A stretch of DNA of 64,000 bases from Ottowia testudinis (GTDB taxonomy: Bacteria > Pseudomonadota > Gammaproteobacteria > Burkholderiales > Burkholderiaceae_C). The number at the start of each line of letters is the position of its first letter. The first letter of the stretch is position 1. The notes beneath the pieces were generated by a model. It was not told the origin of the DNA. It was given only the letters and a program-made list of their open reading frames with translations, and searched no databases. Made by a program: the position numbers and the translations under genes. Positions 1 to 64,000 of the stretch are shown here, in pieces. Location of the stretch: positions 2,418,001 through 2,482,000 of the forward strand of contig NZ_CP071796.1 of assembly GCF_017498525.1 (NCBI RefSeq). Direction: 5' to 3'.

Positions 1-306
1 ATAGGCGGCGCTGTCGCCGTGCGGATGGTATTTGCCCAACACGTCACCCACCACGCGGGCGCTCTTGACCGGCGTGGCCGGCGTGTTGCCCGCCGCGCCG
101 CCATAGCCGAGGCCCATGCGCTCCATGGCGTACAGGATGCGGCGCTGCACGGGCTTCTGCCCGTCGGCGACGTCGGGCAGCGCGCGGCCCTTGACGACAG
201 AGAGGGCGTATTCGAGGTAGGCGCGTTGCGCGTAGGTGGCCAGCGCCAGGTCGTCGTCCGGCCCGGCACCGGCCCCGGTCAGGTCAAGGACCGTTTGATC
301 GTTCAT
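1..306 (-). CDS. parC: DNA topoisomerase IV subunit A, N-terminal part (cut by window edge)
   Basis: The first 102 codons of ParC, the breakage-reunion subunit of topoisomerase IV, which decatenates daughter chromosomes together with ParE. The translation contains the typical early ParC/GyrA elements: a [16 protein letters not shown] segment near residue 32, then [14 protein letters not shown], and a [11 protein letters not shown] segment at the window edge. The catalytic tyrosine lies outside the window. The gene follows the lytic transglycosylase and parE on the same strand, so the three probably form one transcription unit. The ATG ending at 306 has no strong Shine-Dalgarno sequence. Family assignment is secure. 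ParC rather than GyrA rests on the N-terminus and on parE being next door. Confidence 0.93.
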
Positions 307-420
307 TCAATGCAAAGGGGTAGGACTTGCGCAATCTGGTGGGATCTCGCCCCTTGTCGCCTAGCGACGCCAAAGGGGAATTTGCTCTTGCGTCAGTCGT
401 GAAAAAAGAAAAAGGAAATT

Positions 421-1392
421 TCAGCCTCCGGTGGCCTGGGCGACATCGCGCGCCTCGGCCCCGGGTGCCGGCAGGGTGAAACGCACGGGGGTCAAGCTGG
501 CCGCCGCCTCGGACGCCCCCGAGCCTACCGGACTGCTGTTGGCTGCCCGCCTGTCGCCGCCGGGCAGCTCCACGCGCACACGCCCACTGGCCCGGCCCAC
601 CGCGCGGGCGTTAGGCTGCGCCATCACCTGGGGGGGCTTGAACACGGTGTAAAGCCCCATCACGGTTTTGACGTAGCCCTGGGTTTCCTTGAAGTTGGGA
701 ATCTTGTTGCCGGCGCGCTGCACGGCGCCCTCGCCCGCGTTATAGGCGGCCACGGCCAATTCGGTATCGCCGTTGAACAGCTTGATCAAATGAGCCAGGT
801 AACGGGTGCCGGTGTTGATGTTGATTTGCGGATCGGTCAGCTTTTGTTCGGCGGTACGCGCGGGCAGCAGTTGGCCCTTGCGATCCTTGTGCGCCTCTTT
901 GTCGGCCACCACGCCGTAGCGCGCGGCGGTGGGGGGCATCAACTGCATCAATCCGACGGCGCCCTTGGGCGACACCGCCTGGGGGTCAAAGCCCGATTCA
1001 GCGGCAATCACGGCCTTCAACAGTTCGTAATCGACCTGATGCGCCTTGGCTGCGGCGCGAATATGCTGGCGCACGTTCTTGTAGCCCGTGGATTGATCGA
1101 GCAAGGCGAAGCGCTTGGGTACTTCGATGCCGGCGCGCGCGGCGGCGATGCTGGCGTTGCGGGTTTTCAGATCGGCCATGGCGTCGGCCGTCAGGTTCAG
1201 TTTGGAGAAGTCGGCGCCCTTGAAGAAGAGCTTGTAGCGCTCGTCCACGGGCGTGGCGGCGAAGTGGGTGATGCCACTTTCGTCCACATAAGCCCACAGG
1301 TCGGCGTGCGCCGAGATGTGCAAGAACGATAGCAACAAGCCAAGAAGATACGGCGGCCAGCGCCGAAAAAAGTGGAAAAACATGAGAGCCAT
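421..1392 (-). CDS. Lytic transglycosylase (SLT/Slt70-type) with N-terminal signal
   Basis: 323 residues. The N-terminus is hydrophobic and signal-like (about residues 10-30, ending ...SAHA), so the protein should be exported to the periplasm. A DUF4124-like stretch (WAYVDESGITHFA) follows. The C-terminal half is a transglycosylase SLT domain: the catalytic glutamate is in AVIAAESGFDPQAVS, followed by GLMQLMPPTA, the NINTGTRYLA motif and AVAAYNAGEGAV. The family cleaves peptidoglycan non-hydrolytically, giving 1,6-anhydromuropeptides. It starts 6 bp after the parE stop and ends 114 bp before parC, an arrangement suggesting cotranscription with the topoisomerase IV genes. The tail after about residue 255 is Ala/Gly/Pro-rich and low in complexity. 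Confidence 0.9.
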   Translation of the reverse strand: MALMFFHFFRRWPPYLLGLLLSFLHISAHADLWAYVDESGITHFAATPVDERYKLFFKGADFSKLNLTADAMADLKTRNASIAAARAGIEVPKRFALLDQSTGYKNVRQHIRAAAKAHQVDYELLKAVIAAESGFDPQAVSPKGAVGLMQLMPPTAARYGVVADKEAHKDRKGQLLPARTAEQKLTDPQININTGTRYLAHLIKLFNGDTELAVAAYNAGEGAVQRAGNKIPNFKETQGYVKTVMGLYTVFKPPQVMAQPNARAVGRASGRVRVELPGGDRRAANSSPVGSGASEAAASLTPVRFTLPAPGAEARDVAQATGG

Positions 1393-1398
1393 GCGGAG

Positions 1399-3378
1399 TC
1401 AGATATCAATATCGACGGTGTCGCCGTGCAGTTCCATGAGCTCGCGCCGCGACGCGGCCTCGCCCTTGCCCATGAGCTTGGTCATCTCTGCCGCCGTCTG
1501 GTTGAAGTCAAACCGCCCCAATTGCACGGGCAGCAGGCGGCGAGTGTCGGGATTCAGTGTAGTTTCCCAAAGTTGCTCCGCGTTCATCTCGCCCAGGCCC
1601 TTGAAACGGCCAATCGTCCACTTTCCCTCGGAAACGCCGTCTTTGCGCAGCTTATCGAGAATCGCGGCCAACTCGCCCTCGTCCAGCGCATACATCTTGG
1701 CGGCCGGCTTTTTGGCCCGGGCGGGTGCATCCACCCGGAACAGCGGCGGCCGCGCCACGAACACATGCCCGGTCTCGATCAACTTGGGAAAGTGGCGGAA
1801 AAACAGCGTGAGCAGCAGCACCTGGATGTGCGAGCCGTCTACATCCGCATCCGAAAGTATGCAGATCTTGCCGTAGCGCAGGCCGCTCAGATCCACTTCG
1901 TCACCCGGCCCGTGCGGATCGACACCGATGGCGACCGAAATGTCATGAATCTCGGTATTAGCAAACAGCCGGTCGCGCTCGACCTCCCAGGTGTTGAGTA
2001 CCTTGCCGCGCAGCGGCAGCACGGCCTGCGTCTCTTTGTCGCGCCCCATCTTGGCCGAGCCGCCAGCTGAATCGCCTTCGACCAGAAACACCTCGTTGTC
2101 GACGATGTCGCGGCTTTCGCAGTCGGTGAGCTTGCCCGGCAGCACAGCCACGCCCGAGCCCTTGCGCTTTTCGACCTTTTGCCCCGCGCGCTGGCGGCTT
2201 TGCGCGGCCTTAATGGCCAGTTCGGCCAGACGTTTGCCGTAATCGACGTGCTGGTTCAACCAAAGTTCAAGCGCCGGGCGCACGAAGCTGGACACCAGGC
2301 GCACGGCGTCGCGCGAATTCAGCCGCTCCTTGATCTGGCCCTGGAACTGCGGATCGAGCACCTTGGCCGACAGCACATAGCTGGCACGCGCGAACACGTC
2401 CTCGGGCATCAGCTTGACACCCTTCGGCAGCAGCGCGTGCAGCTCGATGAAGCTCTTGACAGCCTGGAACAACCCGTCGCGCAGCCCGCTGTCGTGCGTG
2501 CCGCCGGCCGTGGTGGGGATCAGGTTGACGTAACTCTCGCGCACCGGCTGGCCGTCTTCGGTGAAAGCCACCGCCCATTCGGCGCCCTCGCCTTCGGCAA
2601 AGCTGTCGGAATCCTTGCCGGCCGTGCCCTCGCCTTCGAAGATCGGGATCACGGCGTCGGCCGTCAGCGTCTGCTCAAGATAGTCGCGCAGGCCGCCCTT
2701 GTATTGCCAGCTTTGCGTTTCCTTGGTTTTCTCGTTCAACAGGGTGACGCTGACGCCCGGCATCAGCACCGCCTTGCTGCGCAGCAGGTGCACCAGCTCA
2801 CCCATGGGCAACACGGCCGACTCAAAGTACTTGGCATCGGGCCAGGCGCGCACCGTGGTGCCCTGCTTGCGCTCGCCAGACTCCAGCGGGCGCAGGGTGA
2901 GCTGTTCGAGCACATCGCCGCCCGAAAAAACAATGCGGGCGGCCTTGCCCTCGCGGTGACAAGTCACCTCCATCCGCTTCGACAGCGCGTTGGTCACGCT
3001 CACGCCCACACCGTGCAGGCCGCCTGAAAAGTTGTAGGCGCCGCCGGCGCCCTTGTCGAACTTGCCGCCCGCGTGAAGCCGGGTGAAGACCAATTCGACC
3101 ACCGGCGCCTTCTCTTCAGGATGCAGGCCGAACGGGATGCCGCGGCCGTCGTCCTCCACGCTGACCGACTGGTCGGCGTGCACGGTGACCTTGATCTTCT
3201 TGCCGAAACCGGCCAGCGCCTCGTCGGCCGCGTTGTCGATCACCTCCTGGATCACGTGCAGCGGGTTGTCGGTGCGGGTGTACATGCCCGGCCGCTGCTT
3301 GACGGGTTCCAGCCCTTTCAGGACCTTGATGGAACGCTCGGAATATGCGCCGGATGATGAACTGGTGGAACTGGACAT
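1399..3378 (-). CDS. parE: DNA topoisomerase IV subunit B
   Basis: 659 residues, normal for ParE and shorter than most GyrB proteins. It supplies the ATPase of topoisomerase IV. The GHKL ATPase domain is at the N-terminus: LKGLEPVKQRPGMY, then EVIDNAADEA with the catalytic Glu and Mg-binding Asn, DDGRGIP, and GGLHGVGVSVTNALS. The TOPRIM domain is in the C-terminal half (LVEGDSAGGSAKMGRDKETQA; later ILSDADVDGSHI with the metal-binding Asp residues). The C-terminus ends MELHGDTVDIDI, close to what is usual for ParE. The first ten residues are Ser-rich and poorly conserved. A stem-loop abuts the start codon (3379-3408). Confidence 0.95.
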   Translation of the reverse strand: MSSSTSSSSGAYSERSIKVLKGLEPVKQRPGMYTRTDNPLHVIQEVIDNAADEALAGFGKKIKVTVHADQSVSVEDDGRGIPFGLHPEEKAPVVELVFTRLHAGGKFDKGAGGAYNFSGGLHGVGVSVTNALSKRMEVTCHREGKAARIVFSGGDVLEQLTLRPLESGERKQGTTVRAWPDAKYFESAVLPMGELVHLLRSKAVLMPGVSVTLLNEKTKETQSWQYKGGLRDYLEQTLTADAVIPIFEGEGTAGKDSDSFAEGEGAEWAVAFTEDGQPVRESYVNLIPTTAGGTHDSGLRDGLFQAVKSFIELHALLPKGVKLMPEDVFARASYVLSAKVLDPQFQGQIKERLNSRDAVRLVSSFVRPALELWLNQHVDYGKRLAELAIKAAQSRQRAGQKVEKRKGSGVAVLPGKLTDCESRDIVDNEVFLVEGDSAGGSAKMGRDKETQAVLPLRGKVLNTWEVERDRLFANTEIHDISVAIGVDPHGPGDEVDLSGLRYGKICILSDADVDGSHIQVLLLTLFFRHFPKLIETGHVFVARPPLFRVDAPARAKKPAAKMYALDEGELAAILDKLRKDGVSEGKWTIGRFKGLGEMNAEQLWETTLNPDTRRLLPVQLGRFDFNQTAAEMTKLMGKGEAASRRELMELHGDTVDIDI

Positions 3379-3408
3379 AACCCGTCATTTTAGCGCGTCA
3401 GACGGGTT
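3379..3408 (-). promoter_or_regulatory. Stem-loop directly upstream of the parE start codon
   Basis: Perfect 8-bp arms (AACCCGTC and GACGGGTT) separated by 14 nt, the 3' arm ending next to the parE ATG in the transcript. No good Shine-Dalgarno sequence is visible outside the stem. Read on the plus strand, the same hairpin is followed by TTTT but has no plus-strand gene to terminate. A role in parE translation is inference. Confidence 0.35.
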
Positions 3409-3527
3409 TTACTGGATGCAATCACAGCGTTCCCGCGGGTTGGGAAGCCTCGTCGCCGTCCCAGAGATATTGAGATGCCGGAAGAAACAGGTCTTTCAAT
3501 CCGCACTTCTGGTCAACCAACGGCTGG

Positions 3528-4202
3528 TCATGGCCGCAGGTCGGTTTCAGGCCAACTCAGACCAACGCCGAACTCTGTCGCCAAGCGTGCCAGATCGTCC
3601 TCGGTGTCGATGTCCAGCGTGCAGCGCGGGTGATCAACCGTCAACGCCAGCACTTGCCCCGGGTGCGCGCGCCGCCACTCCCGCACGCCAGCGCCGCCCC
3701 GCGACTGCGACGCCGCTTGTCGTACTTGGGTGCCAAAAACCAGTGGGTGCCCCGGCTGACCGTTGTGCGTGGGCAGCACCAGATCAATGCCCGCCGGCCG
3801 TGCGCGCCAGGCGGCCAGCACGGCGGCCACGTCGCCGGCTTGCAGCAAAGGCTGATCGGACAACAGCACCAAAACGCCCACCAAGCCGGCTGGCAAGGCC
3901 GCCAGCGCGCAGCGCAACGATGCCCCCGTGCCCTCGTCGGGCGCGGGGTTGACCACCCAAGTCAAATCGACGACGGGCAGCTCCGCCGCCGTGGCCGCCA
4001 GCACAGGCACAACTTGCTCGGCATGGTGGCCCAACACGACGACGATGCGGCGCACGCCGCACTGCGCCAGCAGCCCGATCTGGCGCGCCATGAGCGGCTG
4101 GCCATCGCGCCTCAACAACGCCTTGGGTTTAAAGCCCATCCGGCGGCCAGCGCCCGCCGCCAGAACGACGCCAGCTACTATTTCCGGAGCGTTTTGGGGC
4201 AT
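3528..4202 (-). CDS. MocA-family molybdenum cofactor cytidylyltransferase
   Basis: 224-residue nucleotidyltransferase of the MobA/MocA superfamily. The nucleotide-binding signature LAAGAGRRMGFKPKAL is near residue 15, the metal-binding LLSDQPLL motif near 115 and HPLVFG near 150. Members next to xanthine dehydrogenase-type operons transfer CMP from CTP to molybdopterin to make the cytosine dinucleotide cofactor used by CO-dehydrogenase-like hydroxylases. The gene is in line with xdhC and the cox genes and is probably the last gene of that operon, but an IS200 element now lies between it and xdhC, which may reduce its expression. CTP rather than GTP specificity is inferred from context. Confidence 0.82.
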   Translation of the reverse strand: MPQNAPEIVAGVVLAAGAGRRMGFKPKALLRRDGQPLMARQIGLLAQCGVRRIVVVLGHHAEQVVPVLAATAAELPVVDLTWVVNPAPDEGTGASLRCALAALPAGLVGVLVLLSDQPLLQAGDVAAVLAAWRARPAGIDLVLPTHNGQPGHPLVFGTQVRQAASQSRGGAGVREWRRAHPGQVLALTVDHPRCTLDIDTEDDLARLATEFGVGLSWPETDLRP

Positions 4203-4218
4203 CGGGGCGAATAACGAT

Positions 4219-4282
4219 ATCGGGGTCAGAGCTCAATTCCCGATCAAGGTCGGCGCAGGAAATTGGAATCCGGCCCCCGATT
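4219..4282. repeat. Imperfect inverted repeat beside the first IS200 copy
   Basis: An ATCGGGG-initiated arm (with TCAGAGCTCAATT) is imperfectly complementary to a downstream arm running GGAAATTGGAATCC to CCCCGATT. It sits between the 5' end of the cytidylyltransferase gene and the left end of IS200 copy 1, overlapping that end slightly. It resembles short palindromic repeats associated with IS200-like transposases, but only one copy was noticed here. Confidence 0.4.
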
Positions 4283-4867
4283 GATTTTCCATCCCAAGGT
4301 TCAAACCACCGGCTTTGAGCCGGTGAGCTTTAGCTCGATGATGTTGGGATGGACTACAGATACGGCAGCCACACGGTCTACCAGATTGAATACCACTTTG
4401 TGTGGGTCACCAAGTACCGCTACAAGGTATTGCAAGGCGAGGTGGCTCTGAGGGTGCGAGAGTTGGTCAGGCAGACCTGCGAGGCGTTCGAAATCAGGAT
4501 CGTGAAGGGGGTGGTCAGTAGCGACCACGTTCACATATTGGTGAGTGCGCCGCCGGAGCTGGCGCCCAGCGAGATCATGAGACGGCTCAAGGGCCGCACG
4601 GCCAGCAAGCTGTTCGAAGAGTACTCGCATCTGAAGAAGAGGTTCTGGGGTCGGCATCTGTGGGCGCGAGGGTATTTTTGTGCGACGGTAGGTCAGATGA
4701 CGGAAGAGATGATCAAGCAGTATTTGGAGCACCACTTTGAGCCGAGTCGAGACGACAACTTCCGAGCGGAGGCGCCGCCAAGAGACGCGTCGTGAAGTCG
4801 ACGCGTGGGTGGTGCACTTTCAGTGCCTGGAATCTCAACCCACCGGCTTTAGCCGGTGGTTGTTGAG
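4281..4867 (+). mobile_element. IS200-type insertion sequence, copy 1
   Basis: 587-bp element, bounded by comparison with the second copy at 12962-13547, with which it is nearly identical. It has the organisation of the IS200 group of the IS200/IS605 family: one Y1 transposase gene, no tnpB, no terminal inverted repeats, and a subterminal hairpin at each end (CACCGGC/GCCGGTG on the left, CCACCGGC/GCCGGTGG on the right). No target duplication is expected. The shared first bases TTGAT may be the recognised target tetra/pentanucleotide rather than part of the element. It separates xdhC from the cytidylyltransferase gene. Confidence 0.9.
4349..4795 (+). CDS. tnpA: IS200-type Y1 transposase TnpA (intact)
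   Basis: 148 residues, usual for IS200 TnpA. It is an HUH endonuclease acting on single-stranded DNA. The HUH histidines are in SSDHVHILVSAPP near residue 60. The catalytic tyrosine is probably in the EEMIKQYLEHH helix near residue 125. The RFWGRHLWARGYFCATVG segment between them is typical of the family. The ATG at 4349 follows the left-end hairpin directly, an arrangement known in IS200 to limit translation. The frame is open throughout, unlike the second copy, so this one could act in trans on both elements. Confidence 0.93.
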   Translation: MDYRYGSHTVYQIEYHFVWVTKYRYKVLQGEVALRVRELVRQTCEAFEIRIVKGVVSSDHVHILVSAPPELAPSEIMRRLKGRTASKLFEEYSHLKKRFWGRHLWARGYFCATVGQMTEEMIKQYLEHHFEPSRDDNFRAEAPPRDAS

Positions 4868-4900
4868 CTACTGGGCGCCGGAAGGCGCTTGACGAGCGCA

Positions 4901-5941
4901 TCACCCCACCACACAAGCCGATGCGCCCGCCGTCGCACCTTGGGTGCTCTTGACGTGCGCCACGTCCATCTCGCGCGGCAGCGCGACGCCGTTTTTCACG
5001 GCCAGCACCTCGGCCATGACACTGACGGCGATTTCGGGCGGGGTCTTGCTGCCGATGTAGATGCCGACCGGGCCGCGCAGCTTCTGCAAGCTGTCCTCGG
5101 TCTGGCCGAAGTGCTCGATCAGGCGCTGGCGGCGCGCACCGTTGTTGCGGCGGCTGCCCAGCGCGCCGATGTAGAAGGCCGGGCTGCCCAACGCCTCCAG
5201 CAACGCCAGATCGTCCAGCTTGGGATCGTGCGTGAGGGCGATGACGCAGCTGCGCTTGTCTGGCTTGAAGGCCGTGACCACGTCGTCGGGCATGTCGGTG
5301 GCCAGGTGCACGCCGGGCACCGACCAGCCGCCGCGGTACTCCTCGCGCGGGTCGCACACCGTCACGGCAAAGCCACTGAACAGCGCCATGGTGGCCAGGT
5401 ATTCGCTCATTTGTCCGGCGCCGATGATGAGCATGCGGTATTCGGGGCCGAAGGTGTTGGTGAGCTGCGTGTCGTCCACGCTGAGTTCGGCCCGCGCATC
5501 GGCGGGCGCCAGCGTCACGTGGCCGTCGGCCAGCCGCACCTGGCGGCGCATCAGGCGGCCAGCGTCCAAATTGGCGACCAGTTCAGCCAGGCTGGTCGCG
5601 TCGGGGTCGAACTCGTACAGCAGTTCCAGCGTGCCGCCGCACGGCAGGCCAAAGCGGTGCGCCTCGTCGGCGCTGACGCCGTATTTGGCGAACTGCGGCG
5701 CACTGCTGTGGGGCAACGCGTCGGCGGCGCCGGGGCGCGCGTAGCGGGCGATCAGGTCGTCCTCGATGCAGCCGCCGGACACCGAGCCGGCCACCGAACC
5801 GTCTTCGCACAGCGCCATGATCGAGCCCACGGGCCGCGGCGACGAGCCCCAGGTGCGCACCACGGTGACCAGCAGCGCTTGCTGGCCGGCCAGGCGCCAG
5901 TCGCGCAGCGTGCGCAGCACGGCGGTGTCGAGGTTTTCCAT
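4901..5941 (-). CDS. XdhC-family molybdenum hydroxylase maturation factor (CoxF/XdhC)
   Basis: 346 residues. XdhC proteins bind sulfurated molybdenum cofactor and deliver it to xanthine dehydrogenase-type enzymes. Visible features are the N-terminal XdhC/CoxI domain (VRTWGSSPRPVGSIM, then GSVSGGCIEDDLI with the conserved Cys near residue 60) and a C-terminal Rossmann domain (LIIGAGQMSEYLA, then CDPREEY and IGALGSRRNN). The start at 5941 was chosen because AGGAGT lies 9 nt upstream. An ATG further upstream would extend the protein into a repeat. It belongs to the cox-type operon, downstream of coxG. Confidence 0.9.
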   Translation of the reverse strand: MENLDTAVLRTLRDWRLAGQQALLVTVVRTWGSSPRPVGSIMALCEDGSVAGSVSGGCIEDDLIARYARPGAADALPHSSAPQFAKYGVSADEAHRFGLPCGGTLELLYEFDPDATSLAELVANLDAGRLMRRQVRLADGHVTLAPADARAELSVDDTQLTNTFGPEYRMLIIGAGQMSEYLATMALFSGFAVTVCDPREEYRGGWSVPGVHLATDMPDDVVTAFKPDKRSCVIALTHDPKLDDLALLEALGSPAFYIGALGSRRNNGARRQRLIEHFGQTEDSLQKLRGPVGIYIGSKTPPEIAVSVMAEVLAVKNGVALPREMDVAHVKSTQGATAGASACVVG

Positions 5942-5978
5942 GAGCCACTCCTTATGGCAACAGCCGAATACCAAATTA

Positions 5979-6109
5979 CCGGACGCGAAGGACGCAAAAA
6001 AGCAGTCTTCTGGTTTACTGCAAATAACATAGCTGCTGGCGCTTTCTGGACAAGCGCAAAGCAGCGATTTCATCAAAGTTTTGAATTCTTTCGCGTCCTT
6101 CGCGTCCGG
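5979..6109. repeat. Inverted 'CGCGAAGGACGCAAA' heptad repeats between coxG and xdhC
   Basis: Left arm ccggacgcgaaggacgcaaa (5979-5998) and right arm tcgcgtccttcgcgtccgg (6091-6109) can pair to a long stem. The loop holds a copy of the Comamonadaceae hairpin repeat (about 6028-6062). The same heptad-based repeat type recurs at 9068-9184 and 62203-62310. Confidence 0.7.
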
Positions 6110-6132
6110 CTGTTTTTTGCAGCGTCACTCCA

Positions 6133-6666
6133 TCAAGCAGCCTCTTCCTTGCCGCCCGTCAGCTTCCCCCACATCTTCTTCAGCGCGCCCGGCGACTCGG
6201 CGTCGTCGGCAGGCGGCGAGCCGTAGCGGCGGTTCATTTCCTCGTCAAAGCGCTTGAAAAAGCTCTCGGCCATCGACTTGGCCACACCATCGATCAGGCG
6301 CTGGCCGACCTGGGCGATCTTGCCGCCGACGCTGGCGTTGACCGTGTAGCCCAGTTCACAGCCTTCTGCGTTGGGCGTCAGGCTGACCTTGGCGCTGCCC
6401 TTGCCGAAGCCGGCGGCGCCACCGTTGCCGTCGAAGTTGATCGTATAGCTGTCGGGCGCGCTGATGTCGGTTAGTTGGAGATTGCCCTTGAACTTGGCCG
6501 ACACGGGGCCAACCTTGATGGCGTTGGTGAGCGCGTAGGCGTTTTCGCCCGTCGCCTCGATGCTGTCGCAGCCGGGGATGCAGACCTTGAGCACCTCGGG
6601 GTCGTTGAGCGAGTCCCAGGCTTGTTGCTGGGTGACGGCAAGTTGCCGGCTGCCTTGCATGTCCAT
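6133..6666 (-). CDS. coxG: CoxG-family SRPBCC protein
   Basis: 177 residues. The N-terminus MDMQGSRQLAVTQQQAWDSLNDPEVLKVCIPGCDSIE is characteristic of the CoxG family of the START/SRPBCC superfamily. In CO dehydrogenase clusters CoxG has been linked to membrane anchoring of the enzyme, and more recently to binding quinone or delivering electrons at the membrane. The C-terminal 30 residues are a charged tail (FKRFDEEMNRRYG, then an Ala/Gly/Lys-rich end), which may contact the membrane. AAGGAGA precedes the start. It lies in the operon between coxE and xdhC. Confidence 0.88.
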   Translation of the reverse strand: MDMQGSRQLAVTQQQAWDSLNDPEVLKVCIPGCDSIEATGENAYALTNAIKVGPVSAKFKGNLQLTDISAPDSYTINFDGNGGAAGFGKGSAKVSLTPNAEGCELGYTVNASVGGKIAQVGQRLIDGVAKSMAESFFKRFDEEMNRRYGSPPADDAESPGALKKMWGKLTGGKEEAA

Positions 6667-6685
6667 GCACTGTCTCCTTGGTGTG

Positions 6686-7885
6686 CTATTTTTTCATGAG
6701 CAAGTCGATGGCCTCGGCGAGCGACTCGAGCCCGCTCAGGTTGTGCACCGCCAGCATGCCGTCGGCCGCGCGGTGCAACGCGGCGGCGCCGCGCGCGATG
6801 GGCGCATAACCGTCGAAGCGCATCAGCGGGTTGAGCCACAACAGGCGGCGGCTGTGGCGCCGGAGCCAATCCAACTCGCGTGCCAGATCCTGCGGCTCGC
6901 CGGTGTCAAGGCCGTCGCTCACGATGAGTACCAGCGTGCGCCGCCCAACCAGCCGGCGCGCATGCTGGCGCCGCAGCGCGGCGAGCGAATCGCCCAGCCG
7001 CGTGCCGCCGGCAAAGTCGTCGATGGCGCCGCTGGCGTGCAGCAGCATGGCGTCGGTGTCTTGCAGCACAAACGCCGGCTTCAGGTCGGTCAGGTGCGTG
7101 CCGAAGGCGAACACGTCGCGCCGGACGCGCACGCCGTGCGCCTGGCGCGTGGCGGCGTGCAAAAAGGCCAGCAGCAGGCGGGCGTAGCGCTCCATGGAGC
7201 CGGACACATCCACCAGCACCAGCAGCGGCAGCGGCTGGCGGCGGCGCTGCAGCCGGTGCAGCGCCATCACTTCGCCACCGGTGTGCATGGCGCCCTGCAG
7301 CGTGCGCGACCAGTGCACGCGCGCGCCGCGGCCGGATGCGCGCACGCGGCGCGAGGCGACCTCGGGCACCGGCAGGCGGATGTCGCGCACCAGCCGGTCG
7401 ACCAGCCGGTATTCGCTGGCCGTGAGCTGGTTGAAGTCGGCGTGGCGCAGGCGCTCGGCATCGCTGGCCGTCATGACGGCGTCGAGTTCGATTTCCTGAT
7501 CGGGCTCGGCCGGTTTGAGCAACTGGGCGGCGCGCTGCGGCTGCAGGGCTTCGCGCACGCGCGGGCGCTGGCGCGGCGGCTCGGCCTGGCCTTCGGCGCG
7601 CGGCAGCATCTGGGCCAGCAGCTTGTTGGCGAGTTCGGGGTCGCGGAAGAAAGCGTCGAACAGTTCGCGGAACACGGCGCGGTCACCCTCGCGGCTGACC
7701 AGCACGGCTTCGAGCGCGGCGGCCACGTCGGGCTTGCGGTCCAGCGCCACGCATTGCAGCGCCTGCTGCGCCAGCACGATGCGCGAGGCGTCCACCGGCA
7801 CACCGGCGCGGCGCAGGGTACGGCCAAAAGCGGCGATGTTGCCGGCCAGCTTGCCGGTGCGGGCGTCACCGAGCAGCGTGGTCAT
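6686..7885 (-). CDS. coxE: CoxE-family von Willebrand factor A protein
   Basis: 399 residues. The VWA domain in the C-terminal half has the MIDAS metal site (LVLVDVSGSMERYA near residue 228) and a later IVSDGLDTG. The N-terminal 200 residues are the usual CoxE/YehP-like helical region. In CO dehydrogenase clusters CoxE acts with the MoxR-type AAA+ ATPase CoxD in assembling the [CuSMoO2]/Mo active site. The adjacent MoxR gene (8090-9004) fits that pairing. A 204-bp repeat-filled gap separates the two genes. Confidence 0.9.
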   Translation of the reverse strand: MTTLLGDARTGKLAGNIAAFGRTLRRAGVPVDASRIVLAQQALQCVALDRKPDVAAALEAVLVSREGDRAVFRELFDAFFRDPELANKLLAQMLPRAEGQAEPPRQRPRVREALQPQRAAQLLKPAEPDQEIELDAVMTASDAERLRHADFNQLTASEYRLVDRLVRDIRLPVPEVASRRVRASGRGARVHWSRTLQGAMHTGGEVMALHRLQRRRQPLPLLVLVDVSGSMERYARLLLAFLHAATRQAHGVRVRRDVFAFGTHLTDLKPAFVLQDTDAMLLHASGAIDDFAGGTRLGDSLAALRRQHARRLVGRRTLVLIVSDGLDTGEPQDLARELDWLRRHSRRLLWLNPLMRFDGYAPIARGAAALHRAADGMLAVHNLSGLESLAEAIDLLMKK

Positions 7886-7915
7886 GGGCTGATCCGTCCG
7901 GCGGTGAATCGGAGG

Positions 7916-8084
7916 ACTTGCTCCCTCGCCCCTCTGGGGAGAGGGCTGGGGTGAGCGGCTGGCGGCGCGTATTTCCGAACGCGGTCTGCCCCCATCCCGA
8001 CCTTCCCCCAGTGGGGGAAGGGGAAACAGCCGCCCTCACCCCTGCCCTCTCCCGCAGGCGGGAGAGGGGGTAAGACGCAGCGGC
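7916..8084. repeat. GC-rich inverted repeats between coxD and coxE
   Basis: This gap holds three palindromic units of the 'CCCTCTCC..GGAGAGGG(T)TGGGGTGAG' type: about 7921-7955, 7990-8022 (cccatcccgacc, CTTCCCCC/GGGGGAAG) and 8032-8072 (CCCTCTCCCGC/GCGGGAGAGGG). The same type is embedded inside aceF (54143-54232). No gene is seen here. Confidence 0.75.
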
Positions 8085-8089
8085 GTGGC

Positions 8090-9004
8090 TCACGTATCAG
8101 CCTCCGCAGGCGCCAGCGCCGCCGCGATCAGCTCGCCCGTCAGCGCCGCCACGTCCTCGCGCTGCTTGAACAGCACGCCCGCGGTGCTTTGCACCACTTC
8201 GGGGTCGAGGTGCAGCGTGTCCAGCGCCACAAGCGCCTTGGCCCACTCAACGCTTTCGGCGATGCCGGGCGCGCGCTGGAAGTGGTCGGCGTACGGCGCG
8301 CTGCGCAGGCGCTGCACGAAGCGGGCGACCTGGTCGGCCAGCGCCTGCGGTGCCTCGGGCGCGCGGGCGCGCACGATGGCAAGTTCGCGCTCGCGCTCGG
8401 GGTAATCCAGCCAGTGGTACAGGCAGCGGCGCTTGACAGCATCGTTCAGTTCGCGCGTGCGGTTGCTGGTGAGGATGGTGACCGGCGTACACGCAGCGCG
8501 CACCGTGCCCAGTTCGGGAATGCTGACCTGGTATTCGCCCAAGTATTCGAGCAGGAAGGCTTCAAACGGCTCGTCGGCGCGGTCCACTTCGTCGATCAGC
8601 AGCACGGCGCCGGGCGCGGGCGCCTGCAGCGCCTGCAGTAGCGGCCGGCGGATCAGGTAGTGCGGCTGGTAGACGGCGCGCTCGATGTCCTCCACCGGCG
8701 CCCTGCCCTCCGCTGCGCGTAGATGCAGCAGTTGCGCGGCGTAATTCCATTCGTACAGCGCCTCGCGCTGCTCCAGCCCGTCGTAGCACTGCAGGCGCAG
8801 CAGTTCGCGCCCCAGGGCCTGCGCCAGCGCCTTGGCCAGTTCCGTCTTGCCGACGCCGGGCTCGCCTTCCAGCAGCAAGGGGCGCTGCAGCTTGAGCGCC
8901 AGAAACGCCGCCGTCGCCAGACGACGATCGGCAAAGTAGCCGGCGGCCTGCAGCGCTGAGGTGAGCGCATCAATGCTGTCGAGCGGGGCGCTGGGAAGAC
9001 TCAT
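8090..9004 (-). CDS. coxD: MoxR-family AAA+ ATPase (CoxD)
   Basis: 304 residues. Walker A is LLLEGEPGVGKTELAKALA near residue 37, Walker B is VLLIDEVDRADEPFEAFLLEYL near 130, and the sensor-1 region is TPVTILTSNRTRELNDAVKRRC. MoxR ATPases act as chaperones together with VWA proteins. CoxD is required for maturation of the molybdenum centre of CO dehydrogenase. It lies between coxM (9212) and coxE (7885) on the same strand. Arginine finger residues are present in the LKRRCLYHWLDYP-type segment, so the ATPase looks complete. Confidence 0.9.
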   Translation of the reverse strand: MSLPSAPLDSIDALTSALQAAGYFADRRLATAAFLALKLQRPLLLEGEPGVGKTELAKALAQALGRELLRLQCYDGLEQREALYEWNYAAQLLHLRAAEGRAPVEDIERAVYQPHYLIRRPLLQALQAPAPGAVLLIDEVDRADEPFEAFLLEYLGEYQVSIPELGTVRAACTPVTILTSNRTRELNDAVKRRCLYHWLDYPERERELAIVRARAPEAPQALADQVARFVQRLRSAPYADHFQRAPGIAESVEWAKALVALDTLHLDPEVVQSTAGVLFKQREDVAALTGELIAAALAPAEADT

Positions 9005-9067
9005 GGACTATTGAATTGATAGCTGGTCGCGCTTGATTTGCCACGACTCGCGGCTTAAAAGACCAAA

Positions 9068-9184
9068 AATCCGTACGCAGAGGACGCAAAGGTTTCGCAG
9101 AGGACGCAAAAGAAACAGCCAAAGGTTTTCTGTATTCTTTTGCGTCCTCTGCGTGATTTCTGCGTCCTCTGCGTCCGGCTGTTC
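9068..9184. repeat. Inverted 'CGCAGAGGACGCAAA' heptad repeats between coxM and coxD
   Basis: Tandem heptad-like units (acgcagaggacgcaaag, cgcagaggacgcaaaag) at 9075-9110 are followed by complementary units (ttttgcgtcctctgcgt, tctgcgtcctctgcgtccgg) at 9138-9179, able to form a long imperfect hairpin in the cox transcript. A degenerate Comamonadaceae repeat is just beside it (9018-9055). Confidence 0.7.
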
Positions 9185-9211
9185 GGCTGTCTGACTGCGA
9201 TGTGCGAGAGA

Positions 9212-10003
9212 TCAGCCCAGCGCCTTCGCCACCGCCCGCTGCGCCATCACGCCGACCAGATGCGCGCGGTATTCGGCGCTGCCGTGCAGGTCGCCGTTCA
9301 GTTCGCTCGGGTCGGTCTTGACGCCGGCTGCGGCTTCGGGCGTGAAGCTTCGGGTCAGCGCCTCTTCCAGCCTGGTGTGCCGGAACACACCGTTGCCCCC
9401 GCCCGTGACCGCGACACGCACGCCCTGCCCGGTCTGCGCCACGAACACGCCGATCATGGCGAACAGCGAGGCGGGCTGCTTGAACTTCATGTAGGCGGCG
9501 CGCTGCGGCTTGGGAAAGCGCACGGCGGTGATGAGTTCGCCATCGTTCAGCGCGGTGGCGAACATGCCCTGAAAGTAATCGTCGGCGGCGATCTCGCGCT
9601 CGGTGGTGATCACGGTGGCATTCAGGCCCAGCACGGCGGCGGGGTAATCGGCCGCCGGGTCGTTGTTGGCCAGCGAGCCGCCAATGGTGCCCATGGCCCG
9701 CACTTGCTTGTCGCCAATGCCCTCGGCCAGCGTGGCCAGCGCGGGGATCATGGCGCGCACTGCGGCGTTGTGGGCCACGTCGCGGTGCCGCGTCATGGCG
9801 CCGATGACGACTGAATCGCCTTCGGTGCGCACGCCGGCCAGCTCTTTCACGGCGCTCAGGTCCACCAGTTGTTCGGGCGATGCCAGGCGCAGCTTCATGG
9901 AGGCCAGCAGCGTCTGCCCGCCGGCCAGCGGCTTGCCGCCGGCCTTGGCCAGCGCCACCGCGTCGGCCTGCGTGGTGGGGCGTTCAAAGGTGAATGCGTA
10001 CAT
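9212..10003 (-). CDS. coxM: FAD-binding medium subunit of CO-dehydrogenase-like molybdenum hydroxylase
   Basis: 263 residues, slightly short for CoxM (about 285). It carries FAD and passes electrons from the 2Fe-2S clusters of CoxS to the acceptor. The FAD-binding motifs are AGGQTLL near residue 28 and TIGGSLANNDPAADYP near 105, as in the xanthine dehydrogenase FAD-subunit family. AAGGAGA sits before the ATG at 10003. The stop of coxL lies 13 bp upstream, so translation is probably coupled within the coxS-coxL-coxM set. Confidence 0.93.
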   Translation of the reverse strand: MYAFTFERPTTQADAVALAKAGGKPLAGGQTLLASMKLRLASPEQLVDLSAVKELAGVRTEGDSVVIGAMTRHRDVAHNAAVRAMIPALATLAEGIGDKQVRAMGTIGGSLANNDPAADYPAAVLGLNATVITTEREIAADDYFQGMFATALNDGELITAVRFPKPQRAAYMKFKQPASLFAMIGVFVAQTGQGVRVAVTGGGNGVFRHTRLEEALTRSFTPEAAAGVKTDPSELNGDLHGSAEYRAHLVGVMAQRAVAKALG

Positions 10004-10016
10004 GGTGCTTGTCTCC

Positions 10017-12389
10017 TTACGCCTGAGCTTGTTGGATGGCTTGCCACACGCGGTGCGGCGTGGCGGGCATGTCGAGGTCTTTCACGCCCAGCGGTTTGAG
10101 CGCGTCGAGCACGGCGTTGATGACGGCCGGCGGCGAGCCGATGGCCCCCGCTTCGCCGCAGCCCTTGCTGCCGATGGGGTTGTGCGTGCACGGCGTGCAC
10201 ACGTGGCCGAGCTTGAACATGGGGAAGTCGCCCGCGCGCGGCATGGTGTAGTCCATGTAGCTTCCGGTGATCAGCTGGCCGGTTTCGGCGTCGTACACGC
10301 CGTGCTCCAGCAGCGCCTGGCCAATGCCCTGCACCAGGCCGCCATGCACCTGGCCCTCGACGATCATCGGGTTGATGATGACGCCAAAGTCGTCCACCGC
10401 GCTGAAGCGGTCCACGCGCACCACGCCGGTGGCGGGGTCGACCTCCACCTCGCAGATATAGGTGCCGGCCGGATAGGTGAAGTTGGTCGGGTCGTAGAAC
10501 GCGGTTTCGTTCAGGCCCGGCTCCAGCTTGTCGAGCGGGTAGTTGTGCGGCACGTAGGCCGTGAGCGCCACCTGGGCAAATGGGATTTTCTTGTCGGTGC
10601 CTTTGACGGTGAATTCGCCGCCGGCGAATTCGATGTCGGCGTCGCTGGCTTCCATCAGGTGGGCGGCGATTTTCTTGGCCTTGGCCTCGATCTTGTCCAG
10701 CGCCTTCATGATGGCTGTGCCGCCCACGCTCAGGCTGCGGCTGCCGTAGGTGCCCATGCCGAACGGCACGCGCCCGGTGTCGCCGTGCACCACGTCGACC
10801 TGGTTCGGGTCCAGACCCAGGCGCGCGGCCACGATTTGCGCAAAGGTGGTTTCGTGGCCCTGGCCGTGGCTGTGTGAGCCGGTGAACACCGTCACGCTGC
10901 CGGTGGGGTGCACGCGCACCTCGCCGCATTCGAACAGGCCGGCACGCGCACCCAGCGCGCCCGCCACGTTGCTGGGCGCCAGCCCGCAGGCTTCGATGTA
11001 GCTGCTGTAGCCAATGCCGCGCTTCAGGCCCTTGGCTTCCGTCGCCGCCTTGCGCGCCGCGTAGCCGGCCACGTCGGCCAGTTCCTGCGCCTGGTTCATG
11101 CAGGCGTGGTAGTCGCCCGTGTCGTATTGCAGCGCCACCGGCGTCTGGTACGGAAACTGGGTGATGAAGTTGCGCTTGCGGATTTCGTCTTGCGACAGGC
11201 CCATTTCCCACGCGCAGCGCGTGACCAGGCGCTCGACCACATACGTGGCCTCGGGCCGCCCCGCGCCGCGGTACGCATCGACCGGTGCGGTGCTGGTGAA
11301 CCAGCCGTCCACTTCCACATAAATCTGCGGCGTGGTGTACTGCCCCGCCAGCAGCGTGCCGTACAGAATGGTCGGCACGCTGGAGGCAAACGTGGACAGG
11401 TACGCACCCAGGTTGGCGTCGGTGTGCACGCGGAAGGCCAGGAACTTGCCTTGACTGTCCATCGCCATTTCGGCGTGCGTGATGTGGTCGCGCCCGTGCG
11501 CGTCGGACAGGAAGGATTCGCTGCGCTCGGCCGTCCACTTGATGGCGCAGTTGAGCTGCTTGGCGCCCCAGGTCAGCGCCACGTCTTCGGCGTACAGAAA
11601 GATCTTGGAGCCGAAGCCGCCGCCCACGTCGGGCGCGATCACGCGCACCTTGTGCTCGGGCAACTGAAGCACGAAGGCCGTCATCAGCAGGCGCTCAACG
11701 TGCGGGTTTTGGTTGGACACGTACAGCACGTATTCGTCCGTCGCGCGGTTGTAGCTGGCGTTGGCGGCGCGCGGCTCCATGGCGTTGGGGATGAGCCGGT
11801 TGTTGGTGATGTCCAGCTTGGTGACGTGCGCGGCGGTGGCAAAGGCGGCGTCCACCGCGGCCTTGTCGCCCAGCGTCCACTTGTAGCAGTGGTTGTCGGG
11901 CGCCTCGTCGTGCAGCGCGGGGCCGTTTTTGGCGGTGCGCATGTCGATCACGGGGGCCAGCACGTCGTAGTCGACCTGCACGGCTTCGGCGGCGTTCTTG
12001 GCCTGCTCCTGCGTGTCGGCCACCACCATGGCCACGTGGTCGCCCACGTAGCGCACCTTGCTGTGTGCCAGGATCGGGTGCGGCGGCTCTTTCATCGGCG
12101 AGCCATCGGGGTTGTTGATGAGCCAGCCGCAGGGCAGCCCGCCCATCTTGCCTTCCATGTCCTTGCCGGTGAAGATTTTCACCACGCCGGGCATCTTCGA
12201 TGCCTCGGCGATATCTACACTTTTGATAGCAGCGTGCGCATGCGGGCTGCGGACAAACACCGCATATTTCTGGTTGGCCTGGTGGATGTCGTCGGTGTAC
12301 TGGCCGTTGCCGGTCAGAAAGCGCTCGTCTTCCTTGCGCTTGAGCGGCGTGCCGATGTGCGGCAGCGTGGCGAAGTCATTAGCGCCCAT
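10017..12389 (-). CDS. coxL: Molybdopterin-binding large subunit, form-II CoxL type
   Basis: 790 residues, usual for CoxL-type subunits. It holds the molybdenum cofactor and the substrate site. The N-terminus shows [18 protein letters not shown]; the cofactor region includes DVGGGFGSK near residue 250. The active-site loop near 375 reads [10 protein letters not shown], the signature of form-II (putative) CO dehydrogenases. True form-I enzymes have AYXCSFR with the copper-binding cysteine. The C-terminal [17 protein letters not shown] holds the conserved catalytic Glu. The actual substrate is therefore unknown; an aldehyde, purine or other heterocycle is as likely as CO. It is 1 bp from coxS and 13 bp from coxM. 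Confidence 0.93.
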
Positions 12390-12390
12390 G

Positions 12391-12873
12391 TCAACCTCCC
12401 TGCAGCGCGGTCTGCGCCTGTTGCACCGCCTTGACGATGTTCTGGTAGCCGGTGCAGCGGCAGATGTTGCCTTCGAGCAGCTCGCGGATTTCGGCTTCGG
12501 TCGCCTTGGGGTGGTGCTGCAGCAGGTCGATGCTGCTCATCACCATGCCGGTGGTGCAAAAGCCGCATTGCAGGCCGTGGCAGTCCTTGAAAGCCGCCTG
12601 CATGGGGTGCATGGTGCCGTCGGCGGCGGCCACGCCTTCGATGGTGGTGATGCTGGCGCCCTGCAACTGGCCGACCAGCACGTTGCACGCCTTGATGGCG
12701 CGGCTGTCGCCGTCCACGCTGGCGATCACGGTGCAGGCGCCGCACTGGGCGGTGTCGCAACCCACGTGGGTGCCGGTCAGGCGCAGGGTTTCGCGCAGCA
12801 GTTCCACCAGCAGGGTGTTGTCGGGCACGTCGGCGCTGACCGGCTTGCCGTTGACGGTGAGATCGACTTTCAT
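12391..12873 (-). CDS. coxS: 2Fe-2S small subunit of CO-dehydrogenase-like molybdenum hydroxylase
   Basis: 160 residues, the standard size. Two [2Fe-2S] domains are visible: a plant-type N-terminal cluster ([12 protein letters not shown] with a further Cys in KACNVL) and a C-terminal helical cluster ([11 protein letters not shown], then [14 protein letters not shown]). It carries electrons from the molybdenum centre to the FAD subunit. As first gene of the operon it sets the promoter position. IS200 copy 2 ends or begins only 89 bp upstream of the ATG, so the promoter region has been rearranged. No Tat or Sec signal is present, consistent with a cytoplasmic enzyme. Confidence 0.95.
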
Positions 12874-12961
12874 CGCGGGGCGTCTCCTCGTGGGTTTGTG
12901 GTGCCTTGAATATCGCCTTATTTGTTGGCAAGCCGGTGCATTGGCGGCCTAGGACAAACCC

Positions 12962-13547
12962 TTGATTTTCCATCCCAAGGTTCAAACCACCGGCTTTGAG
13001 CCGGTGAGCTTTAGCTCGATGATGTTGGGATGGACTACAGATACGGCAGCCACACGGTCTACCAGATTGAATACCACTTTGTGTGGGTCACCAAGTACCG
13101 CTACAAGGTATTGCAAGGCGATGTGGCTCTGAGGGTGCGAGAGTTGGTCAGGCAGACCTGCGAGGCGTTCGAAATCAGGATCGTGAAGGGGTGGTCAGTA
13201 GCGACCACGTTCACATATTGGTGAGTGCGCCGCCGGAGCTGGCGCCCAGCGAGATCATGAGACGGCTCAAGGGCCGCACGGCCAGCAAGCTGTTCGAAGA
13301 GTACTCGCATCTGAAGAAGAGGTTCTGGGGTCGGCATCTGTGGGCGCGAGGGTATTTTTGTGCGACGGTAGGTCAGATGACGGAAGAGATGATCAAGCAG
13401 TATTTGGAGCACCACTTTGAGCCGAGTCGAGACGACAACTTCCGAGCGGAGGCGCCGCCAAGAGACGCGTCGTGAAGTCGACGCGTGGGTGGTGCACTTT
13501 CAGTGCCTGGAATCTCAACCCACCGGCTTTAGCCGGTGGTTGTTGAG
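12962..13547 (+). mobile_element. IS200-type insertion sequence, copy 2 (one base shorter)
   Basis: Nearly identical to 4281-4867 and in the same orientation. By eye the differences are a one-G deletion in a G run (13187 region) and a gag-to-gat change early in tnpA. Both subterminal hairpins are intact. It lies between the coxS start and argA, so it is in or next to the promoter of the cox-type operon. With copy 1 it flanks coxS to xdhC as an 8.7-kb direct-repeat pair. Confidence 0.9.
13030..13475 (+). pseudogene. tnpA: IS200-type transposase TnpA, frameshifted
   Basis: Copy of the intact transposase at 4349-4795, broken by loss of one G in GGGGG (4 Gs here). The first frame stops at 13224 after 64 codons, just inside the HUH region; the rest (HVHILVSAPP onward, with the catalytic Tyr helix) continues in another frame to 13475. 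No functional protein is expected. The element could still be mobilised by copy 1. Confidence 0.92.
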
Positions 13548-13759
13548 TCGAGCGCCCCCTCCGATTCCAATCACACCGGCGCCGCTGACGCGGCCGCAAC
13601 GGCGGCTTCGGGATGTTTCAGGCCCCTTGTCCCAGCAAACAAAACGCTTGCAGCTATTTTTTTGATAGTAAAATTTCCCCTGACGACCGCGGGCGAGAGG
13701 CTGTCCGCTCGCTAAACTTGCCGGGTTTTAGCCCCCGATTCCCCGCCCTCTGCCGCCAC

Positions 13760-15103
13760 ATGTCCGTCTTCAACTTCACCTTCGTCCCCTGGTTCCGTTC
13801 CGTCGCGCCGTACATCCACATGCACCGGGGCAAGACCTTCGTGGTGGGCGTCACGGGCGAAGCCATTGCCGCCGGCAAGCTGGGGGTACTGGCCACCGAC
13901 CTGGCGCTGATCCAGAGCATGGGCGTGAAGATCGTGCTGGTGCACGGCTTTCGGCCGCAGGTCAACGAGCAGTTGCGCGCCAAGGGGCATGAACCGCTGT
14001 ATTCGCACGGCCTGCGCATCACGGACGAGGTGGCGCTGGATTCGGCACAGGAAGCCGCCGGCCAGCTGCGCTTCGAGATCGAGGCGGCCTTCAGCCAGGG
14101 CTTGCCCAACACGCCGATGGCGGGCTCCACGGTGCGCGTCATTTCGGGCAACTTCATCACGGCGCGGCCCATGGGCATCATCGACGGCGTCGATTTCAAG
14201 AGCACCGGCGTGGTGCGCAAGGTGGACGTGGCCGGCATCACGCGCAGCCTCGACGCCGGCGCCATGGTGTTGATCTCTCCCTTCGGCTTTTCGCCCACCG
14301 GCGAGGCCTTCAACCTGGCGATGGAGGAAGTCGCCACCTCGGTGGCCATCGCGCTGCAGTCGGACAAGCTGATCTTCTTGACCGAAAAACCCGGCATCGC
14401 CCTGAACCCGCTGGAGCCGGCGAGCGAAGACAACCCAATCGACACCGAAATCCCGCTGGCCGAAGCGCGCGCGCTGATGGAGCGCCTGCCGATGCCAGAA
14501 AAGCCGACCGACGTGGGTTTTTACCTGCGCCACTGCGTCAAGGCCTGCGAGCATGGGGTCGAGCGCAGCCACATCCTGCCCTACGCGGTGGACGGCGCGC
14601 TGCTGCTGGAGGTGTATGTGCACGACGGCATCGGCACCATGGTGGTCGACGAAAAGCTGGAGAGCCTGCGCGAGGCCACGCCCGACGACGTGGGCGGCAT
14701 CCTGCAGCTGATCGAGCCGTTCGAAAAAGACGGCACCCTCGTCAAGCGCAGCCGCACCGAGATCGAGCGCGACATCGGCAACTACACCATCGTCGAGCAC
14801 GACGGTGTGATCTTCGCCTGCGCCGCGCTCTACCCCTATCCTGAGGCCAAGACGGGCGAGATGGCCGCCGTCACGGTGTCGCCGCAAAGCCAGGGCCAGG
14901 GCGACGGCGAGAAGATCTTGAAGCGCATCGAGCAGCGCGCCCGCGCCATGGGCCTGCAAAGTATCTTCGTGCTGACCACGCGCACCATGCACTGGTTCAT
15001 CAAGCGCGGCTTCGTGCAGGTCGATCCGGAATGGCTGCCCGAAGCGCGCAAGCGCAAGTACAACTGGGACCGCAAGAGCCAGGTGCTGGTGAAAAAACTG
15101 TAG
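13760..15103 (+). CDS. argA: Amino-acid N-acetyltransferase (N-acetylglutamate synthase)
   Basis: 447 residues, as usual for proteobacterial ArgA. It catalyses the first step of arginine synthesis, acetylating glutamate with acetyl-CoA. The N-terminal two thirds are an amino-acid-kinase-like domain (RGKTFVVGVTGEAI, KIVLVHGFRPQVNEQL), which binds arginine in this family. The C-terminal GNAT domain begins near residue 300 (EATPDDVGGILQLIEPFEKDGTLV, then AAVTVSPQSQGQGDGEKIL with the acetyl-CoA loop). The start at 13760 (MSVFNFTFVPWFRSVAPYI) matches the family N-terminus; the open frame extends 49 codons further upstream without family resemblance. Transcribed alone, divergent from coxS across IS200 copy 2. 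Confidence 0.95.
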   Translation: MSVFNFTFVPWFRSVAPYIHMHRGKTFVVGVTGEAIAAGKLGVLATDLALIQSMGVKIVLVHGFRPQVNEQLRAKGHEPLYSHGLRITDEVALDSAQEAAGQLRFEIEAAFSQGLPNTPMAGSTVRVISGNFITARPMGIIDGVDFKSTGVVRKVDVAGITRSLDAGAMVLISPFGFSPTGEAFNLAMEEVATSVAIALQSDKLIFLTEKPGIALNPLEPASEDNPIDTEIPLAEARALMERLPMPEKPTDVGFYLRHCVKACEHGVERSHILPYAVDGALLLEVYVHDGIGTMVVDEKLESLREATPDDVGGILQLIEPFEKDGTLVKRSRTEIERDIGNYTIVEHDGVIFACAALYPYPEAKTGEMAAVTVSPQSQGQGDGEKILKRIEQRARAMGLQSIFVLTTRTMHWFIKRGFVQVDPEWLPEARKRKYNWDRKSQVLVKKL

Positions 15104-15250
15104 CGCCTTGCTCCCCCACGCCGTCAGGGGCGCGAGCGGTTTTCCTACTGCGCGGGCGCGCCGCACGGCCTAAATTGATGAACACCCACACACCACCCGC
15201 CTCAGCCGTGGCGTGGTGCCATTTACCTCTGACAGTATCGGGAGTTCATC

Positions 15251-15496
15251 ATGGAAATCATCTGGTTCCTCATCGTCGGCCTGGTGGCAGGCTGGCTGGC
15301 GGGCATGTTGGTCAAGGGCGGCGGCTACGGCCTGGTGGGCGACATGGTCGTCGGCATTCTGGGCGCGCTGCTGGGCGGCTACCTTTTCGGCTCGCTGGGC
15401 GGCGCCGTGGGCGGCGGCTTGCTGGGCAGCATCGTGGTGGCGACGCTGGGGGCGGTGATCCTGATCGTGGTCCTGCGGTTGATCAAGCGCGCGTAG
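15251..15496 (+). CDS. GlsB/YeaQ/YmgE-family small membrane protein
   Basis: 81 residues with three hydrophobic segments rich in Gly (LIVGLVAGWLAGMLVKGGG, MVVGILGALLGGYLFG, LLGSIVVATLGAVILIVVL), matching the transglycosylase-associated (GlsB/YeaQ/YmgE) family of inner-membrane stress proteins. The molecular role is unknown. GGGAG lies 9 nt before the ATG. Convergent with dsbB, 28 bp apart. Confidence 0.9.
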   Translation: MEIIWFLIVGLVAGWLAGMLVKGGGYGLVGDMVVGILGALLGGYLFGSLGGAVGGGLLGSIVVATLGAVILIVVLRLIKRA

Positions 15497-15524
15497 CCCT
15501 GACCCTGGCGTGCCCGGCGCCTGC

Positions 15525-16049
15525 TCAAGCCGGCATGACGCCGCCCCGTCCGCGAGGGAGCTTGAGCAGTGCCATCAGAATGGCGCCCGCGAAGACCAGG
15601 AACCACACGAACGACCAGTTGGCGATGGTGCCGCCCAGAAACGTCCAGTCGACCGCGCTGCAGTCGCCTGAACCCTTGAAGATCATCGGAATGGCGCGCT
15701 GCAACGGAAACGATTCGATCATCCCGAACAGATCGCGCCCGCAAGTGGCGATGGGCGGCGGGTTCCACTGCAGCCAGCTTTGACGTGCCGCGGTGAAGGC
15801 GCCAAAGGCCGACATGGCTACAGCCAGCAAACCCCACAAACGCCACGCGGCCGGTGACTTGGAGCATGCCGCGATGGCGCAAAACACACCAACGATGATG
15901 AGCGCGTAACGCTGAACGATGCACATCGGGCACGGCTCGAGGCCGACCACGTTCTGCAGGTACAGGATGCCGAACGCCAGCATGGCGGCGCTGATGAGCG
16001 CAATCGCGCCGAACATACGGCGTGGGCGGGCAAACAAGGTGTTGAGCAA
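15525..16049 (-). CDS. dsbB: Disulfide bond formation protein B
   Basis: 174 residues from a TTG start at 16049, chosen because GGAG lies 7 nt upstream and the length fits DsbB. The frame stays open to 16130 without family resemblance. DsbB reoxidises periplasmic DsbA and passes electrons to quinone. Four membrane segments are visible. The first periplasmic cysteine pair is in EPCPMCIVQRY. The second pair is split between ATCGRDLFGM and GSGDCSAVDW. The C-terminal tail is basic (LPRGRGG). Confidence 0.93.
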   Translation of the reverse strand: MLNTLFARPRRMFGAIALISAAMLAFGILYLQNVVGLEPCPMCIVQRYALIIVGVFCAIAACSKSPAAWRLWGLLAVAMSAFGAFTAARQSWLQWNPPPIATCGRDLFGMIESFPLQRAIPMIFKGSGDCSAVDWTFLGGTIANWSFVWFLVFAGAILMALLKLPRGRGGVMPA

Positions 16050-16271
16050 GATTTTTCTCCAGACGGCGGCTTGGGCGCCGGGACCACGTCGCAAGATGCG
16101 AGCTGTGGCCGCCAGGCGAAGTTCCGTCAATCGCTTGCTTGAGCGCGCATCGTCACTACAATTTCAATAGCTTCTTGCGTGCGCCAGACAAGCGCTGAAG
16201 GCCATTTTAATGCTCCATCCGGGCGCCCGCAATCGACACCCGCGCGCCGGCGCCGCCGACGGGGTGCGCGC

Positions 16272-16820
16272 TCAGCCCTGCTGCTGCTTGACCCAGGCGG
16301 CAAACGCGTCGACGTATTTCTGCACGAATTCCTTGCTGTCGGGCCCGACGGCTCCGTCCTTCACCAGCCCGTCCTTCCACTGGATGAACATCTCGGGCTG
16401 GCCGAGCTGCGGCATGTTCAGGTACGAGATGATGTTGCGCAAGTGCTGCTGCGCCATGCAGGTGCCGGCGGCGCCCACCGACACACCCACCACGCCGGCC
16501 GGCTTGCCCGCCCATACGCTCTGCCCCCAAGGGCGCGAGGCATGGTCGATGGCGTTCTTCAGCACGCCGGGAACCGAGCGGTTGTACTCCGGGGTGACGA
16601 ACAGCACGGCGTCCGCCGTCTTGATCTCCTGGCGCAGGCGCGTCACAGCTGGCGCCGGGTTGGCGTCATCGTCCTGGTTGTACAGCGGCAGATCGTCGAT
16701 GCGGATGAACCGCGCCGTCAGGCCGGCCGGAAACTGCTTGACCAGCGCTTCGGCGAACTGGCGGTTGAACGATTCCTTGCGGACGCTGCCGACGACGACG
16801 GCAATGGTGAGCTGGTTCAT
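16272..16820 (-). CDS. NADPH-dependent FMN reductase (ChrR/azoreductase-like flavoprotein)
   Basis: 182 residues. The fold is flavodoxin-like: the N-terminal phosphate-binding loop is VVVGSVRKESFNRQFAEAL, then TPEYNRSVPGVLKNAIDHASRP near residue 75 (the FMN-contacting YNRSVPGVLKN motif of the NADPH-dependent FMN reductase family), and GVVGVSVGAAGT. Relatives reduce quinones, azo dyes or chromate with NAD(P)H. The true substrate cannot be read from sequence. The start at 16820 is preceded by AAGGAA, and an in-frame upstream extension is not conserved. It is divergent from the IclR gene 240 bp away. Confidence 0.9.
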   Translation of the reverse strand: MNQLTIAVVVGSVRKESFNRQFAEALVKQFPAGLTARFIRIDDLPLYNQDDDANPAPAVTRLRQEIKTADAVLFVTPEYNRSVPGVLKNAIDHASRPWGQSVWAGKPAGVVGVSVGAAGTCMAQQHLRNIISYLNMPQLGQPEMFIQWKDGLVKDGAVGPDSKEFVQKYVDAFAAWVKQQQG

Positions 16821-17059
16821 GGTGTCATTTCCTTGATGTGGGGGCATGCGTGCAAACGGATGCAGGCATGCCGGTTTATCGCCTGAAGCGGCGCGCGCCA
16901 TCGACAAAATCGCAGCTGTCGATGGCGGCCGCACCACGAAATGGCGTCAATGCGGCCTTCCGCAGTGGCAACACGCCGATGATGACGCTGATTGAATAGG
17001 CTTGCTGGGCGCACGACGAAGGCGCTTGCTGTAGGCGCTGGCGCCCGATAATCCGCGGC

Positions 17060-17905
17060 ATGCTTGAGTCGGACGAAACAGGCGGCGGGCCATCGCCCGG
17101 CGAGGAAGCAACCGGTGCCACGCCACGGCGCCAGCGCGGCATTCAGTCGATCGAGGTCGGCATGCGCGTGCTACAGGCGCTGACCGAGCAGCGCCGCCCG
17201 CTGCCCTTGAAGGATATAGGCCGCCTGGCCCACATGGCGCCAGCCAAGGCGCACCCCTACCTGGTGAGCTTCATGCAAGGCGGGCTCGTCAAACGCAACC
17301 CGCTGACCGGGCACTACGAACTTGGCCCCGGCGCGCTGCAACTGGGCCTGGCCGCGCTGCAGCAGCTCGACCCGCTCACCGAGGCGAGCCAAGAAGCTGC
17401 GCAGCTGGCGGCCGCGTCCGATTTGAGCATCGCGCTGGCGGTGTGGGGTCAGCTGGGCCCCACGGTGGTGCGGCTCGACGAGCCGCGCTACCCGCTGCAC
17501 GTGAACCTGCGCGTGGGCACCGTGATGTCGCTGTTCAACACCATCACGGGACGCGTGTTTGCCGCCTACCTGCCGGAGAAAATGGTGCGCAGTATGCTGG
17601 AAGATGAACACCGCCGCGTGGTGGGCGGCGCGTCGGCCAGCTTTGACGCACCCGAGGTGCAGGCGCTGCTGACCGAAATCCGCGTCACCGGCATGGGGCG
17701 CGGCCTGTCGATGCCGCAACCGGGCGTGAACACGCTGTGCGCGCCAGTGTTCGACGCCGCCGGCCAGATCGCGCTGGTGATGACCATGATCGGCCCGCAC
17801 GGCGTGTTCGACGCCGACATAGACGGCGCGGCCGGCCGCATGCTGCGCGAACACGCGGCGAACGTGTCACGGCGGCTAGGGCATGGCCGTTCGCTCGCGC
17901 GCTGA
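17060..17905 (+). CDS. IclR-family transcriptional regulator
   Basis: 281 residues. N-terminal winged helix-turn-helix (about 25-90: RGIQSIEVGMRVLQALTEQ ... LKDIGRLAHMAPAKAHPYL), then the IclR effector-binding domain (about 100-275). IclR proteins usually control aromatic or carboxylic acid catabolism. Downstream on the same strand are a metallo-hydrolase, an FAD monooxygenase and a DUF2783 protein, which it plausibly regulates. A Gly/Pro-rich leader of about 25 residues precedes the DNA-binding domain. Confidence 0.92.
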   Translation: MLESDETGGGPSPGEEATGATPRRQRGIQSIEVGMRVLQALTEQRRPLPLKDIGRLAHMAPAKAHPYLVSFMQGGLVKRNPLTGHYELGPGALQLGLAALQQLDPLTEASQEAAQLAAASDLSIALAVWGQLGPTVVRLDEPRYPLHVNLRVGTVMSLFNTITGRVFAAYLPEKMVRSMLEDEHRRVVGGASASFDAPEVQALLTEIRVTGMGRGLSMPQPGVNTLCAPVFDAAGQIALVMTMIGPHGVFDADIDGAAGRMLREHAANVSRRLGHGRSLAR

Positions 17906-17948
17906 CGGGCTTGCCGCGAAAGATGTCCCTGAGAGCCTGTCCACGACC

Positions 17949-18527
17949 ATGCCGGACAAGCCGCTCCTGCTTTTTGCAGCGTTGATATTTCCCTTCATCA
18001 GTTGGGCGACGCTGCTGGGCAGTTACTGGACGGCGCGCCAACGCAAGGGGCAAGGCTCATCGTGCGTTTTTGTGCCGTTCATCGGGCCGCTGCTGCTGAA
18101 TGTTTATTTGTCCGGTAGAGGTTTTCACGGCGCCATCCATCTGCTGCCTTGGATCGCTGATGCGGGCACTGTCATGGTGGCGTGCGCAATGCCACGCCTT
18201 GTACGGAACGAGTGGCGCACCAGCCGATTCACCCGACTGTTCACACTGAAGGCCACCGGCGGCGCCATGCAGGCCAAGATCACGTTTCACACGCATGGCC
18301 ACTATGCGCTCACAAAACAGTGGCAGCGCCGCGCCGGGGAGACAGGAATCATTTCACTCGGCGAAGTGGGCACCTATGTCCAACGAGCCGATGGCTTGCT
18401 TCTAATAAGCGATCAAGGACCCGAACGTTTTCTGCGGCTGCAAGGGGCCACGTACCGCGCACATGATTCGGATTCGGTCGAGTCCCACCAACTGCATGGA
18501 TTGGTGTTCGCGCGCACAGATCGTTAG
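17949..18527 (+). CDS. Hypothetical protein with N-terminal hydrophobic segments
   Basis: 192 residues; family not recognised. Residues 5-22 (LLLFAALIFPFISWATLLG) are one hydrophobic segment and there is a second near 40-60 (FIGPLLLNVYLSG). The remainder is soluble-looking, with AKITFHTHGHYALTKQ and several Arg-rich stretches. The ATG at 17949 was preferred over an in-frame ATG at 17883 inside iclR, because the hydrophobic segment then starts at once. It has no clear link to the catabolic genes around it. Codon usage looks less biased than in the neighbours. Confidence 0.6.
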   Translation: MPDKPLLLFAALIFPFISWATLLGSYWTARQRKGQGSSCVFVPFIGPLLLNVYLSGRGFHGAIHLLPWIADAGTVMVACAMPRLVRNEWRTSRFTRLFTLKATGGAMQAKITFHTHGHYALTKQWQRRAGETGIISLGEVGTYVQRADGLLLISDQGPERFLRLQGATYRAHDSDSVESHQLHGLVFARTDR

Positions 18528-18603
18528 CCATTAGCAAATCAATTGACCAATGACTAAATTTCACCCAGAATCACCTCAACGCCTCACACGGAGCCAGTTG
18601 CCC

Positions 18604-19575
18604 ATGACCGACAAGAAATTCGCCTCGCAAGCCGACCTGGAAGAAAAGAAGATCAGCTGGGAACGCTTAAGCGACAACGCCTACGCTTACACCGCAGAAG
18701 GTGACCCGAACACCGGCGTGATCATTGGCGACGACGGCTGCATGATCATCGACGCCACCGCCACGCCCGTGGCCGCGCAAGGCGTGATCCAGAAGATCCG
18801 CGAGATCACCGACAAGCCCATCAAGTACGTGGTGCTCACGCACTACCACGCCGTGCGCGTGCTGGGCGCCTCGGGCTATCGTGCAGAGGGGCTGCAGCAG
18901 ATCATTGCCAGCCACGACACGTACGACCTGATCGTCGAGCGCGGCCAGCAGGACATGGATTCGGAGATCGGCCGCTTTCCGCGCCTGTTCCAGGCCGTCG
19001 AGAGCGTTCCGGGCCTGACCTGGCCGACGATGACTTTTACCGGCGAGATGACGCTGTGGCTGGGCAAACTCGAAGTCAAGATCAAACAGGTGGGCCGTGG
19101 CCACACCAAGGGCGACACCATCGTCTACCTGCCGAGCCAGAACATCTGCTTCTCCGGCGACCTGGTCGAGGCCGATGCCGCCTGCTACACCGGCGACGCC
19201 TACCTGGCCGACTGGCCGCAGACGCTCGACAACCTGGCCGCCATGCAGTTCGACAAGCTGGTGCCCGGCCGCGGGCCGGCGCTGATGACACCCGCCGAGG
19301 TGCAAAAAGGCTTGGCTTACACGCGCGACTTCGTGACCACGCTGTACGCCAGCGCGCAAGAGGCCGTGGCGCAGGGCATGGACCTGAACGCCACCATGAA
19401 GCACACCCGCAAGGCCATGGACCCGAAGTTCGGCCAGGTCTTCATCTACGAGCACTGCCTGCCCTTTGACGTGACCCGCGCGCACGACGAAGCCAGCGGC
19501 ATCCGCGACCCGCGCATCTGGACCGCCGAGCGCGACCAGGAGATGTGGCATGAGCTCCAGAGGACATCCCCCTGA
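18604..19575 (+). CDS. Metallo-beta-lactamase-fold hydrolase with altered metal motif
   Basis: 323 residues. The MBL fold is clear: NTGVIIGDDGCMIIDATATP, VVLTHYHAVRVLGASGY, GRGHTKGDTIVYLPSQNICFSGDLVEADA. The usual HxHxDH metal motif reads HYHAVR here, so the Asp/His pair that completes the second metal site is missing. The later His (GRGHTKGDT) and Asp (SGDLVE) are kept. A mononuclear site or a changed reaction is possible. The gene is 217 bp ahead of the FAD monooxygenase and belongs to a cluster seen in several betaproteobacteria (MBL hydrolase, monooxygenase, DUF2783). A ring-cleavage or lactone-hydrolase role is guesswork. Confidence 0.85.
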   Translation: MTDKKFASQADLEEKKISWERLSDNAYAYTAEGDPNTGVIIGDDGCMIIDATATPVAAQGVIQKIREITDKPIKYVVLTHYHAVRVLGASGYRAEGLQQIIASHDTYDLIVERGQQDMDSEIGRFPRLFQAVESVPGLTWPTMTFTGEMTLWLGKLEVKIKQVGRGHTKGDTIVYLPSQNICFSGDLVEADAACYTGDAYLADWPQTLDNLAAMQFDKLVPGRGPALMTPAEVQKGLAYTRDFVTTLYASAQEAVAQGMDLNATMKHTRKAMDPKFGQVFIYEHCLPFDVTRAHDEASGIRDPRIWTAERDQEMWHELQRTSP

Positions 19576-19792
19576 GGCGCTGACGCACCTTCCCCCTTCT
19601 CTCTTCGGGAAGGGGGACGCCGCTGGCCGCCGGGGAGACCCCGGCTCGGGCGGACGCTGGGCTGGCCTGCTCCGCGGCCTTTGGACCCAACGAGGATTTG
19701 GCAAAATGCTTCATTTTTGATAGCTGCTCGCGCTTATCCATAAAGCGTCAGAGCCTGATTTGACCCTAACCGCCTACCCCAGGAGACAAGCG

Positions 19793-21460
19793 GTGCAAAA
19801 AACCTTCACCTACCCCAAGTTCGACTACGTGCGCCCGCCTGAACTGGCCGAGGGGCGCGAGGGCCACTACCCCGTGGTGGTGGTGGGCGCCGGCCCGGTC
19901 GGTCTGGCGGCAGCGATTGACCTGGCTAACCAGGGCCAGAGCGTGCTGCTGCTGGACGACGACGACACCGTCTCCATCGGCTCGCGCGGCGTGTGCTACG
20001 CGAAGCGCGCGCTGGAGGTGCTCGACCGCATCGGCTGCGACAACCGCTTTGTCGACAAGGGCGTCAGCTGGGACGTGGGCCGCACCTTCTTCCGCGAAAG
20101 CGAGGTGTTCAGCTTCAACCTGCGCCCGCAGGCCCAGCACCTGCGCCCCGGCATGATCAACCTGCAGCAGTACTACCTGGAGCAGTACCTGATCGAGCGC
20201 GCCGCCGAGCTGCCCGGGCTGCAAAAACGCTTCAAGAACAAGGTGATTGGCGTCACGCCCGCCGATGACAAAGTCACCCTGCGCGTGGAAACACCCGACG
20301 GCGCCTACACGCTGACCTGCGACTGGCTGGTGGTGGCCGATGGCGCGCGCAGCCCCATCCGCACCATGCTGGGGCTGGACATCGAAGGCAAGATCTTCAT
20401 GGACCGCTTTCTCATCGCCGACGTGGTGATGAAGGCCGACTTTCCCGCCGAGCGCTGGTTCTGGTTCGACCCGCCCTTTCACCCCGGCCAATCGGTGCTG
20501 CTGCACAAGCAGGCCGACAACGTGTGGCGCATCGACTTCCAGCTGGGCTGGGATGCCGACCCGGTGGAAGAACGCAAGCCCGAAAAAGTCATCCCGCGCA
20601 TCCAGGCCATGCTGGCCGACGACCGGGAGTTCGAGCTGGAATGGGTCAGCATCTACACCTTCCAGTGCCGGCGCATGAACCGCTTCACCCACGGGCGCGT
20701 GCTGTTCGCGGGCGATGCGGCGCACCAGGTCTCGCCCTTTGGCGCGCGCGGTGCAAACAGCGGCATCCAGGACATCGACAACCTGGGCTGGAAGCTCAAG
20801 CTCGTCATCGACGGCAAGGCGCCCGCCGCCTTGCTCGACACCTACAGCGAAGAACGCTGCTTTGCCGCCGACGAGAACCTGATGAACTCGACCCGCTCGA
20901 CCGACTTCATCACCCCAAAAAGCACCACCAGCAAGGTGTTTCGCAACGCCGTGCTCGAACTCGCTGCCAAATACCCATTTGCCCGCGCGCTGGTCAATTC
21001 GGGTCGCCTGTCGGTCCCCAGTTGGCTCGCCACATCGCGCCTGAACACGCCCGACGCCGGCACTTTTCAGGGGCAGATGATCCCTGGCGCGCCGCTGGCC
21101 GATGCGCCGGTGCAGGCCGCAGGCCAGCCCGGGTGGCTGCTGCACCACCTGGGCAACCGCTTCCAGCTGCTGCATTACGTGAACGACGCGGCTTCGCTGG
21201 ACGCGGCCACCGCCCAGGCGCTGGCCAGCCTGCGCCTTGAGGCCATCGACATCGAGCCCATCGTGGTCTCCGCCCAAGGCCACGCGCCGGCTGGCCTGAA
21301 AACCCTGATCGACTCGGCCGGCTGCGTCGCCCAGCGTTACGACCTGCAGCCCGGCACCACCTACCTGCTGCGCCCCGACCAGCACGTGGCCGCCCGCTGG
21401 CGCGCGCTGGATGCTTCCAAAATCAAAGCCGCCCTGGCCCGCGCTACCTGCAACGCCTGA
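19793..21460 (+). CDS. FAD-dependent aromatic monooxygenase (MhpA/PheA-like)
   Basis: 555 residues from a GTG at 19793, preceded by AGGAGA at 6-nt spacing. The motifs of group A flavoprotein hydroxylases are all present: FAD-binding GAGPVGLAAAIDLANQG near residue 35, the DG motif VADGARSPIRTMLGL near 180, and the GD motif LFAGDAAHQVSPFGARGANSGIQDIDNLGWKL near 305. A thioredoxin-like C-terminal domain follows. Relatives hydroxylate phenols or hydroxyphenylpropionate using NAD(P)H and O2. The substrate is unknown. Neighbours: MBL hydrolase upstream, DUF2783 protein 12 bp downstream, IclR regulator nearby. Confidence 0.93.
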   Translation: MQKTFTYPKFDYVRPPELAEGREGHYPVVVVGAGPVGLAAAIDLANQGQSVLLLDDDDTVSIGSRGVCYAKRALEVLDRIGCDNRFVDKGVSWDVGRTFFRESEVFSFNLRPQAQHLRPGMINLQQYYLEQYLIERAAELPGLQKRFKNKVIGVTPADDKVTLRVETPDGAYTLTCDWLVVADGARSPIRTMLGLDIEGKIFMDRFLIADVVMKADFPAERWFWFDPPFHPGQSVLLHKQADNVWRIDFQLGWDADPVEERKPEKVIPRIQAMLADDREFELEWVSIYTFQCRRMNRFTHGRVLFAGDAAHQVSPFGARGANSGIQDIDNLGWKLKLVIDGKAPAALLDTYSEERCFAADENLMNSTRSTDFITPKSTTSKVFRNAVLELAAKYPFARALVNSGRLSVPSWLATSRLNTPDAGTFQGQMIPGAPLADAPVQAAGQPGWLLHHLGNRFQLLHYVNDAASLDAATAQALASLRLEAIDIEPIVVSAQGHAPAGLKTLIDSAGCVAQRYDLQPGTTYLLRPDQHVAARWRALDASKIKAALARATCNA

Positions 21461-21472
21461 AAGCCCACCGCC

Positions 21473-21697
21473 ATGCCCCTGAACACCGAACCCAACTTCA
21501 GCGAAGCCGGCCACGTCTACTTTCAGACCTATTCGCCGGGCGACGACTTTTACGAACTGCTGATCGAAACCCACCGCGACCTGAGCGACGAGCAAAGCGC
21601 CGCCGTCAACGCCCGCCTGATCCTGCTGCTGGCCAACCACATTGGCGACATCGGCACGCTGCGCGAGGCGATGCAGATCGCGCGCGACGGGGTTTGA
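21473..21697 (+). CDS. DUF2783 domain protein
   Basis: 74 residues with the family pattern (YELLIETHRDLSDEQSAAVNARLILLLANHIGD). The function is unknown. Members are typically encoded directly after FAD monooxygenases like the one ending 12 bp upstream, so an accessory role for that enzyme is likely by context only. Its coding end runs almost into a Comamonadaceae repeat (about 21705-21741). Confidence 0.88.
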   Translation: MPLNTEPNFSEAGHVYFQTYSPGDDFYELLIETHRDLSDEQSAAVNARLILLLANHIGDIGTLREAMQIARDGV

Positions 21698-21893
21698 TTC
21701 AAAAATCGTAGCTGCTCGCGCTTTCTGGACAAGCGCCGAGAGCGTTTTTGAGCATGAAATTCGTCCTGTCCCAGGTGGTGTGGCGCGACCCCCTCGGTTG
21801 AGTCCTAAAGTATGTGTGCCGTCTATTACAGCGGCCAGCGCTGCCACAATGGCGGCGTTGGCCGAATGGCCGGTTTCACGATACGCACCGCTC

Positions 21894-23225
21894 ATGTCAC
21901 CCCGCTCTCCCGCCCTGGCCACCGGCCGTGATGCCGAAGACGAACGCCCCGCCATCGCGCCGTTCTGGCACCGGCTGAACAGCTTCTTTCTGTTTCCGTT
22001 CCAGATGGAGCCGCTGATTTACGCGGCGCTGCTGGCGCTGGCCAGTTATTTGCTATTTCTGCCGGGGATCATCACGATTTTCGTCGTGCTCGGCCTGGTG
22101 CTGGGCGCCAGCCGCTACGCATTCAAGGTGGCGGCACTGGCTTCGCGCGGGGTGCTGCACAGCCGCGACTACACCGCCGCGCTGACCGATCCCGACTGGA
22201 AGGTGCTGCCCTGGAAGTTCTTTGGCGTGCTGGTGGTGCACGGCCTGCTCATTGGGTTTCTGGATCGCCAAAGCGAAGGGCTGGGGATTATTGCGAGGCT
22301 CGTGTCGTCGCTGCTGCTGCCGGCCACGCTGATGGTGCTGATCCAGTCGTTCAGCCTGCGCGCGGCGCTCAGCCCGTTCGAGCTGTTGGCCACCATGACG
22401 GGCATTGGCGCGCAATACCTGCTGCTGTGCCTGTTTCTGTTCTTGCTGATGGAGGGCTTTCCGCAAGCGCTGGGCCTGCTGCTGCCCATCACCCCGCGCT
22501 GGCTGCTGCTGCCGGTGGGCGTGTTCGCGGTGGTGTATTTTCTGTGGGTGATGGCGGCGCTGATCGGCTACGTGATGTTCCAGCACCATGGCGCGCTGGA
22601 GATCGATCTGCTGCGCGAGCCCGAGCCCGAGCCCGACGCCGCCACCGCCGCCCGCCCCGTGAAGACCGAGGCCCAGGTGCGCGACGCCGAAATCTCCGCG
22701 CTGGTGCAAAAAGGCGATCTGAAAGAGGCGCTCTCACAGGCGCGCGAGTGGGCGCGCGTGGGCTTCGACAGCCTGCCCGATCAGCGCCGCTACCACCGCG
22801 CGCTGCTGCTGGACGACCCGGCCTCCGGACGGCTGCGCGATCACGGCCAGCGCTTCATTCCGCTGCTGGTGGCGCAAAAGCACGGCCCGGAAGCGCTGCA
22901 AACGCACGCCGCCCTGGTGGCCAAGCTGCCGGACTTCACGCTTGAAAAGCCCGAGCACGCGCTGGGCCTGGCCGAGCAGGCCTGGAAAGCGCTGGACGCG
23001 GAGCAGACCATCGCCCTGCTGCGCGGCTTTGACCGCCGCTTTGCCGGCACACCGCAGGTGCCGCAGGCGTACGAGCTGATCATCCGCGCCCTCAAACAGG
23101 GCCTGGCGCGCGGCGACAAGGCGTTGCCGGTCTACCAGGCGCTGCAGCGCCGCTACCCCGATCACCCCTCCACGCAGGAAGCGGCCTGGGTACTGCGCGA
23201 CGAGTTGGGCAAAGCAGGCGCTTGA
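21894..23225 (+). CDS. Polytopic membrane protein with C-terminal helical repeat region
   Basis: 443 residues. Residues about 30-245 hold five or six transmembrane segments (IYAALLALASYLLFLPGIITIF, VLVVHGLLIGFL, LLLPATLMVLI, YLLLCLFLFLLM, LLLPVGVFAVVYFLWVMAALIGYV). After an acidic, Ala/Pro-rich linker (PEPEPDAAT) comes a soluble TPR-like part (ISALVQKGDLKEALSQARE, LGLAEQAWKALDAEQTIALLRG). Family not named with certainty. The start at 21894 was chosen because upstream in-frame sequence is repeat-derived. Transcribed alone, 68 bp before the REP palindrome carrying IS110 copy 1. Confidence 0.75.
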   Translation: MSPRSPALATGRDAEDERPAIAPFWHRLNSFFLFPFQMEPLIYAALLALASYLLFLPGIITIFVVLGLVLGASRYAFKVAALASRGVLHSRDYTAALTDPDWKVLPWKFFGVLVVHGLLIGFLDRQSEGLGIIARLVSSLLLPATLMVLIQSFSLRAALSPFELLATMTGIGAQYLLLCLFLFLLMEGFPQALGLLLPITPRWLLLPVGVFAVVYFLWVMAALIGYVMFQHHGALEIDLLREPEPEPDAATAARPVKTEAQVRDAEISALVQKGDLKEALSQAREWARVGFDSLPDQRRYHRALLLDDPASGRLRDHGQRFIPLLVAQKHGPEALQTHAALVAKLPDFTLEKPEHALGLAEQAWKALDAEQTIALLRGFDRRFAGTPQVPQAYELIIRALKQGLARGDKALPVYQALQRRYPDHPSTQEAAWVLRDELGKAGA

Positions 23226-23297
23226 CGCTCTGTTTTTGAGAGCTGCTTGCGCTGGCCAATCAAGCGCTGGGGCGCGAAAACGATTTGAAAAGCTGAA

Positions 23298-23374
23298 GTA
23301 GGCTGGGTTGAGCGAAGCGAAACCCAGCAGCGAGGTGACCGCTTCGCTGGGCTTCGCTTCGCTCAACCCAGCCT
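23298..23374. repeat. REP palindrome interrupted at its end by IS110 copy 1
   Basis: The arm GTAGGCTGGGTTGAGCGAAG (from 23298) pairs with CTTCGCTCAACCCAGCCT ending at 23374. Its missing final AC is found directly after the insertion sequence at 24590-24591, so the element split the terminal CCTAC. Family members are at 27579-27810, 29787-29877, 29948-30020, 30637-30725 and 30853-30941. Confidence 0.85.
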
Positions 23375-23394
23375 TGTATCTTTCCCCTCGAAGC

Positions 23395-23540
23395 AAAGAG
23401 AGCGTGTACCCAGCCTTAAAGCCTGGACTTTGATCCGTAGATGACGCCCTTTGCTTCTTCTTCGTTCACCGGTCATTGACACTGAACGGTAGCCAAGGGC
23501 TTTGACCCTGTATGTACAAGGCAAGTGCGGTGAGCAGGTG
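23395..23540 (+). ncRNA. Candidate IS110 bridge RNA, copy 1
   Basis: Target-binding loop: an outer stem GCGT/ACGC (23402-23405, 23444-23447) encloses ACCCAGCCT (23408-23416), equal to the left target half of copy 1 including core CT; then a hairpin AAAG/CTTT (23418-23431); then CCGTAG (23435-23440), the complement of the REP end CTACGG. Donor-binding loop: an outer stem CACT/AGTG (23480-23483, 23524-23527) encloses ACGGTA (23486-23491), equal to the right end of the element (24581-24586); a hairpin AGGG/CCCT (23496-23509); and TACAAGG (23515-23521), the complement of the left end CCTTGTA. The order target loop then donor loop matches published bridge RNAs. RNA ends are approximate. Confidence 0.72.
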
Positions 23541-23589
23541 ATTCGATGGTTTGTTGTTGTCATTGTTTTCAATAGCGAGGAATCAACCC

Positions 23590-24572
23590 ATGTTCTCCAT
23601 CGGCATTGATGTGGCCAAAGCCAAACTCGATGTCTGTGTCCTCTTTGAGCAGCGCAGCCGCACCAAGGTGGTGCCCAACTCGCCCGCCGGCTTTGCGCAG
23701 TTGCTGGCCTGGCTGCAACAGCATTGGCCCACGCAGCCCTTGAGCGGCTTTCACGCCATTCTGGAAGGCACTGGTGCCTATCACGAAGCCGCTGCTTGCG
23801 CCCTGTTCGATGCCGGTATCCGGGTGTCCATCGTCAACCCGGCGCAGGTGCGTGACTTTGCCCGGGGACTGGGCATTCGCACCAAGACCGACGGCGTGGA
23901 CAGCGCCGTGCTGGCGCGCTACGGGCTGCTGGTGCAACCGGCGGCCTGGACGCCCCGCCCGCGCATGTGCGCGTGCTGCAGGCCTTGCTAAGCCGGCGCG
24001 AGGCGATCGCCCAGGACTTGCGGCGTGAGCGCAACCGGCTGGAGAAGCAACAGGCCGGCCAGCCCGTGGTGCTGGTGCAGTCGTCCTTGGAGGACTCGAT
24101 TGCCTTCTTGCAGCAGCAGCTCAAGGACATTGAGCGGCAGATTGATCGGCACATTGACAGCCACCCGGATCTGAAGGGCGATGAGCAACTTCTGCAAAGC
24201 ATCCCTGCGGTAGGTGAGAAGGTCAGCACACAGATGCTGAGTCTGCTGCGCAGCCGCAGTTTCGACACCGCCGAGCAACTGGCCGCTTATCTGGGGTTGG
24301 TGCCTGTTGAGCGGCAGTCGGGCTCTTCGCTCCTGGGCAGGGCGAGGCTGTCGAAGGCGGGGCCGGCCAAGCTCAGAGCCACGTTGTACATGGCAGCGGT
24401 GGTGGGCACTCGATACAACCCGCATGTGAAGGCTCTGTACGAGCGGCTGCTGGCCAACGGCAAGCCCAAGATGGCTGCGCTGGGCGCGGCCATGCGCAAG
24501 CTGGTGCATCTGTGCTTCGGCGTGTGGAAGCACCAGCAGCCTTATCGGGCAGATTTGGTAAATACCGCTTGA
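23590..24572 (+). pseudogene. IS110-family transposase, split by a one-base frameshift
   Basis: The ATG at 23590 (MFSIGIDVAKAKLDV) follows GAGG. The first frame ends at 23991 and carries the RuvC-like DEDD residues (GIDVAKAKLD, ILEGTGAYHE, KTDGVDSAVLARYG). The second frame (open from before 23967 to 24572) carries the Transposase_20 domain, including LLQSIPAVGEKVSTQML and the probable nucleophilic Ser in VERQSGSSLLG. The break is at a C run near 23951-23954: one more C would give TPPPAHVRVLQALL, a normal IS110 sequence, and a protein of about 328 residues. Copy 2 has the same break. Whether slippage restores the full protein is unknown. Confidence 0.85.
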
Positions 24573-24674
24573 CAGGCAAGACGGTATCTACAAGTTGCGT
24601 CTTTTTGCTTCTATTTTGGTAGCTGGCAGCGCTTATCAGACAAGCGCTGGCGACCCAAAATACTCAAAATCCGA

Positions 24675-26201
24675 TCAGGCGGCGCCCTGCCCCGCCAGCC
24701 AGCGCGTCACCGCCTCATGCGGGGCATCGCGCTCGAGCACAGGCAGCCAGGCGCGCGCGGCGTCGAGCTTGCCGGCCTTGGCCAGGCCGTTGACCAGCAG
24801 CTCCAGCGTGCGCTCCCAGCCCTCGGGCGGCGGCGACATGCGCGACAGCGCGCGCGCCAGCTGTTCGGCGTCGTGCCACTCACCTTCGGCCACGAAGCTG
24901 CGCACCAGCGCCTGCATGGTGGCCGGGCTGATGCGGATGCCCGGCTTGGCGGTGTTCAGGTAGGTGCGGTAGCTGTCGATCTGCAGGCGGCGCACCGCCG
25001 CATCGCGCGCCGGCAGCTTGAAGATCAGGCGCGCGGCGGCGTGAAAGCTGTCGCTGGCCGGCTCGTGCCGCGCGCAGTCGAACCAGGACTTGAGCACGGC
25101 CACATCCTGCGGCGCCAGCTGCGCCGCCTGCTGCCACGCGCGCGCGGCATCGCCAAAGCGCAGGCTGTCGGCCAGCTGACGGGCCTTGTCGATGCGCGGC
25201 TTCAACTCAGCCTGGCGCGCCGCGGCGGCGGCATCGGCCGGCGTGCGGGCGGCTTCGGCGGTGGGCGCGTCCACGCGCCGCCACCGCATCACCGCCGCCA
25301 TCAGCAGCGCGCCTGTGATCAGGCCGCCCAGGTGCGCCATGTAGGCCACGCGCGAGCCGCCGATCAAGTGCTGCAGCAGCTCAAAACCCATCCACACCGG
25401 CAGCATCACCAGCGCCGGCCAGCGCGCGTAGTTGAAATAGAAAAACAGCATGTAGAAGAACGGGATGCGCCGCAGGCGGTACAGCACCACGTACATGCCC
25501 ATCAGCGCCGCCACCGCGCCCGAAGCGCCCAGGCCCAGGCCGCCGTGCCCCGCATAGGCCCACGCCGCCAGCGCCGAGGCGCCGATGCCGCCCATCAGGT
25601 AGCACGCGGCGTACAGCCACGGCCCCAGTGCCAGCTCCAGCGTGAAGCCGAACAGGAACAGAAACACCATGTTGCCCAGCAAGTGCCCAACGCTGCCATG
25701 CAAAAAGGTGTTGGTCAGCCAGGTTTCGGGCCTGAAAGGTGCGTTAGCGTCGTGGTTTTGTGCCCACTGCGCCGAAAAGCGCGCCGGCTCCTGCGGCGCG
25801 AAGGCGGCGCGCGCGGCCTTCCACTGGGCGTGTTCCGCGTCGCTGGGTTTGATGACCTCACCGGCCAACAACTGCTCGCGGAAGGCGCCTTCGTGCCACA
25901 TGGCCTGGTACAAGGGCGGCACCACCTTGGCCTTCCACGCCCGCTCGGCCCTGTCGGCGCGCTGGCGGTCGGCCGATTTGCCGCTCTGCCGCGCCTGGTT
26001 TTGCAAATACTTCACGAACGCCGGTACTTCGATGGCCGGCAACGGCGTGTTGGCATAGGCCACCGCCGCCCGATCGACCGCGCGCTCTTCCGGCACCTGC
26101 CAGCCAAAGTAGACCAGGACATTGAGCGCGATCAGCAGCAGCGTCATCCACGGCGGCGAGCGCCAGGACGGCTTGGTTTCGAGCGGAACGGCGATGAACA
26201 T
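24675..26201 (-). CDS. Rhomboid-family intramembrane serine protease with C-terminal repeat domain
   Basis: 508 residues. The rhomboid core spans about 155-310: HGSVGHLLGNM in TM2, GLGASGAVAALMG with the nucleophilic Ser near residue 225, and AYMAHLGGLITGALL with the catalytic His near 290. A large loop (about 40-150) after the first TM segment and a roughly 180-residue C-terminal helical, TPR-like cytoplasmic part (AARAWQQAAQLAPQDVAVL ...) are additions to the core. Both catalytic residues are present. It lies between the two inverted IS110 copies, 84 bp from copy 1, with a Comamonadaceae repeat in the gap (24606-24655). Confidence 0.92.
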   Translation of the reverse strand: MFIAVPLETKPSWRSPPWMTLLLIALNVLVYFGWQVPEERAVDRAAVAYANTPLPAIEVPAFVKYLQNQARQSGKSADRQRADRAERAWKAKVVPPLYQAMWHEGAFREQLLAGEVIKPSDAEHAQWKAARAAFAPQEPARFSAQWAQNHDANAPFRPETWLTNTFLHGSVGHLLGNMVFLFLFGFTLELALGPWLYAACYLMGGIGASALAAWAYAGHGGLGLGASGAVAALMGMYVVLYRLRRIPFFYMLFFYFNYARWPALVMLPVWMGFELLQHLIGGSRVAYMAHLGGLITGALLMAAVMRWRRVDAPTAEAARTPADAAAAARQAELKPRIDKARQLADSLRFGDAARAWQQAAQLAPQDVAVLKSWFDCARHEPASDSFHAAARLIFKLPARDAAVRRLQIDSYRTYLNTAKPGIRISPATMQALVRSFVAEGEWHDAEQLARALSRMSPPPEGWERTLELLVNGLAKAGKLDAARAWLPVLERDAPHEAVTRWLAGQGAA

Positions 26202-26340
26202 GGCGCTGCGGATTGTCGCGCACCGCGTGCTTGGGCTGACACAGCGGTCAGCACCGAGGCGTCGATCGCTCTTGTTTTTGCAGCTGCTTGCGCTTGCCAG
26301 TCGGGCACTGGAGGCCGAAATGACCCTTGCAACGCCGGCG

Positions 26341-26697
26341 TCACGCCATCTTCACCGCCGTGCCACTGACCGACACCAGCATCATCCCGTTGGTTTCGCC
26401 CAGCACTTCGTAATCGAAGTCGATGCCCACCATGCCGTTGGCGCCCAGTTCCTTGGCCGCTGCTTTGGCCTCGTCCAGCGCCGCCTCGCGCGCGCTGGCC
26501 AGCGCACGCTCGTAGCCGCCGGCACGGCCGCCCACCACGTCGCGCACGCTGGAGAACATGTCGCGGAAGATGTTGGCGCCGATCACGGCCTCGCCATTCA
26601 CCAGGCCGAGAAACTGCGCCACCTGCGCGCCGCCCTGCCCTTGCGGCACCACAGTGGACAAAAAGAATTCATCCGATGATTTGGAAAACCAGGCCAT
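26341..26697 (-). CDS. YbjQ/UPF0145-family protein
   Basis: 118 residues. The characteristic elements are ANIFRDMFSSVRDVVGGRAGGYE and ELGANGMVGIDFDYEVLG of the YbjQ (heavy-metal-binding domain) family; the fold forms pentamers, role uncertain. The start at 26697 has GGAG 7 nt upstream. It is divergent from vapB, and both promoters overlap the 13-bp palindrome at 26725-26756. Confidence 0.88.
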   Translation of the reverse strand: MAWFSKSSDEFFLSTVVPQGQGGAQVAQFLGLVNGEAVIGANIFRDMFSSVRDVVGGRAGGYERALASAREAALDEAKAAAKELGANGMVGIDFDYEVLGETNGMMLVSVSGTAVKMA

Positions 26698-26724
26698 GAA
26701 ACCGCTCCAAGTTTTGAATGATTT

Positions 26725-26756
26725 AGTATAGCCTATGCATTCACATAGGCTATACT
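26725..26756. promoter_or_regulatory. Palindromic operator between ybjQ-like gene and vapBC
   Basis: Perfect 13-bp arms, AGTATAGCCTATG (26725-26737) and CATAGGCTATACT (26744-26756), separated by 6 nt in an AT-rich 87-bp gap. TATACT within each arm is a good -10 box for the gene leaving on that side. VapBC complexes typically bind such palindromes to repress their own promoter; here repression could also reach the divergent gene. Confidence 0.65.
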
Positions 26757-26784
26757 TAAAATACAGTTTTAAAGGAGGCTCCCC

Positions 26785-27084
26785 ATGAGCGCCGTCCCCA
26801 ACGATCTTCAGCCTGCTGCCGCCCCGCGCCGCGTCAAATTCTTCCGCAATGGCGCCAACCAGGCGGTGCGCATTCCGCGCGAATTCGAGTTGCCGGGGGA
26901 TGAAGCGACGGTACGGCGCGAAGGCGACGCGCTCATCATCGAGCCGGTGGAACCCGTATATCCCAAGGGTTCCGTCGCTGCCTTGCAGCAGGCGCTGCGC
27001 AAGCTCCAAGCCCTTGGGCCCATTGACGAAGAGTTTCCGGACGTGGATGAAGGCCTGCTGCCGCTCGATGACATCGAGCTATGA
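26785..27084 (+). CDS. vapB: VapB-type antitoxin (AbrB/SpoVT fold)
   Basis: 99 residues. The N-terminal AbrB-like DNA-binding part is RRVKFFRNGANQAVRIPREFELPGD (from residue 16); the acidic C-terminal tail (EEFPDVDEGLLPLDDIEL) is the expected toxin-binding segment. AAGGAGG lies 8 nt before the ATG. The stop overlaps the toxin start by 4 bp (ATGA), implying translational coupling. Confidence 0.9.
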   Translation: MSAVPNDLQPAAAPRRVKFFRNGANQAVRIPREFELPGDEATVRREGDALIIEPVEPVYPKGSVAALQQALRKLQALGPIDEEFPDVDEGLLPLDDIEL

Positions 27085-27515
27085 GCGCCCTTATCTACCT
27101 GCTCGACACGAACATTGTCTCGGATGCGATGCGCAACCCCTTCGGGCCGGTGGCGCAGCGCATTCTGGGGCGCCCAGCCGACGACGGACCAGCGCTGGGC
27201 ATCAGCGTGGTGGTCGAATGCGAATTGCAGTTTGGCCTGGCCCGCAAGTCATCGCCCCGCTTGCAAGCGGCCTATGAACCATTGCGCGCGGCGCTGCGCG
27301 TCTGGCCGCTCGACGACGCCGTGCCGCCCCACTACGCCGCCTTGCGTGCCCACCTTGAAACCCAAGGCACCCCCATCGGCCTCAACAACGCCCTGATCGC
27401 CGCCCACGCGCTGGCGCTGGGCGCCACGCTGGTCAGCGGCGATGCCGAATTCGCGCGCGTGCCGGGCCTGAAGGTGGAGAACTGGCTCAAGCCTCTGGCC
27501 ACGCCGGGCGTTTAA
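27081..27515 (+). CDS. vapC: VapC-type PIN toxin with substituted acidic residue
   Basis: 144 residues, PIN-domain ribonuclease. The first acidic residue is in YLLDTNIVSDAM, the second is the Glu in VVECELQFGLA. The third position, normally Asp in the family pattern IGxNDxLIAAHA, reads IGLNNALIAAHAL, so Asp is replaced by Asn (one G-to-A change would do it). SGDAEF near the end retains an Asp. Loss of a metal ligand would be expected to weaken or abolish RNase activity. Cotranscribed with vapB. Confidence 0.9.
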   Translation: MSALIYLLDTNIVSDAMRNPFGPVAQRILGRPADDGPALGISVVVECELQFGLARKSSPRLQAAYEPLRAALRVWPLDDAVPPHYAALRAHLETQGTPIGLNNALIAAHALALGATLVSGDAEFARVPGLKVENWLKPLATPGV

Positions 27516-27578
27516 GTTTTACAAGGGTTTTGGCCTCTAGTGCCTGCCAGGAAAGCGTGAACAGCTATCGTTATTGAA

Positions 27579-27810
27579 GTAGGTTGGGGTGAATGCAATG
27601 AACCCCAACATTCGGCGGTCGATGCGCAACCGCCTGCTGCTGCTCGCTTGAGTCGCCCCGCTGTGGAACCCCCGCCACACCCGCTTCCAGCCACCGCGTC
27701 ACCCCGCCGGCGCCCACGCAAAATAACCGGTTCACTCGCCAAGACCCGGTAGCGGCGGCTCGCCATCAACCGCCGCTGTTGGGTTTCGCTGCGCTCAACA
27801 CCAACCTACG
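27579..27810. repeat. REP/BIME unit downstream of vapC
   Basis: The left half starts GTAGGTTGGGGTGAATGC (27579) and continues to the aaccccaac stem partner near 27608. The right half (about 27768-27808) ends GCTGCGCTCAACACCAACCTAC. About 150 bp of spacer with no open gene separates the halves. Together they fill most of the 380-bp gap between vapC and the next gene. Confidence 0.75.
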
Positions 27811-27857
27811 GCCTTGCCACCGCTCACCCGAAATTCGCCCTTCGCCGCCCCTACAAT

Positions 27858-28565
27858 TTGCCACACAACACCATCACTTGGAGGATTGCCCGTCATGGCT
27901 TACGCTGCCCCCCCCCCCGCGCTAACCTGCTGAAGTGGTTTTTGGCTGCGCTGCTCCTCACGTGCAGCGTGGCCTGGGGGCAGACCCGGGCGCCCACGGG
28001 CGTCACCGTCACCGTTGGCAGCCTGACGCAGACGGCCAATTACGGCGCCGGCGACAGCGTGACCCTGACCTTTGACCTGAGCCAGGAAGCCAGCGTGCAG
28101 GCGGCGGCGCCGGGGCAGGTGGTCAATTTGAATGTGAGTGCGCAGTGTTCGGACGCGGCCAATGCGGCGAATTGGTTTACCGCCAATCCTGCCGGCTCAT
28201 GCGTGGCCAACACGCTGACTGCGCGGGTGGCGCTCACCAAGGGCGCCAGCGCTGTGTCGCCGGTGCCCAGCCTGAGCCAATGGGCCTTGATCGTCTTGAT
28301 GGGCGCCATCGCGCTGCTGTCGGTGCGGCGCTTGCGGTCAACCGCCAGCAACGCGTTGCGCAGTGTGCTGCTGGTGGGGCTGGCCGCCGGGGCGCTGAAT
28401 GGTGCCAGTGACAGTGTGGCGCAGGGTGTGGTGACCAACGGGTTGCTGTCGATCAATACGGTGTTGAGCGGGGATCAGCGGACGCTGACGGTGCTTGTGA
28501 CCCGCAATGCGGAATGCGTGCAATGTCCGCCCGGCTCAATTTATGTAGGAAACTATTGCGCTTAG
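27858..28565 (+). CDS. Secreted protein with IPTL-CTERM-like motif; frame controlled by a poly-C tract
   Basis: The continuous frame begins at an unlikely TTG (27858) without an RBS. The better start, ATG at 27895 with GGAGG 10 nt upstream, runs through 11 Cs and stops after 12 codons; with 9 or 12 Cs it would join the long frame. That frame encodes a signal peptide (KWFLAALLLTCSVAWG), a short beta-rich region, then VPSLSQWALIVLMGAIALLSVRRLR, which resembles the IPTL-CTERM sorting signal (Pro motif, hydrophobic stretch, basic cluster). Unusually, about 75 residues follow, including a second hydrophobic stretch and a Cys-rich end (ECVQCPPGSIYVGNYC). The stop is 5 bp before the GT of the REP that holds IS110 copy 2. 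Confidence 0.6.
   Translation: MPHNTITWRIARHGLRCPPPRANLLKWFLAALLLTCSVAWGQTRAPTGVTVTVGSLTQTANYGAGDSVTLTFDLSQEASVQAAAPGQVVNLNVSAQCSDAANAANWFTANPAGSCVANTLTARVALTKGASAVSPVPSLSQWALIVLMGAIALLSVRRLRSTASNALRSVLLVGLAAGALNGASDSVAQGVVTNGLLSINTVLSGDQRTLTVLVTRNAECVQCPPGSIYVGNYCA
27908..27918 (+). repeat. C11 homopolymer, candidate phase-variation tract
   Basis: Eleven consecutive Cs just after a good RBS/ATG (27895) and before a signal peptide. The length shifts the ATG frame out of register with the downstream gene. It is the longest homopolymer noticed in the window. Confidence 0.75.
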
Positions 28566-28588
28566 CCCGGTAGATACCGTCTTGCCTG

Positions 28589-29571
28589 TCAAGCGGTATT
28601 TACCAAATCTGCCCGATAAGGCTGCTGGTGCTTCCACACGCCGAAGCACAGATGCACCAGCTTGCGCATGGCCGCGCCCAGCGCAGCCATCTTGGGCTTG
28701 CCGTTGGCCAGCAGCCGCTCGTACAGAGCCTTCACATGCGGGTTGTATCGAGTGCCCACCACCGCTGCCATGTACAACGTGGCTCTGAGCTTGGCCGGCC
28801 CCGCCTTCGACAGCCTCGCCCTGCCCAGGAGCGAAGAGCCCGACTGCCGCTCAACAGGCACCAACCCCAGATAAGCGGCCAGTTGCTCGGCGGTGTCGAA
28901 ACTGCGGCTGCGCAGCAGACTCAGCATCTGTGTGCTGACCTTCTCACCTACCGCAGGGATGCTTTGCAGAAGTTGCTCATCGCCCTTCAGATCCGGGTGG
29001 CTGTCAATGTGCCGATCAATCTGCCGCTCAATGTCCTTGAGCTGCTGCTGCAAGAAGGCAATCGAGTCCTCCAAGGACGACTGCACCAGCACCACGGGCT
29101 GGCCGGCCTGTTGCTTCTCCAGCCGGTTGCGCTCACGCCGCAAGTCCTGGGCGATCGCCTCGCGCCGGCTTAGCAAGGCCTGCAGCACGCGCACATGCGC
29201 GGGCGGGGCGTCCAGGCCGCCGGTTGCACCAGCAGCCCGTAGCGCGCCAGCACGGCGCTGTCCACGCCGTCGGTCTTGGTGCGAATGCCCAGTCCCCGGG
29301 CAAAGTCACGCACCTGCGCCGGGTTGACGATGGACACCCGGATACCGGCATCGAACAGGGCGCAAGCAGCGGCTTCGTGATAGGCACCAGTGCCTTCCAG
29401 AATGGCGTGAAAGCCGCTCAAGGGCTGCGTGGGCCAATGCTGTTGCAGCCAGGCCAGCAACTGCGCAAAGCCGGCGGGCGAGTTGGGCACCACCTTGGTG
29501 CGGCTGCGCTGCTCAAAGAGGACACAGACATCGAGTTTGGCTTTGGCCACATCAATGCCGATGGAGAACAT
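28589..29571 (-). pseudogene. IS110-family transposase, copy 2, same frameshift as copy 1
   Basis: Translations of both parts are identical to those of copy 1: the DEDD half ends at 29170 and the Ser half runs to 28589. The missing C is at the same place, so the frameshift was present before the element moved here, or gene conversion has homogenised the copies. Confidence 0.85.
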
Positions 29572-29620
29572 GGGTTGATTCCTCGCTATTGAAAACAATG
29601 ACAACAACAAACCATCGAAT

Positions 29621-29766
29621 CACCTGCTCACCGCACTTGCCTTGTACATACAGGGTCAAAGCCCTTGGCTACCGTTCAGTGTCAATGACCGGTGAACGAA
29701 GAAGAAGCAAAGGGCGTCATCTACGGATCAAAGTCCAGGCTTTAAGGCTGGGTACACGCTCTCTTT
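29621..29766 (-). ncRNA. Candidate IS110 bridge RNA, copy 2
   Basis: Mirror of the copy 1 candidate with the same sequence. Left target guide at 29745-29753, right target guide at 29721-29726, left donor guide at 29670-29675 and right donor guide at 29640-29646. The target here (CACCCCAACCTAC) differs from the guide at two positions, showing that the same guide would have to tolerate mismatches. Confidence 0.68.
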
Positions 29767-29786
29767 GCTTCGAGGGGAAAGATACA

Positions 29787-29877
29787 AGGTTGGGGTGAAT
29801 GCAATGAGCCCCAACATTCGGCGGTTGATACGGAACCGCGCTCGTTGGGGTTCGCTGCGCTCACCGCCAACCTACGG
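29787..29877. repeat. REP palindrome, left end split by IS110 copy 2
   Basis: AGGTTGGGGTGAATGC...AGCCCCAACATTCGGCGGTTGAT, then CGTTGGGGTTCGCTGCGCTCACCGCCAACCTAC ending about 29875. Two nested stems can form. The family's typical end CCTACGGG is intact here. Confidence 0.8.
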
Positions 29878-29947
29878 GTATTGTGGTCCATTGACCCGTT
29901 GCGCCTGCGACTTGCGCGCCCGTGATTCCAATCTGTGCCGGCTCCGT

Positions 29948-30020
29948 GAGGGTTCCCACCATCGGCGGTTGATATGCGGCCGCCGCCGTTGGGGTTCGCT
30001 GCGCTCACCGCCAACCTACG
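29948..30020. repeat. Partial REP unit upstream-end of the RAYT gene
   Basis: Contains CATCGGCGGTTGATATGCGG, then CCGTTGGGGTTCGCTGCGCT and the CCAACCTACGG end; the left GTAGG arm is degenerate (gagggttccc). It lies just beyond the 3' end of the RAYT gene. Confidence 0.7.
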
Positions 30021-30068
30021 GGTGGCGTCAACCGGTGGCATCGTCGCGCGCTGCGCCGTGCGCGGCCT

Positions 30069-30617
30069 TCATTCCAACGCGCGCCAATACGCGGTGTTGG
30101 GCGGCGCTGGCAACGCATGCTCGGGGCTGCCCCAATTCGCGGGCAAACGGCCTTGGCGGATGTACCGGTGCAACGACGAATGCGGCCAATCGACGGCGTT
30201 GCGCACGTGGCCGTGCTTGACGGGGTTGAAATGGATGTAATCGATGTGGTTCGCCAAATCCGTCTCGTCACGAATCTGGTGTTCCCAATACCGGCGCTGC
30301 CAAATGCCGCGTTCGCCCTTGGTGCGGCGGCTGGCGCCGATGCGTTCGCTGGCGGGCAACTGGCGTGAAAACCCGGCCTTGATCAATGCCCACCGCCCGG
30401 CATAATCGGCATCGCCCGGCGGCAATTGCCACACCGCGTGCAAATGCTCGGGCATGACGGCAATGGCGACGATCTCGAACGGGTGCCGCCGCCGCACCAC
30501 AGCAAACGCCGCGCGCAAGGCGTCGACATGCCGCACCAGCGTGTCGGCACGCCGGTCGGCCAGGTTCACCGTGAAGAAAAAGGTGCCGCCCGGCACCCAG
30601 GCGCGGCGGTATTGCAT
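30069..30617 (-). CDS. REP-associated tyrosine transposase (RAYT)
   Basis: 182 residues, a single-copy Y1 transposase related to IS200 TnpA. The HUH-type motif is MPEHLHAVWQLP near residue 55. The catalytic Tyr is in NHIDYIHFNPVKHG near 130. WQRRYWEHQIRDE is typical of RAYTs. These proteins process REP sequences, and REP palindromes lie on both sides here (29787-30020 and 30637-30941), so gene and substrate form a 'REPtron'. It is transcribed toward the IS110 copy. All key residues are present and the frame is open. Confidence 0.92.
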   Translation of the reverse strand: MQYRRAWVPGGTFFFTVNLADRRADTLVRHVDALRAAFAVVRRRHPFEIVAIAVMPEHLHAVWQLPPGDADYAGRWALIKAGFSRQLPASERIGASRRTKGERGIWQRRYWEHQIRDETDLANHIDYIHFNPVKHGHVRNAVDWPHSSLHRYIRQGRLPANWGSPEHALPAPPNTAYWRALE

Positions 30618-30636
30618 GGCACGATGATGCCACCGG

Positions 30637-30725
30637 GTAGGTTGGGGTGAGGCACGAACCCCAACATTCGGCGGTTGATGGGGCGTCGCCTATGTTGGGG
30701 TTCGCTGCGCTCACCGCCAACCTAC
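30637..30725. repeat. REP palindrome in duplicated unit 1
   Basis: GTAGGTTGGGGTGAGGC...CGCTGCGCTCACCGCCAACCTAC with inner stem GAACCCCAACATTCGG/CTATGTTGGGGTTCG. It lies 20 bp upstream of the RAYT start codon on the other strand. Confidence 0.85.
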
Positions 30726-30730
30726 GAAAT

Positions 30731-30836
30731 TCACACCTTCGCCAGCGCCTGCTCCAGATCGGCCAGCAGATCGTCGATGTGCTCGATGCCGACGCACAGG
30801 CGCACGGTTTCTTCTTTCACACCCGTCTTGGCCAGC
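30731..30836 (-). pseudogene. 3'-terminal fragment of metY (duplicated)
   Basis: 106 bp repeating the end of the metY coding sequence (corresponding to 30947-31052), with no start or remaining gene. Produced by the 216-bp tandem duplication. Confidence 0.88.
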
Positions 30837-30852
30837 ACGATGATGCCACCGG

Positions 30853-30941
30853 GTAGGTTGGGGTGAGGCGCGAACCCCAACATTCAGAGGTTGATGGGGC
30901 GTCGCCTATGTTTGGGTTCGCTGCGCTCACCACCAACCTAC
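30853..30941. repeat. REP palindrome in duplicated unit 2, after metY
   Basis: Same structure as 30637-30725, with about four base changes. It directly follows the metY stop codon and could act as its transcript end. Confidence 0.85.
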
Positions 30942-30946
30942 GAAAT

Positions 30947-32245
30947 TCACACCTTCGCCAGCGCCTGATCCAGATCGGCCAGCAGGTCGTCGATGTGCTC
31001 GATGCCGACGCACAGGCGCACGGTTTCTTCTTTCACGCCGGTCTTGGCCAGCTCTTCGGGCGAAAGTTGCCTGTGCGTGGTGCTGGCCGGGTGCGTGGCC
31101 AGCGATTTGGTGTCGCCGATGTTGACCAGGCGGGTGAACAGTTGCAGCGCGTCCAGAAAGCGCGCCCCCGCCGCCCGCGCGTCGTCACCGGCGCTGGACT
31201 TGACGCCGAAGGTGAACAGCCCCGACGCGCGCCCCTGCATGTAGTGCTTTGCCAGCGCGTGGTCTTCGTGATCCGGCAGGCCGGCGTAGCTGACCCAGGC
31301 GACCTTGGGGTGCTTTTGCAGGTGCTGCGCCACCTTCAAGGTGTTGTCGCAGATGCGCTCCATGCGCAGCGCCAGCGTTTCGATGCCTTGCAGGATTTGC
31401 CAGGCGTTGAAGGGCGACAGCGCGGCGCCCGTGTTGCGCAGCGGCACGACGCGCGCGCGGCCGATGTAGGCGGCGGGGCCCAGCGCTTCGGTGTAGACGA
31501 CACCGTGGTAGCTCACGTCGGGCTCGTTCAGGCGCTTGAAGCGCGCCTTGTGCTCTGCCCACGGGAACTTGCCGCTGTCCACGATGCAGCCGCCCAGCGT
31601 GGTGCCGTGGCCACCCATGTATTTGGTGAGCGAGTGGATCACGATGTCGGCGCCGTGCTCGATGGGGCGCAGCAGGTAGGGGCTGGCCACCGTGTTGTCG
31701 ACGATCAGCGGCACGCCGGCCGCGTGCGCGATGGCGGCCACGCTGGCGATGTCGGTGATGTTGCCGGCCGGGTTGCCAATGGTTTCGACAAACACGGCTT
31801 TCGTGCGCTCGTCGATCTGCTTGGCAAAGGATTGCGGATCGCGGTGGTCGGCAAAGCGCGTGGTGATGCCCAGCTGCGGCAGCGTGTGGGCAAACAGGTT
31901 GTAGGTGCCGCCATAGAGCGCCGTGCTGCTGACGATGTTGTCGCCCGCCTCGGCAATGGTCTGGATGGCATACATGATCGCCGCCTGGCCGCTGGCCACG
32001 GCCAGCGCGCCGATGCCGCTTTCCAGCGCCGCCACGCGCTTTTCGAGCACGTCGCAGGTGGGATTCATGATGCGGCTGTAGATGTTGCCGGCCACCTTCA
32101 GGTCGAACAAATCGGCGCCGTGCTGCGCGCTGTCGAAGGCGAAGGCCACGGTCTGGTAGATGGGCACGGCCACGGCCTTGGTGGTGGGGTCAGGGCTGTA
32201 GCCGGCGTGCACGGACTGGGTTTCGAACTTCCATTGATCGGACAT
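30947..32245 (-). CDS. metY: O-acetylhomoserine sulfhydrylase / aminocarboxypropyltransferase
   Basis: 432 residues, standard for MetY. A PLP enzyme of the Cys/Met metabolism family that makes homocysteine from O-acetylhomoserine and sulfide. Visible are the N-terminal FETQSVHAGYSPDPTTKAVAVPIYQTVAF, Tyr/Arg of YSRIMNPT, ASGQAAIMYAI, the PLP-binding Asp region VPLIVDNTVASPYL, and the Schiff-base Lys in HSLTKYMGGHGTTLGG. The end shows the usual STTHRQLSPEELAKTGV and VRLCVGIEHIDDL. TAAGGAGA precedes the ATG. Its 3' end has been duplicated with the adjoining REP. Confidence 0.95.
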   Translation of the reverse strand: MSDQWKFETQSVHAGYSPDPTTKAVAVPIYQTVAFAFDSAQHGADLFDLKVAGNIYSRIMNPTCDVLEKRVAALESGIGALAVASGQAAIMYAIQTIAEAGDNIVSSTALYGGTYNLFAHTLPQLGITTRFADHRDPQSFAKQIDERTKAVFVETIGNPAGNITDIASVAAIAHAAGVPLIVDNTVASPYLLRPIEHGADIVIHSLTKYMGGHGTTLGGCIVDSGKFPWAEHKARFKRLNEPDVSYHGVVYTEALGPAAYIGRARVVPLRNTGAALSPFNAWQILQGIETLALRMERICDNTLKVAQHLQKHPKVAWVSYAGLPDHEDHALAKHYMQGRASGLFTFGVKSSAGDDARAAGARFLDALQLFTRLVNIGDTKSLATHPASTTHRQLSPEELAKTGVKEETVRLCVGIEHIDDLLADLDQALAKV

Positions 32246-32284
32246 GTCGCTCTCCTTATGAAACGATATTCACTACAAAAAAAG

Positions 32285-32320
32285 TAGCTGCTCGCGCTTT
32301 TTGGACAAGCGCTGGCGGCC
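32285..32320. repeat. Comamonadaceae hairpin repeat (representative intergenic copy)
   Basis: tagctgctcgcgctttttgg then acaagcgctggcggcc; GCGCTT/AAGCGC forms a 6-bp stem. Other intergenic copies or part-copies seen by eye: about 6028-6062, 9018-9055, 16166-16205, 19711-19745, 21705-21741, 23236-23272, 24618-24654, 26280-26315, 33915-33955 (reverse), 43619-43655, 47697-47733, 61201-61238, 62155-62195 (reverse) and 62345-62372 (reverse). Copies inside genes are listed separately. Confidence 0.85.
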
Positions 32321-32340
32321 TGTTTTACCTTGAACCGGCG

Positions 32341-33438
32341 TCAGCCGCCATCGCGCAGCGCCAGGTTGTTCAGCTTATCCAGTCGCGCGGGCCAGGTGCC
32401 CTGCCGCGCGCTCTGGCGCAGGATGCGCGTCCAGGCGACCCAGGCTTCCCAGGCCACGCGCTTATCCCACGAATTGCCCCAGGCGCAGAAGGCGGCCAGC
32501 GCGCTGTCGGCGGCCTGCGCGGCATCTTCGGCGCGGCCGGCCGACAGGTACAGCTGCGCCAGCACCATGCGCGGCTCGCCGACCCACGGGTTGTGGCGCA
32601 CGGCTTGCTCCAGCATGCCGGTGGCCACGTCGACATCGACCAGCGGCACGTCCTGCTGCACCACCGACCAGTACAGCGCGGCGCTGGCGGCGTCGGCGGC
32701 GGCGCTCAGGGGCTGCGTGCAATGGGCAAACACAGGGGGCATCGGCAGCAGATCTTTCAGCGCCGGGTGTTGCAGCGCCAGGCCCAGCCGGTTGATCTGG
32801 TGCAGCATGCGGCCCGACGGGCGCATCGGCCCGGGCCACAGCGAGGCCGCCCAGTGCACGGCCTGCGGGCGGTGGTCGTTGGGCGCGGGAAAGCGCGAAT
32901 ACACGTCGTCCTGCCAGCTCGACCACTGCTCGATGGTGTCGGCCATGCTGACGATGAGAAACGCCGCCACGGTGCGCGCGGGCAGCGTCACGCGGCCGCC
33001 GTCGTTGCGCGCCAGCGGCATGGTGCCGTCCGGCCCGATCTGCCCGGCCAGCGCTTTCTCGATGAATTCGCGCCGCGACGCGGTGCAAAAGGCGTAGACC
33101 AAGCCTTCAGCCTCGTCGCCGATCAGCGCTTGCAGCCCGGCGCGCTCGGTGCTGGCGTCGAACTTGACCAGATCGACAAAGGCGTTGCCGTACACGCTGT
33201 GCAGCAGCCCCAACAGGCGCACGTCTCGCGGCTGCTGCCACAGCGCCAGGCTGCGCGCCACGCCCACCAGATGGTGGCGAAAGGTGCCGGCCTTGTGCCA
33301 GTCCTGCCCCACGCCGCGCGCCAGCACGGTGGGCAACACGGGCGCCAGATCGACGTCCTTGGACAGCCACGCTTCGTCCAGCAGGCTCTGGGCGCGGGCG
33401 AACAGGCCGGGATCAAGCGGGTATGGCGGCAAGGGCAT
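32341..33438 (-). CDS. Uncharacterised HD-like/DUF6817-type protein with C-terminal helical repeats
   Basis: 365 residues; not confidently named. The segment [36 protein letters not shown] (about 48-85) resembles HD-type metal sites (HH ... H) of DUF6817 proteins. The C-terminal third ([19 protein letters not shown] ... [33 protein letters not shown]) is TPR-like. The start at 33438 was chosen because the upstream in-frame part is Pro/Arg-rich and unlike coding sequence. Divergent from yggX. Confidence 0.65.
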
Positions 33439-33602
33439 GGTTCGGGGTAAAGACAAAAAGGACGCGGCCACAACCCACGTGCCGCGGGGCCAAGTGTGAC
33501 ATGGCGGCCGGCGGCGTTGGCATGGGGGACAATCGCACCACGCATCGGCCCCGCCCCGCGCGGGCGCCGGGAATCTGGAGCCATCAAAGAAGGAAGCGAC
33601 AC

Positions 33603-33875
33603 ATGGCACGCATGGTCAACTGCATCAAGCTCGGCACCGAGGCCGAAGGGCTCGACTTTCCGCCCTATCCCGGCGATCTGGGCAAGCGCATCTGGGAAAA
33701 CGTCAGCAAACAAGCGTGGCAAGACTGGCTCAAGCACCAGACCATGCTGGTGAACGAAAACCGCCTGAACCTGGCCGACCAGCGGGCGCGCGAATACCTC
33801 AAGCGCCAGATGGAAAACCATTTCTTCGGCGCCGGCGCCGACGCTGCCGCCGGCTACGTGCCGCCCAGCGCCTGA
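33603..33875 (+). CDS. yggX: Probable Fe(II)-trafficking / oxidative damage protection protein YggX
   Basis: 90 residues, the normal size. [30 protein letters not shown], with the conserved Cys at position 7, and [18 protein letters not shown] are characteristic. YggX protects iron-sulfur proteins from superoxide and limits free iron. GAAGG precedes the ATG at 33603. Confidence 0.96.
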
Positions 33876-33979
33876 ACCAACCAGGGCCGCCGCCACCGCC
33901 CGTGGCCCATCAAATCGCGCGCCAGCGCCTGCCAATCAAGCGCTGGCAGCTATCAATTTAAGAGTTTTCAATTTATCCC

Positions 33980-35968
33980 GTGGCGCACTGGCGCCCCCAC
34001 GGCGCGCCCATGCATGAACCCCCGGACGACCTGACCCGCGCACGCCCGATCTTCTTGCGCGGCGGCTTGCCGCCAGCGCCAGAACAAGCCGCGCCGTGGG
34101 ACGGCGCGGCGCGCTGGCACGTGCTGCAAACCGGTTTCGGGGCGGGCTTGAACTTTCTCGCCACCTGGCAAGCTTGGCGCCAGGCGCCCGGGCGGCCGCG
34201 CCAGCTGTTCTACACCGTGGTCGATGCCGCCGCGCCCGAGCCGGCCGAGTTGCGCCGCAGCGCCGCGGCATGGCCCGAACTGGCACCGCTGGCCGAGCCG
34301 CTCATCGCCCAATGGCGCGGCCTGTTGCCCGGCGTGCACCGGCTGCGGCTGGATGGCGGCCGGGTGCAGCTGACGCTTGCCATCGGCGACGTGCAGGCCA
34401 TGCTGGCCGAGCTGACCGGCGCGTACGACAGCATCTTGCTGGACGGTTTCGACCCCGTCCGCCACCCGCGGATGTGGAGCCTGCCCATCTTGCGGGCCAT
34501 CGCACGCCTGGCACGCCCGGGCGCGCGCGCGGTCGCGGCCGGAGTGACGGACGAGGTGCGCGAGCGGCTCATCGCCTGCGGCTTTGAGGTCGACCACGTG
34601 GCCGGCCCGGAATCACCCCCCACGCTGCAGGCCCGCTACATGCCGCGCTGGACGCCGCGCACACGCCAGACGGCCGGCGAGCCCCCCACCGCCACGCAGC
34701 CGGCGCGCTGCGCCGTGGTTGGCGCCGGGCTGGCCGGGGCCGCCGTGGCCCGCGCGCTGGCGCTGCGCGGCTGGCAGGTGACGGTGCTCGACCGCGCCGC
34801 CGAGCCTGCCGCCGGCGCCTCGGGCCTGCCGGCCGGCGTGGTGGCGGCGCACGTCTCGCCCGACGACCGCCCGCTGTCGCGACTGACCCGCGCCGGCGCG
34901 CGCGCGACGCTGGCCGCCGCGCGCGAGCTGCTGCAAGAGGGTGTCGAGTTCGCCGCCACCGGCGTGCTCGAACGCCACGCGCCGGGTGAGCGGCGCCTGC
35001 CGGCGGACTGGTCATTCGCTATCTATTCAGAAGCTGCTTGCGCAGGCGTGACAAGCGCTGAGGCCGAAATCACCCAAAAAAAAGCCGCGCAAGCCAGCGT
35101 GCCGCTGAACGCCAGCGAGCGCGCCCTGTGGCACACGCACGCCGGCTGGCTGCGGCCCGCCGCGCTGGTGCGCGCCATGCTGCAAACGCCTGGCATCACC
35201 TGGCGCGGCGCGTCGGCCGTGGCCCGCCTGACGGCCGATGGCACGCTGTGGCACCTGGCCGATGCGGCCGGCGCGCCGCTGGCCGAGGCGGAACTGGTCG
35301 TCGTCACCGCAGGCTTCGATTCGCTGGCGCTGCTGCACACCGCACACGGGCACGATGCGAGCGCCCTGCCCCTTCACGCGCTGCGCGGCCAGGTCGCCTG
35401 GGGCCCCATGCCAGACGGCGCGGCGGGCGAATCGCTGCCGCGCTTTCCCGTCAACGGCCACGGCAGCCTGATCGCGCATCTGCCGGCCGCTGAGGGCGCC
35501 CTGTGGGTCACCGGCTCCACTTTCGAGCGCGGCAACACCCACGCGGAGCTGCTGGCGGCCGACCACCAGCACAACCGCGAACGGCTGACCGAATTGCTGC
35601 CTAACGCGGCCAAGGTGCTGGCGCCCCAGTGGGACGGCGGCCGCGCCAGCGCCTGGGCCGCTGTGCGCGCCACCTTGCCCGATCGGCTGCCGGCCGTGGG
35701 CGCCTGGTCAATTCATCAGAAAAAACCGGCTCTAGCGCTTGATCATCAAGCGCGAGCAGCTATCAATTTGAAAGCAAACGAGACGCCATTGCCGCTTCAC
35801 CTGATCACCGGCCTGGGCGCGCGCGGGCTGACGCTGGCTGTTTTGTGCGCCGACATCCTGGCCGCCGGCTTGCACGCCGAACCGCTGCCCGTGGAGCGCA
35901 GCCTGGCGCGCCGCCTGCGCGCTGGCCGCTGGCTGGCCCGGCGGACGGCGCCCAAGACAGGCGCCTGA
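33980..35968 (+). CDS. mnmC: Bifunctional tRNA 5-methylaminomethyl-2-thiouridine synthesis protein MnmC
   Basis: 662 residues. The N-terminal methyltransferase domain (about 1-225; LQTGFGAGLNFLATWQAW, ILLDGFDPVRHPRMWS) and C-terminal FAD oxidoreductase domain (from about 235; CAVVGAGLAGAAVARALALRG, GASGLPAGVVAAHVSPDD) convert cmnm5s2U34 to mnm5s2U34 in tRNA wobble positions. The GTG at 33980 was preferred since WRPHGAP aligns with the family's W.DG.P start; an internal ATG at 34010 is possible. Two copies of the Comamonadaceae repeat are translated in frame (35019-35066 and 35715-35770), adding residues such as AIYSEAACAGVTSAEAEI. Confidence 0.92.
   Translation: MAHWRPHGAPMHEPPDDLTRARPIFLRGGLPPAPEQAAPWDGAARWHVLQTGFGAGLNFLATWQAWRQAPGRPRQLFYTVVDAAAPEPAELRRSAAAWPELAPLAEPLIAQWRGLLPGVHRLRLDGGRVQLTLAIGDVQAMLAELTGAYDSILLDGFDPVRHPRMWSLPILRAIARLARPGARAVAAGVTDEVRERLIACGFEVDHVAGPESPPTLQARYMPRWTPRTRQTAGEPPTATQPARCAVVGAGLAGAAVARALALRGWQVTVLDRAAEPAAGASGLPAGVVAAHVSPDDRPLSRLTRAGARATLAAARELLQEGVEFAATGVLERHAPGERRLPADWSFAIYSEAACAGVTSAEAEITQKKAAQASVPLNASERALWHTHAGWLRPAALVRAMLQTPGITWRGASAVARLTADGTLWHLADAAGAPLAEAELVVVTAGFDSLALLHTAHGHDASALPLHALRGQVAWGPMPDGAAGESLPRFPVNGHGSLIAHLPAAEGALWVTGSTFERGNTHAELLAADHQHNRERLTELLPNAAKVLAPQWDGGRASAWAAVRATLPDRLPAVGAWSIHQKKPALALDHQARAAINLKANETPLPLHLITGLGARGLTLAVLCADILAAGLHAEPLPVERSLARRLRAGRWLARRTAPKTGA
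35032..35065 (+). repeat. Comamonadaceae repeat inside mnmC, forward copy
   Basis: agctgcttgcgcaggcgtga then caagcgctgaggcc lies in the mnmC frame, preceded by the usual AT-rich flank (tcgctatctattcaga) and followed by gaaatcacccaaaaaaaa. The encoded segment is not part of conserved MnmC. Confidence 0.8.
35727..35769 (-). repeat. Comamonadaceae repeat inside mnmC, reverse copy
   Basis: ccggctctagcgcttgatca then tcaagcgcgagcagctatcaatt, read in the mnmC frame as PALALDHQARAAINL. It splits the conserved ...GAWS / TGLGARGLTLA region of the oxidoreductase domain without a frameshift. Confidence 0.8.
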
Positions 35969-35971
35969 AAG

Positions 35972-36001
35972 CCAAAGGGCCACCTTGCGGTGGCCCTTGG
36001 C
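35972..36001. terminator. Bidirectional stem-loop between mnmC and the binding-protein gene
   Basis: GCCAAAGGGCCACC/GGTGGCCCTTGGC with a TTGC loop and one bulged base, in the 54-bp gap between two convergent genes. No long T run, so termination strength is uncertain. Confidence 0.75.
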
Positions 36002-36022
36002 GTTCAGAGCTTCAACGCGGCA

Positions 36023-37237
36023 TCAGAGCGGCGTTTTCTTGCCATCCACGTACTTGTACAGCGTGATGGCGGCGTTTTTCATCTCGCCGGTCGGCTCGAA
36101 CTGGATGTTGGCGGTGACGCCCTTGAAGTTCGATTCGATCAGCTTGGGGATGTAGACCTTGGGGTCGGCCGAATCGGCGCGCTTCATGGCGTCAACCAGC
36201 AGCATCGTGGCGTCGTAGGTGTACGGGCTGTAAACCTGGAACTGGTTGGGGTACTTGGCGTCGTAGCGCGCTTTCCATTCGACGCCGCCGGGCATCTTCT
36301 GGATCGAGGCGCCGCCTTCGGCGCAGATCACGTTGGTCAGCGTCTTGGCGCCGGCGGCCAGCTTGGCGATCTCGGTCGTGCAGACGCCGTCACCGCCAAA
36401 GTACTTGACGTTGTTCATGCCCAGCTGCTCCATCTGGCGCAGCATGGGGCCTGCTTGCGGGTCCATGCCGCCGAAGAAGATGCCGTCCGGGTTCTTCGAC
36501 TTGATGGCCGTCAGGATGGCCATGAAGTCGGTCGCCTTGTCGGTGGTGAACTGCTCGTCGACCACCTGGATGCCCTTGGCCTTGGCGGTTTCGGCAAACA
36601 CCTTGGCCACGCCCTGGCCGTAGGCCGTGCGATCGTCAACGATGGCGACTTTTTTCAGCTTCAGGTCGTCGGCGGCGTAGTTGGCCAGGCCGGCGCCCAG
36701 CGCCAGGTCGTTGGCGATGATGCGGTAGGTGGTCTTGTAGCCGGGCTTGGTCAGGTCGGGGTTGGTGGCCGCGCCGGTGACGTGCGGGATACCGCAATCG
36801 TTATAGACCTTGGACGCTGGGATGGTGGTGCCCGAGTTCAGGTGACCCACCACGCCGTTGACCTTGGCGTCGCACAGCTTCTGGGCCGCGGCCGTACCCT
36901 GCTTGGGGTCGGCGGCATCGTCTTCGGCCTGCAGCTCGAACTTGACCTTCTTGCCGCCGATGACGACGTTTTGCGTGTTCAGGTCGTCGATCGCCATGCG
37001 CGAGCCGTTTTCGTTGTCCTTGCCGTAGTGCGCCTGCGGGCCGGACACGGGGCCCACGTGGCCAATGCGTACGACCATTTCACCGCCTGCGGCAGGCGCC
37101 GGCGCCGGAGCCGGCGCTTGAGCAGCTGGCGCCGGAGCTGGGGTGGGCGCGGGTGCCGGGGCTTCCTCCTTCTTGCCACAAGCGGCGGCCAAGGAAGCCG
37201 CCACGAAGATGGCCGTCAAGCTCAGTTTTCTATTCAT
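36023..37237 (-). CDS. Branched-chain amino acid ABC transporter substrate-binding lipoprotein (LivJ/LivK-type)
   Basis: 404 residues. N-terminal lipoprotein signal with lipobox LAAAC (Cys20), then a Pro/Ala-rich linker of about 30 residues made of repeated APAP units that lifts the domain from the membrane. The periplasmic binding fold follows (VVRIGHVGPVSGPQAHYGKDNENG; VVGHLNSGTTIPASKVYND; VYSPYTYDATMLLVDAMKRAD). No permease or ATPase gene is adjacent, so it works with a transporter encoded elsewhere. GGAGAGA before the ATG. Confidence 0.92.
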   Translation of the reverse strand: MNRKLSLTAIFVAASLAAACGKKEEAPAPAPTPAPAPAAQAPAPAPAPAAGGEMVVRIGHVGPVSGPQAHYGKDNENGSRMAIDDLNTQNVVIGGKKVKFELQAEDDAADPKQGTAAAQKLCDAKVNGVVGHLNSGTTIPASKVYNDCGIPHVTGAATNPDLTKPGYKTTYRIIANDLALGAGLANYAADDLKLKKVAIVDDRTAYGQGVAKVFAETAKAKGIQVVDEQFTTDKATDFMAILTAIKSKNPDGIFFGGMDPQAGPMLRQMEQLGMNNVKYFGGDGVCTTEIAKLAAGAKTLTNVICAEGGASIQKMPGGVEWKARYDAKYPNQFQVYSPYTYDATMLLVDAMKRADSADPKVYIPKLIESNFKGVTANIQFEPTGEMKNAAITLYKYVDGKKTPL

Positions 37238-37338
37238 CCGACTCTCTCCAAGAAAAATGGTTATTCAAGGGCGCAAACAATACCGCAAACCATGTGTCAA
37301 GCGCCTCAGGAAAACGATAGCGTGCGACGCATACCACA

Positions 37339-37710
37339 CTAAGGGTTTCCACCTGGATCGGTGCCATGCGCATCTTGCGTCAGCGCCTTGGCCACCGCGT
37401 CGCGCACCACCTCGGCCACCGCCTTTTGCACCCGGGGGTTGAAGCCCAGCATCTGCTCGTGCAGCACGCGGCCCACGGCTTCGGCGATCTGGCGCTCCAG
37501 CCCGGGGCCGAGGCGCTGCAGCATGGCATCGGCGATGTGCGCGACGGCAGCCGCGCCGATGGGTGCCGTGGGCGGTGCTGCTGCGCCAGACGCGGACGCC
37601 GGCGCGGCGCGTGCGGCAGCGGGATGGGCAGCGCCGACCACTTCGGTCAGGGTCGGCACAAAGCGCGGAGCGGTTCGCGGCGGGGTGTCGTCATCCATGG
37701 ACATGCTCAT
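37339..37710 (-). CDS. DUF2486-like protein downstream of holC
   Basis: 123 residues. The N-terminal PRFVPTLTEVV motif and the C-terminal helix (GLERQIAEAVGRVLHEQML ... VRDAVAKAL) fit the DUF2486 family found in Burkholderiales after holC. The middle is Ala/Pro-rich. Its start overlaps the holC stop by 4 bp. Function unknown. Confidence 0.75.
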   Translation of the reverse strand: MSMSMDDDTPPRTAPRFVPTLTEVVGAAHPAAARAAPASASGAAAPPTAPIGAAAVAHIADAMLQRLGPGLERQIAEAVGRVLHEQMLGFNPRVQKAVAEVVRDAVAKALTQDAHGTDPGGNP

Positions 37711-38135
37711 TCCTTGGCGGCCAGATCGTGCCGCTGAATGCTGTAGCCGCGATCGGCGTAATGGCGCCAGCGCTGGCGCGCGGCGCCGCGGTCGGCGCCG
37801 TCGGCGGTCACCAGTTCGATCAGGCGCTCGAAACGCTCGAACCCCGCCGGCACCTGCTCGCCCAGGTGCACCAGCACGGCCGCCCGGGGCAGATCGGCGC
37901 AGTCCTTCGCCAGCACGATGGGCGTGACCGCCCGCACGGGTTCAGGCGCGCTGGCCAGGCAGTGCGGGATGAAATCCAGCGCGGAAAAGCTCCACAACTG
38001 GGTGTCCAGCGCATGCAGCGTGGCCGGCGGCGCCACCACGCCCACCGGGCCGCCGGCGGCATAGGCCTTGCGCAGCAGACGGCAGGCATAGGCCAGCTTG
38101 TCCGGCACGTTGAAGTGGAAGGCCACCTCGGTCAT
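37707..38135 (-). CDS. holC: DNA polymerase III chi subunit
   Basis: 142 residues, normal for HolC. EVAFHFNVPDKLAYACRLLRKAYAAG, then DTQLWSFSALDFIPHC and TPIVLAKDCADLPRAAVLVHLG match the family. Chi links the clamp loader to single-strand binding protein. It lies downstream of pepA as is common in betaproteobacteria, here with a 355-bp repeat-rich gap in between. Confidence 0.93.
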   Translation of the reverse strand: MTEVAFHFNVPDKLAYACRLLRKAYAAGGPVGVVAPPATLHALDTQLWSFSALDFIPHCLASAPEPVRAVTPIVLAKDCADLPRAAVLVHLGEQVPAGFERFERLIELVTADGADRGAARQRWRHYADRGYSIQRHDLAAKE

Positions 38136-38490
38136 CAGGCAGCCCGCCCCTGTGGTGCTGCGCGCCTTCCCCCCAGGGGGACAAAGCTGGCGGACGGGGG
38201 AAGCCCGGCCACGGCGTTCCGGCGTGGCCTGCTCCGCGGCCGTTGGGGGCCTGCTGCGCGGCCTAACCCGGATATTTCACCGTGGCCGTGTTTTTGCAGG
38301 ACTTTTCCCTGTGAAAAGGCTTGTGAAATGGTCAATCCCATTTGGATCTTGCAAAAACACTCGACATCCATCGCATCCCCAGGGCGCTGGACGTCGCCAC
38401 GATGAAATATCCGGGCTAAAGGTGGTGTGGCGCGAACGAACGTCACGGGAATGGTGAGTTGACGGCCTTGCGCGTTCGCGGTGTCCGAAA
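38136..38490. other. Non-coding repeat region between pepA and holC
   Basis: 355 bp without a supported gene. It holds a 'CCTTCCCCCCAGGGGGAC ... CCTGCTCCGCGGCC' type repeat (about 38165-38262; related copies at 19586-19690 and 60985-61085) and the nested inverted-repeat element at 38267-38415. Confidence 0.7.
38267..38415. repeat. Nested inverted-repeat element (MITE-like candidate)
   Basis: 149 bp bounded by perfect 13-bp inverted arms CCCGGATATTTCA and TGAAATATCCGGG, with further paired segments inside: CGTGGC/GCCACG next to the ends and GTGTTTTTGCA (38288-38298)/TGCAAAAACAC (38350-38360). No open gene. Only one copy was seen in the window. Confidence 0.6.
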
Positions 38491-40017
38491 TCAAGCGCGG
38501 CGCGCCTTGTCGGCCTTGGTTTTTTGACCGCTCTTGGGTTTTCCGCTGGGCTGGGCCGGACCGGGTTGCGCCTGGCTGAAGAGGTAATCCACCAGCAGCC
38601 CCACCGGGCGGCCGGTGGCACCTTTGACGCTGCCGCCCTTCCAGGCCGTACCGGCAATGTCCAAGTGTGCCCAAGGGTACTCGGCGGTGAAGCGTTGCAG
38701 GAACTTGGCCGCCGTCACCGCGCCGGCCGGCCGGCCGCCGACGTTGGCGACATCGGCGAAGTGGGTCTTGAGCGCTTCACCGTATTCAGCATCCAGCGGC
38801 ATGCGCCACGCCGGATCGAGCGCCTGCTCGCCAGCGGCCATCAGCGCATCGGCCAGCGCGTCGTCGGGGCTGAACAGGCCGCTGCGCACGCCGCCCAGCG
38901 CGATCACGCAGGCGCCGGTGAGCGTGGCGATGTCGATCACCGCGCGCGGCTTGAAGCGCGTGGCATAGGTCAGCGCATCGCACAGTACCAGGCGCCCTTC
39001 GGCGTCGGTGTTGAGGATTTCGATGGTTTGGCCGTTCAGGCTGGTGACCACGTCGCCAGGCTTGACGGCGCCGCCGTCCGGCATGTTTTCGCAGGCCGGA
39101 ATCAGGCCGACCACGTTGACGGCGGGCTTCAGCTCGCCCAGCGCACGGAACACGCCCAGCACGCTGGCGGCGCCGCTCATGTCGTACTTCATCTCGTCCA
39201 TCTCGGGCGCCGGCTTGAGCGAGATACCGCCGGTATCAAACGTGATGCCCTTGCCGATCAGCACCACCGGCGCCTCGGACTTGGCCGCGCCGTGGTAGCG
39301 CAGCACGATGAAGCGCAGCGGCTCCTTCGAACCCTGGGCCACGGCCTGGAACGCGCCCATGCCGAGTTTGGCGACTTCTTTCGGGCCCAGCACCTCGCAG
39401 TCGATGCGCGGCAGCTCGGCCAACTGGCGCGCCGCCTGGCCCAGCAGCGTGGGCGTGGCGTGGTTGGCCGGCCGGTTGGCCCATTCGCGCGCCAACTCGA
39501 CGCCACTGGCCACGCCGACCGCCCGGCGGAACTCTTCGTCCACCGGCTCGGCGTCGGGCACGCCAACGGTCACCCGCTTGAGGCGCGGCGCCTTGTGAGC
39601 CTGGTCACCCTTCTTGCTTTTGGTGGTGCTGTAGACATAGCACGATTCGGCCACCGCCAGCGTGGCGGCGCGCACCGCGGCAGCGCCCGCAGGCTGCGCA
39701 AAGCACAGCAGCAACGAGGCCGCCGGGCTGCCGCGCAAGGCCGTCACCGCGGCGCCCACCGCTTTGCGCACCTGTGCCGCGCTGCCGTCGCCCACGCCCG
39801 CCAGCACCACGCGCTCGGCCGTCACGCGCGCCGCGCCATAGCTGGACAGCAGTGCGCCAGCTTCGGTCTTGAAGTCGCCACTGCCCAGGGCCCGCTGGAC
39901 CAGCGCCGACAGCGCGTCGCCGCCCGGCGTGAAGCCGTCGGCCACCAGCACCACGAGCGCCGGCACCTTGGTGGCGGCGGCATCGGACAGGCGAAGGGAT
40001 GCAAGTTCAAAGTCCAT
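38491..40017 (-). CDS. pepA: Leucyl aminopeptidase (M17)
   Basis: 508 residues. The M17 signature NTDAEGRLVL is near residue 340; metal-binding residues lie in VLIGKGITFDTGGISLKP and in YDMSGAASVLG. The C-terminus carries a short Lys-rich tail (KPKSGQKTKADKARRA). It removes N-terminal amino acids; in E. coli PepA also binds DNA. Divergent from lptF with 24 bp between start codons, so the two promoters overlap. Confidence 0.95.
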   Translation of the reverse strand: MDFELASLRLSDAAATKVPALVVLVADGFTPGGDALSALVQRALGSGDFKTEAGALLSSYGAARVTAERVVLAGVGDGSAAQVRKAVGAAVTALRGSPAASLLLCFAQPAGAAAVRAATLAVAESCYVYSTTKSKKGDQAHKAPRLKRVTVGVPDAEPVDEEFRRAVGVASGVELAREWANRPANHATPTLLGQAARQLAELPRIDCEVLGPKEVAKLGMGAFQAVAQGSKEPLRFIVLRYHGAAKSEAPVVLIGKGITFDTGGISLKPAPEMDEMKYDMSGAASVLGVFRALGELKPAVNVVGLIPACENMPDGGAVKPGDVVTSLNGQTIEILNTDAEGRLVLCDALTYATRFKPRAVIDIATLTGACVIALGGVRSGLFSPDDALADALMAAGEQALDPAWRMPLDAEYGEALKTHFADVANVGGRPAGAVTAAKFLQRFTAEYPWAHLDIAGTAWKGGSVKGATGRPVGLLVDYLFSQAQPGPAQPSGKPKSGQKTKADKARRA

Positions 40018-40041
40018 AATCGGTGTTTTCCTCGTCGTCTG

Positions 40042-41142
40042 ATGTTATTCGATTCCTCCTTGCGCAAAGAGCTGGGGCGCAGCTTCGGCGCCACCTTGGT
40101 GGTGCTGATCACCATCGTGATGACCGTGATGCTGATCCGCACGCTGGGTCAGGCCACGCGCGGCACCGTCAACCCTTCCGAGGTGATGCTGGTGATGGGT
40201 TTCGTGGTGCTCGGCCACCTGTCGACCATCCTGACGCTGAGCCTGTTTGTCGCCATCACCGCCACGCTGACGCGCATGTACGCATCGAGCGAGATGGTGG
40301 TGTGGTTCGCCAGCGGTCAGGGTTTGCTCAGCTTCCTCAAGCCCACCCTGCGCTTTGCCTGGCCGGTGCTGCTGGCGGTGACGGTGCTGGCGCTGGTGGT
40401 GTGGCCCTGGTCCAACCAGCAGACGCGCGAGTTGCGCGACCGTTATCAGGGCCGCGGCGACATCGAGCGCGTGTCGCCCGGCCGCTTCATCGAATCGGCG
40501 GGCGGCCAGCGGGTGTTTTTCATCGATAAGGACACCCCGGGCGCCAACACCGGCAGCAACATCTTCATCGCCACCAGCGAACGCGGCAAGGAGACCGTCA
40601 CCTCGGCGCAGAACGGGCGGCTGCAGACCATCAAGGGCGAGCGCTTCATCATCCTGGACAACGGCCAGCGGCTCGAGACCGAGCTGGCCACCCGTCAGAC
40701 GCGCGTGAGCGAATTCGTCGAATACGGCAACCGTGTCAGCGGCGGCGGCTCCAGCCCCGGCGCGCGCCACCAACCCAGCGTGACGCCCACGCTGACGCTG
40801 CTGCGCCAGCCCACGCAGCCCAATCTGGGCGAGCTGTCCTGGCGCCTGGGGCTGGTGCTGGCCGCCATCAACTGCGTGATCATCGCCCTGGCCGCCACCC
40901 GCGTGAACCCTCGCGTCGGCCGCAGCGCGGGTCTGGTGTTTGCACTGTTTGCCTTTGCCAGCTACTACAACCTGCTGACTTTTGGCGAAAGCTGGATCCG
41001 CAACGGCCGGGTCGGCTTCGTGCCCTATGTGGTGGCGCTGCACGGCAGCATTTTTCTGCTGGCCATGGGCTGGCTGCTGGCGCGCCACAAGGGCTGGTTC
41101 GTCGGCCGGCCGCTGCGCGGGTGGCGTGGGGGCGCCGCATGA
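40042..41142 (+). CDS. lptF: LPS export ABC transporter permease LptF
   Basis: 366 residues. MLFDSSLRKELGRSFGATLVVLITIVMTVMLIRTLG is the typical first TM region; three TM segments come before and three after a periplasmic beta-jellyroll domain (about 120-260), as in YjgP/YjgQ proteins. With LptG and LptB it extracts lipopolysaccharide from the inner membrane. The stop overlaps the lptG start (ATGA). The start at 40042 was chosen by homology; upstream in-frame sequence is the pepA antisense strand. Confidence 0.95.
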   Translation: MLFDSSLRKELGRSFGATLVVLITIVMTVMLIRTLGQATRGTVNPSEVMLVMGFVVLGHLSTILTLSLFVAITATLTRMYASSEMVVWFASGQGLLSFLKPTLRFAWPVLLAVTVLALVVWPWSNQQTRELRDRYQGRGDIERVSPGRFIESAGGQRVFFIDKDTPGANTGSNIFIATSERGKETVTSAQNGRLQTIKGERFIILDNGQRLETELATRQTRVSEFVEYGNRVSGGGSSPGARHQPSVTPTLTLLRQPTQPNLGELSWRLGLVLAAINCVIIALAATRVNPRVGRSAGLVFALFAFASYYNLLTFGESWIRNGRVGFVPYVVALHGSIFLLAMGWLLARHKGWFVGRPLRGWRGGAA

Positions 41143-42248
41143 AGACCATCCGCCGTCTGGTCTATTCCGAGGTGCTGCGTGCGGTCGGCTTCGTCACGCT
41201 GGCCTTTCTGGCGTTGTTCTTCTTCTTCGACCTGGTCGACGCACTGGGCGACGTGCGCGACGGCGCGGCGCGCGGCTACACCGTGGCCTATGGGCTGCTG
41301 GTGGTGGCGCTGCAAGTGCCCAACCATTTGTACGAGTTAATGCCGATCGCGGTGCTGATCGGCACCATCTTCGTCATGGCCCGCCTGGCAGCCAGTTCCG
41401 AGTTCACCATCCTGCGCACCAGCGGCCTGGGGCCGCTGCGTGCGCTGGGCACCTTGATGTTGCTGGGCGCCGGGTTCGTGGTCGTCACCTTCGTGTTTGG
41501 CGACTACGTGGCGCCAGCGGCCAGCCGCGCGGCGCAAACGCTGCAGGCGCGCTTCATGGGCGACATCACCGTGGGCCGCACCGGCGCCTGGCTGAAAGAC
41601 CGCGCGAATACGCGCACCTATTCGGTCAACGTCGGCGCGCTGTCGTCGGACGGCACGCTCAACCATGTGCGCATCTATGAATTCAACGCCGAGGACGGCC
41701 ACCTGGTGTCCACCACCAAGGCCGACAGGGGCCGCATCGTGGCCGGCGGCTGGAAGCTTGAGGGCGTCGACCGCCGCAGCTTCGAGCAAGCCGGTTCGCA
41801 AGCGCCCTTGCGCATGCGGGTGACGCGGCAGGAGCAATGGCAGTGGCCCACCGATCTGTCGCTGGACACGGTGGCCGCCGCGCTGCTCAGCCCCGACCGC
41901 ATGCAGACGCTGGACTTGTTCCAGTACATCCGGCACCTGCAGGCCAACGGGCAGAGCGCGCAGCGCTACGAGATCGAGTTCTGGCGCAAGGTGTTCTACC
42001 CCTTGAGCTGCCTGGTGATGATGGTGCTGGCGCTGCCCTTTGCCTACCTGCACTTTCGCGCCGGCAACATCACGGGTTACGTCTTCATTGGCGTGCTGGT
42101 GGGCATCAGTTTCTTTCTGCTCAACAACGTGTTCGGCCACATCGGCAACCTTCGCGACTGGGAACCATGGCTGGCCGCGGCATCGCCCGGTTTCATTTAT
42201 TCGCTGCTCTCGCTGGCGCTGTTTGGCTGGCTGGTGCTGAGGCAATAG
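41139..42248 (+). CDS. lptG: LPS export ABC transporter permease LptG
   Basis: 369 residues, partner of LptF. MKTIRRLVYSEVLRAVGFVTLAFLALFFFFDLVD starts the first TM region; EFTILRTSGLGPLRAL is the coupling-helix region; the C-terminal TM set includes YPLSCLVMMVLALPFAYLHFR and GHIGNLRDWEPWLAA. Translation is probably coupled to lptF by the 4-bp overlap. Confidence 0.95.
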   Translation: MKTIRRLVYSEVLRAVGFVTLAFLALFFFFDLVDALGDVRDGAARGYTVAYGLLVVALQVPNHLYELMPIAVLIGTIFVMARLAASSEFTILRTSGLGPLRALGTLMLLGAGFVVVTFVFGDYVAPAASRAAQTLQARFMGDITVGRTGAWLKDRANTRTYSVNVGALSSDGTLNHVRIYEFNAEDGHLVSTTKADRGRIVAGGWKLEGVDRRSFEQAGSQAPLRMRVTRQEQWQWPTDLSLDTVAAALLSPDRMQTLDLFQYIRHLQANGQSAQRYEIEFWRKVFYPLSCLVMMVLALPFAYLHFRAGNITGYVFIGVLVGISFFLLNNVFGHIGNLRDWEPWLAAASPGFIYSLLSLALFGWLVLRQ

Positions 42249-42249
42249 C

Positions 42250-42624
42250 GTGTCCACTTCCGGCATTGTTCTGTTTGCGCACGGCTCGCGCGACCCCGCC
42301 TGGCGCGCGCCCATCGAGGCGGTGGCCACGCGCATGCGCGAACTCGCGCCGGGTACGCTCGTGGCGTGCGCCTACCTTGAATACACCGAACCCGGCCTGG
42401 CCGACGCCGTCGCTGCGCTGCGGGCCCAGGGCGCCGGCACCATCACCGTTTGGCCGATGTTCCTGGGCACCGGCCGCCACGCGCGGGACGATCTGCCGCG
42501 CCTTCTGACCGAATTGCGCACCCAATACCCCGCCGTCACCTTCGAGCTGCGTGCCGCGATCGCCGAACACCCCGATGTGCTGCAGGCCATGGCCGTGGCG
42601 GCGCTGCATCAGCCCACGTCTTAG
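42250..42624 (+). CDS. Sirohydrochlorin chelatase-like protein (CbiX-S/SirB type)
   Basis: 124 residues from a GTG 1 bp after the lptG stop. IVLFAHGSRDPAWRAPIE contains the conserved metal-binding His; VACAYLEYTEPGLADAV and TVWPMFLGTGRHARDDLP complete the CbiX signature. The short single-domain form inserts Fe or Co into sirohydrochlorin-type tetrapyrroles. A siroheme role fits the CysB-like regulator that follows. Confidence 0.88.
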   Translation: MSTSGIVLFAHGSRDPAWRAPIEAVATRMRELAPGTLVACAYLEYTEPGLADAVAALRAQGAGTITVWPMFLGTGRHARDDLPRLLTELRTQYPAVTFELRAAIAEHPDVLQAMAVAALHQPTS

Positions 42625-42668
42625 ACACAATTTGCAATAATAGTGGCGATTCATATTCAAGAAACGCC

Positions 42669-43610
42669 ATGAACCTGCACCAATTCCGCTTTGTCCAGGA
42701 GGCCGCGCGTCGCAACCTGAACCTGACCGAAGCGGCCAAGGCGCTGCACACCTCGCAGCCCGGCGTGTCCAAGGCCATCATCGAGCTCGAAGAAGAACTC
42801 GGCATCGAGATCTTCATGCGCCACGGCAAGCGCCTCAAGCGCATCACCGAGCCGGGCGAGCACGTGCTGGCCAGCATCGCCATCATCATGCGCGAGGTCG
42901 GCAACCTCAAGCGCATCGGCGAGCAATACAGCGCGCAAGACACCGGCACGCTGTCGATCGCCACCACCCACACGCAGGCGCGCTACGTGCTGCCGGTGCC
43001 GGTGGCCAAACTGCGCGAACGCTATCCGCAGGTCAACATCAGCCTGCACCAGGGTGCGCCCGACCAGGTCGCGCGCATGGTGATCGAGGAAACCGCCGAC
43101 ATCGGCATGGCCACCGAATCGCTGGTCAACTACCCCGAGCTGATCACCCTGCCCTGCTACGAATGGCAGCACGTGCTGGTCGTGCCCGCCAGCCACGCGC
43201 TCGCCAAAAAAGAGCGCCTGACGCTGGAGGACATCGCCGCGCAGCCTTTGATCACCTACCACCCCTCGTTCACCGGCCGCACCCGCGTCGACAGCGCCTT
43301 TGCCCAGCGCAACCTCGCGCCGCGCGTCGTGCTGGAGGCCATCGATTCGGACGTCATCAAGACCTATGTGCGCCTGGGGCTGGGCATCGGCATCGTCGCC
43401 GAGATGGCGGTCAATGGCGACAAGGACCCCGATCTGGTCACCCGCCCGCTCGGTCAGCTGCTGGGCCGCAACGTCGCGCGCATCGCCCTCAAGCGTGGCG
43501 CCTACCTGCGCGACTTCGTCTACCACTTCGCCAGCCTGCTGTCTGACCGGCTCGACAAGAATCTGATCCTGAAAGCCATGTCGGGCCACGTGGCCGACTA
43601 CGAACTTTGA
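42669..43610 (+). CDS. CysB-family LysR-type regulator
   Basis: 313 residues. N-terminal HTH: MNLHQFRFVQEAARRNLNLTEAAKALHTSQPGVSKAIIELEEELG. The effector domain includes SIATTHTQARYVLP, the inducer-binding segment typical of CysB/Cbl, and YVRLGLGIGIVAEMAV. Family members sense O-acetylserine or thiosulfate/sulfate and control sulfur assimilation. Position after the chelatase gene supports that role. The target genes are not visible in this window except possibly the chelatase. Confidence 0.93.
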   Translation: MNLHQFRFVQEAARRNLNLTEAAKALHTSQPGVSKAIIELEEELGIEIFMRHGKRLKRITEPGEHVLASIAIIMREVGNLKRIGEQYSAQDTGTLSIATTHTQARYVLPVPVAKLRERYPQVNISLHQGAPDQVARMVIEETADIGMATESLVNYPELITLPCYEWQHVLVVPASHALAKKERLTLEDIAAQPLITYHPSFTGRTRVDSAFAQRNLAPRVVLEAIDSDVIKTYVRLGLGIGIVAEMAVNGDKDPDLVTRPLGQLLGRNVARIALKRGAYLRDFVYHFASLLSDRLDKNLILKAMSGHVADYEL

Positions 43611-43734
43611 TAAAAACCATAGCTGCTTGCGCTTGCAAAACAAGGTTTTGAGGCCCTTTTCTCTTGAATACCTTACGGGCCGCGCGCAAGTAACTATCAA
43701 AAACGAAGCAACCTCAGACACCTTCTCTCCGCAC

Positions 43735-44904
43735 ATGACCCCGACCACCCCCACCTTCCCCTCGCGCCTGCCCAACGTCGGCACCACCATCTTCACCGTC
43801 ATGTCGGCCCTGGCCGCCGAGCACCAGGCCGTCAACCTGGGTCAGGGTTTTCCCGATTTCGACTGCGACCCGAAACTGATCGACGGCGTCACCACCGCCA
43901 TGCGGCAAGGCCACAACCAGTACCCGCCCATGCCCGGCGTGCCCGTGTTGCGGCAGGCCATTACTTCAAAAATTGAAGCACTATACGCCCGCCAATACAG
44001 CGCCGACACCGAAATCACCGTCACCGCCGGCGCCACGCAGGCGATCTTGACCGCCTTGCTGTGCTGCGCCGGCCCGGGCGATGAGGTGATCGTGCTGGAG
44101 CCCTGCTACGACAGCTACATCCCCAACATCGAGCTGACGGGCGCCCGCGTGGTCCGCGTGCCCCTCGCCCCCGGCACCTTCCGCCCCGACTTCGACAAGA
44201 TCGGCGCCGCCTTGAGCCCCAAGACGCGCGCCATCATCATCAACTCCCCGCACAACCCCAGCGGCATGGTCTGGTCACCCGAAGACATGCGCCGGCTGGA
44301 CGAACTGCTCGCGCCCACCAACGCCCTCGTCATCAGCGACGAGGTATACGAACACATGGTCTACGCCCCGCTGCGGCACGAAAGCGTGGCGCGCTACCCG
44401 GGTCTCGCCGCGCGCAGCTTCATCGTCAGCAGCTTCGGCAAGACCTACCACGTGACAGGCTGGAAGGTGGGCTACGTCGCCGCGCCGGCCGCGCTAACCG
44501 CCGAATTTCGCAAGGTGCACCAGTTCAACGTCTTCACCGTCAACACGCCGATGCAGCACGGCCTGGCCGCGTACATGCAGGACGCGGCGCCGTACCTAGA
44601 GCTGCCCGCCTTCTACCAGGCCAAGCGCGACCTGTTCCGCGAGGGCCTGGCGAAAACGAAGTTCCGACTGCTGCCCTGCGAAGGCACCTACTTCCAGTGC
44701 GTCGCCATCGACCAACTGGCCGTGCCCGAGCGCGACCTGCCCGAGGCCGACTTCTGCCAATGGCTCACCCGCGAAATCGGCGTGGCGGCGATTCCGCTGT
44801 CGGCGTTTTATGGGGATGGGTTTGATCAGCGGGTGATCAGGTTCTGTTTTGCAAAAAAGGATGAGACGTTGAGGGAGGCGGTGGGGAGGTTGGCAGCGCT
44901 CTGA
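43735..44904 (+). CDS. Class I PLP-dependent aminotransferase (YbdL/methionine aminotransferase type)
   Basis: 389 residues. NLGQGFPDFDCDPKLIDGV, then TVTAGATQAILTAL, INSPHNPSGMVW, VISDEVYEHMVYA, and the PLP-binding Lys in SSFGKTYHVTGWKVGYV are all standard fold-type I class I motifs. The pattern is closest to methionine aminotransferase/kynurenine aminotransferase-like YbdL. The ATG at 43735 was chosen since the frame upstream is repeat sequence. Base composition falls at once after this gene. Confidence 0.92.
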   Translation: MTPTTPTFPSRLPNVGTTIFTVMSALAAEHQAVNLGQGFPDFDCDPKLIDGVTTAMRQGHNQYPPMPGVPVLRQAITSKIEALYARQYSADTEITVTAGATQAILTALLCCAGPGDEVIVLEPCYDSYIPNIELTGARVVRVPLAPGTFRPDFDKIGAALSPKTRAIIINSPHNPSGMVWSPEDMRRLDELLAPTNALVISDEVYEHMVYAPLRHESVARYPGLAARSFIVSSFGKTYHVTGWKVGYVAAPAALTAEFRKVHQFNVFTVNTPMQHGLAAYMQDAAPYLELPAFYQAKRDLFREGLAKTKFRLLPCEGTYFQCVAIDQLAVPERDLPEADFCQWLTREIGVAAIPLSAFYGDGFDQRVIRFCFAKKDETLREAVGRLAAL

Positions 44905-44927
44905 GCGAAGCAGCGTTAATTTTGCCC

Positions 44928-45902
44928 ATGGAGTATGTTCCGCGCGAATTGATCGGAGCTCTGCGGCAATACACTAGCTATCAAGCCCTACGCAATCAAC
45001 CTGATTTCGATCAAATGACAAGCAGCAAGCCCAGTGTCTTCATCGCGTCCTCAGTCGAAGGCCTGCGAATTGCTGACGCGATAAACGCAAACTTGGAGCA
45101 CGACGCTCATTGCACGATTTGACGCGCCGGTACTTTCAGACTAAGTTCGCAGACTGTTGACGATCTCGTGAAGAAATCGTCTGTCGTTGACTTTGCGGTT
45201 TTCGCGTTTACACCCGACGATGTGGCGACTATTCGCAAACAAGAGGAGGCGATTGCTCGAGACAACGTAGTCTTTGAGTTGGGACTTTTCATCGGCGCCA
45301 TTGGCAAAGACCGCTGCTACATCGTTAAGCCGCGGGGCGTCGAGATGCACTTACCGTCGGACCTGCTCGGCATGAATCCTGCGGACTATGCCGTGGATCG
45401 ACCTGATGGGGACGTCGAGTCCGCATTGAATTATGCCTGCAAGTTAATCAAGGACCGGATCCGAGATCTTGGTGCAATTGATCGCTTACCGTTCTCGAAG
45501 ACCTCAAAGCCATTTAGGCACACGGCGAATCCGCCAGAGTACAAATTGCAAGACTCTGACCTGTTGTTCTTGAGTGAGTGCGTGAAAAGCGAGGTAAGTA
45601 GTCCGATCGGCCATTCATTCGATGAAATTGGCCGCGAGCTCAGTAGATATCCTTACCACATCTTGGCGATCAGCGCGATTAAGTTAGAACGATTGGGTTA
45701 TATAGCGAAGTTGGTCGAGCACACCTACAACGGTGACCATCAATATTTCGCCTTCTCTGCCACCGAAGACGGCCTTGACGCTTTTCTGAAGCATGAAGCA
45801 CGCATCGCAGAATTGAACAAGCCTATTGTGCGAACGGCAAAGGTAAGTGCCAAGAAATCGCCGCAAAGCTTCGACCAGATGGACGACGACATACCTTTTT
45901 AG
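44928..45902 (+). pseudogene. Predicted nucleotide-binding TIR-domain effector (CAP12/Pycsar type), in-frame stop
   Basis: One frame of 325 codons with a single TGA at 45120-45122. The N-terminal part reads PSVFIASSVEGLRIADAINANLEHDAHCTI, then stop, then RAGTFRLSSQTVDDLVKKSSVVDFAVFAFTPDD, ARDNVVFELGLFIGAIGKDRCYIVKPRG and LPSDLLGMNPADY. These match the TIR-like domain of CBASS Cap12 and Pycsar effectors, where the stop position is usually Trp (TGG). The Glu in FELG is the likely NADase residue. The C-terminal part (about 195-300) looks like a winged-helix domain. No cyclase gene is adjacent. Sequence is AT-richer than the neighbours, suggesting transfer. Confidence 0.82.
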
Positions 45903-45990
45903 CGCTGGTGTGGCCGTTGCGTACCTGACCGTGCAAAAAACTCAAGCGACAAATCGGATCCGTTCAGACACAGCAGACTCCCAGCAGCCG

Positions 45991-46455
45991 CTACGCATCC
46001 GCAGGCAGAAACTCGTTCAAATCCACCACCTCAATCCCCTTCAGCCTCTTGGCGATGCCTTTGTCGCCGGTGATGATGACGCTGCAACGGTGGTGAATGG
46101 CGGTGGCGGCGTGCACGGCGTCGATCATTCGCAGATTTTGCGTGGCCCGGATTTGCGCGGCCAGTTCGAGTACCGCTCGGTCATGCGACAAGAGCTGCAC
46201 AAAACCATCATCGAATAAGCCCTTGATGTGGCGCACCTGGATCGGGTCGTTGTCGCGCAGCGGCTTGACCAGCAGCTCGGTGAGGCACAGATCGCCAGAA
46301 TATGCGTTGAAGCGCCCGTCTTCAACAGCCTGGAACAGTTCGACGCAAATGTCGAAATAGCCCGGGGTCTGGTTGAGGAAGTAGATGATCGGGTTGGTGT
46401 CGAAATAGACGCTTTGACCCGCCAGCCGCTGCACGAGCGTGCTCAACGCTCCCAC
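45991..46455 (-). CDS. vapC: PIN-domain toxin (VapC type), second module
   Basis: 154 residues from GTG 46455. All four acidic positions are present: VYFDTNPIIYFLN, the Glu in DLCLTELLVKPL, LRMIDAVHAATAI and IITGDKGIAKRL. A probable endoribonuclease neutralised by the AbrB-type protein encoded upstream, whose end it overlaps by 13 bp. A later GTG a few codons inside is an alternative start. Confidence 0.9.
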   Translation of the reverse strand: MGALSTLVQRLAGQSVYFDTNPIIYFLNQTPGYFDICVELFQAVEDGRFNAYSGDLCLTELLVKPLRDNDPIQVRHIKGLFDDGFVQLLSHDRAVLELAAQIRATQNLRMIDAVHAATAIHHRCSVIITGDKGIAKRLKGIEVVDLNEFLPADA

Positions 46456-46700
46456 GATGCGCGCTCTTCATCCAGATAGGCATGGACCTCGTCGGCGGTC
46501 TGGCCGTACAAGCCCTTGGCAATGCCGGCGTAGTCCATCAAACGCTTGCGCTGCGGCTGCGCGGCGCGCTCGGTGGCCAGCGTGATGACGCCGTCTTTGT
46601 AGTCGACGGACAGCACATCGTTGGTGCGGATGTGCGCCTCGCGAACAATCGACATGGGCAAGGTGATCTGGTGCTTGTCGCGCACGGTGACTTGGGGCAT
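46443..46700 (-). CDS. vapB: AbrB/MazE-type antitoxin, second module
   Basis: 85 residues. MPQVTVRDKHQITLPMSIVREAHIRTNDVLSV is a SpoVT/AbrB DNA-binding fold; the C-terminal half (LYGQTADEVHAYLDEERASWER) is charged and should bind the PIN toxin. The upstream 90 bp to 46790 are AT-rich and suit an autoregulated promoter. Confidence 0.88.
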   Translation of the reverse strand: MPQVTVRDKHQITLPMSIVREAHIRTNDVLSVDYKDGVITLATERAAQPQRKRLMDYAGIAKGLYGQTADEVHAYLDEERASWER

Positions 46701-46799
46701 GGCGGTTCTTCTAGAAAAAAATTCAGAATCTTTTTGGATTTTCTTAAATTATAGGCCGCGTTAAGCCACACCGTCAGCCGCGCCATCGGATGCGGTGGC

Positions 46800-46893
46800 G
46801 CGCCACACCCCCACCTTCAACCCCCTGCCTTCATCCATATCCGCAAACACCGCCGGGTTTGGCACGCGCTTGACGAAGCGCAGCGCGGGGGCG
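46800..46893 (-). pseudogene. Duplicated 3'-end fragment of the RlmI-like methyltransferase gene (direct repeat)
   Basis: 94 bp nearly identical to 47775-47868, which encodes the last conserved residues of the methyltransferase (RFVKRVPNPAVFADVDEG). With the intact copy it brackets the PIN/RHH module in direct orientation. It has no reading frame of its own. Confidence 0.88.
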
Positions 46894-46956
46894 CGTTCAG
46901 GCACTGCCAGGTGTGGGCTCTGGCCGCACTACAAACGGCCAGCGTCGCGAAGGCGT

Positions 46957-47202
46957 TCACCGCCGGTCTTCCGGCGCAGGCTCCTGCCCACCCACGCGGC
47001 TCAGCGTCGCCAGCGCCGCCTCCAGATCACCTCGCGGCGCACGCTGCGCGAAGTAGTCCGCCGTCTTCAACGCTGCCAGCTTCTCCGCCACCGCGCTGAC
47101 GATGAACTGGTTGAGCGTGGCGCCGTCCTCGCGCGCGGCCTGTTCGGCGCCAGCTTTCAGCGAGCGGGGCAGGCGCAGGGCATAGTTGCTGGGGGTTCCC
47201 AT
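46957..47202 (-). CDS. Ribbon-helix-helix protein, probable antitoxin of the PIN module
   Basis: 81 residues. MGTPSNYALRLPRSLKAGAEQAAREDGATLNQFIVSAVAEKLAAL is a ribbon-helix-helix DNA-binding sequence. It starts 2 bp after the PIN toxin stop, so toxin comes first and antitoxin second, the reverse of the usual order. The C-terminal tail (EAALATLSRVGGQEPAPEDRR) may bind the toxin. AAGGAGA upstream. Confidence 0.82.
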   Translation of the reverse strand: MGTPSNYALRLPRSLKAGAEQAAREDGATLNQFIVSAVAEKLAALKTADYFAQRAPRGDLEAALATLSRVGGQEPAPEDRR

Positions 47203-47204
47203 GG

Positions 47205-47633
47205 CTAATCTCCTTGAATCATTTTTCGGGGCGACAACACGGCCACACCGAATCGCTCGGCCTGCGGCAGAAAGTCGCGCTGGTTGAAGGTGACGATGGC
47301 CACCGGTTGCGCCAGCCGCTGGGCGTTGACGGCCAGCTCCAGCACCATGTCGTCTTCCGCATCGCGCAACTGAGGCCGCCACAGGTAGTGGATGTCCACC
47401 GGCTTCACGACGCCAGCCAGCACATCGAGCACGTTGATCACAGCCTTATCGTCCAGGCCGGCTGCTTCCAGTTGCTCAGGGCGCAGCAGCACGGCCTCGT
47501 ATTCCATGAACAGCGGCACGCTGCACGCCACCGACACGCGCCCTTGCAAAGCCCTGCGCAGCAGTTCGGCCGATAGCCCGGCGGGGCTGCGCAGGGCGGC
47601 CACGAGGACGTTGGTATCGAGCACGAACAACAT
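47205..47633 (-). CDS. PIN-family putative toxin (COG1569 type)
   Basis: 142 residues. MLFVLDTNVLVAALRSPAG, the Glu in PLFMEYEAVLL, then RDAEDDMVLELAVNAQ and VTFNQRDFLP are typical of the 'putative toxin component, PIN family'. All acidic residues expected are present. The ATG at 47633 was chosen because the upstream in-frame part is not conserved. Lies between 94-bp direct repeats. Confidence 0.85.
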   Translation of the reverse strand: MLFVLDTNVLVAALRSPAGLSAELLRRALQGRVSVACSVPLFMEYEAVLLRPEQLEAAGLDDKAVINVLDVLAGVVKPVDIHYLWRPQLRDAEDDMVLELAVNAQRLAQPVAIVTFNQRDFLPQAERFGVAVLSPRKMIQGD

Positions 47634-47741
47634 ATTGCCTGCAATATATTTGAATGGCGATGGGCCTGCAAGCAACGGAGCGATTACTTCGTTATTGATA
47701 GCTGGTTGCGATTGATAGACAAGCGCTGGAGGCCAATGAGC

Positions 47742-48944
47742 TTATAAATATGGAGGAGCAAGCGGTTCGGCCAAGCGCCACACCCCCACCTTCAACCCCC
47801 TCCCCTCATCTACATCCGCAAACACCGCCGGGTTTGGCACGCGCTTGACGAAGCGCAGCGCGGGGGCGTGCTCGCTCACCAAGTCGTGCAGGAACTCCAT
47901 CGACAACTCCGGCGCATTCAGGCACAGCAGCGCATGGCCGCCGGGCGCCAGCAGGTCGGGCAGGCGGCGCAGCAGGCGGGCGTAGTCCTTGGTGGCGACG
48001 AAGCTGCCCTTCTGGTAACTGGGCGGGTCGGCGATGATGAGGTCGTACGGGCCGGCGCGGGTAATCTTGCCCCAGGTGTTGAAGATGTCGTGCGGCCAGA
48101 AGGTGGCACCGGCCGTCAAGCCATTGAGCTGGTGGTTCTGCTGGCCGATGGCGAGCGCGCCGCGCGCCATGTCGATGTTGACCACATGCGCCGCCCCGCC
48201 CTGCAGCGCGGCGATGGAGAAGGCGCAGGTATAGGCGAACAGGTTCAGCACGCGGGCGCCGGGCGAACCTGCGCTAACCCCGGCTTGAGCTTCTTGACCA
48301 CTATCAAAAAAATAGCTTCTCGCGCTTGATGGACAAGCGCTGGAGGCTAATTTGTCTTGTAACTCCGCACCCCCGGACGAAAGCACGGCCACTGACGACA
48401 CAGGCACTCCCCCGCCGCTGCCGCTGACGCGCGGACGGAACGCGGCGGCAAACTCGCGCACCCAGCGGCGGCCCTCGGCCATGTCGAGGAACAGGCCGTG
48501 GCTCTGGCCGCGCAGCACGTGCACGCGATAGCGGGCAAGGTCTTCAGTAACGATGTGCGGATCGGGCACCTCACCGGCCATCAGGCGCGTGTCGTTCAGC
48601 GGCCTTGGGCGCGGCGCGGCGGCGCGCATGGCCGACGCCTCATCGCTCTGCCGCGCGTTAGCACTTCGTGGGCGCGACGACAGCCCGCGCTGTTGGTAGA
48701 CCCAGTTGAGCGACTCTGACAAGCCCTCTGGGGCGATGTGCCGCCAGCGCGCATGCAGCGCCATGCCGACGGCGGCGAGTTGCTCGTCGGTGGAGGGTGC
48801 AAAGCTGGTCAGCACAAAGACGGGCGGGTAAGCGTCGAGCGTCCACTGCTCGCACCCTGCATGCAACCCACCTCGGCCGTGAAAGACGCGGCAGGCGTCG
48901 CCCGGCAACGGCATGGCGGCGATGGCGTCGAGCAGGGCTTGCAT
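47742..48944 (-). CDS. Class I SAM-dependent methyltransferase (RlmI/RlmK-like)
   Basis: 400 residues. C-terminal Rossmann methyltransferase: VLNLFAYTCAFSIAALQGGA (SAM loop), VNIDMARGALAIGQQNHQLNG, YDLIIADPPSYQKGSF (catalytic NPPY-like DPPSY) and GGHALLCLNAPELS. The family methylates C5 of cytosine in 23S rRNA; no N-terminal PUA domain is evident, so specificity is open. A repeat copy (48312-48349) is translated in frame between the N-terminal part and the SAM loop, adding KLASSACPSSARSYFFDS. Low-complexity Ser/Gly residues surround it. The 3' end of the gene is duplicated at 46800-46893. Confidence 0.85.
   Translation of the reverse strand: MQALLDAIAAMPLPGDACRVFHGRGGLHAGCEQWTLDAYPPVFVLTSFAPSTDEQLAAVGMALHARWRHIAPEGLSESLNWVYQQRGLSSRPRSANARQSDEASAMRAAAPRPRPLNDTRLMAGEVPDPHIVTEDLARYRVHVLRGQSHGLFLDMAEGRRWVREFAAAFRPRVSGSGGGVPVSSVAVLSSGGAELQDKLASSACPSSARSYFFDSGQEAQAGVSAGSPGARVLNLFAYTCAFSIAALQGGAAHVVNIDMARGALAIGQQNHQLNGLTAGATFWPHDIFNTWGKITRAGPYDLIIADPPSYQKGSFVATKDYARLLRRLPDLLAPGGHALLCLNAPELSMEFLHDLVSEHAPALRFVKRVPNPAVFADVDEGRGLKVGVWRLAEPLAPPYL
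48312..48349 (-). repeat. Comamonadaceae repeat inside the methyltransferase gene
   Basis: atagcttctcgcgcttgatg then gacaagcgctggaggcta, with the typical poly-A/T flanks. The insertion keeps the gene in frame and lies in a non-conserved linker just ahead of the SAM-binding loop. Confidence 0.82.
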
Positions 48945-48983
48945 GAAATCTAAATCAACTACTCCGCAGCAAGCCGCAGGGTA

Positions 48984-49427
48984 TCAGAACAACCCTAATC
49001 GATGATCTGAGTGCAGTTTTTTATATTGACTACCTTCATTCTTTACGTAGCGCCCGATCATCTCTTCTTCCCCGTGTTTGCCTACCGTCGCTGCAAAGTA
49101 CCCGCCTGACCAAAACTCGCCGCCCCATAAGTAACGTTTGACTTTCGGACATCTCCTAAACACCTCTCGTGTCGTGATGCTGGTCAGCGTACGTACAGCC
49201 TTCGTCACGCTGTACATTGGCACCGATTGCGCCAAAAAATGCACGTAATCTCGGTCGACATCAATCTCTAAAAACTTCAGCTCATAACGACGTGACATCT
49301 CCAAGCAAACCTCTTCGAACACCTCATCAACTTCATCATCGAACACCGCTCTTCCTTACTTGGATGGAAACACCAAGTGGCACATCAGCACAGTAACGTT
49401 ATGACTATTGTGCAGGTACTCGCTCAT
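48984..49427 (-). pseudogene. tnpA: IS200/IS605-family transposase TnpA, decayed
   Basis: 148 codons from ATG 49427 (MSEYLHNSHNVTVLMCHLVFPSK). Codon 24 is TAA (49356-49358) where relatives have Tyr (PSKYRRAVFDDEV), and the HUH motif reads DYVHFLAQSVP in place of DHVHFLVQ, so a catalytic His is lost. YLWGGEFWSGGYFAATVGKHG and EEEMIGRYVKNEG are otherwise typical. No tnpB is next to it. AT-rich relative to the core genome. Confidence 0.88.
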
Positions 49428-49789
49428 CCTCAAAGCTTACGCCATAAGCGACGGAAAAAATGACCCGCAGAGATTATTGATCCGAGAGCTATCAACTTTA
49501 AAATATCGACACTTCACCAAAAAAATGCAACCCATTGATTTCATTTGGAAATTTGATTCGGAGATGGTGAAATTCAACTAAAGAAGTTTTGTTTCGGATC
49601 AATAAATCAGCCTGGGTGCGCGGTAGCCAAGCCAAAAAGCGACTTTATAAAAGGCACCGCAGTATTGCGCGTAACCGCTCAGCCACTCGTCAGACCGTGC
49701 CAACAACGCATCAATCGCGGCCCGCCTTGCACTGCCGCGCCCAGTCGTGCACGGCACTCACACGCTGGATCAGAGCAGTCATCCGGTCG
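49428..49789. other. Non-coding, AT-rich gap with possible gene relic
   Basis: 362 bp. The part up to about 49600 is AT-rich flank of the decayed transposase; a weak inverted pair TTCACC/GGTGAA lies at about 49517-49572. On the minus strand about 49604-49805 two frames together read as protein-like (FDDRMTALIQRVSAVHDWARQC, then AIDALLARSDEWLSGYAQYC), suggesting a frameshifted gene remnant of unknown family. No intact gene is supported. Confidence 0.5.
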
Positions 49790-50476
49790 TCAAAGCCCGT
49801 GATCCAAGTCGTCGGCCAGTTGTTTGGCGATGCTGGCTGCCGATTCAGATAGATAGGTTTTGATGTTTAACTCAGAAACGCCTTGTCTTGCAACCCGGAA
49901 TGTCTTTCGGTAGATCGCATTACCTGTCGCCAGTGGATTCGTATCATCTGGCTGCTTTCTGAATTTTTTCAAACCTTCCGTCTTTGGAAACAACTCGGCT
50001 AAGGCCACCACCGATAAGCCACCCTCACCCAAAGAGTAATCGCAATTAATAAATAATACCGCACTTTCCACCGATTTGTCGTACTTTATTCTTCTGAATG
50101 ATTCTGAATTCACCTCGGAAACTTGAGTTTTTGTTATTTTAAAGGCTATTACTCGACGGAAATTTTCATCCAACTCTGTCAGCAATATTTGACGGAAATT
50201 ATAGTCCTTCAATTTTTCCGTGATGGGCTGCGCAGTTTTTTCAGCCTCAGCCGTTCGAGATGAATCGATGGCAGCCCCGACGACGGCGCCGATTATCCCA
50301 AAACCATGCAACTGAACCGGATTAACTCTTACCAGCAAGTTATTTTGCGGCACCATCAGCGTACTGTCCGCACTTTTTATTTCACGCTGCGCATCCTTTG
50401 TTAGACTCAGCTCGGTAGTAGCACAACCCGACAAAAAAAGTAACGCACAATAGAGAGAAATAATCTTTAAACGCAT
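49790..50476 (-). CDS. Hypothetical lipoprotein
   Basis: 228 residues. The signal MRLKIISLYCALLFLSGC ends in an LSGC lipobox (Cys18), so a lipid-anchored protein is expected. A Gly/Ala-rich hydrophobic segment (GFGIIGAVVGAAIDSS) follows near residue 58, then a soluble alpha/beta region (FRRVIAFKITKTQVSEV, SAVLFINCDYSLGEGGLSVVALAELF). Family not recognised. The gene is clearly AT-richer than the pyruvate dehydrogenase operon next to it, suggesting acquisition. Confidence 0.75.
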   Translation of the reverse strand: MRLKIISLYCALLFLSGCATTELSLTKDAQREIKSADSTLMVPQNNLLVRVNPVQLHGFGIIGAVVGAAIDSSRTAEAEKTAQPITEKLKDYNFRQILLTELDENFRRVIAFKITKTQVSEVNSESFRRIKYDKSVESAVLFINCDYSLGEGGLSVVALAELFPKTEGLKKFRKQPDDTNPLATGNAIYRKTFRVARQGVSELNIKTYLSESAASIAKQLADDLDHGL

Positions 50477-50514
50477 TTATCAAACACCATCAGTCAAAAT
50501 TTCAATTGCCTTTT

Positions 50515-52344
50515 TCACCGCCGTTGCGGCGGCAAGTCAGTGCAGCTGCCGTGCGCCACCTCGGCCGCCATGCCGATGGATTCGCCGAGCGTGGGGTGCG
50601 GGTGGATGGTCTTGCCGATGTCCACGGCGTCGGCACCCATCTCGATGGCCAAGGCGATCTCGCCGATCATGTCGCCCGCGTGGGTGCCGACGATGCCGCC
50701 GCCCAGGATGCGGCCGTGGCCGTGCGCCTCAGGACTGTCGTCGAACAGCAGCTTGGTCATGCCCTCGTCGCGGCCGTTGGCAATCGCGCGACCGGAGGCC
50801 GTCCACGGGAACAGGCCCTTCTTGACCTTGATGCCCTGCGCCTTGGCCTGGTCTTCGGTCAGGCCGACCCAGGCCACTTCGGGGTCGGTGTAGGCCACGC
50901 TGGGGATCACGCGGGCGTTGAAGGCGGACTTGGCCAGTGCGGCGTCGCCTTTCAGATCGCCAGCAATGACCTCGGCCGCCACGTGGGCCTCGTGCACCGC
51001 CTTGTGCGCCAGCATGGGCTGGCCGACGATGTCGCCAATGGCGAAGATGTGCGGCACGTTGGTGCGCATCTGCAGGTCGACGTTGATGAAGCCGCGCTCC
51101 GTCACGGCTACGCCCGCCTTGTCGGCGCCGATCTTCTTGCCGTTGGGGCTGCGCCCGACGGCTTGCAGCACCAGGTCGTAGGTCTGCGGTGCGGGGGCGC
51201 CCTCGCCTTCAAAGCTCACTTCGATGCCCGCATCGGTCGCCTTGGCGGCCACCGTCTTGGTCTTGAGCATGATGTTGTCGAAGCGAGGCGCGTTCAGCTT
51301 TTGCCACACCTTGACCAGATCACGATCGGCGCCTTGCATCAGGCCATCGAGCATTTCCACCACATCGAGCCGCGCGCCCAGCGTGGAATACACCGTGCCC
51401 ATTTCCAGGCCGATGATGCCGCCGCCCAGGATGAGCATTTTCTTGGGCACGCTTTTGAGCGCCAGCGCACCCGTGGAGTCGACCACGCGCGGGTCTTCGG
51501 GCATGAAGGGCAGGCGCACGGCCTGGCTGCCGGCGGCGATGATGGCGCGCTTGAACTGCACGACCTGCTTCTTGCCGGTTTTCTCCTGGCCGGTGCCGCT
51601 GGTTTCCTCAACCTCCAGGTGGTTGCTGCCGACAAATGACCCGTAGCCGCGCACCACCGTCACCTTGCGCATCTTGGCCATGGCCCCCAGGCCACCGGTC
51701 AGCTTGCCGATGACCTTTTCCTTGTGGGTGCGCAGCTTGTCGATGTCGAGCTTGGGCGCGCCGCCGTAGTCGATGCCCAGCGCCGCCAGGTGGCTGACCT
51801 CGTCCATCACCGCCGCCACGTGCAGCAGCGCCTTGGACGGGATGCAGCCCACGTTCAGGCACACGCCGCCCAATTGCGCGTAGCGCTCGACCAGCACCAC
51901 CTTCAGGCCCAGGTCGGCTGCGCGAAAAGCGGCGCTGTAGCCGCCCGGGCCACCGCCCAGGACGAGGACGTCACAATCCATGTCGGTCTGGCCGCTATAG
52001 GCCACGCCGGATACAGCACTGGCGGCTGCCGACGTTGCTACATTTTGCATAGCTTCTGGCGCTTGCTGCACGGGCGCAGGCGCCGGTTTTGTCTCGGATC
52101 GGGCGCCCTCGGCCTCCAGCGTCAGGATCACCGAGCCCTGGTTGACGATATCGCCCAGCTTCACGGCCAGCGACTTGACCACGCCGGCGTGGCTGGAGGG
52201 GATTTCCATCGACGCCTTGTCGGACTCGACGGTCATCAGGCTTTGCTCCACCGCCACGGTGTCGCCGGGTTTGACCAGCACTTCAATGATGGCGACGTCT
52301 TTGAAGTCGCCGATGTCGGGCACTTTGATTTCGATCGTTGTCAT
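50515..52344 (-). CDS. lpdA: Dihydrolipoyl dehydrogenase (E3) with N-terminal lipoyl domain
   Basis: 610 residues from ATG 52344 (AGGGAT upstream). Residues 1-80 are a lipoyl domain with the lipoylated Lys in VESDKASMEIPSS; a linker of about 40 residues follows. FAD motif LVLGGGPGGYSAAFRAADLG, redox-active disulfide GGVCLNVGCIPSK, NAD motif ILGGGIIGLEMG, and active-site His-Glu in TIHPHPTLGES. It reoxidises dihydrolipoamide of E2. The linker contains a Comamonadaceae repeat copy (about 52048-52085). Last gene of the pdh operon. Confidence 0.95.
   Translation of the reverse strand: MTTIEIKVPDIGDFKDVAIIEVLVKPGDTVAVEQSLMTVESDKASMEIPSSHAGVVKSLAVKLGDIVNQGSVILTLEAEGARSETKPAPAPVQQAPEAMQNVATSAAASAVSGVAYSGQTDMDCDVLVLGGGPGGYSAAFRAADLGLKVVLVERYAQLGGVCLNVGCIPSKALLHVAAVMDEVSHLAALGIDYGGAPKLDIDKLRTHKEKVIGKLTGGLGAMAKMRKVTVVRGYGSFVGSNHLEVEETSGTGQEKTGKKQVVQFKRAIIAAGSQAVRLPFMPEDPRVVDSTGALALKSVPKKMLILGGGIIGLEMGTVYSTLGARLDVVEMLDGLMQGADRDLVKVWQKLNAPRFDNIMLKTKTVAAKATDAGIEVSFEGEGAPAPQTYDLVLQAVGRSPNGKKIGADKAGVAVTERGFINVDLQMRTNVPHIFAIGDIVGQPMLAHKAVHEAHVAAEVIAGDLKGDAALAKSAFNARVIPSVAYTDPEVAWVGLTEDQAKAQGIKVKKGLFPWTASGRAIANGRDEGMTKLLFDDSPEAHGHGRILGGGIVGTHAGDMIGEIALAIEMGADAVDIGKTIHPHPTLGESIGMAAEVAHGSCTDLPPQRR
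52048..52085 (-). repeat. Comamonadaceae repeat in the lpdA linker
   Basis: atagcttctggcgcttgctg then cacgggcgcaggcgccgg, preceded by tttgc, aligns with the repeat core. It encodes part of the linker between lipoyl and FAD domains (PAPVQQAPEAMQNV). Confidence 0.6.
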
Positions 52345-52412
52345 CTCATATCCCTCTTGTTCATCGCATGCCGGCGCAGGCAATCCAACGCTCGCCGCTT
52401 GATAGGCACGCG

Positions 52413-53108
52413 TCAATCCCACCAGAAATACCAGACCGGCGCAAAGAGTAGCGTCTTGGCCAAGGTCTGCACATCGCCCACACCTTGGTCAACGATGTCG
52501 CCGCAAAAACTGTATTGCTGCTGCGCCAGTTCGAGCGCGGCCTTGCGGGTAGTGGGTGGGCGGGCCACCGTCATCTCGACCACGTCGTTAGCCACGCAAG
52601 CCAATTCGGCGCCATGGCGCTCGACCCACAACTTGAACACGGCCGCCTGTTCATGCGGAAACGGGCATTCGTTCCAGCCGCCGGTTTTCAGCAGGCAGGG
52701 CGCCTTCCAGCTGGCGTCGGTGGGCAACACGGTGAGCACCACTTCGTCGTACGGCTCGTTGCTCAGCACATCGCAATGCGCGCTCAGGCCACGCTGAGAC
52801 GCTTCGTGGGGTGAGGTAGGCCAAGGCTCATCGGCATCCCCTTGAGCGTCCATTTCTGCCTCGTCTACATCCGCCTTGCCCTCTTCGTCGTAGCGGTGGC
52901 GCAGCCAGTGCACGGCGTCAAGCTTTTCGGCTTGTGCCAGGTAGCTTTCGGGCGTGTCCTCGTTGAACTCGAAGCCTTCGCACAGGTTTTCGAAGTCCTC
53001 GGCGCTGCCCAGAATCAGCGCTATACCACCGCCCTGCCCACGCAGCTCGGCCAATTTGTCCAGCGCCTGTGCGCCGGGTACGCGGTAAATCGGGTAAGGA
53101 AAGTCCAC
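52413..53108 (-). CDS. DUF4253 domain protein between aceF and lpdA
   Basis: 231 residues from GTG 53108 (AGGAGT upstream). The C-terminal WNECPFPHEQAAVFKLWVERHGAEL, VARPPTTRKAALELAQQQYSFCGDIV and final WYFWWD are the DUF4253 signature. Function unknown; in other genomes the domain occurs in immunity or polymorphic-toxin contexts as well as alone. It sits within the pyruvate dehydrogenase operon, 43 bp after aceF, which is unusual. Confidence 0.85.
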   Translation of the reverse strand: MDFPYPIYRVPGAQALDKLAELRGQGGGIALILGSAEDFENLCEGFEFNEDTPESYLAQAEKLDAVHWLRHRYDEEGKADVDEAEMDAQGDADEPWPTSPHEASQRGLSAHCDVLSNEPYDEVVLTVLPTDASWKAPCLLKTGGWNECPFPHEQAAVFKLWVERHGAELACVANDVVEMTVARPPTTRKAALELAQQQYSFCGDIVDQGVGDVQTLAKTLLFAPVWYFWWD

Positions 53109-53151
53109 GTTAGATACTCCTGCGCAGGCAATAAAGGCAGAACTACTTGGG

Positions 53152-54927
53152 TCAGAGCAGCACGCGGCGGAAGTCGCCGAGGATCTGACCCAGATAGGCG
53201 TTGAAGCGCGCCGCCGCCGCGCCGTCGATCACGCGGTGGTCCCACGTGAGCGACAGCGGCAGCATCAGCCGCGGCTGGAACGACTTGCCGTCCCACACAG
53301 GCTCGGTGGTGGAACGGCACACACCCAGAATCGCCACCTCGGGCGCATTGATGATGGGCGTGAAGTAGCGCCCGCCAATACCGCCCAAGCTGCTGATGGT
53401 GAAAGTGGCACCGCTCATTTCGGCGGGGCTCAGCTTGCCGTCGCGCGCCTTGGCGGCCAACTCGCCCATTTCCTTGCTGATAGCCAGCACGCCTTTCTGG
53501 TCGGCGTCCTTGATCACCGGCACCATCAGGCCGTTGGGCGTGTCGGCGGCAAAGCCGATGTGCCAGTACTGCTTGTAGACGAGCGCATCGCCGTCCAGGC
53601 TGCTGTTGAACTCGGGGAACTTCTTCAGCGCCGCCACGCAGGCCTTGATGACGAAGGCGAGCATGGTGACCTTGACGCCGCTCTTCTCGTTTTCCTTGTT
53701 GGTGCTGACGCGGAAGGCTTCCAGGTCGGTGATGTCGGCATCGTCGTGGTTGGTGACGGCGGGAATCATCACCGCGTTGCGCATCAGGTTGGCGCCGCTG
53801 ATCTTCTTGATGCGGCTCATCTCCTTGCGCTCGATGGGGCCGAACTTGGCGAAATCGACCTTGGGCCAGGGAATCAGATTCAGTTCGCCGCCGCCCGTCA
53901 CACCGCCGCCTGCAGCCGAAGCTGCCGCACCTTGCGCCTTGGTACGCGCAGTGCCGGCCATCACGGCCTTGGTGAAGTTCTGGACGTCGTCCTGCGTGAT
54001 GCGTCCCTTGGGGCCGCTGCCCTTGACTTCATCCAGCGGTACGCCCAGTTCGCGCGCGAACTTGCGCACGCTGGGGCTGGCGTAAGGCAGCCCGACGGGC
54101 GGTTTGGTTGGATCGTGCGCGGGTGCGCTAGGCGTGGCTTCGCTCCCTCGCCCGCTGGCGGGAGAGGGTTGGGGTGAGGGTGCGGCGGCGGGGACGGCAG
54201 CCTTGCCCTCTCCCGCCCCGGCGGGAGAGGGAGCGGCCGCTGGCGCCGCGCCGGCGACTTGCAGCACGGCCAGCAGGTCGCCCTGGTTGACCTTGTCGCC
54301 GAGCTTGACTTTGAAATCCTTGATGACGCCGGCGGCGCTGGAGGGGATTTCCATCGAGGCCTTATCGCTTTCAACCGTGATGAGCGACTGCTCGACCTTG
54401 ACCGTGTCGCCCGGCTTGACGAACACCTCGATGACAGTGACGTCCTTGGAGTCGCCGATGTCGGGCACGCGCACTTCGACGGCGCCGCCAGCGGCCGGCG
54501 CCCCCGCGCTGCCCGCACCCGCCGTGTCGGCCGCGCGCGCGCTGGCCGAGGCTTGGCTGGCACCGGGCACCACCTCGCTGCCGCCCACCGGCGCCTCGGC
54601 ATTGGCTGCCGAAGCAGCGGTAGACGCTTCACTTTTTGCAGCTGCTGGCGCACTACCGACGGGGGAAAGAGATGCATTTGATGCATCACCAGCGGCTTCA
54701 AGCAGCAGCAGCAAGGTACCCTCGTTGACGGTGTCGCCGATCTTGACCTTCAGCTCTTTCACGACGCCGGTGGCGCTGGACGGAATCTCCATCGACGCCT
54801 TGTCGCTCTCCACCGTGATGAGCGATTGCTCAGCCTTGACCGTGTCGCCGGGTTTGACCAGCAGTTCGATCACGGCCACATCCTTGAAGTCGCCGATGTC
54901 GGGGACCTTGACTTCCACCAATGCCAT
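53152..54927 (-). CDS. aceF: Dihydrolipoyllysine-residue acetyltransferase (E2 of pyruvate dehydrogenase)
   Basis: 591 residues. Two lipoyl domains (about 1-78 and 148-226), each with the lipoylated Lys in VESDKASMEIPSS; a peripheral subunit-binding domain (ASPSVRKFARELGVPLDEVKGSGPKGRITQDDV, about 300-335); and the acetyltransferase domain to the C-terminus, with HRVIDGAAAARF carrying the catalytic His. Ala/Pro-rich linkers join the domains. The linker near residues 232-262 is encoded by two GC-rich palindromic repeats (54143-54232). GAGGAGA precedes the ATG. Confidence 0.95.
   Translation of the reverse strand: MALVEVKVPDIGDFKDVAVIELLVKPGDTVKAEQSLITVESDKASMEIPSSATGVVKELKVKIGDTVNEGTLLLLLEAAGDASNASLSPVGSAPAAAKSEASTAASAANAEAPVGGSEVVPGASQASASARAADTAGAGSAGAPAAGGAVEVRVPDIGDSKDVTVIEVFVKPGDTVKVEQSLITVESDKASMEIPSSAAGVIKDFKVKLGDKVNQGDLLAVLQVAGAAPAAAPSPAGAGEGKAAVPAAAPSPQPSPASGRGSEATPSAPAHDPTKPPVGLPYASPSVRKFARELGVPLDEVKGSGPKGRITQDDVQNFTKAVMAGTARTKAQGAAASAAGGGVTGGGELNLIPWPKVDFAKFGPIERKEMSRIKKISGANLMRNAVMIPAVTNHDDADITDLEAFRVSTNKENEKSGVKVTMLAFVIKACVAALKKFPEFNSSLDGDALVYKQYWHIGFAADTPNGLMVPVIKDADQKGVLAISKEMGELAAKARDGKLSPAEMSGATFTISSLGGIGGRYFTPIINAPEVAILGVCRSTTEPVWDGKSFQPRLMLPLSLTWDHRVIDGAAAARFNAYLGQILGDFRRVLL
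54143..54232. repeat. GC-rich intergenic-type repeats inside the aceF linker
   Basis: Two palindromic units, CTCCCTCGCCCGCTGGCGGG AGAGGGTTGGGGTGAGGG (54143-54180) and CCCTCTCCCGCCCCGGCGGG AGAGGG (54206-54231), the same type that is intergenic at 7916-8084. In aceF they are read as linker residues (SPQPSPASGRGSE and nearby). Confidence 0.85.
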
Positions 54928-54942
54928 GTTCGTCTCCTCGCT

Positions 54943-57654
54943 TCAGGCGTGCAACGGGTTGATCTTGCCGGCCTGGATGCCGTATTGCTGAATGGCCGCG
55001 GCCACGCGCTCCATCGGCACCTTGCCCTCGTCCGCCAGCGCGCGCAGCGCGGCGACGGCGATGTAGTGGCGGTTGACCTCGAAGTGCTCGCGCAGGCGAT
55101 AGCGGAAATCGCTGCGGCCGAAGCCGTCGGTGCCCAGCACGGTGTAGCTGCGGCCGGCGGGGATGAAGGCGCGGATCTGGTCCGTGTAGTTCTTCATGTA
55201 GTCGGTCGAAGCGATCACGGGGCCGGGGTGCGGCGTGAGCTGCTGGGTGACGAAGGGCACACGCTGCGGCTCGGTCGGGTGCAGCAGGTTCCAGCGCGCC
55301 ACGTCCTGGCCGTCGCGCGCCAGTTCGTTGAAGCTGGGGCAGCTCCACACGTCGGCGGCCACGCCCCAGTCCTTCAGCAGCAGCTCCTGCGCGGCGATCG
55401 ATTCGCGCAGGATGGAGCCGGAGCCCAGCAGCTGCACGCGCGGGGCATTGCCTGCCACGGCGGGCGCGGGCTTGCACAGATACATGCCCTTGATGATCTG
55501 CTCCTCCGTGCCCTCTTGCAGACCGGGCATGGGGTAGTTCTCGTTCAGCAGGGCGATGTAGTAATACACGTTGTCCTGCTTCTCGACCATGCGCTTCAGG
55601 CCGTGGTGCAGGATGACGCCGACCTCGTGCGCGAAGGTCGGGTCGTACGAGAGGCAGTTGGGGATCGTGCTGGCCAGGATCAGGCTGTGGCCGTCTTCGT
55701 GTTGCAGCCCCTCGCCGTTCAGCGTGGTGCGCCCGCTCGTGCCACCCAGCAGAAAGCCGCGCGCCTGCATGTCGCCCGCCGCCCAGGCCAGATCGCCAAA
55801 GCGCTGGAACCCGAACATGCTGTAGTACACGTAGAACGGCATCATGATGCGGTTCGACGTGCTGTAGCTGGTGGCCGCGGCGATCCAGCTGGCCATGCCG
55901 CCGGCCTCATTGATGCCTTCCTGCAGGATCTGGCCGGCCTTGTCTTCGCGGTAGTACATCACCTGGTCGCGGTCGACCGGGGTGTAGAGCTGGCCCTTGG
56001 GGTTGTAGATGCCGATCTGGCGGAACAGCCCTTCCATGCCGAAGGTGCGCGCCTCATCCACCAGAATGGGCACCACGCGCGGGCCAAAGGCCTTGTCGCG
56101 CAGCAGCTGGGTCAGAAAGCGCACGAACGCCTGCGTGGTGCTGATCTCGCGGCCTTCGGCGGTCGGCTCCAGCACCGCCTTGAAGGTGTCGAGCGAGGGG
56201 ATGGTGAAGCTCTCGTCGGCCTGCACGCGGCGCGTGGGCAGGTAGCCGCCCAGCGCCTTGCGGCGCGCGTGCAGGTACTGCATCTCGGGCGTGTCGTCGG
56301 CCGGCTTGTAATAGGGCAGCTTGTCCAGCTCGCTGTCGGGCACGGGGATGTTGAAGCGGTCGCGGATGTAGCGGATGTCCTCATCGGCCAGCTTCTTGGT
56401 CTGGTGCACGGTGTTCTTGCCCTCGCCGGCCTGACCCATGCCGTAGCCCTTCACGGTCTTGACCAGCAGCACCGTAGGCTGGCCCTTGTGATGGTGGGCA
56501 TTGTGGAAGGCGGCATACACCTTCTCGGGGTCGTGGCCGCCACGGCGCAGGTCGAAAATTTCCTCGTCGGTCATGTGCTCGACGAGTTTCAGCGTCTCGG
56601 GATACTTGCCGAAGAAGTGCTTGCGCACGTAGGCGCCGTCGTTGGCCTTCATGGCCTGATAGTCGCCGTCCAGCGTTTCCATCATGACTTGCTTGAGCTT
56701 GCCCGACTTGTCGCGCGCCAGCAGCTCGTCCCAGCCCTTGCCCCACAGCAGCTTGACGACATGCCAGCCGGCGCCGCGGAAGTCGCCCTCCAGCTCCTGG
56801 ATGATCTTGCTGTTGCCGCGCACCGGCCCGTCCAGGCGCTGCAGGTTGCAGTTGATGACGAAGATCAGGTTGTCGAGGTTCTCGCGCGAGGCCAGGCTGA
56901 TGGCGCCCTTGCTCTCGGGCTCGTCCATCTCGCCGTCGCCCAGGAACACCCAGACCTTGCGGTTGGCGGTGTCGGCAATGCCGCGTGCGTGCAGGTATTT
57001 GAGAAAGCGTGCCTGGTAGATGGCCATCAGCGGGCCGAGGCCCATGCTGACGGTGGGAAACTGCCAGAAACCCGGCATCAGCTTGGGGTGCGGGTAGCTG
57101 GACAGGCCCTTGCCCTGGACTTCCCGGCGGAAGTTCTCCAGCTGGTCCTCGGTGATGCGCCCCTCAAGGTAGGCGCGGGCATAGATGCCGGGCGCGCTGT
57201 GGCCCTGGAAATAGATGCAGTCGCCGCCGTGGCCTTCGCTCTCAGCGTGCCAGAAATGGTTGAAGCCCGCGCCCCACATGCTGGCCAGCGACGCGAACGA
57301 GCCGATATGGCCCCCCAAATCGCCGCCGTCTTCAGGATTCAGGCGGTTGGCGCGCACCACCATGGCCATGGCATTCCAGCGCATGTAGGCGCGCAGGCGC
57401 TTTTCGATGGCGATGTTGCCGGGGCTGCGCGCCTCTTGCGCGGGCTCGATGGTGTTGACGTAGCCGGTGGTGGCCGAAAACGGCAGGTCGATGCTTTGCT
57501 GTCGCGCGTGCTCCAGCAGTTCTTCGAGCAGCGCGTGTGCCCGCTCGGGGCCCTCGCGCTCGATGACGGCGGACAGGGCGTCCAGCCATTCACGGGTTTC
57601 CTGGGCGTCGATCTCGGCGGTGGCCTGCGCTCCGGCCTTGGCATCGTCGGACAT
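54943..57654 (-). CDS. aceE: Pyruvate dehydrogenase E1 component, homodimeric type
   Basis: 903 residues, normal for AceE. It decarboxylates pyruvate with thiamine diphosphate and acetylates the lipoyl groups of E2. The ThDP/Mg motif begins GDGEMDEPESKGAI near residue 230 and continues to NLIFVINCNLQRLDGPVRGN; HLPGGHGG-like N-terminal elements appear as GGHIGSFASLASM; the transketolase-type middle domain includes GTSGRTTLNGEGLQHEDGHS. First gene of the operon, 15 bp ahead of aceF. Divergent from the sensor kinase gene, with an AT-rich 189-bp promoter gap. Confidence 0.96.
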   Translation of the reverse strand: MSDDAKAGAQATAEIDAQETREWLDALSAVIEREGPERAHALLEELLEHARQQSIDLPFSATTGYVNTIEPAQEARSPGNIAIEKRLRAYMRWNAMAMVVRANRLNPEDGGDLGGHIGSFASLASMWGAGFNHFWHAESEGHGGDCIYFQGHSAPGIYARAYLEGRITEDQLENFRREVQGKGLSSYPHPKLMPGFWQFPTVSMGLGPLMAIYQARFLKYLHARGIADTANRKVWVFLGDGEMDEPESKGAISLASRENLDNLIFVINCNLQRLDGPVRGNSKIIQELEGDFRGAGWHVVKLLWGKGWDELLARDKSGKLKQVMMETLDGDYQAMKANDGAYVRKHFFGKYPETLKLVEHMTDEEIFDLRRGGHDPEKVYAAFHNAHHHKGQPTVLLVKTVKGYGMGQAGEGKNTVHQTKKLADEDIRYIRDRFNIPVPDSELDKLPYYKPADDTPEMQYLHARRKALGGYLPTRRVQADESFTIPSLDTFKAVLEPTAEGREISTTQAFVRFLTQLLRDKAFGPRVVPILVDEARTFGMEGLFRQIGIYNPKGQLYTPVDRDQVMYYREDKAGQILQEGINEAGGMASWIAAATSYSTSNRIMMPFYVYYSMFGFQRFGDLAWAAGDMQARGFLLGGTSGRTTLNGEGLQHEDGHSLILASTIPNCLSYDPTFAHEVGVILHHGLKRMVEKQDNVYYYIALLNENYPMPGLQEGTEEQIIKGMYLCKPAPAVAGNAPRVQLLGSGSILRESIAAQELLLKDWGVAADVWSCPSFNELARDGQDVARWNLLHPTEPQRVPFVTQQLTPHPGPVIASTDYMKNYTDQIRAFIPAGRSYTVLGTDGFGRSDFRYRLREHFEVNRHYIAVAALRALADEGKVPMERVAAAIQQYGIQAGKINPLHA

Positions 57655-57843
57655 GCAGTCGTCTCCTCTATTTGGGTCTGCGGGTGAAAGTCATTGTGAA
57701 CGAAACCCAGATCATCTCATGACGCCTCAAATTTTTCAAATAGAGAACTCTATAGTCACAATATGAAATTTCGATGAAGCATTTGCATACGCTGCGGGCG
57801 TGTCCTCATCGCCGGAAAACCACTGCCACTACACTGGACGTCC

Positions 57844-60366
57844 ATGCAGTCCGACTCCCTTGCCACCCTGCTCGACGCTGGGCCACCTCAGCCATGGTGG
57901 CAGCGGCCATTTCGCGGCCAGGACCGCATCGCACACCTGGCTCCGCTGGCGGCGGTACTGCTGTTTCTGGTGGCCATCGTGCTGGCGTTCTGGTACCTGC
58001 GCATCGAGGAGATGCGGCGCGAGCAGGAAGCCGTCAAACGCGACGTCGAATACAGCCAGCAGCGCCTGCGCTTGCGCCTGCTGGAGCGCCAGGAGCAGCT
58101 CATGCGCCTGGCGCGCGACATGGCCGACCGTGAGCTAAGCACGCTGCAATTCGACATCCGCGCCGAATCGCTGGTGTCGCAGTACCCCGAGCTGATGGCG
58201 CTCAGCTGGGTGGATGCCGAGAGGCGGCTGCGCGCCACGCAATCCTCGCCCAGCGTCTCGCCGCTGCGCCAATGGGTGACCGACGGCCGCATCAAGGCCG
58301 GCGAGGTGGATGAGGGCTTTAGCCTGGCACGCGACCTGCGCCAGCCGGTGTATGCCCAGCCGATGGCTGTAAAGGACGCCGAGCCGGTACTCTATTTGTA
58401 CGTGCCGATCACCCCGCGCGCGCAATTCGGCGGGGCGCTGCTGGTCGAATACTCGGTCGAAGGCCTGCTGCGCTATGGCGTGCCGTCCGATGTGCTGGCC
58501 AAGTACGCGGTCGCGTTGATGGACGCCAAGGGCAAACTGCTGGCCGGCCAAAGCATCCCCGAGCGTCCGGGCCTGTCGGAACGCCTGCCCTGGACCGGCA
58601 AGGTCAACGAATTCGAGACGCCCGTATCGCTGGTCGGCAACGGCCTGGTGTTGCGGGCGCAGGCCTGGCGCACCTCGCAGGGCGTGGTGGGCGGCACGCT
58701 GTTCTGGCTGGTCGCCGTGTTGGCCGCCATGACGACCTGGATGCTGATCGCCAACTGGCGCCAGTCGCAGCGCCGCCAGCAGGCACAGCACGCGCTGCAG
58801 GCCGAGACCAGCTTTCGCCGCGCGATGGAAAACTCCATGCTCACCGGCATGCGCGCGCTCGACCTGGAAGGGCGCATCATCTACGTCAACCCCGCGTTCT
58901 GCCAGATGACCGGCTGGAGCGAGGAAGAGTTGATCGGCCAATCCGAGCCCTTCTCCTACTGGCCGCTCGAAGACCGCGATGAACTGGCGGCCCGCCTGAC
59001 CGACGAGTTGGGCGGCCTGGCCGACCCGGCCGGTTTTCAGATGCGCGTCAAGCGCAAGGACGGCTCGGTGTTCGACGCCCGCCTGTATGTCTCGCCACTG
59101 ATCGACGCCGTCGGCAAGCAGACCGGCTGGATGGCCTCGATGACCGACATCACCGAGCCCAACCGCGTGCGGCGCCAGCTCTCGGCGTCATACGAGCGTT
59201 TCACCACCGTGCTGGAAGCGCTCGACGCCTCGGTTTCCGTGGCGCCGCTGGGCAGCGAGGAACTGCTGTTCGCCAACAAGCTGTACCGCCAATGGTTTGG
59301 CGGCACCACCGAAGGCCACCTGAAGCTGGTGGTGCGCGCCGGCACGCCCGAGACACAACTGTCGGAGGAAGGCCTGGACACCGTCGACTCCTTTGTGGGG
59401 CTGCCGCTGGACAGCATCGCCACCGCCCCCCTCGCAGAGCACGCCGAGGTGTATGTCGAGCGGTTGGACAAATGGCTCGAGGTGCGGTCGCGCTACCTGA
59501 ACTGGGTCGACGGCCGGCTAGCGCAGATGGTCATCGCCACCGACATCACGGCGCGCCACCAAGCGGACGAACTGGCCGCCGCTCAGGCCGAACGCGCGCA
59601 GACCGCCAGCCGCCTGATCACCATGGGCGAGATGGCCTCCAGCGTGGCGCACGAGCTGAACCAGCCGCTGACGGCCATCAGCAACTACTGCACTGGCATG
59701 ATCTCGCGCATCAAGGGCGGCAGCATCAGCCAGGACGATTTGCTGGGCGCGCTCGAAAAGACCGCGCGCCAGGCGCAACGCGCCGGCCAGGTGGTGCAGC
59801 ACATCCGCAGCTTCGTCAAGCGCAGCGAGCCGCGCCGGCAGTGGGCCGAGGTGCCCGCCATGGTCGATCAGGTGGTCGAATTGGCCGAGATCGACCTGCG
59901 CCGCCGCCAGGTACGCCTGACCCACCACGTGGCGCCCGGCCTGCCGGCGCTGCATGTCGACCCGATTCTGATCGAGCAGGTGCTGGTCAACCTGATCAAG
60001 AACGGCGCCGAATCCATCGACGTCGCGCAGCGCGCCACCAGCAATCGGCTGGTGGATGTGCGCGTGACGCAGCGCGACATAGATCTGCAGCCGGTGGTGC
60101 AGTTCAGCGTCACCGACAGCGGGCGCGGCTTGTCGGCCGAAGCGCTCGAGCGGCTGTACGAAGCCTTCTTCTCGACCAAGAACGACGGCCTGGGCATCGG
60201 CCTCAATCTGTGCCGCTCCATCGTCGAGTCGCATCAGGGCCGGATCCAGGCGGAGAACCTCTACAATGCCGGCCAAGTCGTGGGCTGCCGCTTCAGTTTT
60301 TGGATTCCGGCCGGCCCGGTGCAGGGCGCCAGTCCGTCCGACAACCCCTCCAAGGCAATGGCATGA
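57844..60366 (+). CDS. Membrane PAS-domain sensor histidine kinase
   Basis: 840 residues. TM1 about 30-50 (LAPLAAVLLFLVAIVLAFWYL), periplasmic sensor region to about 280, TM2 (GTLFWLVAVLAAMTTWMLI), PAS domain about 320-440 (AMENSMLTGMRALDLEGRIIYVNPAFCQMTGWSEEEL), a second PAS-like region, then the kinase core: H box SSVAHELNQPLTAISNYCTGM near 605, N box LIKNGAESID, G1 DSGRGLS and G2 DGLGIGLNLCRSIV. The layout resembles DctB/FixL-type kinases. The ligand is unknown. Its stop overlaps the response regulator start (ATGA). Confidence 0.93.
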   Translation: MQSDSLATLLDAGPPQPWWQRPFRGQDRIAHLAPLAAVLLFLVAIVLAFWYLRIEEMRREQEAVKRDVEYSQQRLRLRLLERQEQLMRLARDMADRELSTLQFDIRAESLVSQYPELMALSWVDAERRLRATQSSPSVSPLRQWVTDGRIKAGEVDEGFSLARDLRQPVYAQPMAVKDAEPVLYLYVPITPRAQFGGALLVEYSVEGLLRYGVPSDVLAKYAVALMDAKGKLLAGQSIPERPGLSERLPWTGKVNEFETPVSLVGNGLVLRAQAWRTSQGVVGGTLFWLVAVLAAMTTWMLIANWRQSQRRQQAQHALQAETSFRRAMENSMLTGMRALDLEGRIIYVNPAFCQMTGWSEEELIGQSEPFSYWPLEDRDELAARLTDELGGLADPAGFQMRVKRKDGSVFDARLYVSPLIDAVGKQTGWMASMTDITEPNRVRRQLSASYERFTTVLEALDASVSVAPLGSEELLFANKLYRQWFGGTTEGHLKLVVRAGTPETQLSEEGLDTVDSFVGLPLDSIATAPLAEHAEVYVERLDKWLEVRSRYLNWVDGRLAQMVIATDITARHQADELAAAQAERAQTASRLITMGEMASSVAHELNQPLTAISNYCTGMISRIKGGSISQDDLLGALEKTARQAQRAGQVVQHIRSFVKRSEPRRQWAEVPAMVDQVVELAEIDLRRRQVRLTHHVAPGLPALHVDPILIEQVLVNLIKNGAESIDVAQRATSNRLVDVRVTQRDIDLQPVVQFSVTDSGRGLSAEALERLYEAFFSTKNDGLGIGLNLCRSIVESHQGRIQAENLYNAGQVVGCRFSFWIPAGPVQGASPSDNPSKAMA

Positions 60367-60977
60367 GTCTGATTCCGAAGCGTGGCACGGTGTACGTGGT
60401 CGACGACGACGAAGCGGTGCGCGATTCGGTCCAGTGGCTGCTCGAAGGCCAGGATTTCCGGGTGCGCAGCTTCGAATCGTCGGAAGTTTTTCTGGCCCGC
60501 TACGACCCCCGCGAAGTGGCCTGCCTGATCGTCGACATCCGCATGGACGGCATGAGCGGGCTCGAGTTGCAAGACCGTTTGATCGAGCGCAATTCGCCTC
60601 TGCCGGTGGCCTTCATCACGGGCCACGGCGACGTGCCGCTGGCGGTCGACACCATGAAGAAAGGCGCCATGGATTTCATCCAGAAGCCTTTCAAGGAAGA
60701 GCAGCTGGTGCCGCTGGTCGAGCGCATGCTGGAGCAGGCCCGCGCCAGTTTCGCCGAGCACCAGCAAGCCGCCAGCCGCGAGGCGTTGCTCGCCAAGCTC
60801 ACCGGCCGCGAGGCGCAGGTGCTCGAGCGCATCGTCGCCGGCCGCCTGAACAAGCAGATCGCCGACGATCTGGGCATCAGCATCAAGACGGTGGAGGCGC
60901 ACCGCGCCAACATCATGGAAAAGCTGGGCGCCAACACGGTGGCCGACCTGCTGAAGATCGCGCTGGGGCAAAAATGA
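60363..60977 (+). CDS. FixJ/NarL-type response regulator
   Basis: 204 residues. Receiver domain with acidic pocket VYVVDDDEAVRD, phospho-acceptor Asp in LIVDIRMDGMSG, Thr in FITGHGDVPLA and Lys in FIQKPFKEEQL; then a LuxR-type HTH (LTGREAQVLERIVAGRLNKQIADDLGISIKTVEAHRANIMEKLG). It should be phosphorylated by the kinase encoded just upstream. Targets are not shown by the sequence. Confidence 0.95.
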   Translation: MSLIPKRGTVYVVDDDEAVRDSVQWLLEGQDFRVRSFESSEVFLARYDPREVACLIVDIRMDGMSGLELQDRLIERNSPLPVAFITGHGDVPLAVDTMKKGAMDFIQKPFKEEQLVPLVERMLEQARASFAEHQQAASREALLAKLTGREAQVLERIVAGRLNKQIADDLGISIKTVEAHRANIMEKLGANTVADLLKIALGQK

Positions 60978-60979
60978 CA

Positions 60980-61245
60980 TCCCCCCTGAGTCGCCTGCGG
61001 CGCCTTCCCCCCAGGGGGACGACGCTAGCGCTCGGGGGAACCCCGAGCGCGGCGTCCGCGAATGGCCTGCTCCGCGGCCTTCTGATGGGCTTGCTGCGCA
61101 GCCCGTTATTGCTCCCTCCTTGCGCTACCACGCAAACATACCGCGTGCGGGAGAAGGGTTGGGGTGAGGGCCGGCGCTGCGCTCCTCTACTTCGTATTTG
61201 ATAGCTGCTCACGCTTGATGAACGGGCGCCAGCGGCCTTTTTTTC
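60980..61245. repeat. Mixed repeats between the response regulator and folD
   Basis: In order: a CCTTCCCCCCAGGGGGACGA-type palindrome with CTCGGGGGAACCCCGAG and CCTGCTCCGCGGCC (to about 61085), a decayed 'GGGAGAAGGGTTGGGGTGAGGG' unit (to 61165) and a Comamonadaceae hairpin repeat (61201-61238). No gene seen. Confidence 0.75.
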
Positions 61246-61261
61246 TTGGAAATTGAATCCC

Positions 61262-62116
61262 ATGACGGCACACCTGATCGATGGCAATGCGCTGGCGCAG
61301 CAGGTGCGCGGCGAAGTGGCGCGCCGAGTGACCGCGCTCAAGGATCGCGGCGTGCAGCCTTACCTGGCGGTGATCCTGGTCGGCGACGACCCGGCGAGCC
61401 AGGTCTATACCCGTAACAAGGTGGCCGACAGCGAACAGACGGGGCTCAAAGCCACGCTGGAGCGCTACCCCGCCGATTTACCTGAGGCCGCTCTGCTGGC
61501 GCGCATCGCGGCGCTGAACGCCGACGACAGCGTGCACGGCATCCTGGTGCAACTGCCATTGCCGCCTCACATGGACAGCCACGGCGTCATCGAGGCGATT
61601 GCGCCGCACAAGGACGTGGACGGCTTTCACGTCGCCTCGGCCGGCGCGCTGATGGTCGGCCAGCCCGGCTTTCGTCCCTGCACGCCGTATGGCTGCATGA
61701 AGATGCTCGAATCGATCGGCATGAAGGATTTGAAGGGCAAGCACGCCGTCGTTATCGGCCGCAGCAACATCGTCGGCAAGCCGATGGCGCTGATGCTGCT
61801 GGCGGCCAACGCCACCGTCACCGTGTGCCACAGCGGCACGCCCGATTTGAAGGCGCAGACGCTGCAAGGCGACATCGTGGTCGCCGCCGTCGGCAAGCGC
61901 AACGTGCTCACGGCGGACATGGTCAAGCCCGGCGCGGTGGTGATCGACGTCGGCATGAACCGTGATGACGCGGGCAAACTGTGTGGCGACGTCGACTTTG
62001 CCGGTTTAAAAGAGGTCGCCGGCTGGATCACCCCGGTGCCCGGCGGCGTCGGCCCCATGACGCGGGCCATGCTGCTGGTCAACACGATTGAGGCGGCCGA
62101 GCGGGCGACGGGTTGA
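61262..62116 (+). CDS. folD: Methylenetetrahydrofolate dehydrogenase / cyclohydrolase
   Basis: 284 residues. The N-terminal substrate domain has [24 protein letters not shown] with the catalytic Lys, [28 protein letters not shown]; the NADP domain has [30 protein letters not shown]. The C-terminus [19 protein letters not shown] is standard. It interconverts methylene-, methenyl- and formyl-tetrahydrofolate. The ATG at 61262 was chosen; an upstream TTG is less likely. Confidence 0.96.
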
Positions 62117-62419
62117 CGGATCGAGGCTCGCCTTCGTTTGCGCATCAAAACCGGGGCTTGCGCTTGTCCAACTTGCGCAAGCAGCTATGGTTTTTGATGT
62201 TTTCTTGAACGCAAAGGTCGCAAAGATCGCGCAGAAGCCGCAAAAAAAACCATCAAGAAAAACTTCTGCGACTTTTGCGAGACCTCTGCGTACTTTGCGT
62301 TCAAAGGTATTCGGCTCAGCATGAAAAACGGCTCTTCTCGGCACGCACCAAGCGCAAACAGCTATCAATTTGATATCACGCCGCTTGACAATCACCGCCC
62401 TGCCCCCAACTGACGCGCC
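62117..62419. repeat. Repeat-filled gap between folD and prlC
   Basis: 303 bp without a gene. A reverse Comamonadaceae repeat (about 62155-62195), an inverted heptad repeat (gaacgcaaaggtcgcaaag at 62207-62225 pairing with actttgcgttc at 62291-62301, with cttctgcgacttttgcga between) and a partial reverse hairpin repeat (62345-62372) follow each other. Confidence 0.75.
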
Positions 62420-64000
62420 ATGGCCAATCCCCTCCTCGACTTCTCCGACCTGCCCATGTTCGACCAGGTTCGCCCCGAACACGTGGCGCCCGCCATCGAC
62501 CAGTTGCTGGCCGAATCCGACACCGCGCTCGAAGCCGCCGTGGCGCCCGATCTGCCCGCCGACTGGGCCACGCTGGCGCGCACGCTCGACGTGGTGACGG
62601 AAAAACTCGGCCGCGCCTGGGGCGTGGTCGGCCACCTGAACGCCGTCATGGATACGCCCGAGCTGCGTGCCGCCTACAACGCCGCGCTGCCCAAGGTGAC
62701 CGAGTTCTGGACGCGGCTCGGCAGTGACGAGCGCCTGTACGCCAAGTACAAGGCCATCGACCCCGCTGCGCTGAACGCCGAGCAGCGCCAGGCGCACAAG
62801 AACGCGCTGCGCGGCTTCGTGCTAGGCGGCGCCGAGTTGCAAGGCACCGCGAAAGAGCGCTACGCCGCCATCCAGGAAGAACAAGCGGCCCTCAGCCAGA
62901 AATTCAGCGAAAACGCGCTCGACGCCACCGATGGTTACGCCTACTACGCGACTGAAAGCGAGTTGGACGGCGTGCCGCCCGACGTTAAGGCCGCCGCCGG
63001 CGCCGCCGCCGAGGCCGACGGCCAGCCGGGCTACAAGCTGACGCTGAAGCTGCCCAGCTACCTGCCCGTGATGCAGTTCGCCCACAGCAGCGCGCTGCGC
63101 CAGCGCCTGTACCGCGCCTACGTCACCCGCGCCTCGGATCAAGCCGAAGGCGATGGCATCAAGCACGACAACGCGCCGCTGATCAAAGACATCCTGATGC
63201 TGCGGCGTGAAGAGGCGCAACTGCTCGGCTACGCCAACTTCGGCGAAGTCTCGGTCGTGCCCAAGATGGCCGATTCGCCGAAACAGGTGGTCGATTTCTT
63301 GCGCCAGCTCGCCGCCAAGGCCAAGCCCTATGCCGAGCGCGACATCGCCGACCTGCGCGCCTTCGCCAGGGACGAATTGAAGCTGGCCGACCCCCAGCCC
63401 TGGGACTGGCCCTACATCAGCGAAAAGCTGAAAGAAGCGCGCTACGCCTTCAGTGAGCAAGAGGTCAAGCAATACTTCCAGGCGCCCAAGGTGCTGCAAG
63501 GCCTGTTCAAGATCGTCGAGACGCTGTTCGAGGTCGCCATCCGCCCAGGCAGCGCGCCAGTATGGCACCCGTCGGTCGAGTTCTACCGCATCGAGCGCGA
63601 CGGAAAGCTCTTGGGCCAGTTCTACCTCGACCCCGGCGCGCGCACCGGCAAACGCGGCGGCGCCTGGATGGACGACGTGCGGGCCCGCTGGCTGCGCCCG
63701 GATACCGACAAGCTGCAAACCCCGGTCGCGCAACTGGTGTGCAACTTTGCCGAAGGCGTTGACGGCAAGCCGCCACTGCTGACGCACGACGACGTCATCA
63801 CGCTGTTCCACGAATTCGGCCACGGCCTGCACCACATGCTGACGCAGGTGAACGAGCACGACGTCTCGGGCATCAGCGGCGTCGAATGGGACGCGGTGGA
63901 ACTGCCCAGCCAGTTCATGGAAAACTTTTGCTGGGAATGGGATGTGCTCAAGCACATGACGGCCCACGTCGACACCGGCGAGCCGCTGCCGCGCGCGCTG
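62420..64000 (+). CDS. prlC: Oligopeptidase A (M3 metallopeptidase), cut by window edge
   Basis: First 527 codons; the usual protein is about 680. It begins MANPLLDFSDLPMFDQVRPEHVAPAID, typical of PrlC/OpdA. The zinc motif HEFGHGLHH (HExxH) is near residue 470, followed by SGVEWDAVELPSQFMENF with the third zinc ligand Glu region. A cytoplasmic oligopeptidase that degrades short peptides, including cleaved signal peptides. No frameshift is seen up to the edge. Confidence 0.95.
   Translation, partial: MANPLLDFSDLPMFDQVRPEHVAPAIDQLLAESDTALEAAVAPDLPADWATLARTLDVVTEKLGRAWGVVGHLNAVMDTPELRAAYNAALPKVTEFWTRLGSDERLYAKYKAIDPAALNAEQRQAHKNALRGFVLGGAELQGTAKERYAAIQEEQAALSQKFSENALDATDGYAYYATESELDGVPPDVKAAAGAAAEADGQPGYKLTLKLPSYLPVMQFAHSSALRQRLYRAYVTRASDQAEGDGIKHDNAPLIKDILMLRREEAQLLGYANFGEVSVVPKMADSPKQVVDFLRQLAAKAKPYAERDIADLRAFARDELKLADPQPWDWPYISEKLKEARYAFSEQEVKQYFQAPKVLQGLFKIVETLFEVAIRPGSAPVWHPSVEFYRIERDGKLLGQFYLDPGARTGKRGGAWMDDVRARWLRPDTDKLQTPVAQLVCNFAEGVDGKPPLLTHDDVITLFHEFGHGLHHMLTQVNEHDVSGISGVEWDAVELPSQFMENFCWEWDVLKHMTAHVDTGEPLPRAL

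Follow-up and report, generated by a model that had tools for sequence, protein, structure and literature searches.

The IS110 element and its split recombinase frame

The stretch analysed here (the window, 64,000 nt) is part of the single-contig 4.32-Mb genome of Ottowia testudinis (completeness 99.96%). It contains two copies of an IS110 element, copy 1 at positions 23373–24589 on the plus strand and copy 2 at 28572–29788 on the minus strand. The ends, which in copy 1 run from the left core CT (23373–23374) to the right core CT (24588–24589), were set by comparing the ten copies present in the genome. A preceding sequence-only reading had described the two window copies as the same, and indeed there is no difference between them across 1216 bp, frameshift included. 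Copy 1 has inserted into a REP-type inverted-repeat unit, the left part of which lies at 23298–23374 (plus strand). A gene for a REP-associated tyrosine transposase (RAYT) is found at 30069–30617 on the minus strand (NF047646; 198 bits, cut-off 80), with further REP-type repeats beside it at 30637 and 30853; copy 2 sits about 300 bp from this gene, inside another REP-type repeat.

Genome-wide, the inventory comprises nine near-full-length copies, a tenth that is cut by an insert, and a fragment of the right end; the copies are 99–100% identical at ten different targets. The element has the long non-coding left end and the CT core of the IS110 group, with no target duplication beyond the core. 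The cut copy (L010/L011, genome 3533764–3535859) is broken just past the frameshift region by an insert of about 870 bp with terminal inverted repeats. The fragment (L012, genome 2681373–2681464) consists of 92 bp of right end near CCCAACCTAC (2681360–2681369), a remnant of an older copy, and is likewise adjoined by CTAC.

The recombinase comprises a DEDD_Tnp_IS110 domain (PF01548) and a Transposase_20 domain (PF02371), that is, the RuvC-like and Tnp domains with catalytic serine typical of the IS110 group, and in the window copies these are in different frames. In copy 1 the N-terminal fragment, with the DEDD RuvC-like domain, spans 23590–23991 (plus strand) and loses its frame at a C run at 23953–23956; the C-terminal fragment, with the coiled coil and the Tnp domain, follows in the other frame at 23967–24572 (plus strand). 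The latter matches NF033542, the model for IS110 RNA-guided transposases, with 122.5 bits; a fragment would be expected to fall short of the cut-off of 140, as this one does, and an open copy scores 223 bits. In eight of the ten copies the run has lost one C (CCCC, not CCCCC), which breaks the frame at about residue 122 of the open version. In the alignment with IS621 this point falls at the boundary between the RuvC domain and the coiled coil. One of the eight copies also holds the insert. Two copies have open frames, of 343 residues (L006) and 341 residues (L009).

Copies 1 and 2 share the frameshift and show no differences although they occupy two targets, so a frameshifted copy has probably moved, either with recombinase provided in trans or with its two fragments acting together. 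Alternatively, gene conversion or a sequencing error within the C run may account for the observation; the completeness value argues against poor sequence quality. Most copies were probably mobilised in trans by recombinase from the open-frame copies.

The predicted bridge RNA in the left end

An alignment of 29 left ends, that of the window element among them, predicts two loops in series. The first, for target binding, has an outer stem and an inner hairpin; the second, for donor binding, has a hairpin of its own. In copy 1 the predicted bridge RNA spans 23389–23540 on the plus strand, with an approximate 3′ end, and in copy 2 it spans 29621–29772 on the minus strand. The 5′ arm of the outer stem, GAAGCAAAG at 23390–23398 (plus strand), has its partner at 23449–23457, as judged by the alignment, the covariance model and stem covariation. 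Within the target-binding loop lie the left target guide (LTG), ACCCAGC-CT at 23408–23416, and the right target guide (RTG), GTAG at 23437–23440, which pairs with CTAC; the two are complementary to opposite strands of the element's own target, as in IS621. The donor-binding loop at 23480–23527, closed by the stem CACT/AGTG, holds the donor guides LDG (ACGGTA, 23486–23491) and RDG (TACAAG, 23515–23520), and these match the joined element ends, again as in IS621-type bridge RNAs. All of these guide and stem segments of copy 1 are on the plus strand.

Most of this layout had been put forward in the sequence-only reading. Its assignment of ACCCAGCCT at 23408–23416 to the left target half including the core CT agrees with the sequence, as do those of ACGGTA (23486–23491) to the right end (24581–24586) and of TACAAGG (23515–23521) to the left-end CCTTGTA (23372–23378). 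Both short hairpins (AAAG/CTTT; AGGG/CCCT) and the stems that enclose them (GCGT/ACGC; CACT/AGTG) are likewise present. Its right target guide had to be shortened, as described below.

When the left end (186 nt) was dinucleotide-shuffled 20,000 times, the four guides (LTG 9 nt, RTG 4, LDG 6, RDG 6) never appeared together in this order; singly, the LTG was found in 28, the RTG in 10,371, the LDG in 278 and the RDG in 572 of the shuffled sequences. Because the matches had been picked by eye, the independent tests weigh more than this one. A single-sequence fold of the left end is unremarkable in energy (z −1.24, against −1.40 for the opposite strand), so the case for the structure rests on comparison, and a search of Rfam 15 returned no match at gathering thresholds. 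In the 29 left ends, double changes were observed in 25 of the 31 predicted pairs, and the 28 relatives alone gave 140 double-change cells, compared with 38.8 after shuffling. Sliding the partners abolished this signal; the structure that was scored had itself been derived from the alignment. The 28 relatives, with the window excluded, also served to build a covariance model. In the window it matched the two copies and nothing else, at 23389–23527 on the plus strand (E 6.3e-29) and at 29634–29772 on the minus strand, with 119 bits each. Its 14 matches in the genome correspond to the ten copies of the element and to four copies of a second IS110 element (37 bits). The RNA is thus placed in the left end and, judged on this position, the element lacks the right-end RNA that marks the IS1111 group.

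The donor guides are nearly invariant in the relatives, and for this reason their assignment rests on matching rather than on covariation. This part of the RNA bears on the seekRNA description of such elements, according to which a shorter processed RNA would carry target matches only and donor-loop pairing would not be essential; the published account of ISEc21 (IS110 family), which worked with a 74-nt and even a 58-nt RNA (PMC11187229), speaks for it. In our alignment, however, the invariant columns of the RNA fall mostly in the donor loop, whose stems show partial covariation, and in the window element this loop fits both ends, so that we regard the shorter RNA as unlikely here and a bridge RNA with a working donor loop as the better description.

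The joined ends would also provide a promoter. A −35-like TTGACA at 24569–24574 and a −10-like TATCTT at 23377–23382 (both plus strand) are brought together only in the circular form, where they are 17 nt apart, giving at the motif level the junction promoter of IS621-type elements. Of the 18 elements whose right end could be read, 13, the window element among them, have TTGAC at this spacing (once at 18 nt). Scanning the linear element detected no promoter, which fits one that arises only in the circle. In the circular form, then, the joined ends would create a sigma-70-like promoter TTGACA-17-TATCTT that transcribes the bridge RNA from the left end, with a start near 23389, about 7 nt past the −10 motif and at the foot of the target-loop stem.

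Insertion targets and the guides of related elements

All ten insertion targets in the genome read CCCANC-CT-AC. Oriented with the element, the left flanks are [A/C]CCCA[G/A/C]C-CT and the right flanks CT-AC in 10/10 copies. The sequence-only reading had paired a 6-nt guide, CCGTAG, with CTACGG at the REP end. The letters CCGTAG do stand at 23435–23440, but only the four-nucleotide match to CTAC is supported: CTACGG adjoins neither window copy, and past CTAC the ten right flanks (AAG, CGG, GGG, GTT, GAA, CGG, ATG, CAG, AAA and GGG) have nothing in common. The 6-nt guide was therefore rejected in favour of GTAG, a 4-nt right target guide as in IS621.

On the left side, position 1 of the target is A in eight copies and C in two, the latter differing from the guide. 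Position 6, just ahead of the final C, carries G in four copies, A in four and C in two, so that six of the ten targets differ from the guide there; an A in the target could be accommodated by the guide G as a G:T wobble. The target of copy 2, CCCCAACCT, has two mismatches to the guide, one of them a possible wobble of this kind. The pattern CCCANCCTAC occurs at 44 unoccupied sites in the genome, compared with 20 for the reversed pattern, and four times in the window against 0.16 expected. With free sites taken from these pattern counts, a preference for a perfect match at position 6 could not be demonstrated (4/15 perfectly matching against 6/39 differing sites occupied; Fisher p 0.44).

Nine of the ten targets form one edge of an inverted repeat of REP type, at least 8 nt long with the target edge included, and in the tenth (L003) the repeat is only 6 nt; at least three sequence variants of the repeat are represented. 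Together with the RAYT gene in the window, this bears out the earlier description of the element as REP-targeting.

One copy (L004, genome 2896776–2897995 plus flank) carries a 42-bp tandem duplication of its left end, the boundary of which falls exactly at the core inside the left target guide. As the DNA of the guide itself (ACCCAGCCT) matches the left target and the boundary coincides with the core, self-targeting was considered, by insertion into the bridge RNA gene and subsequent collapse. Slippage between two near-identical 10-nt repeats is the simpler explanation, and the guide DNA reads TAAA after its core and not AC. The self-insertion junctions of two related elements were also sought in plasmids, where 848 and 18 records matched; none of the matches listed covered a whole query, the best coverage being 82% (best 15 of 848) and 68% (best 10 of 18).

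Relatives were collected by searching with an open recombinase frame taken from one of the genome copies, in overlapping samples of 29 genomes of the genus, 399 of the family, 399 of the order and 369 of the class, to which were added three loci from genome contigs found by a protein-only scan, two of them used, and 18 loci from plasmids. Left ends were located by element-end and donor motifs and not by guide match. The first guide comparison dropped 12 of 47 loci in which the left-end or donor motif was not recognised by pattern; the majority of these were distant (about 35–43% identical) or cut, whereas L077 and L081 were lost to the pattern alone and later restored. The alignment list was hand-picked and holds 31 relatives, 45–66% identical. 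Five loci of 40–42% identity were left out of the later guide tests; in the first comparison their LTG matches, of nine, were 6 (L055), 6 (L067), 5 (L069), 6 (L071) and 8 (L072). The flank test used 29 elements including the window element, with L091, L092 and L093 dropped as near-duplicates of L062 and L090, and the RTG test used the 18 of these with a readable right end, leaving 11 unused; the right end of L087 in the flank test is probably misplaced.

Each element's own left flank matched its LTG at a mean of 6.45 of the 7 non-core positions, as compared to 4.15 for permuted flanks, and the summed matches (187) exceeded the permuted mean of 120.4 (sd 4.7) and the maximum of 139 reached in 20,000 permutations. 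The match was 7/7 in 18 elements, six in seven, five in three and four in one. In 26 of the 29 no other flank matched better than the own one, and in 21 the own flank stood strictly above every different flank. Contiguous RTG pairs averaged 5.17 in the 18 elements against 2.95 permuted (0/20,000), with six or seven pairs in L052, L060, L061, L063, L065, L074, L076 and L085. In L060, L061 and L063 the LTG is weak or out of register, yet the RTG pairs 7/7, whereas L051 fits poorly on both sides (LTG 7/9, RTG 2). The guide letters opposite the core are AT in L060 and L061 and CA in L065 and L085, not CT, and core pairing of the left guide may thus be dispensable.

An unanchored scan of 32 elements placed the best left-flank match 56–62 nt from the left core in 28. 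The exceptions are L060 at 65 nt (seven extra nucleotides at its end), L063 at 54 nt (out of register), L083 at 104 nt, where the best match lies elsewhere in the RNA, and the window element at 35 nt, which lacks the 5′ stem-loop described below.

Two multi-copy elements found with the RNA model were compared on the left side only. In one (G518) the LTG matches 7–9 of nine positions in five copies, with flanks that appear REP-like by eye, and in the other (G764) it matches 8–9 of nine in six copies. The five G518 copies (L099, L116, L118, L121 and L124) have two guide variants, ACCCACCCT and ACCCCCCCT, and in four of the five the site departs from the guide in the middle, at either or both of two positions. 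One locus (L105) was mis-anchored in the automated analysis, with a repeated TGTATC. Guides track their own flanks across the 29 elements, and also across the ten insertions in the O. testudinis genome, as would be expected from the sequence-only reading.

These comparisons decide against the left end being a regulatory leader or an antisense RNA for the transposase, with guide matches that reflect coincidence or shared repeat content. RNAs of this kind (Asr9 and Ssr9) are described for ISPpu9, a REP-targeting member of the IS110 family (PMC8450116). A regulatory RNA would not explain guides that change with the insertion sites across 29 elements, four matches in an order seen in none of 20,000 shuffles, or an unanchored match at 56–62 nt in 28 of 32 elements, and we consider it extremely improbable. 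The earlier proposal of a bridge RNA of a REP-targeting IS110 element is instead supported by the covariance model, the tracking of flanks by guides and the ten targets.

The missing 5′ stem-loop and the relation to known elements

A stem-loop between the left end and the target-binding loop folds in all 28 aligned relatives (−4.7 to −16.6 kcal/mol), being weak in a few such as L051, and also in 13/13 further loci from four genomes, several of which are copies of one element; this count leaves out eight lower-scoring model matches (L107–L114, 47–69 bits). In the window element it is absent, against 41/41 compared loci, and the fold of this region reaches only −2.8. The distance from the core to the donor motif is 111 nt, compared with 126–150 nt in the relatives, and leaves no room for it. 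The 5′ stem-loop is described as structurally conserved, and its deletion in IS621 as lowering RNA binding and slightly lowering recombination (PMC11208158). We treat its absence as a variant feature, not as one that defines IS621-type bridge RNAs.

The bridge RNA mechanism has been published for IS621 of Escherichia coli (PMC11208160; PMC11208158), and a mechanism of the same kind for seekRNA elements (PMC11187229). The recombinase aligns with IS621 over residues 3–322 of 327 (8wt6, phmmer E 4.9e-62), and both the DEDD region and the serine region stay in register. Both elements have a left-end bridge RNA with the order LTG-RTG-LDG-RDG, a CT core, a junction promoter and a 4-nt right target guide, and the natural target of IS621, ATCAGGCCTAC, is reported to be a REP site ending in CCTAC (PMC11208160). 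Unlike IS621, the present element has ACCCAGC as its left target guide, lacks the 5′ stem-loop and has a split recombinase frame in most copies. Insertion into REP sequences is also described for ISPpu9, ISPpu10, ISPa11 and others (PMC1525189; PMC8450116), which by the published description are likewise multi-copy, with all copies at one position of the host REP; for ISPpu9 an AG dinucleotide repeated at both ends is reported (PMC1525189; PMC8450116). The second IS110 element of O. testudinis (L094–L097, genome regions 1442400, 1740000, 2672200 and 3497600) is similarly guide-matched, with the LTG fitting its own flank at 8/9 and the RTG at 7/7 in 4/4 copies. Its left end is short, and folding of a single copy showed no clear 5′ hairpin. 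It differs in its recombinase (about 41% identical) and in its repeated target TGCGTC-CT-CTGCG.

Taken from the sequence, the element is very probably an IS621-type insertion sequence of the IS110 group with a left-end bridge RNA that guides target and donor pairing. The bridge RNA, lacking the usual 5′ stem-loop, would start at the target-loop stem. Where a REP-type repeat begins, at its foot, the target-binding loop would pair with one strand at ACCCANC-CT and with the opposite strand at CTAC. The donor-binding loop would pair with the element's own joined ends, and the recombinase would exchange strands at the CT core. We infer that the RNA is transcribed, that it forms a complex with the recombinase and that the element is active. 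The RNA and its guides could also be real in a decaying element that is now immobile, which would be compatible with the bridge RNA identity and compete only with present activity. The frame is split in eight of ten copies, one of which also carries an insert, and the 5′ stem-loop has been lost; set against this are the 99–100% identity of copies at ten different targets, the identity of copies 1 and 2 including the frameshift, and the open frame in two copies, and we consider such a relic possible but less likely than an active element. A further reading, a naturally minimised bridge system in which a stem-loop-less RNA and a two-polypeptide recombinase (RuvC; coiled-coil/Tnp) have spread to new REP sites without help from the intact copies, seems to us unlikely.

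The novelty is modest: this is a new element of a kind already described, the mechanism and the use of REP sites being known, for IS621 too. Its unusual features are the shortened RNA and the recombinase frame split in most copies. The element joins the natural examples of RNA-guided target choice and leaves the known mechanism standing. Ten insertions made with one guide amount to a natural specificity profile, in which CTAC is fixed and position 6 of the left target is free. The split frame in copies that appear to have moved makes the working of bridge recombinases in trans, or as two pieces, testable. If the element is active, nature would tolerate the loss of the 5′ stem-loop that was tried in the laboratory for IS621.
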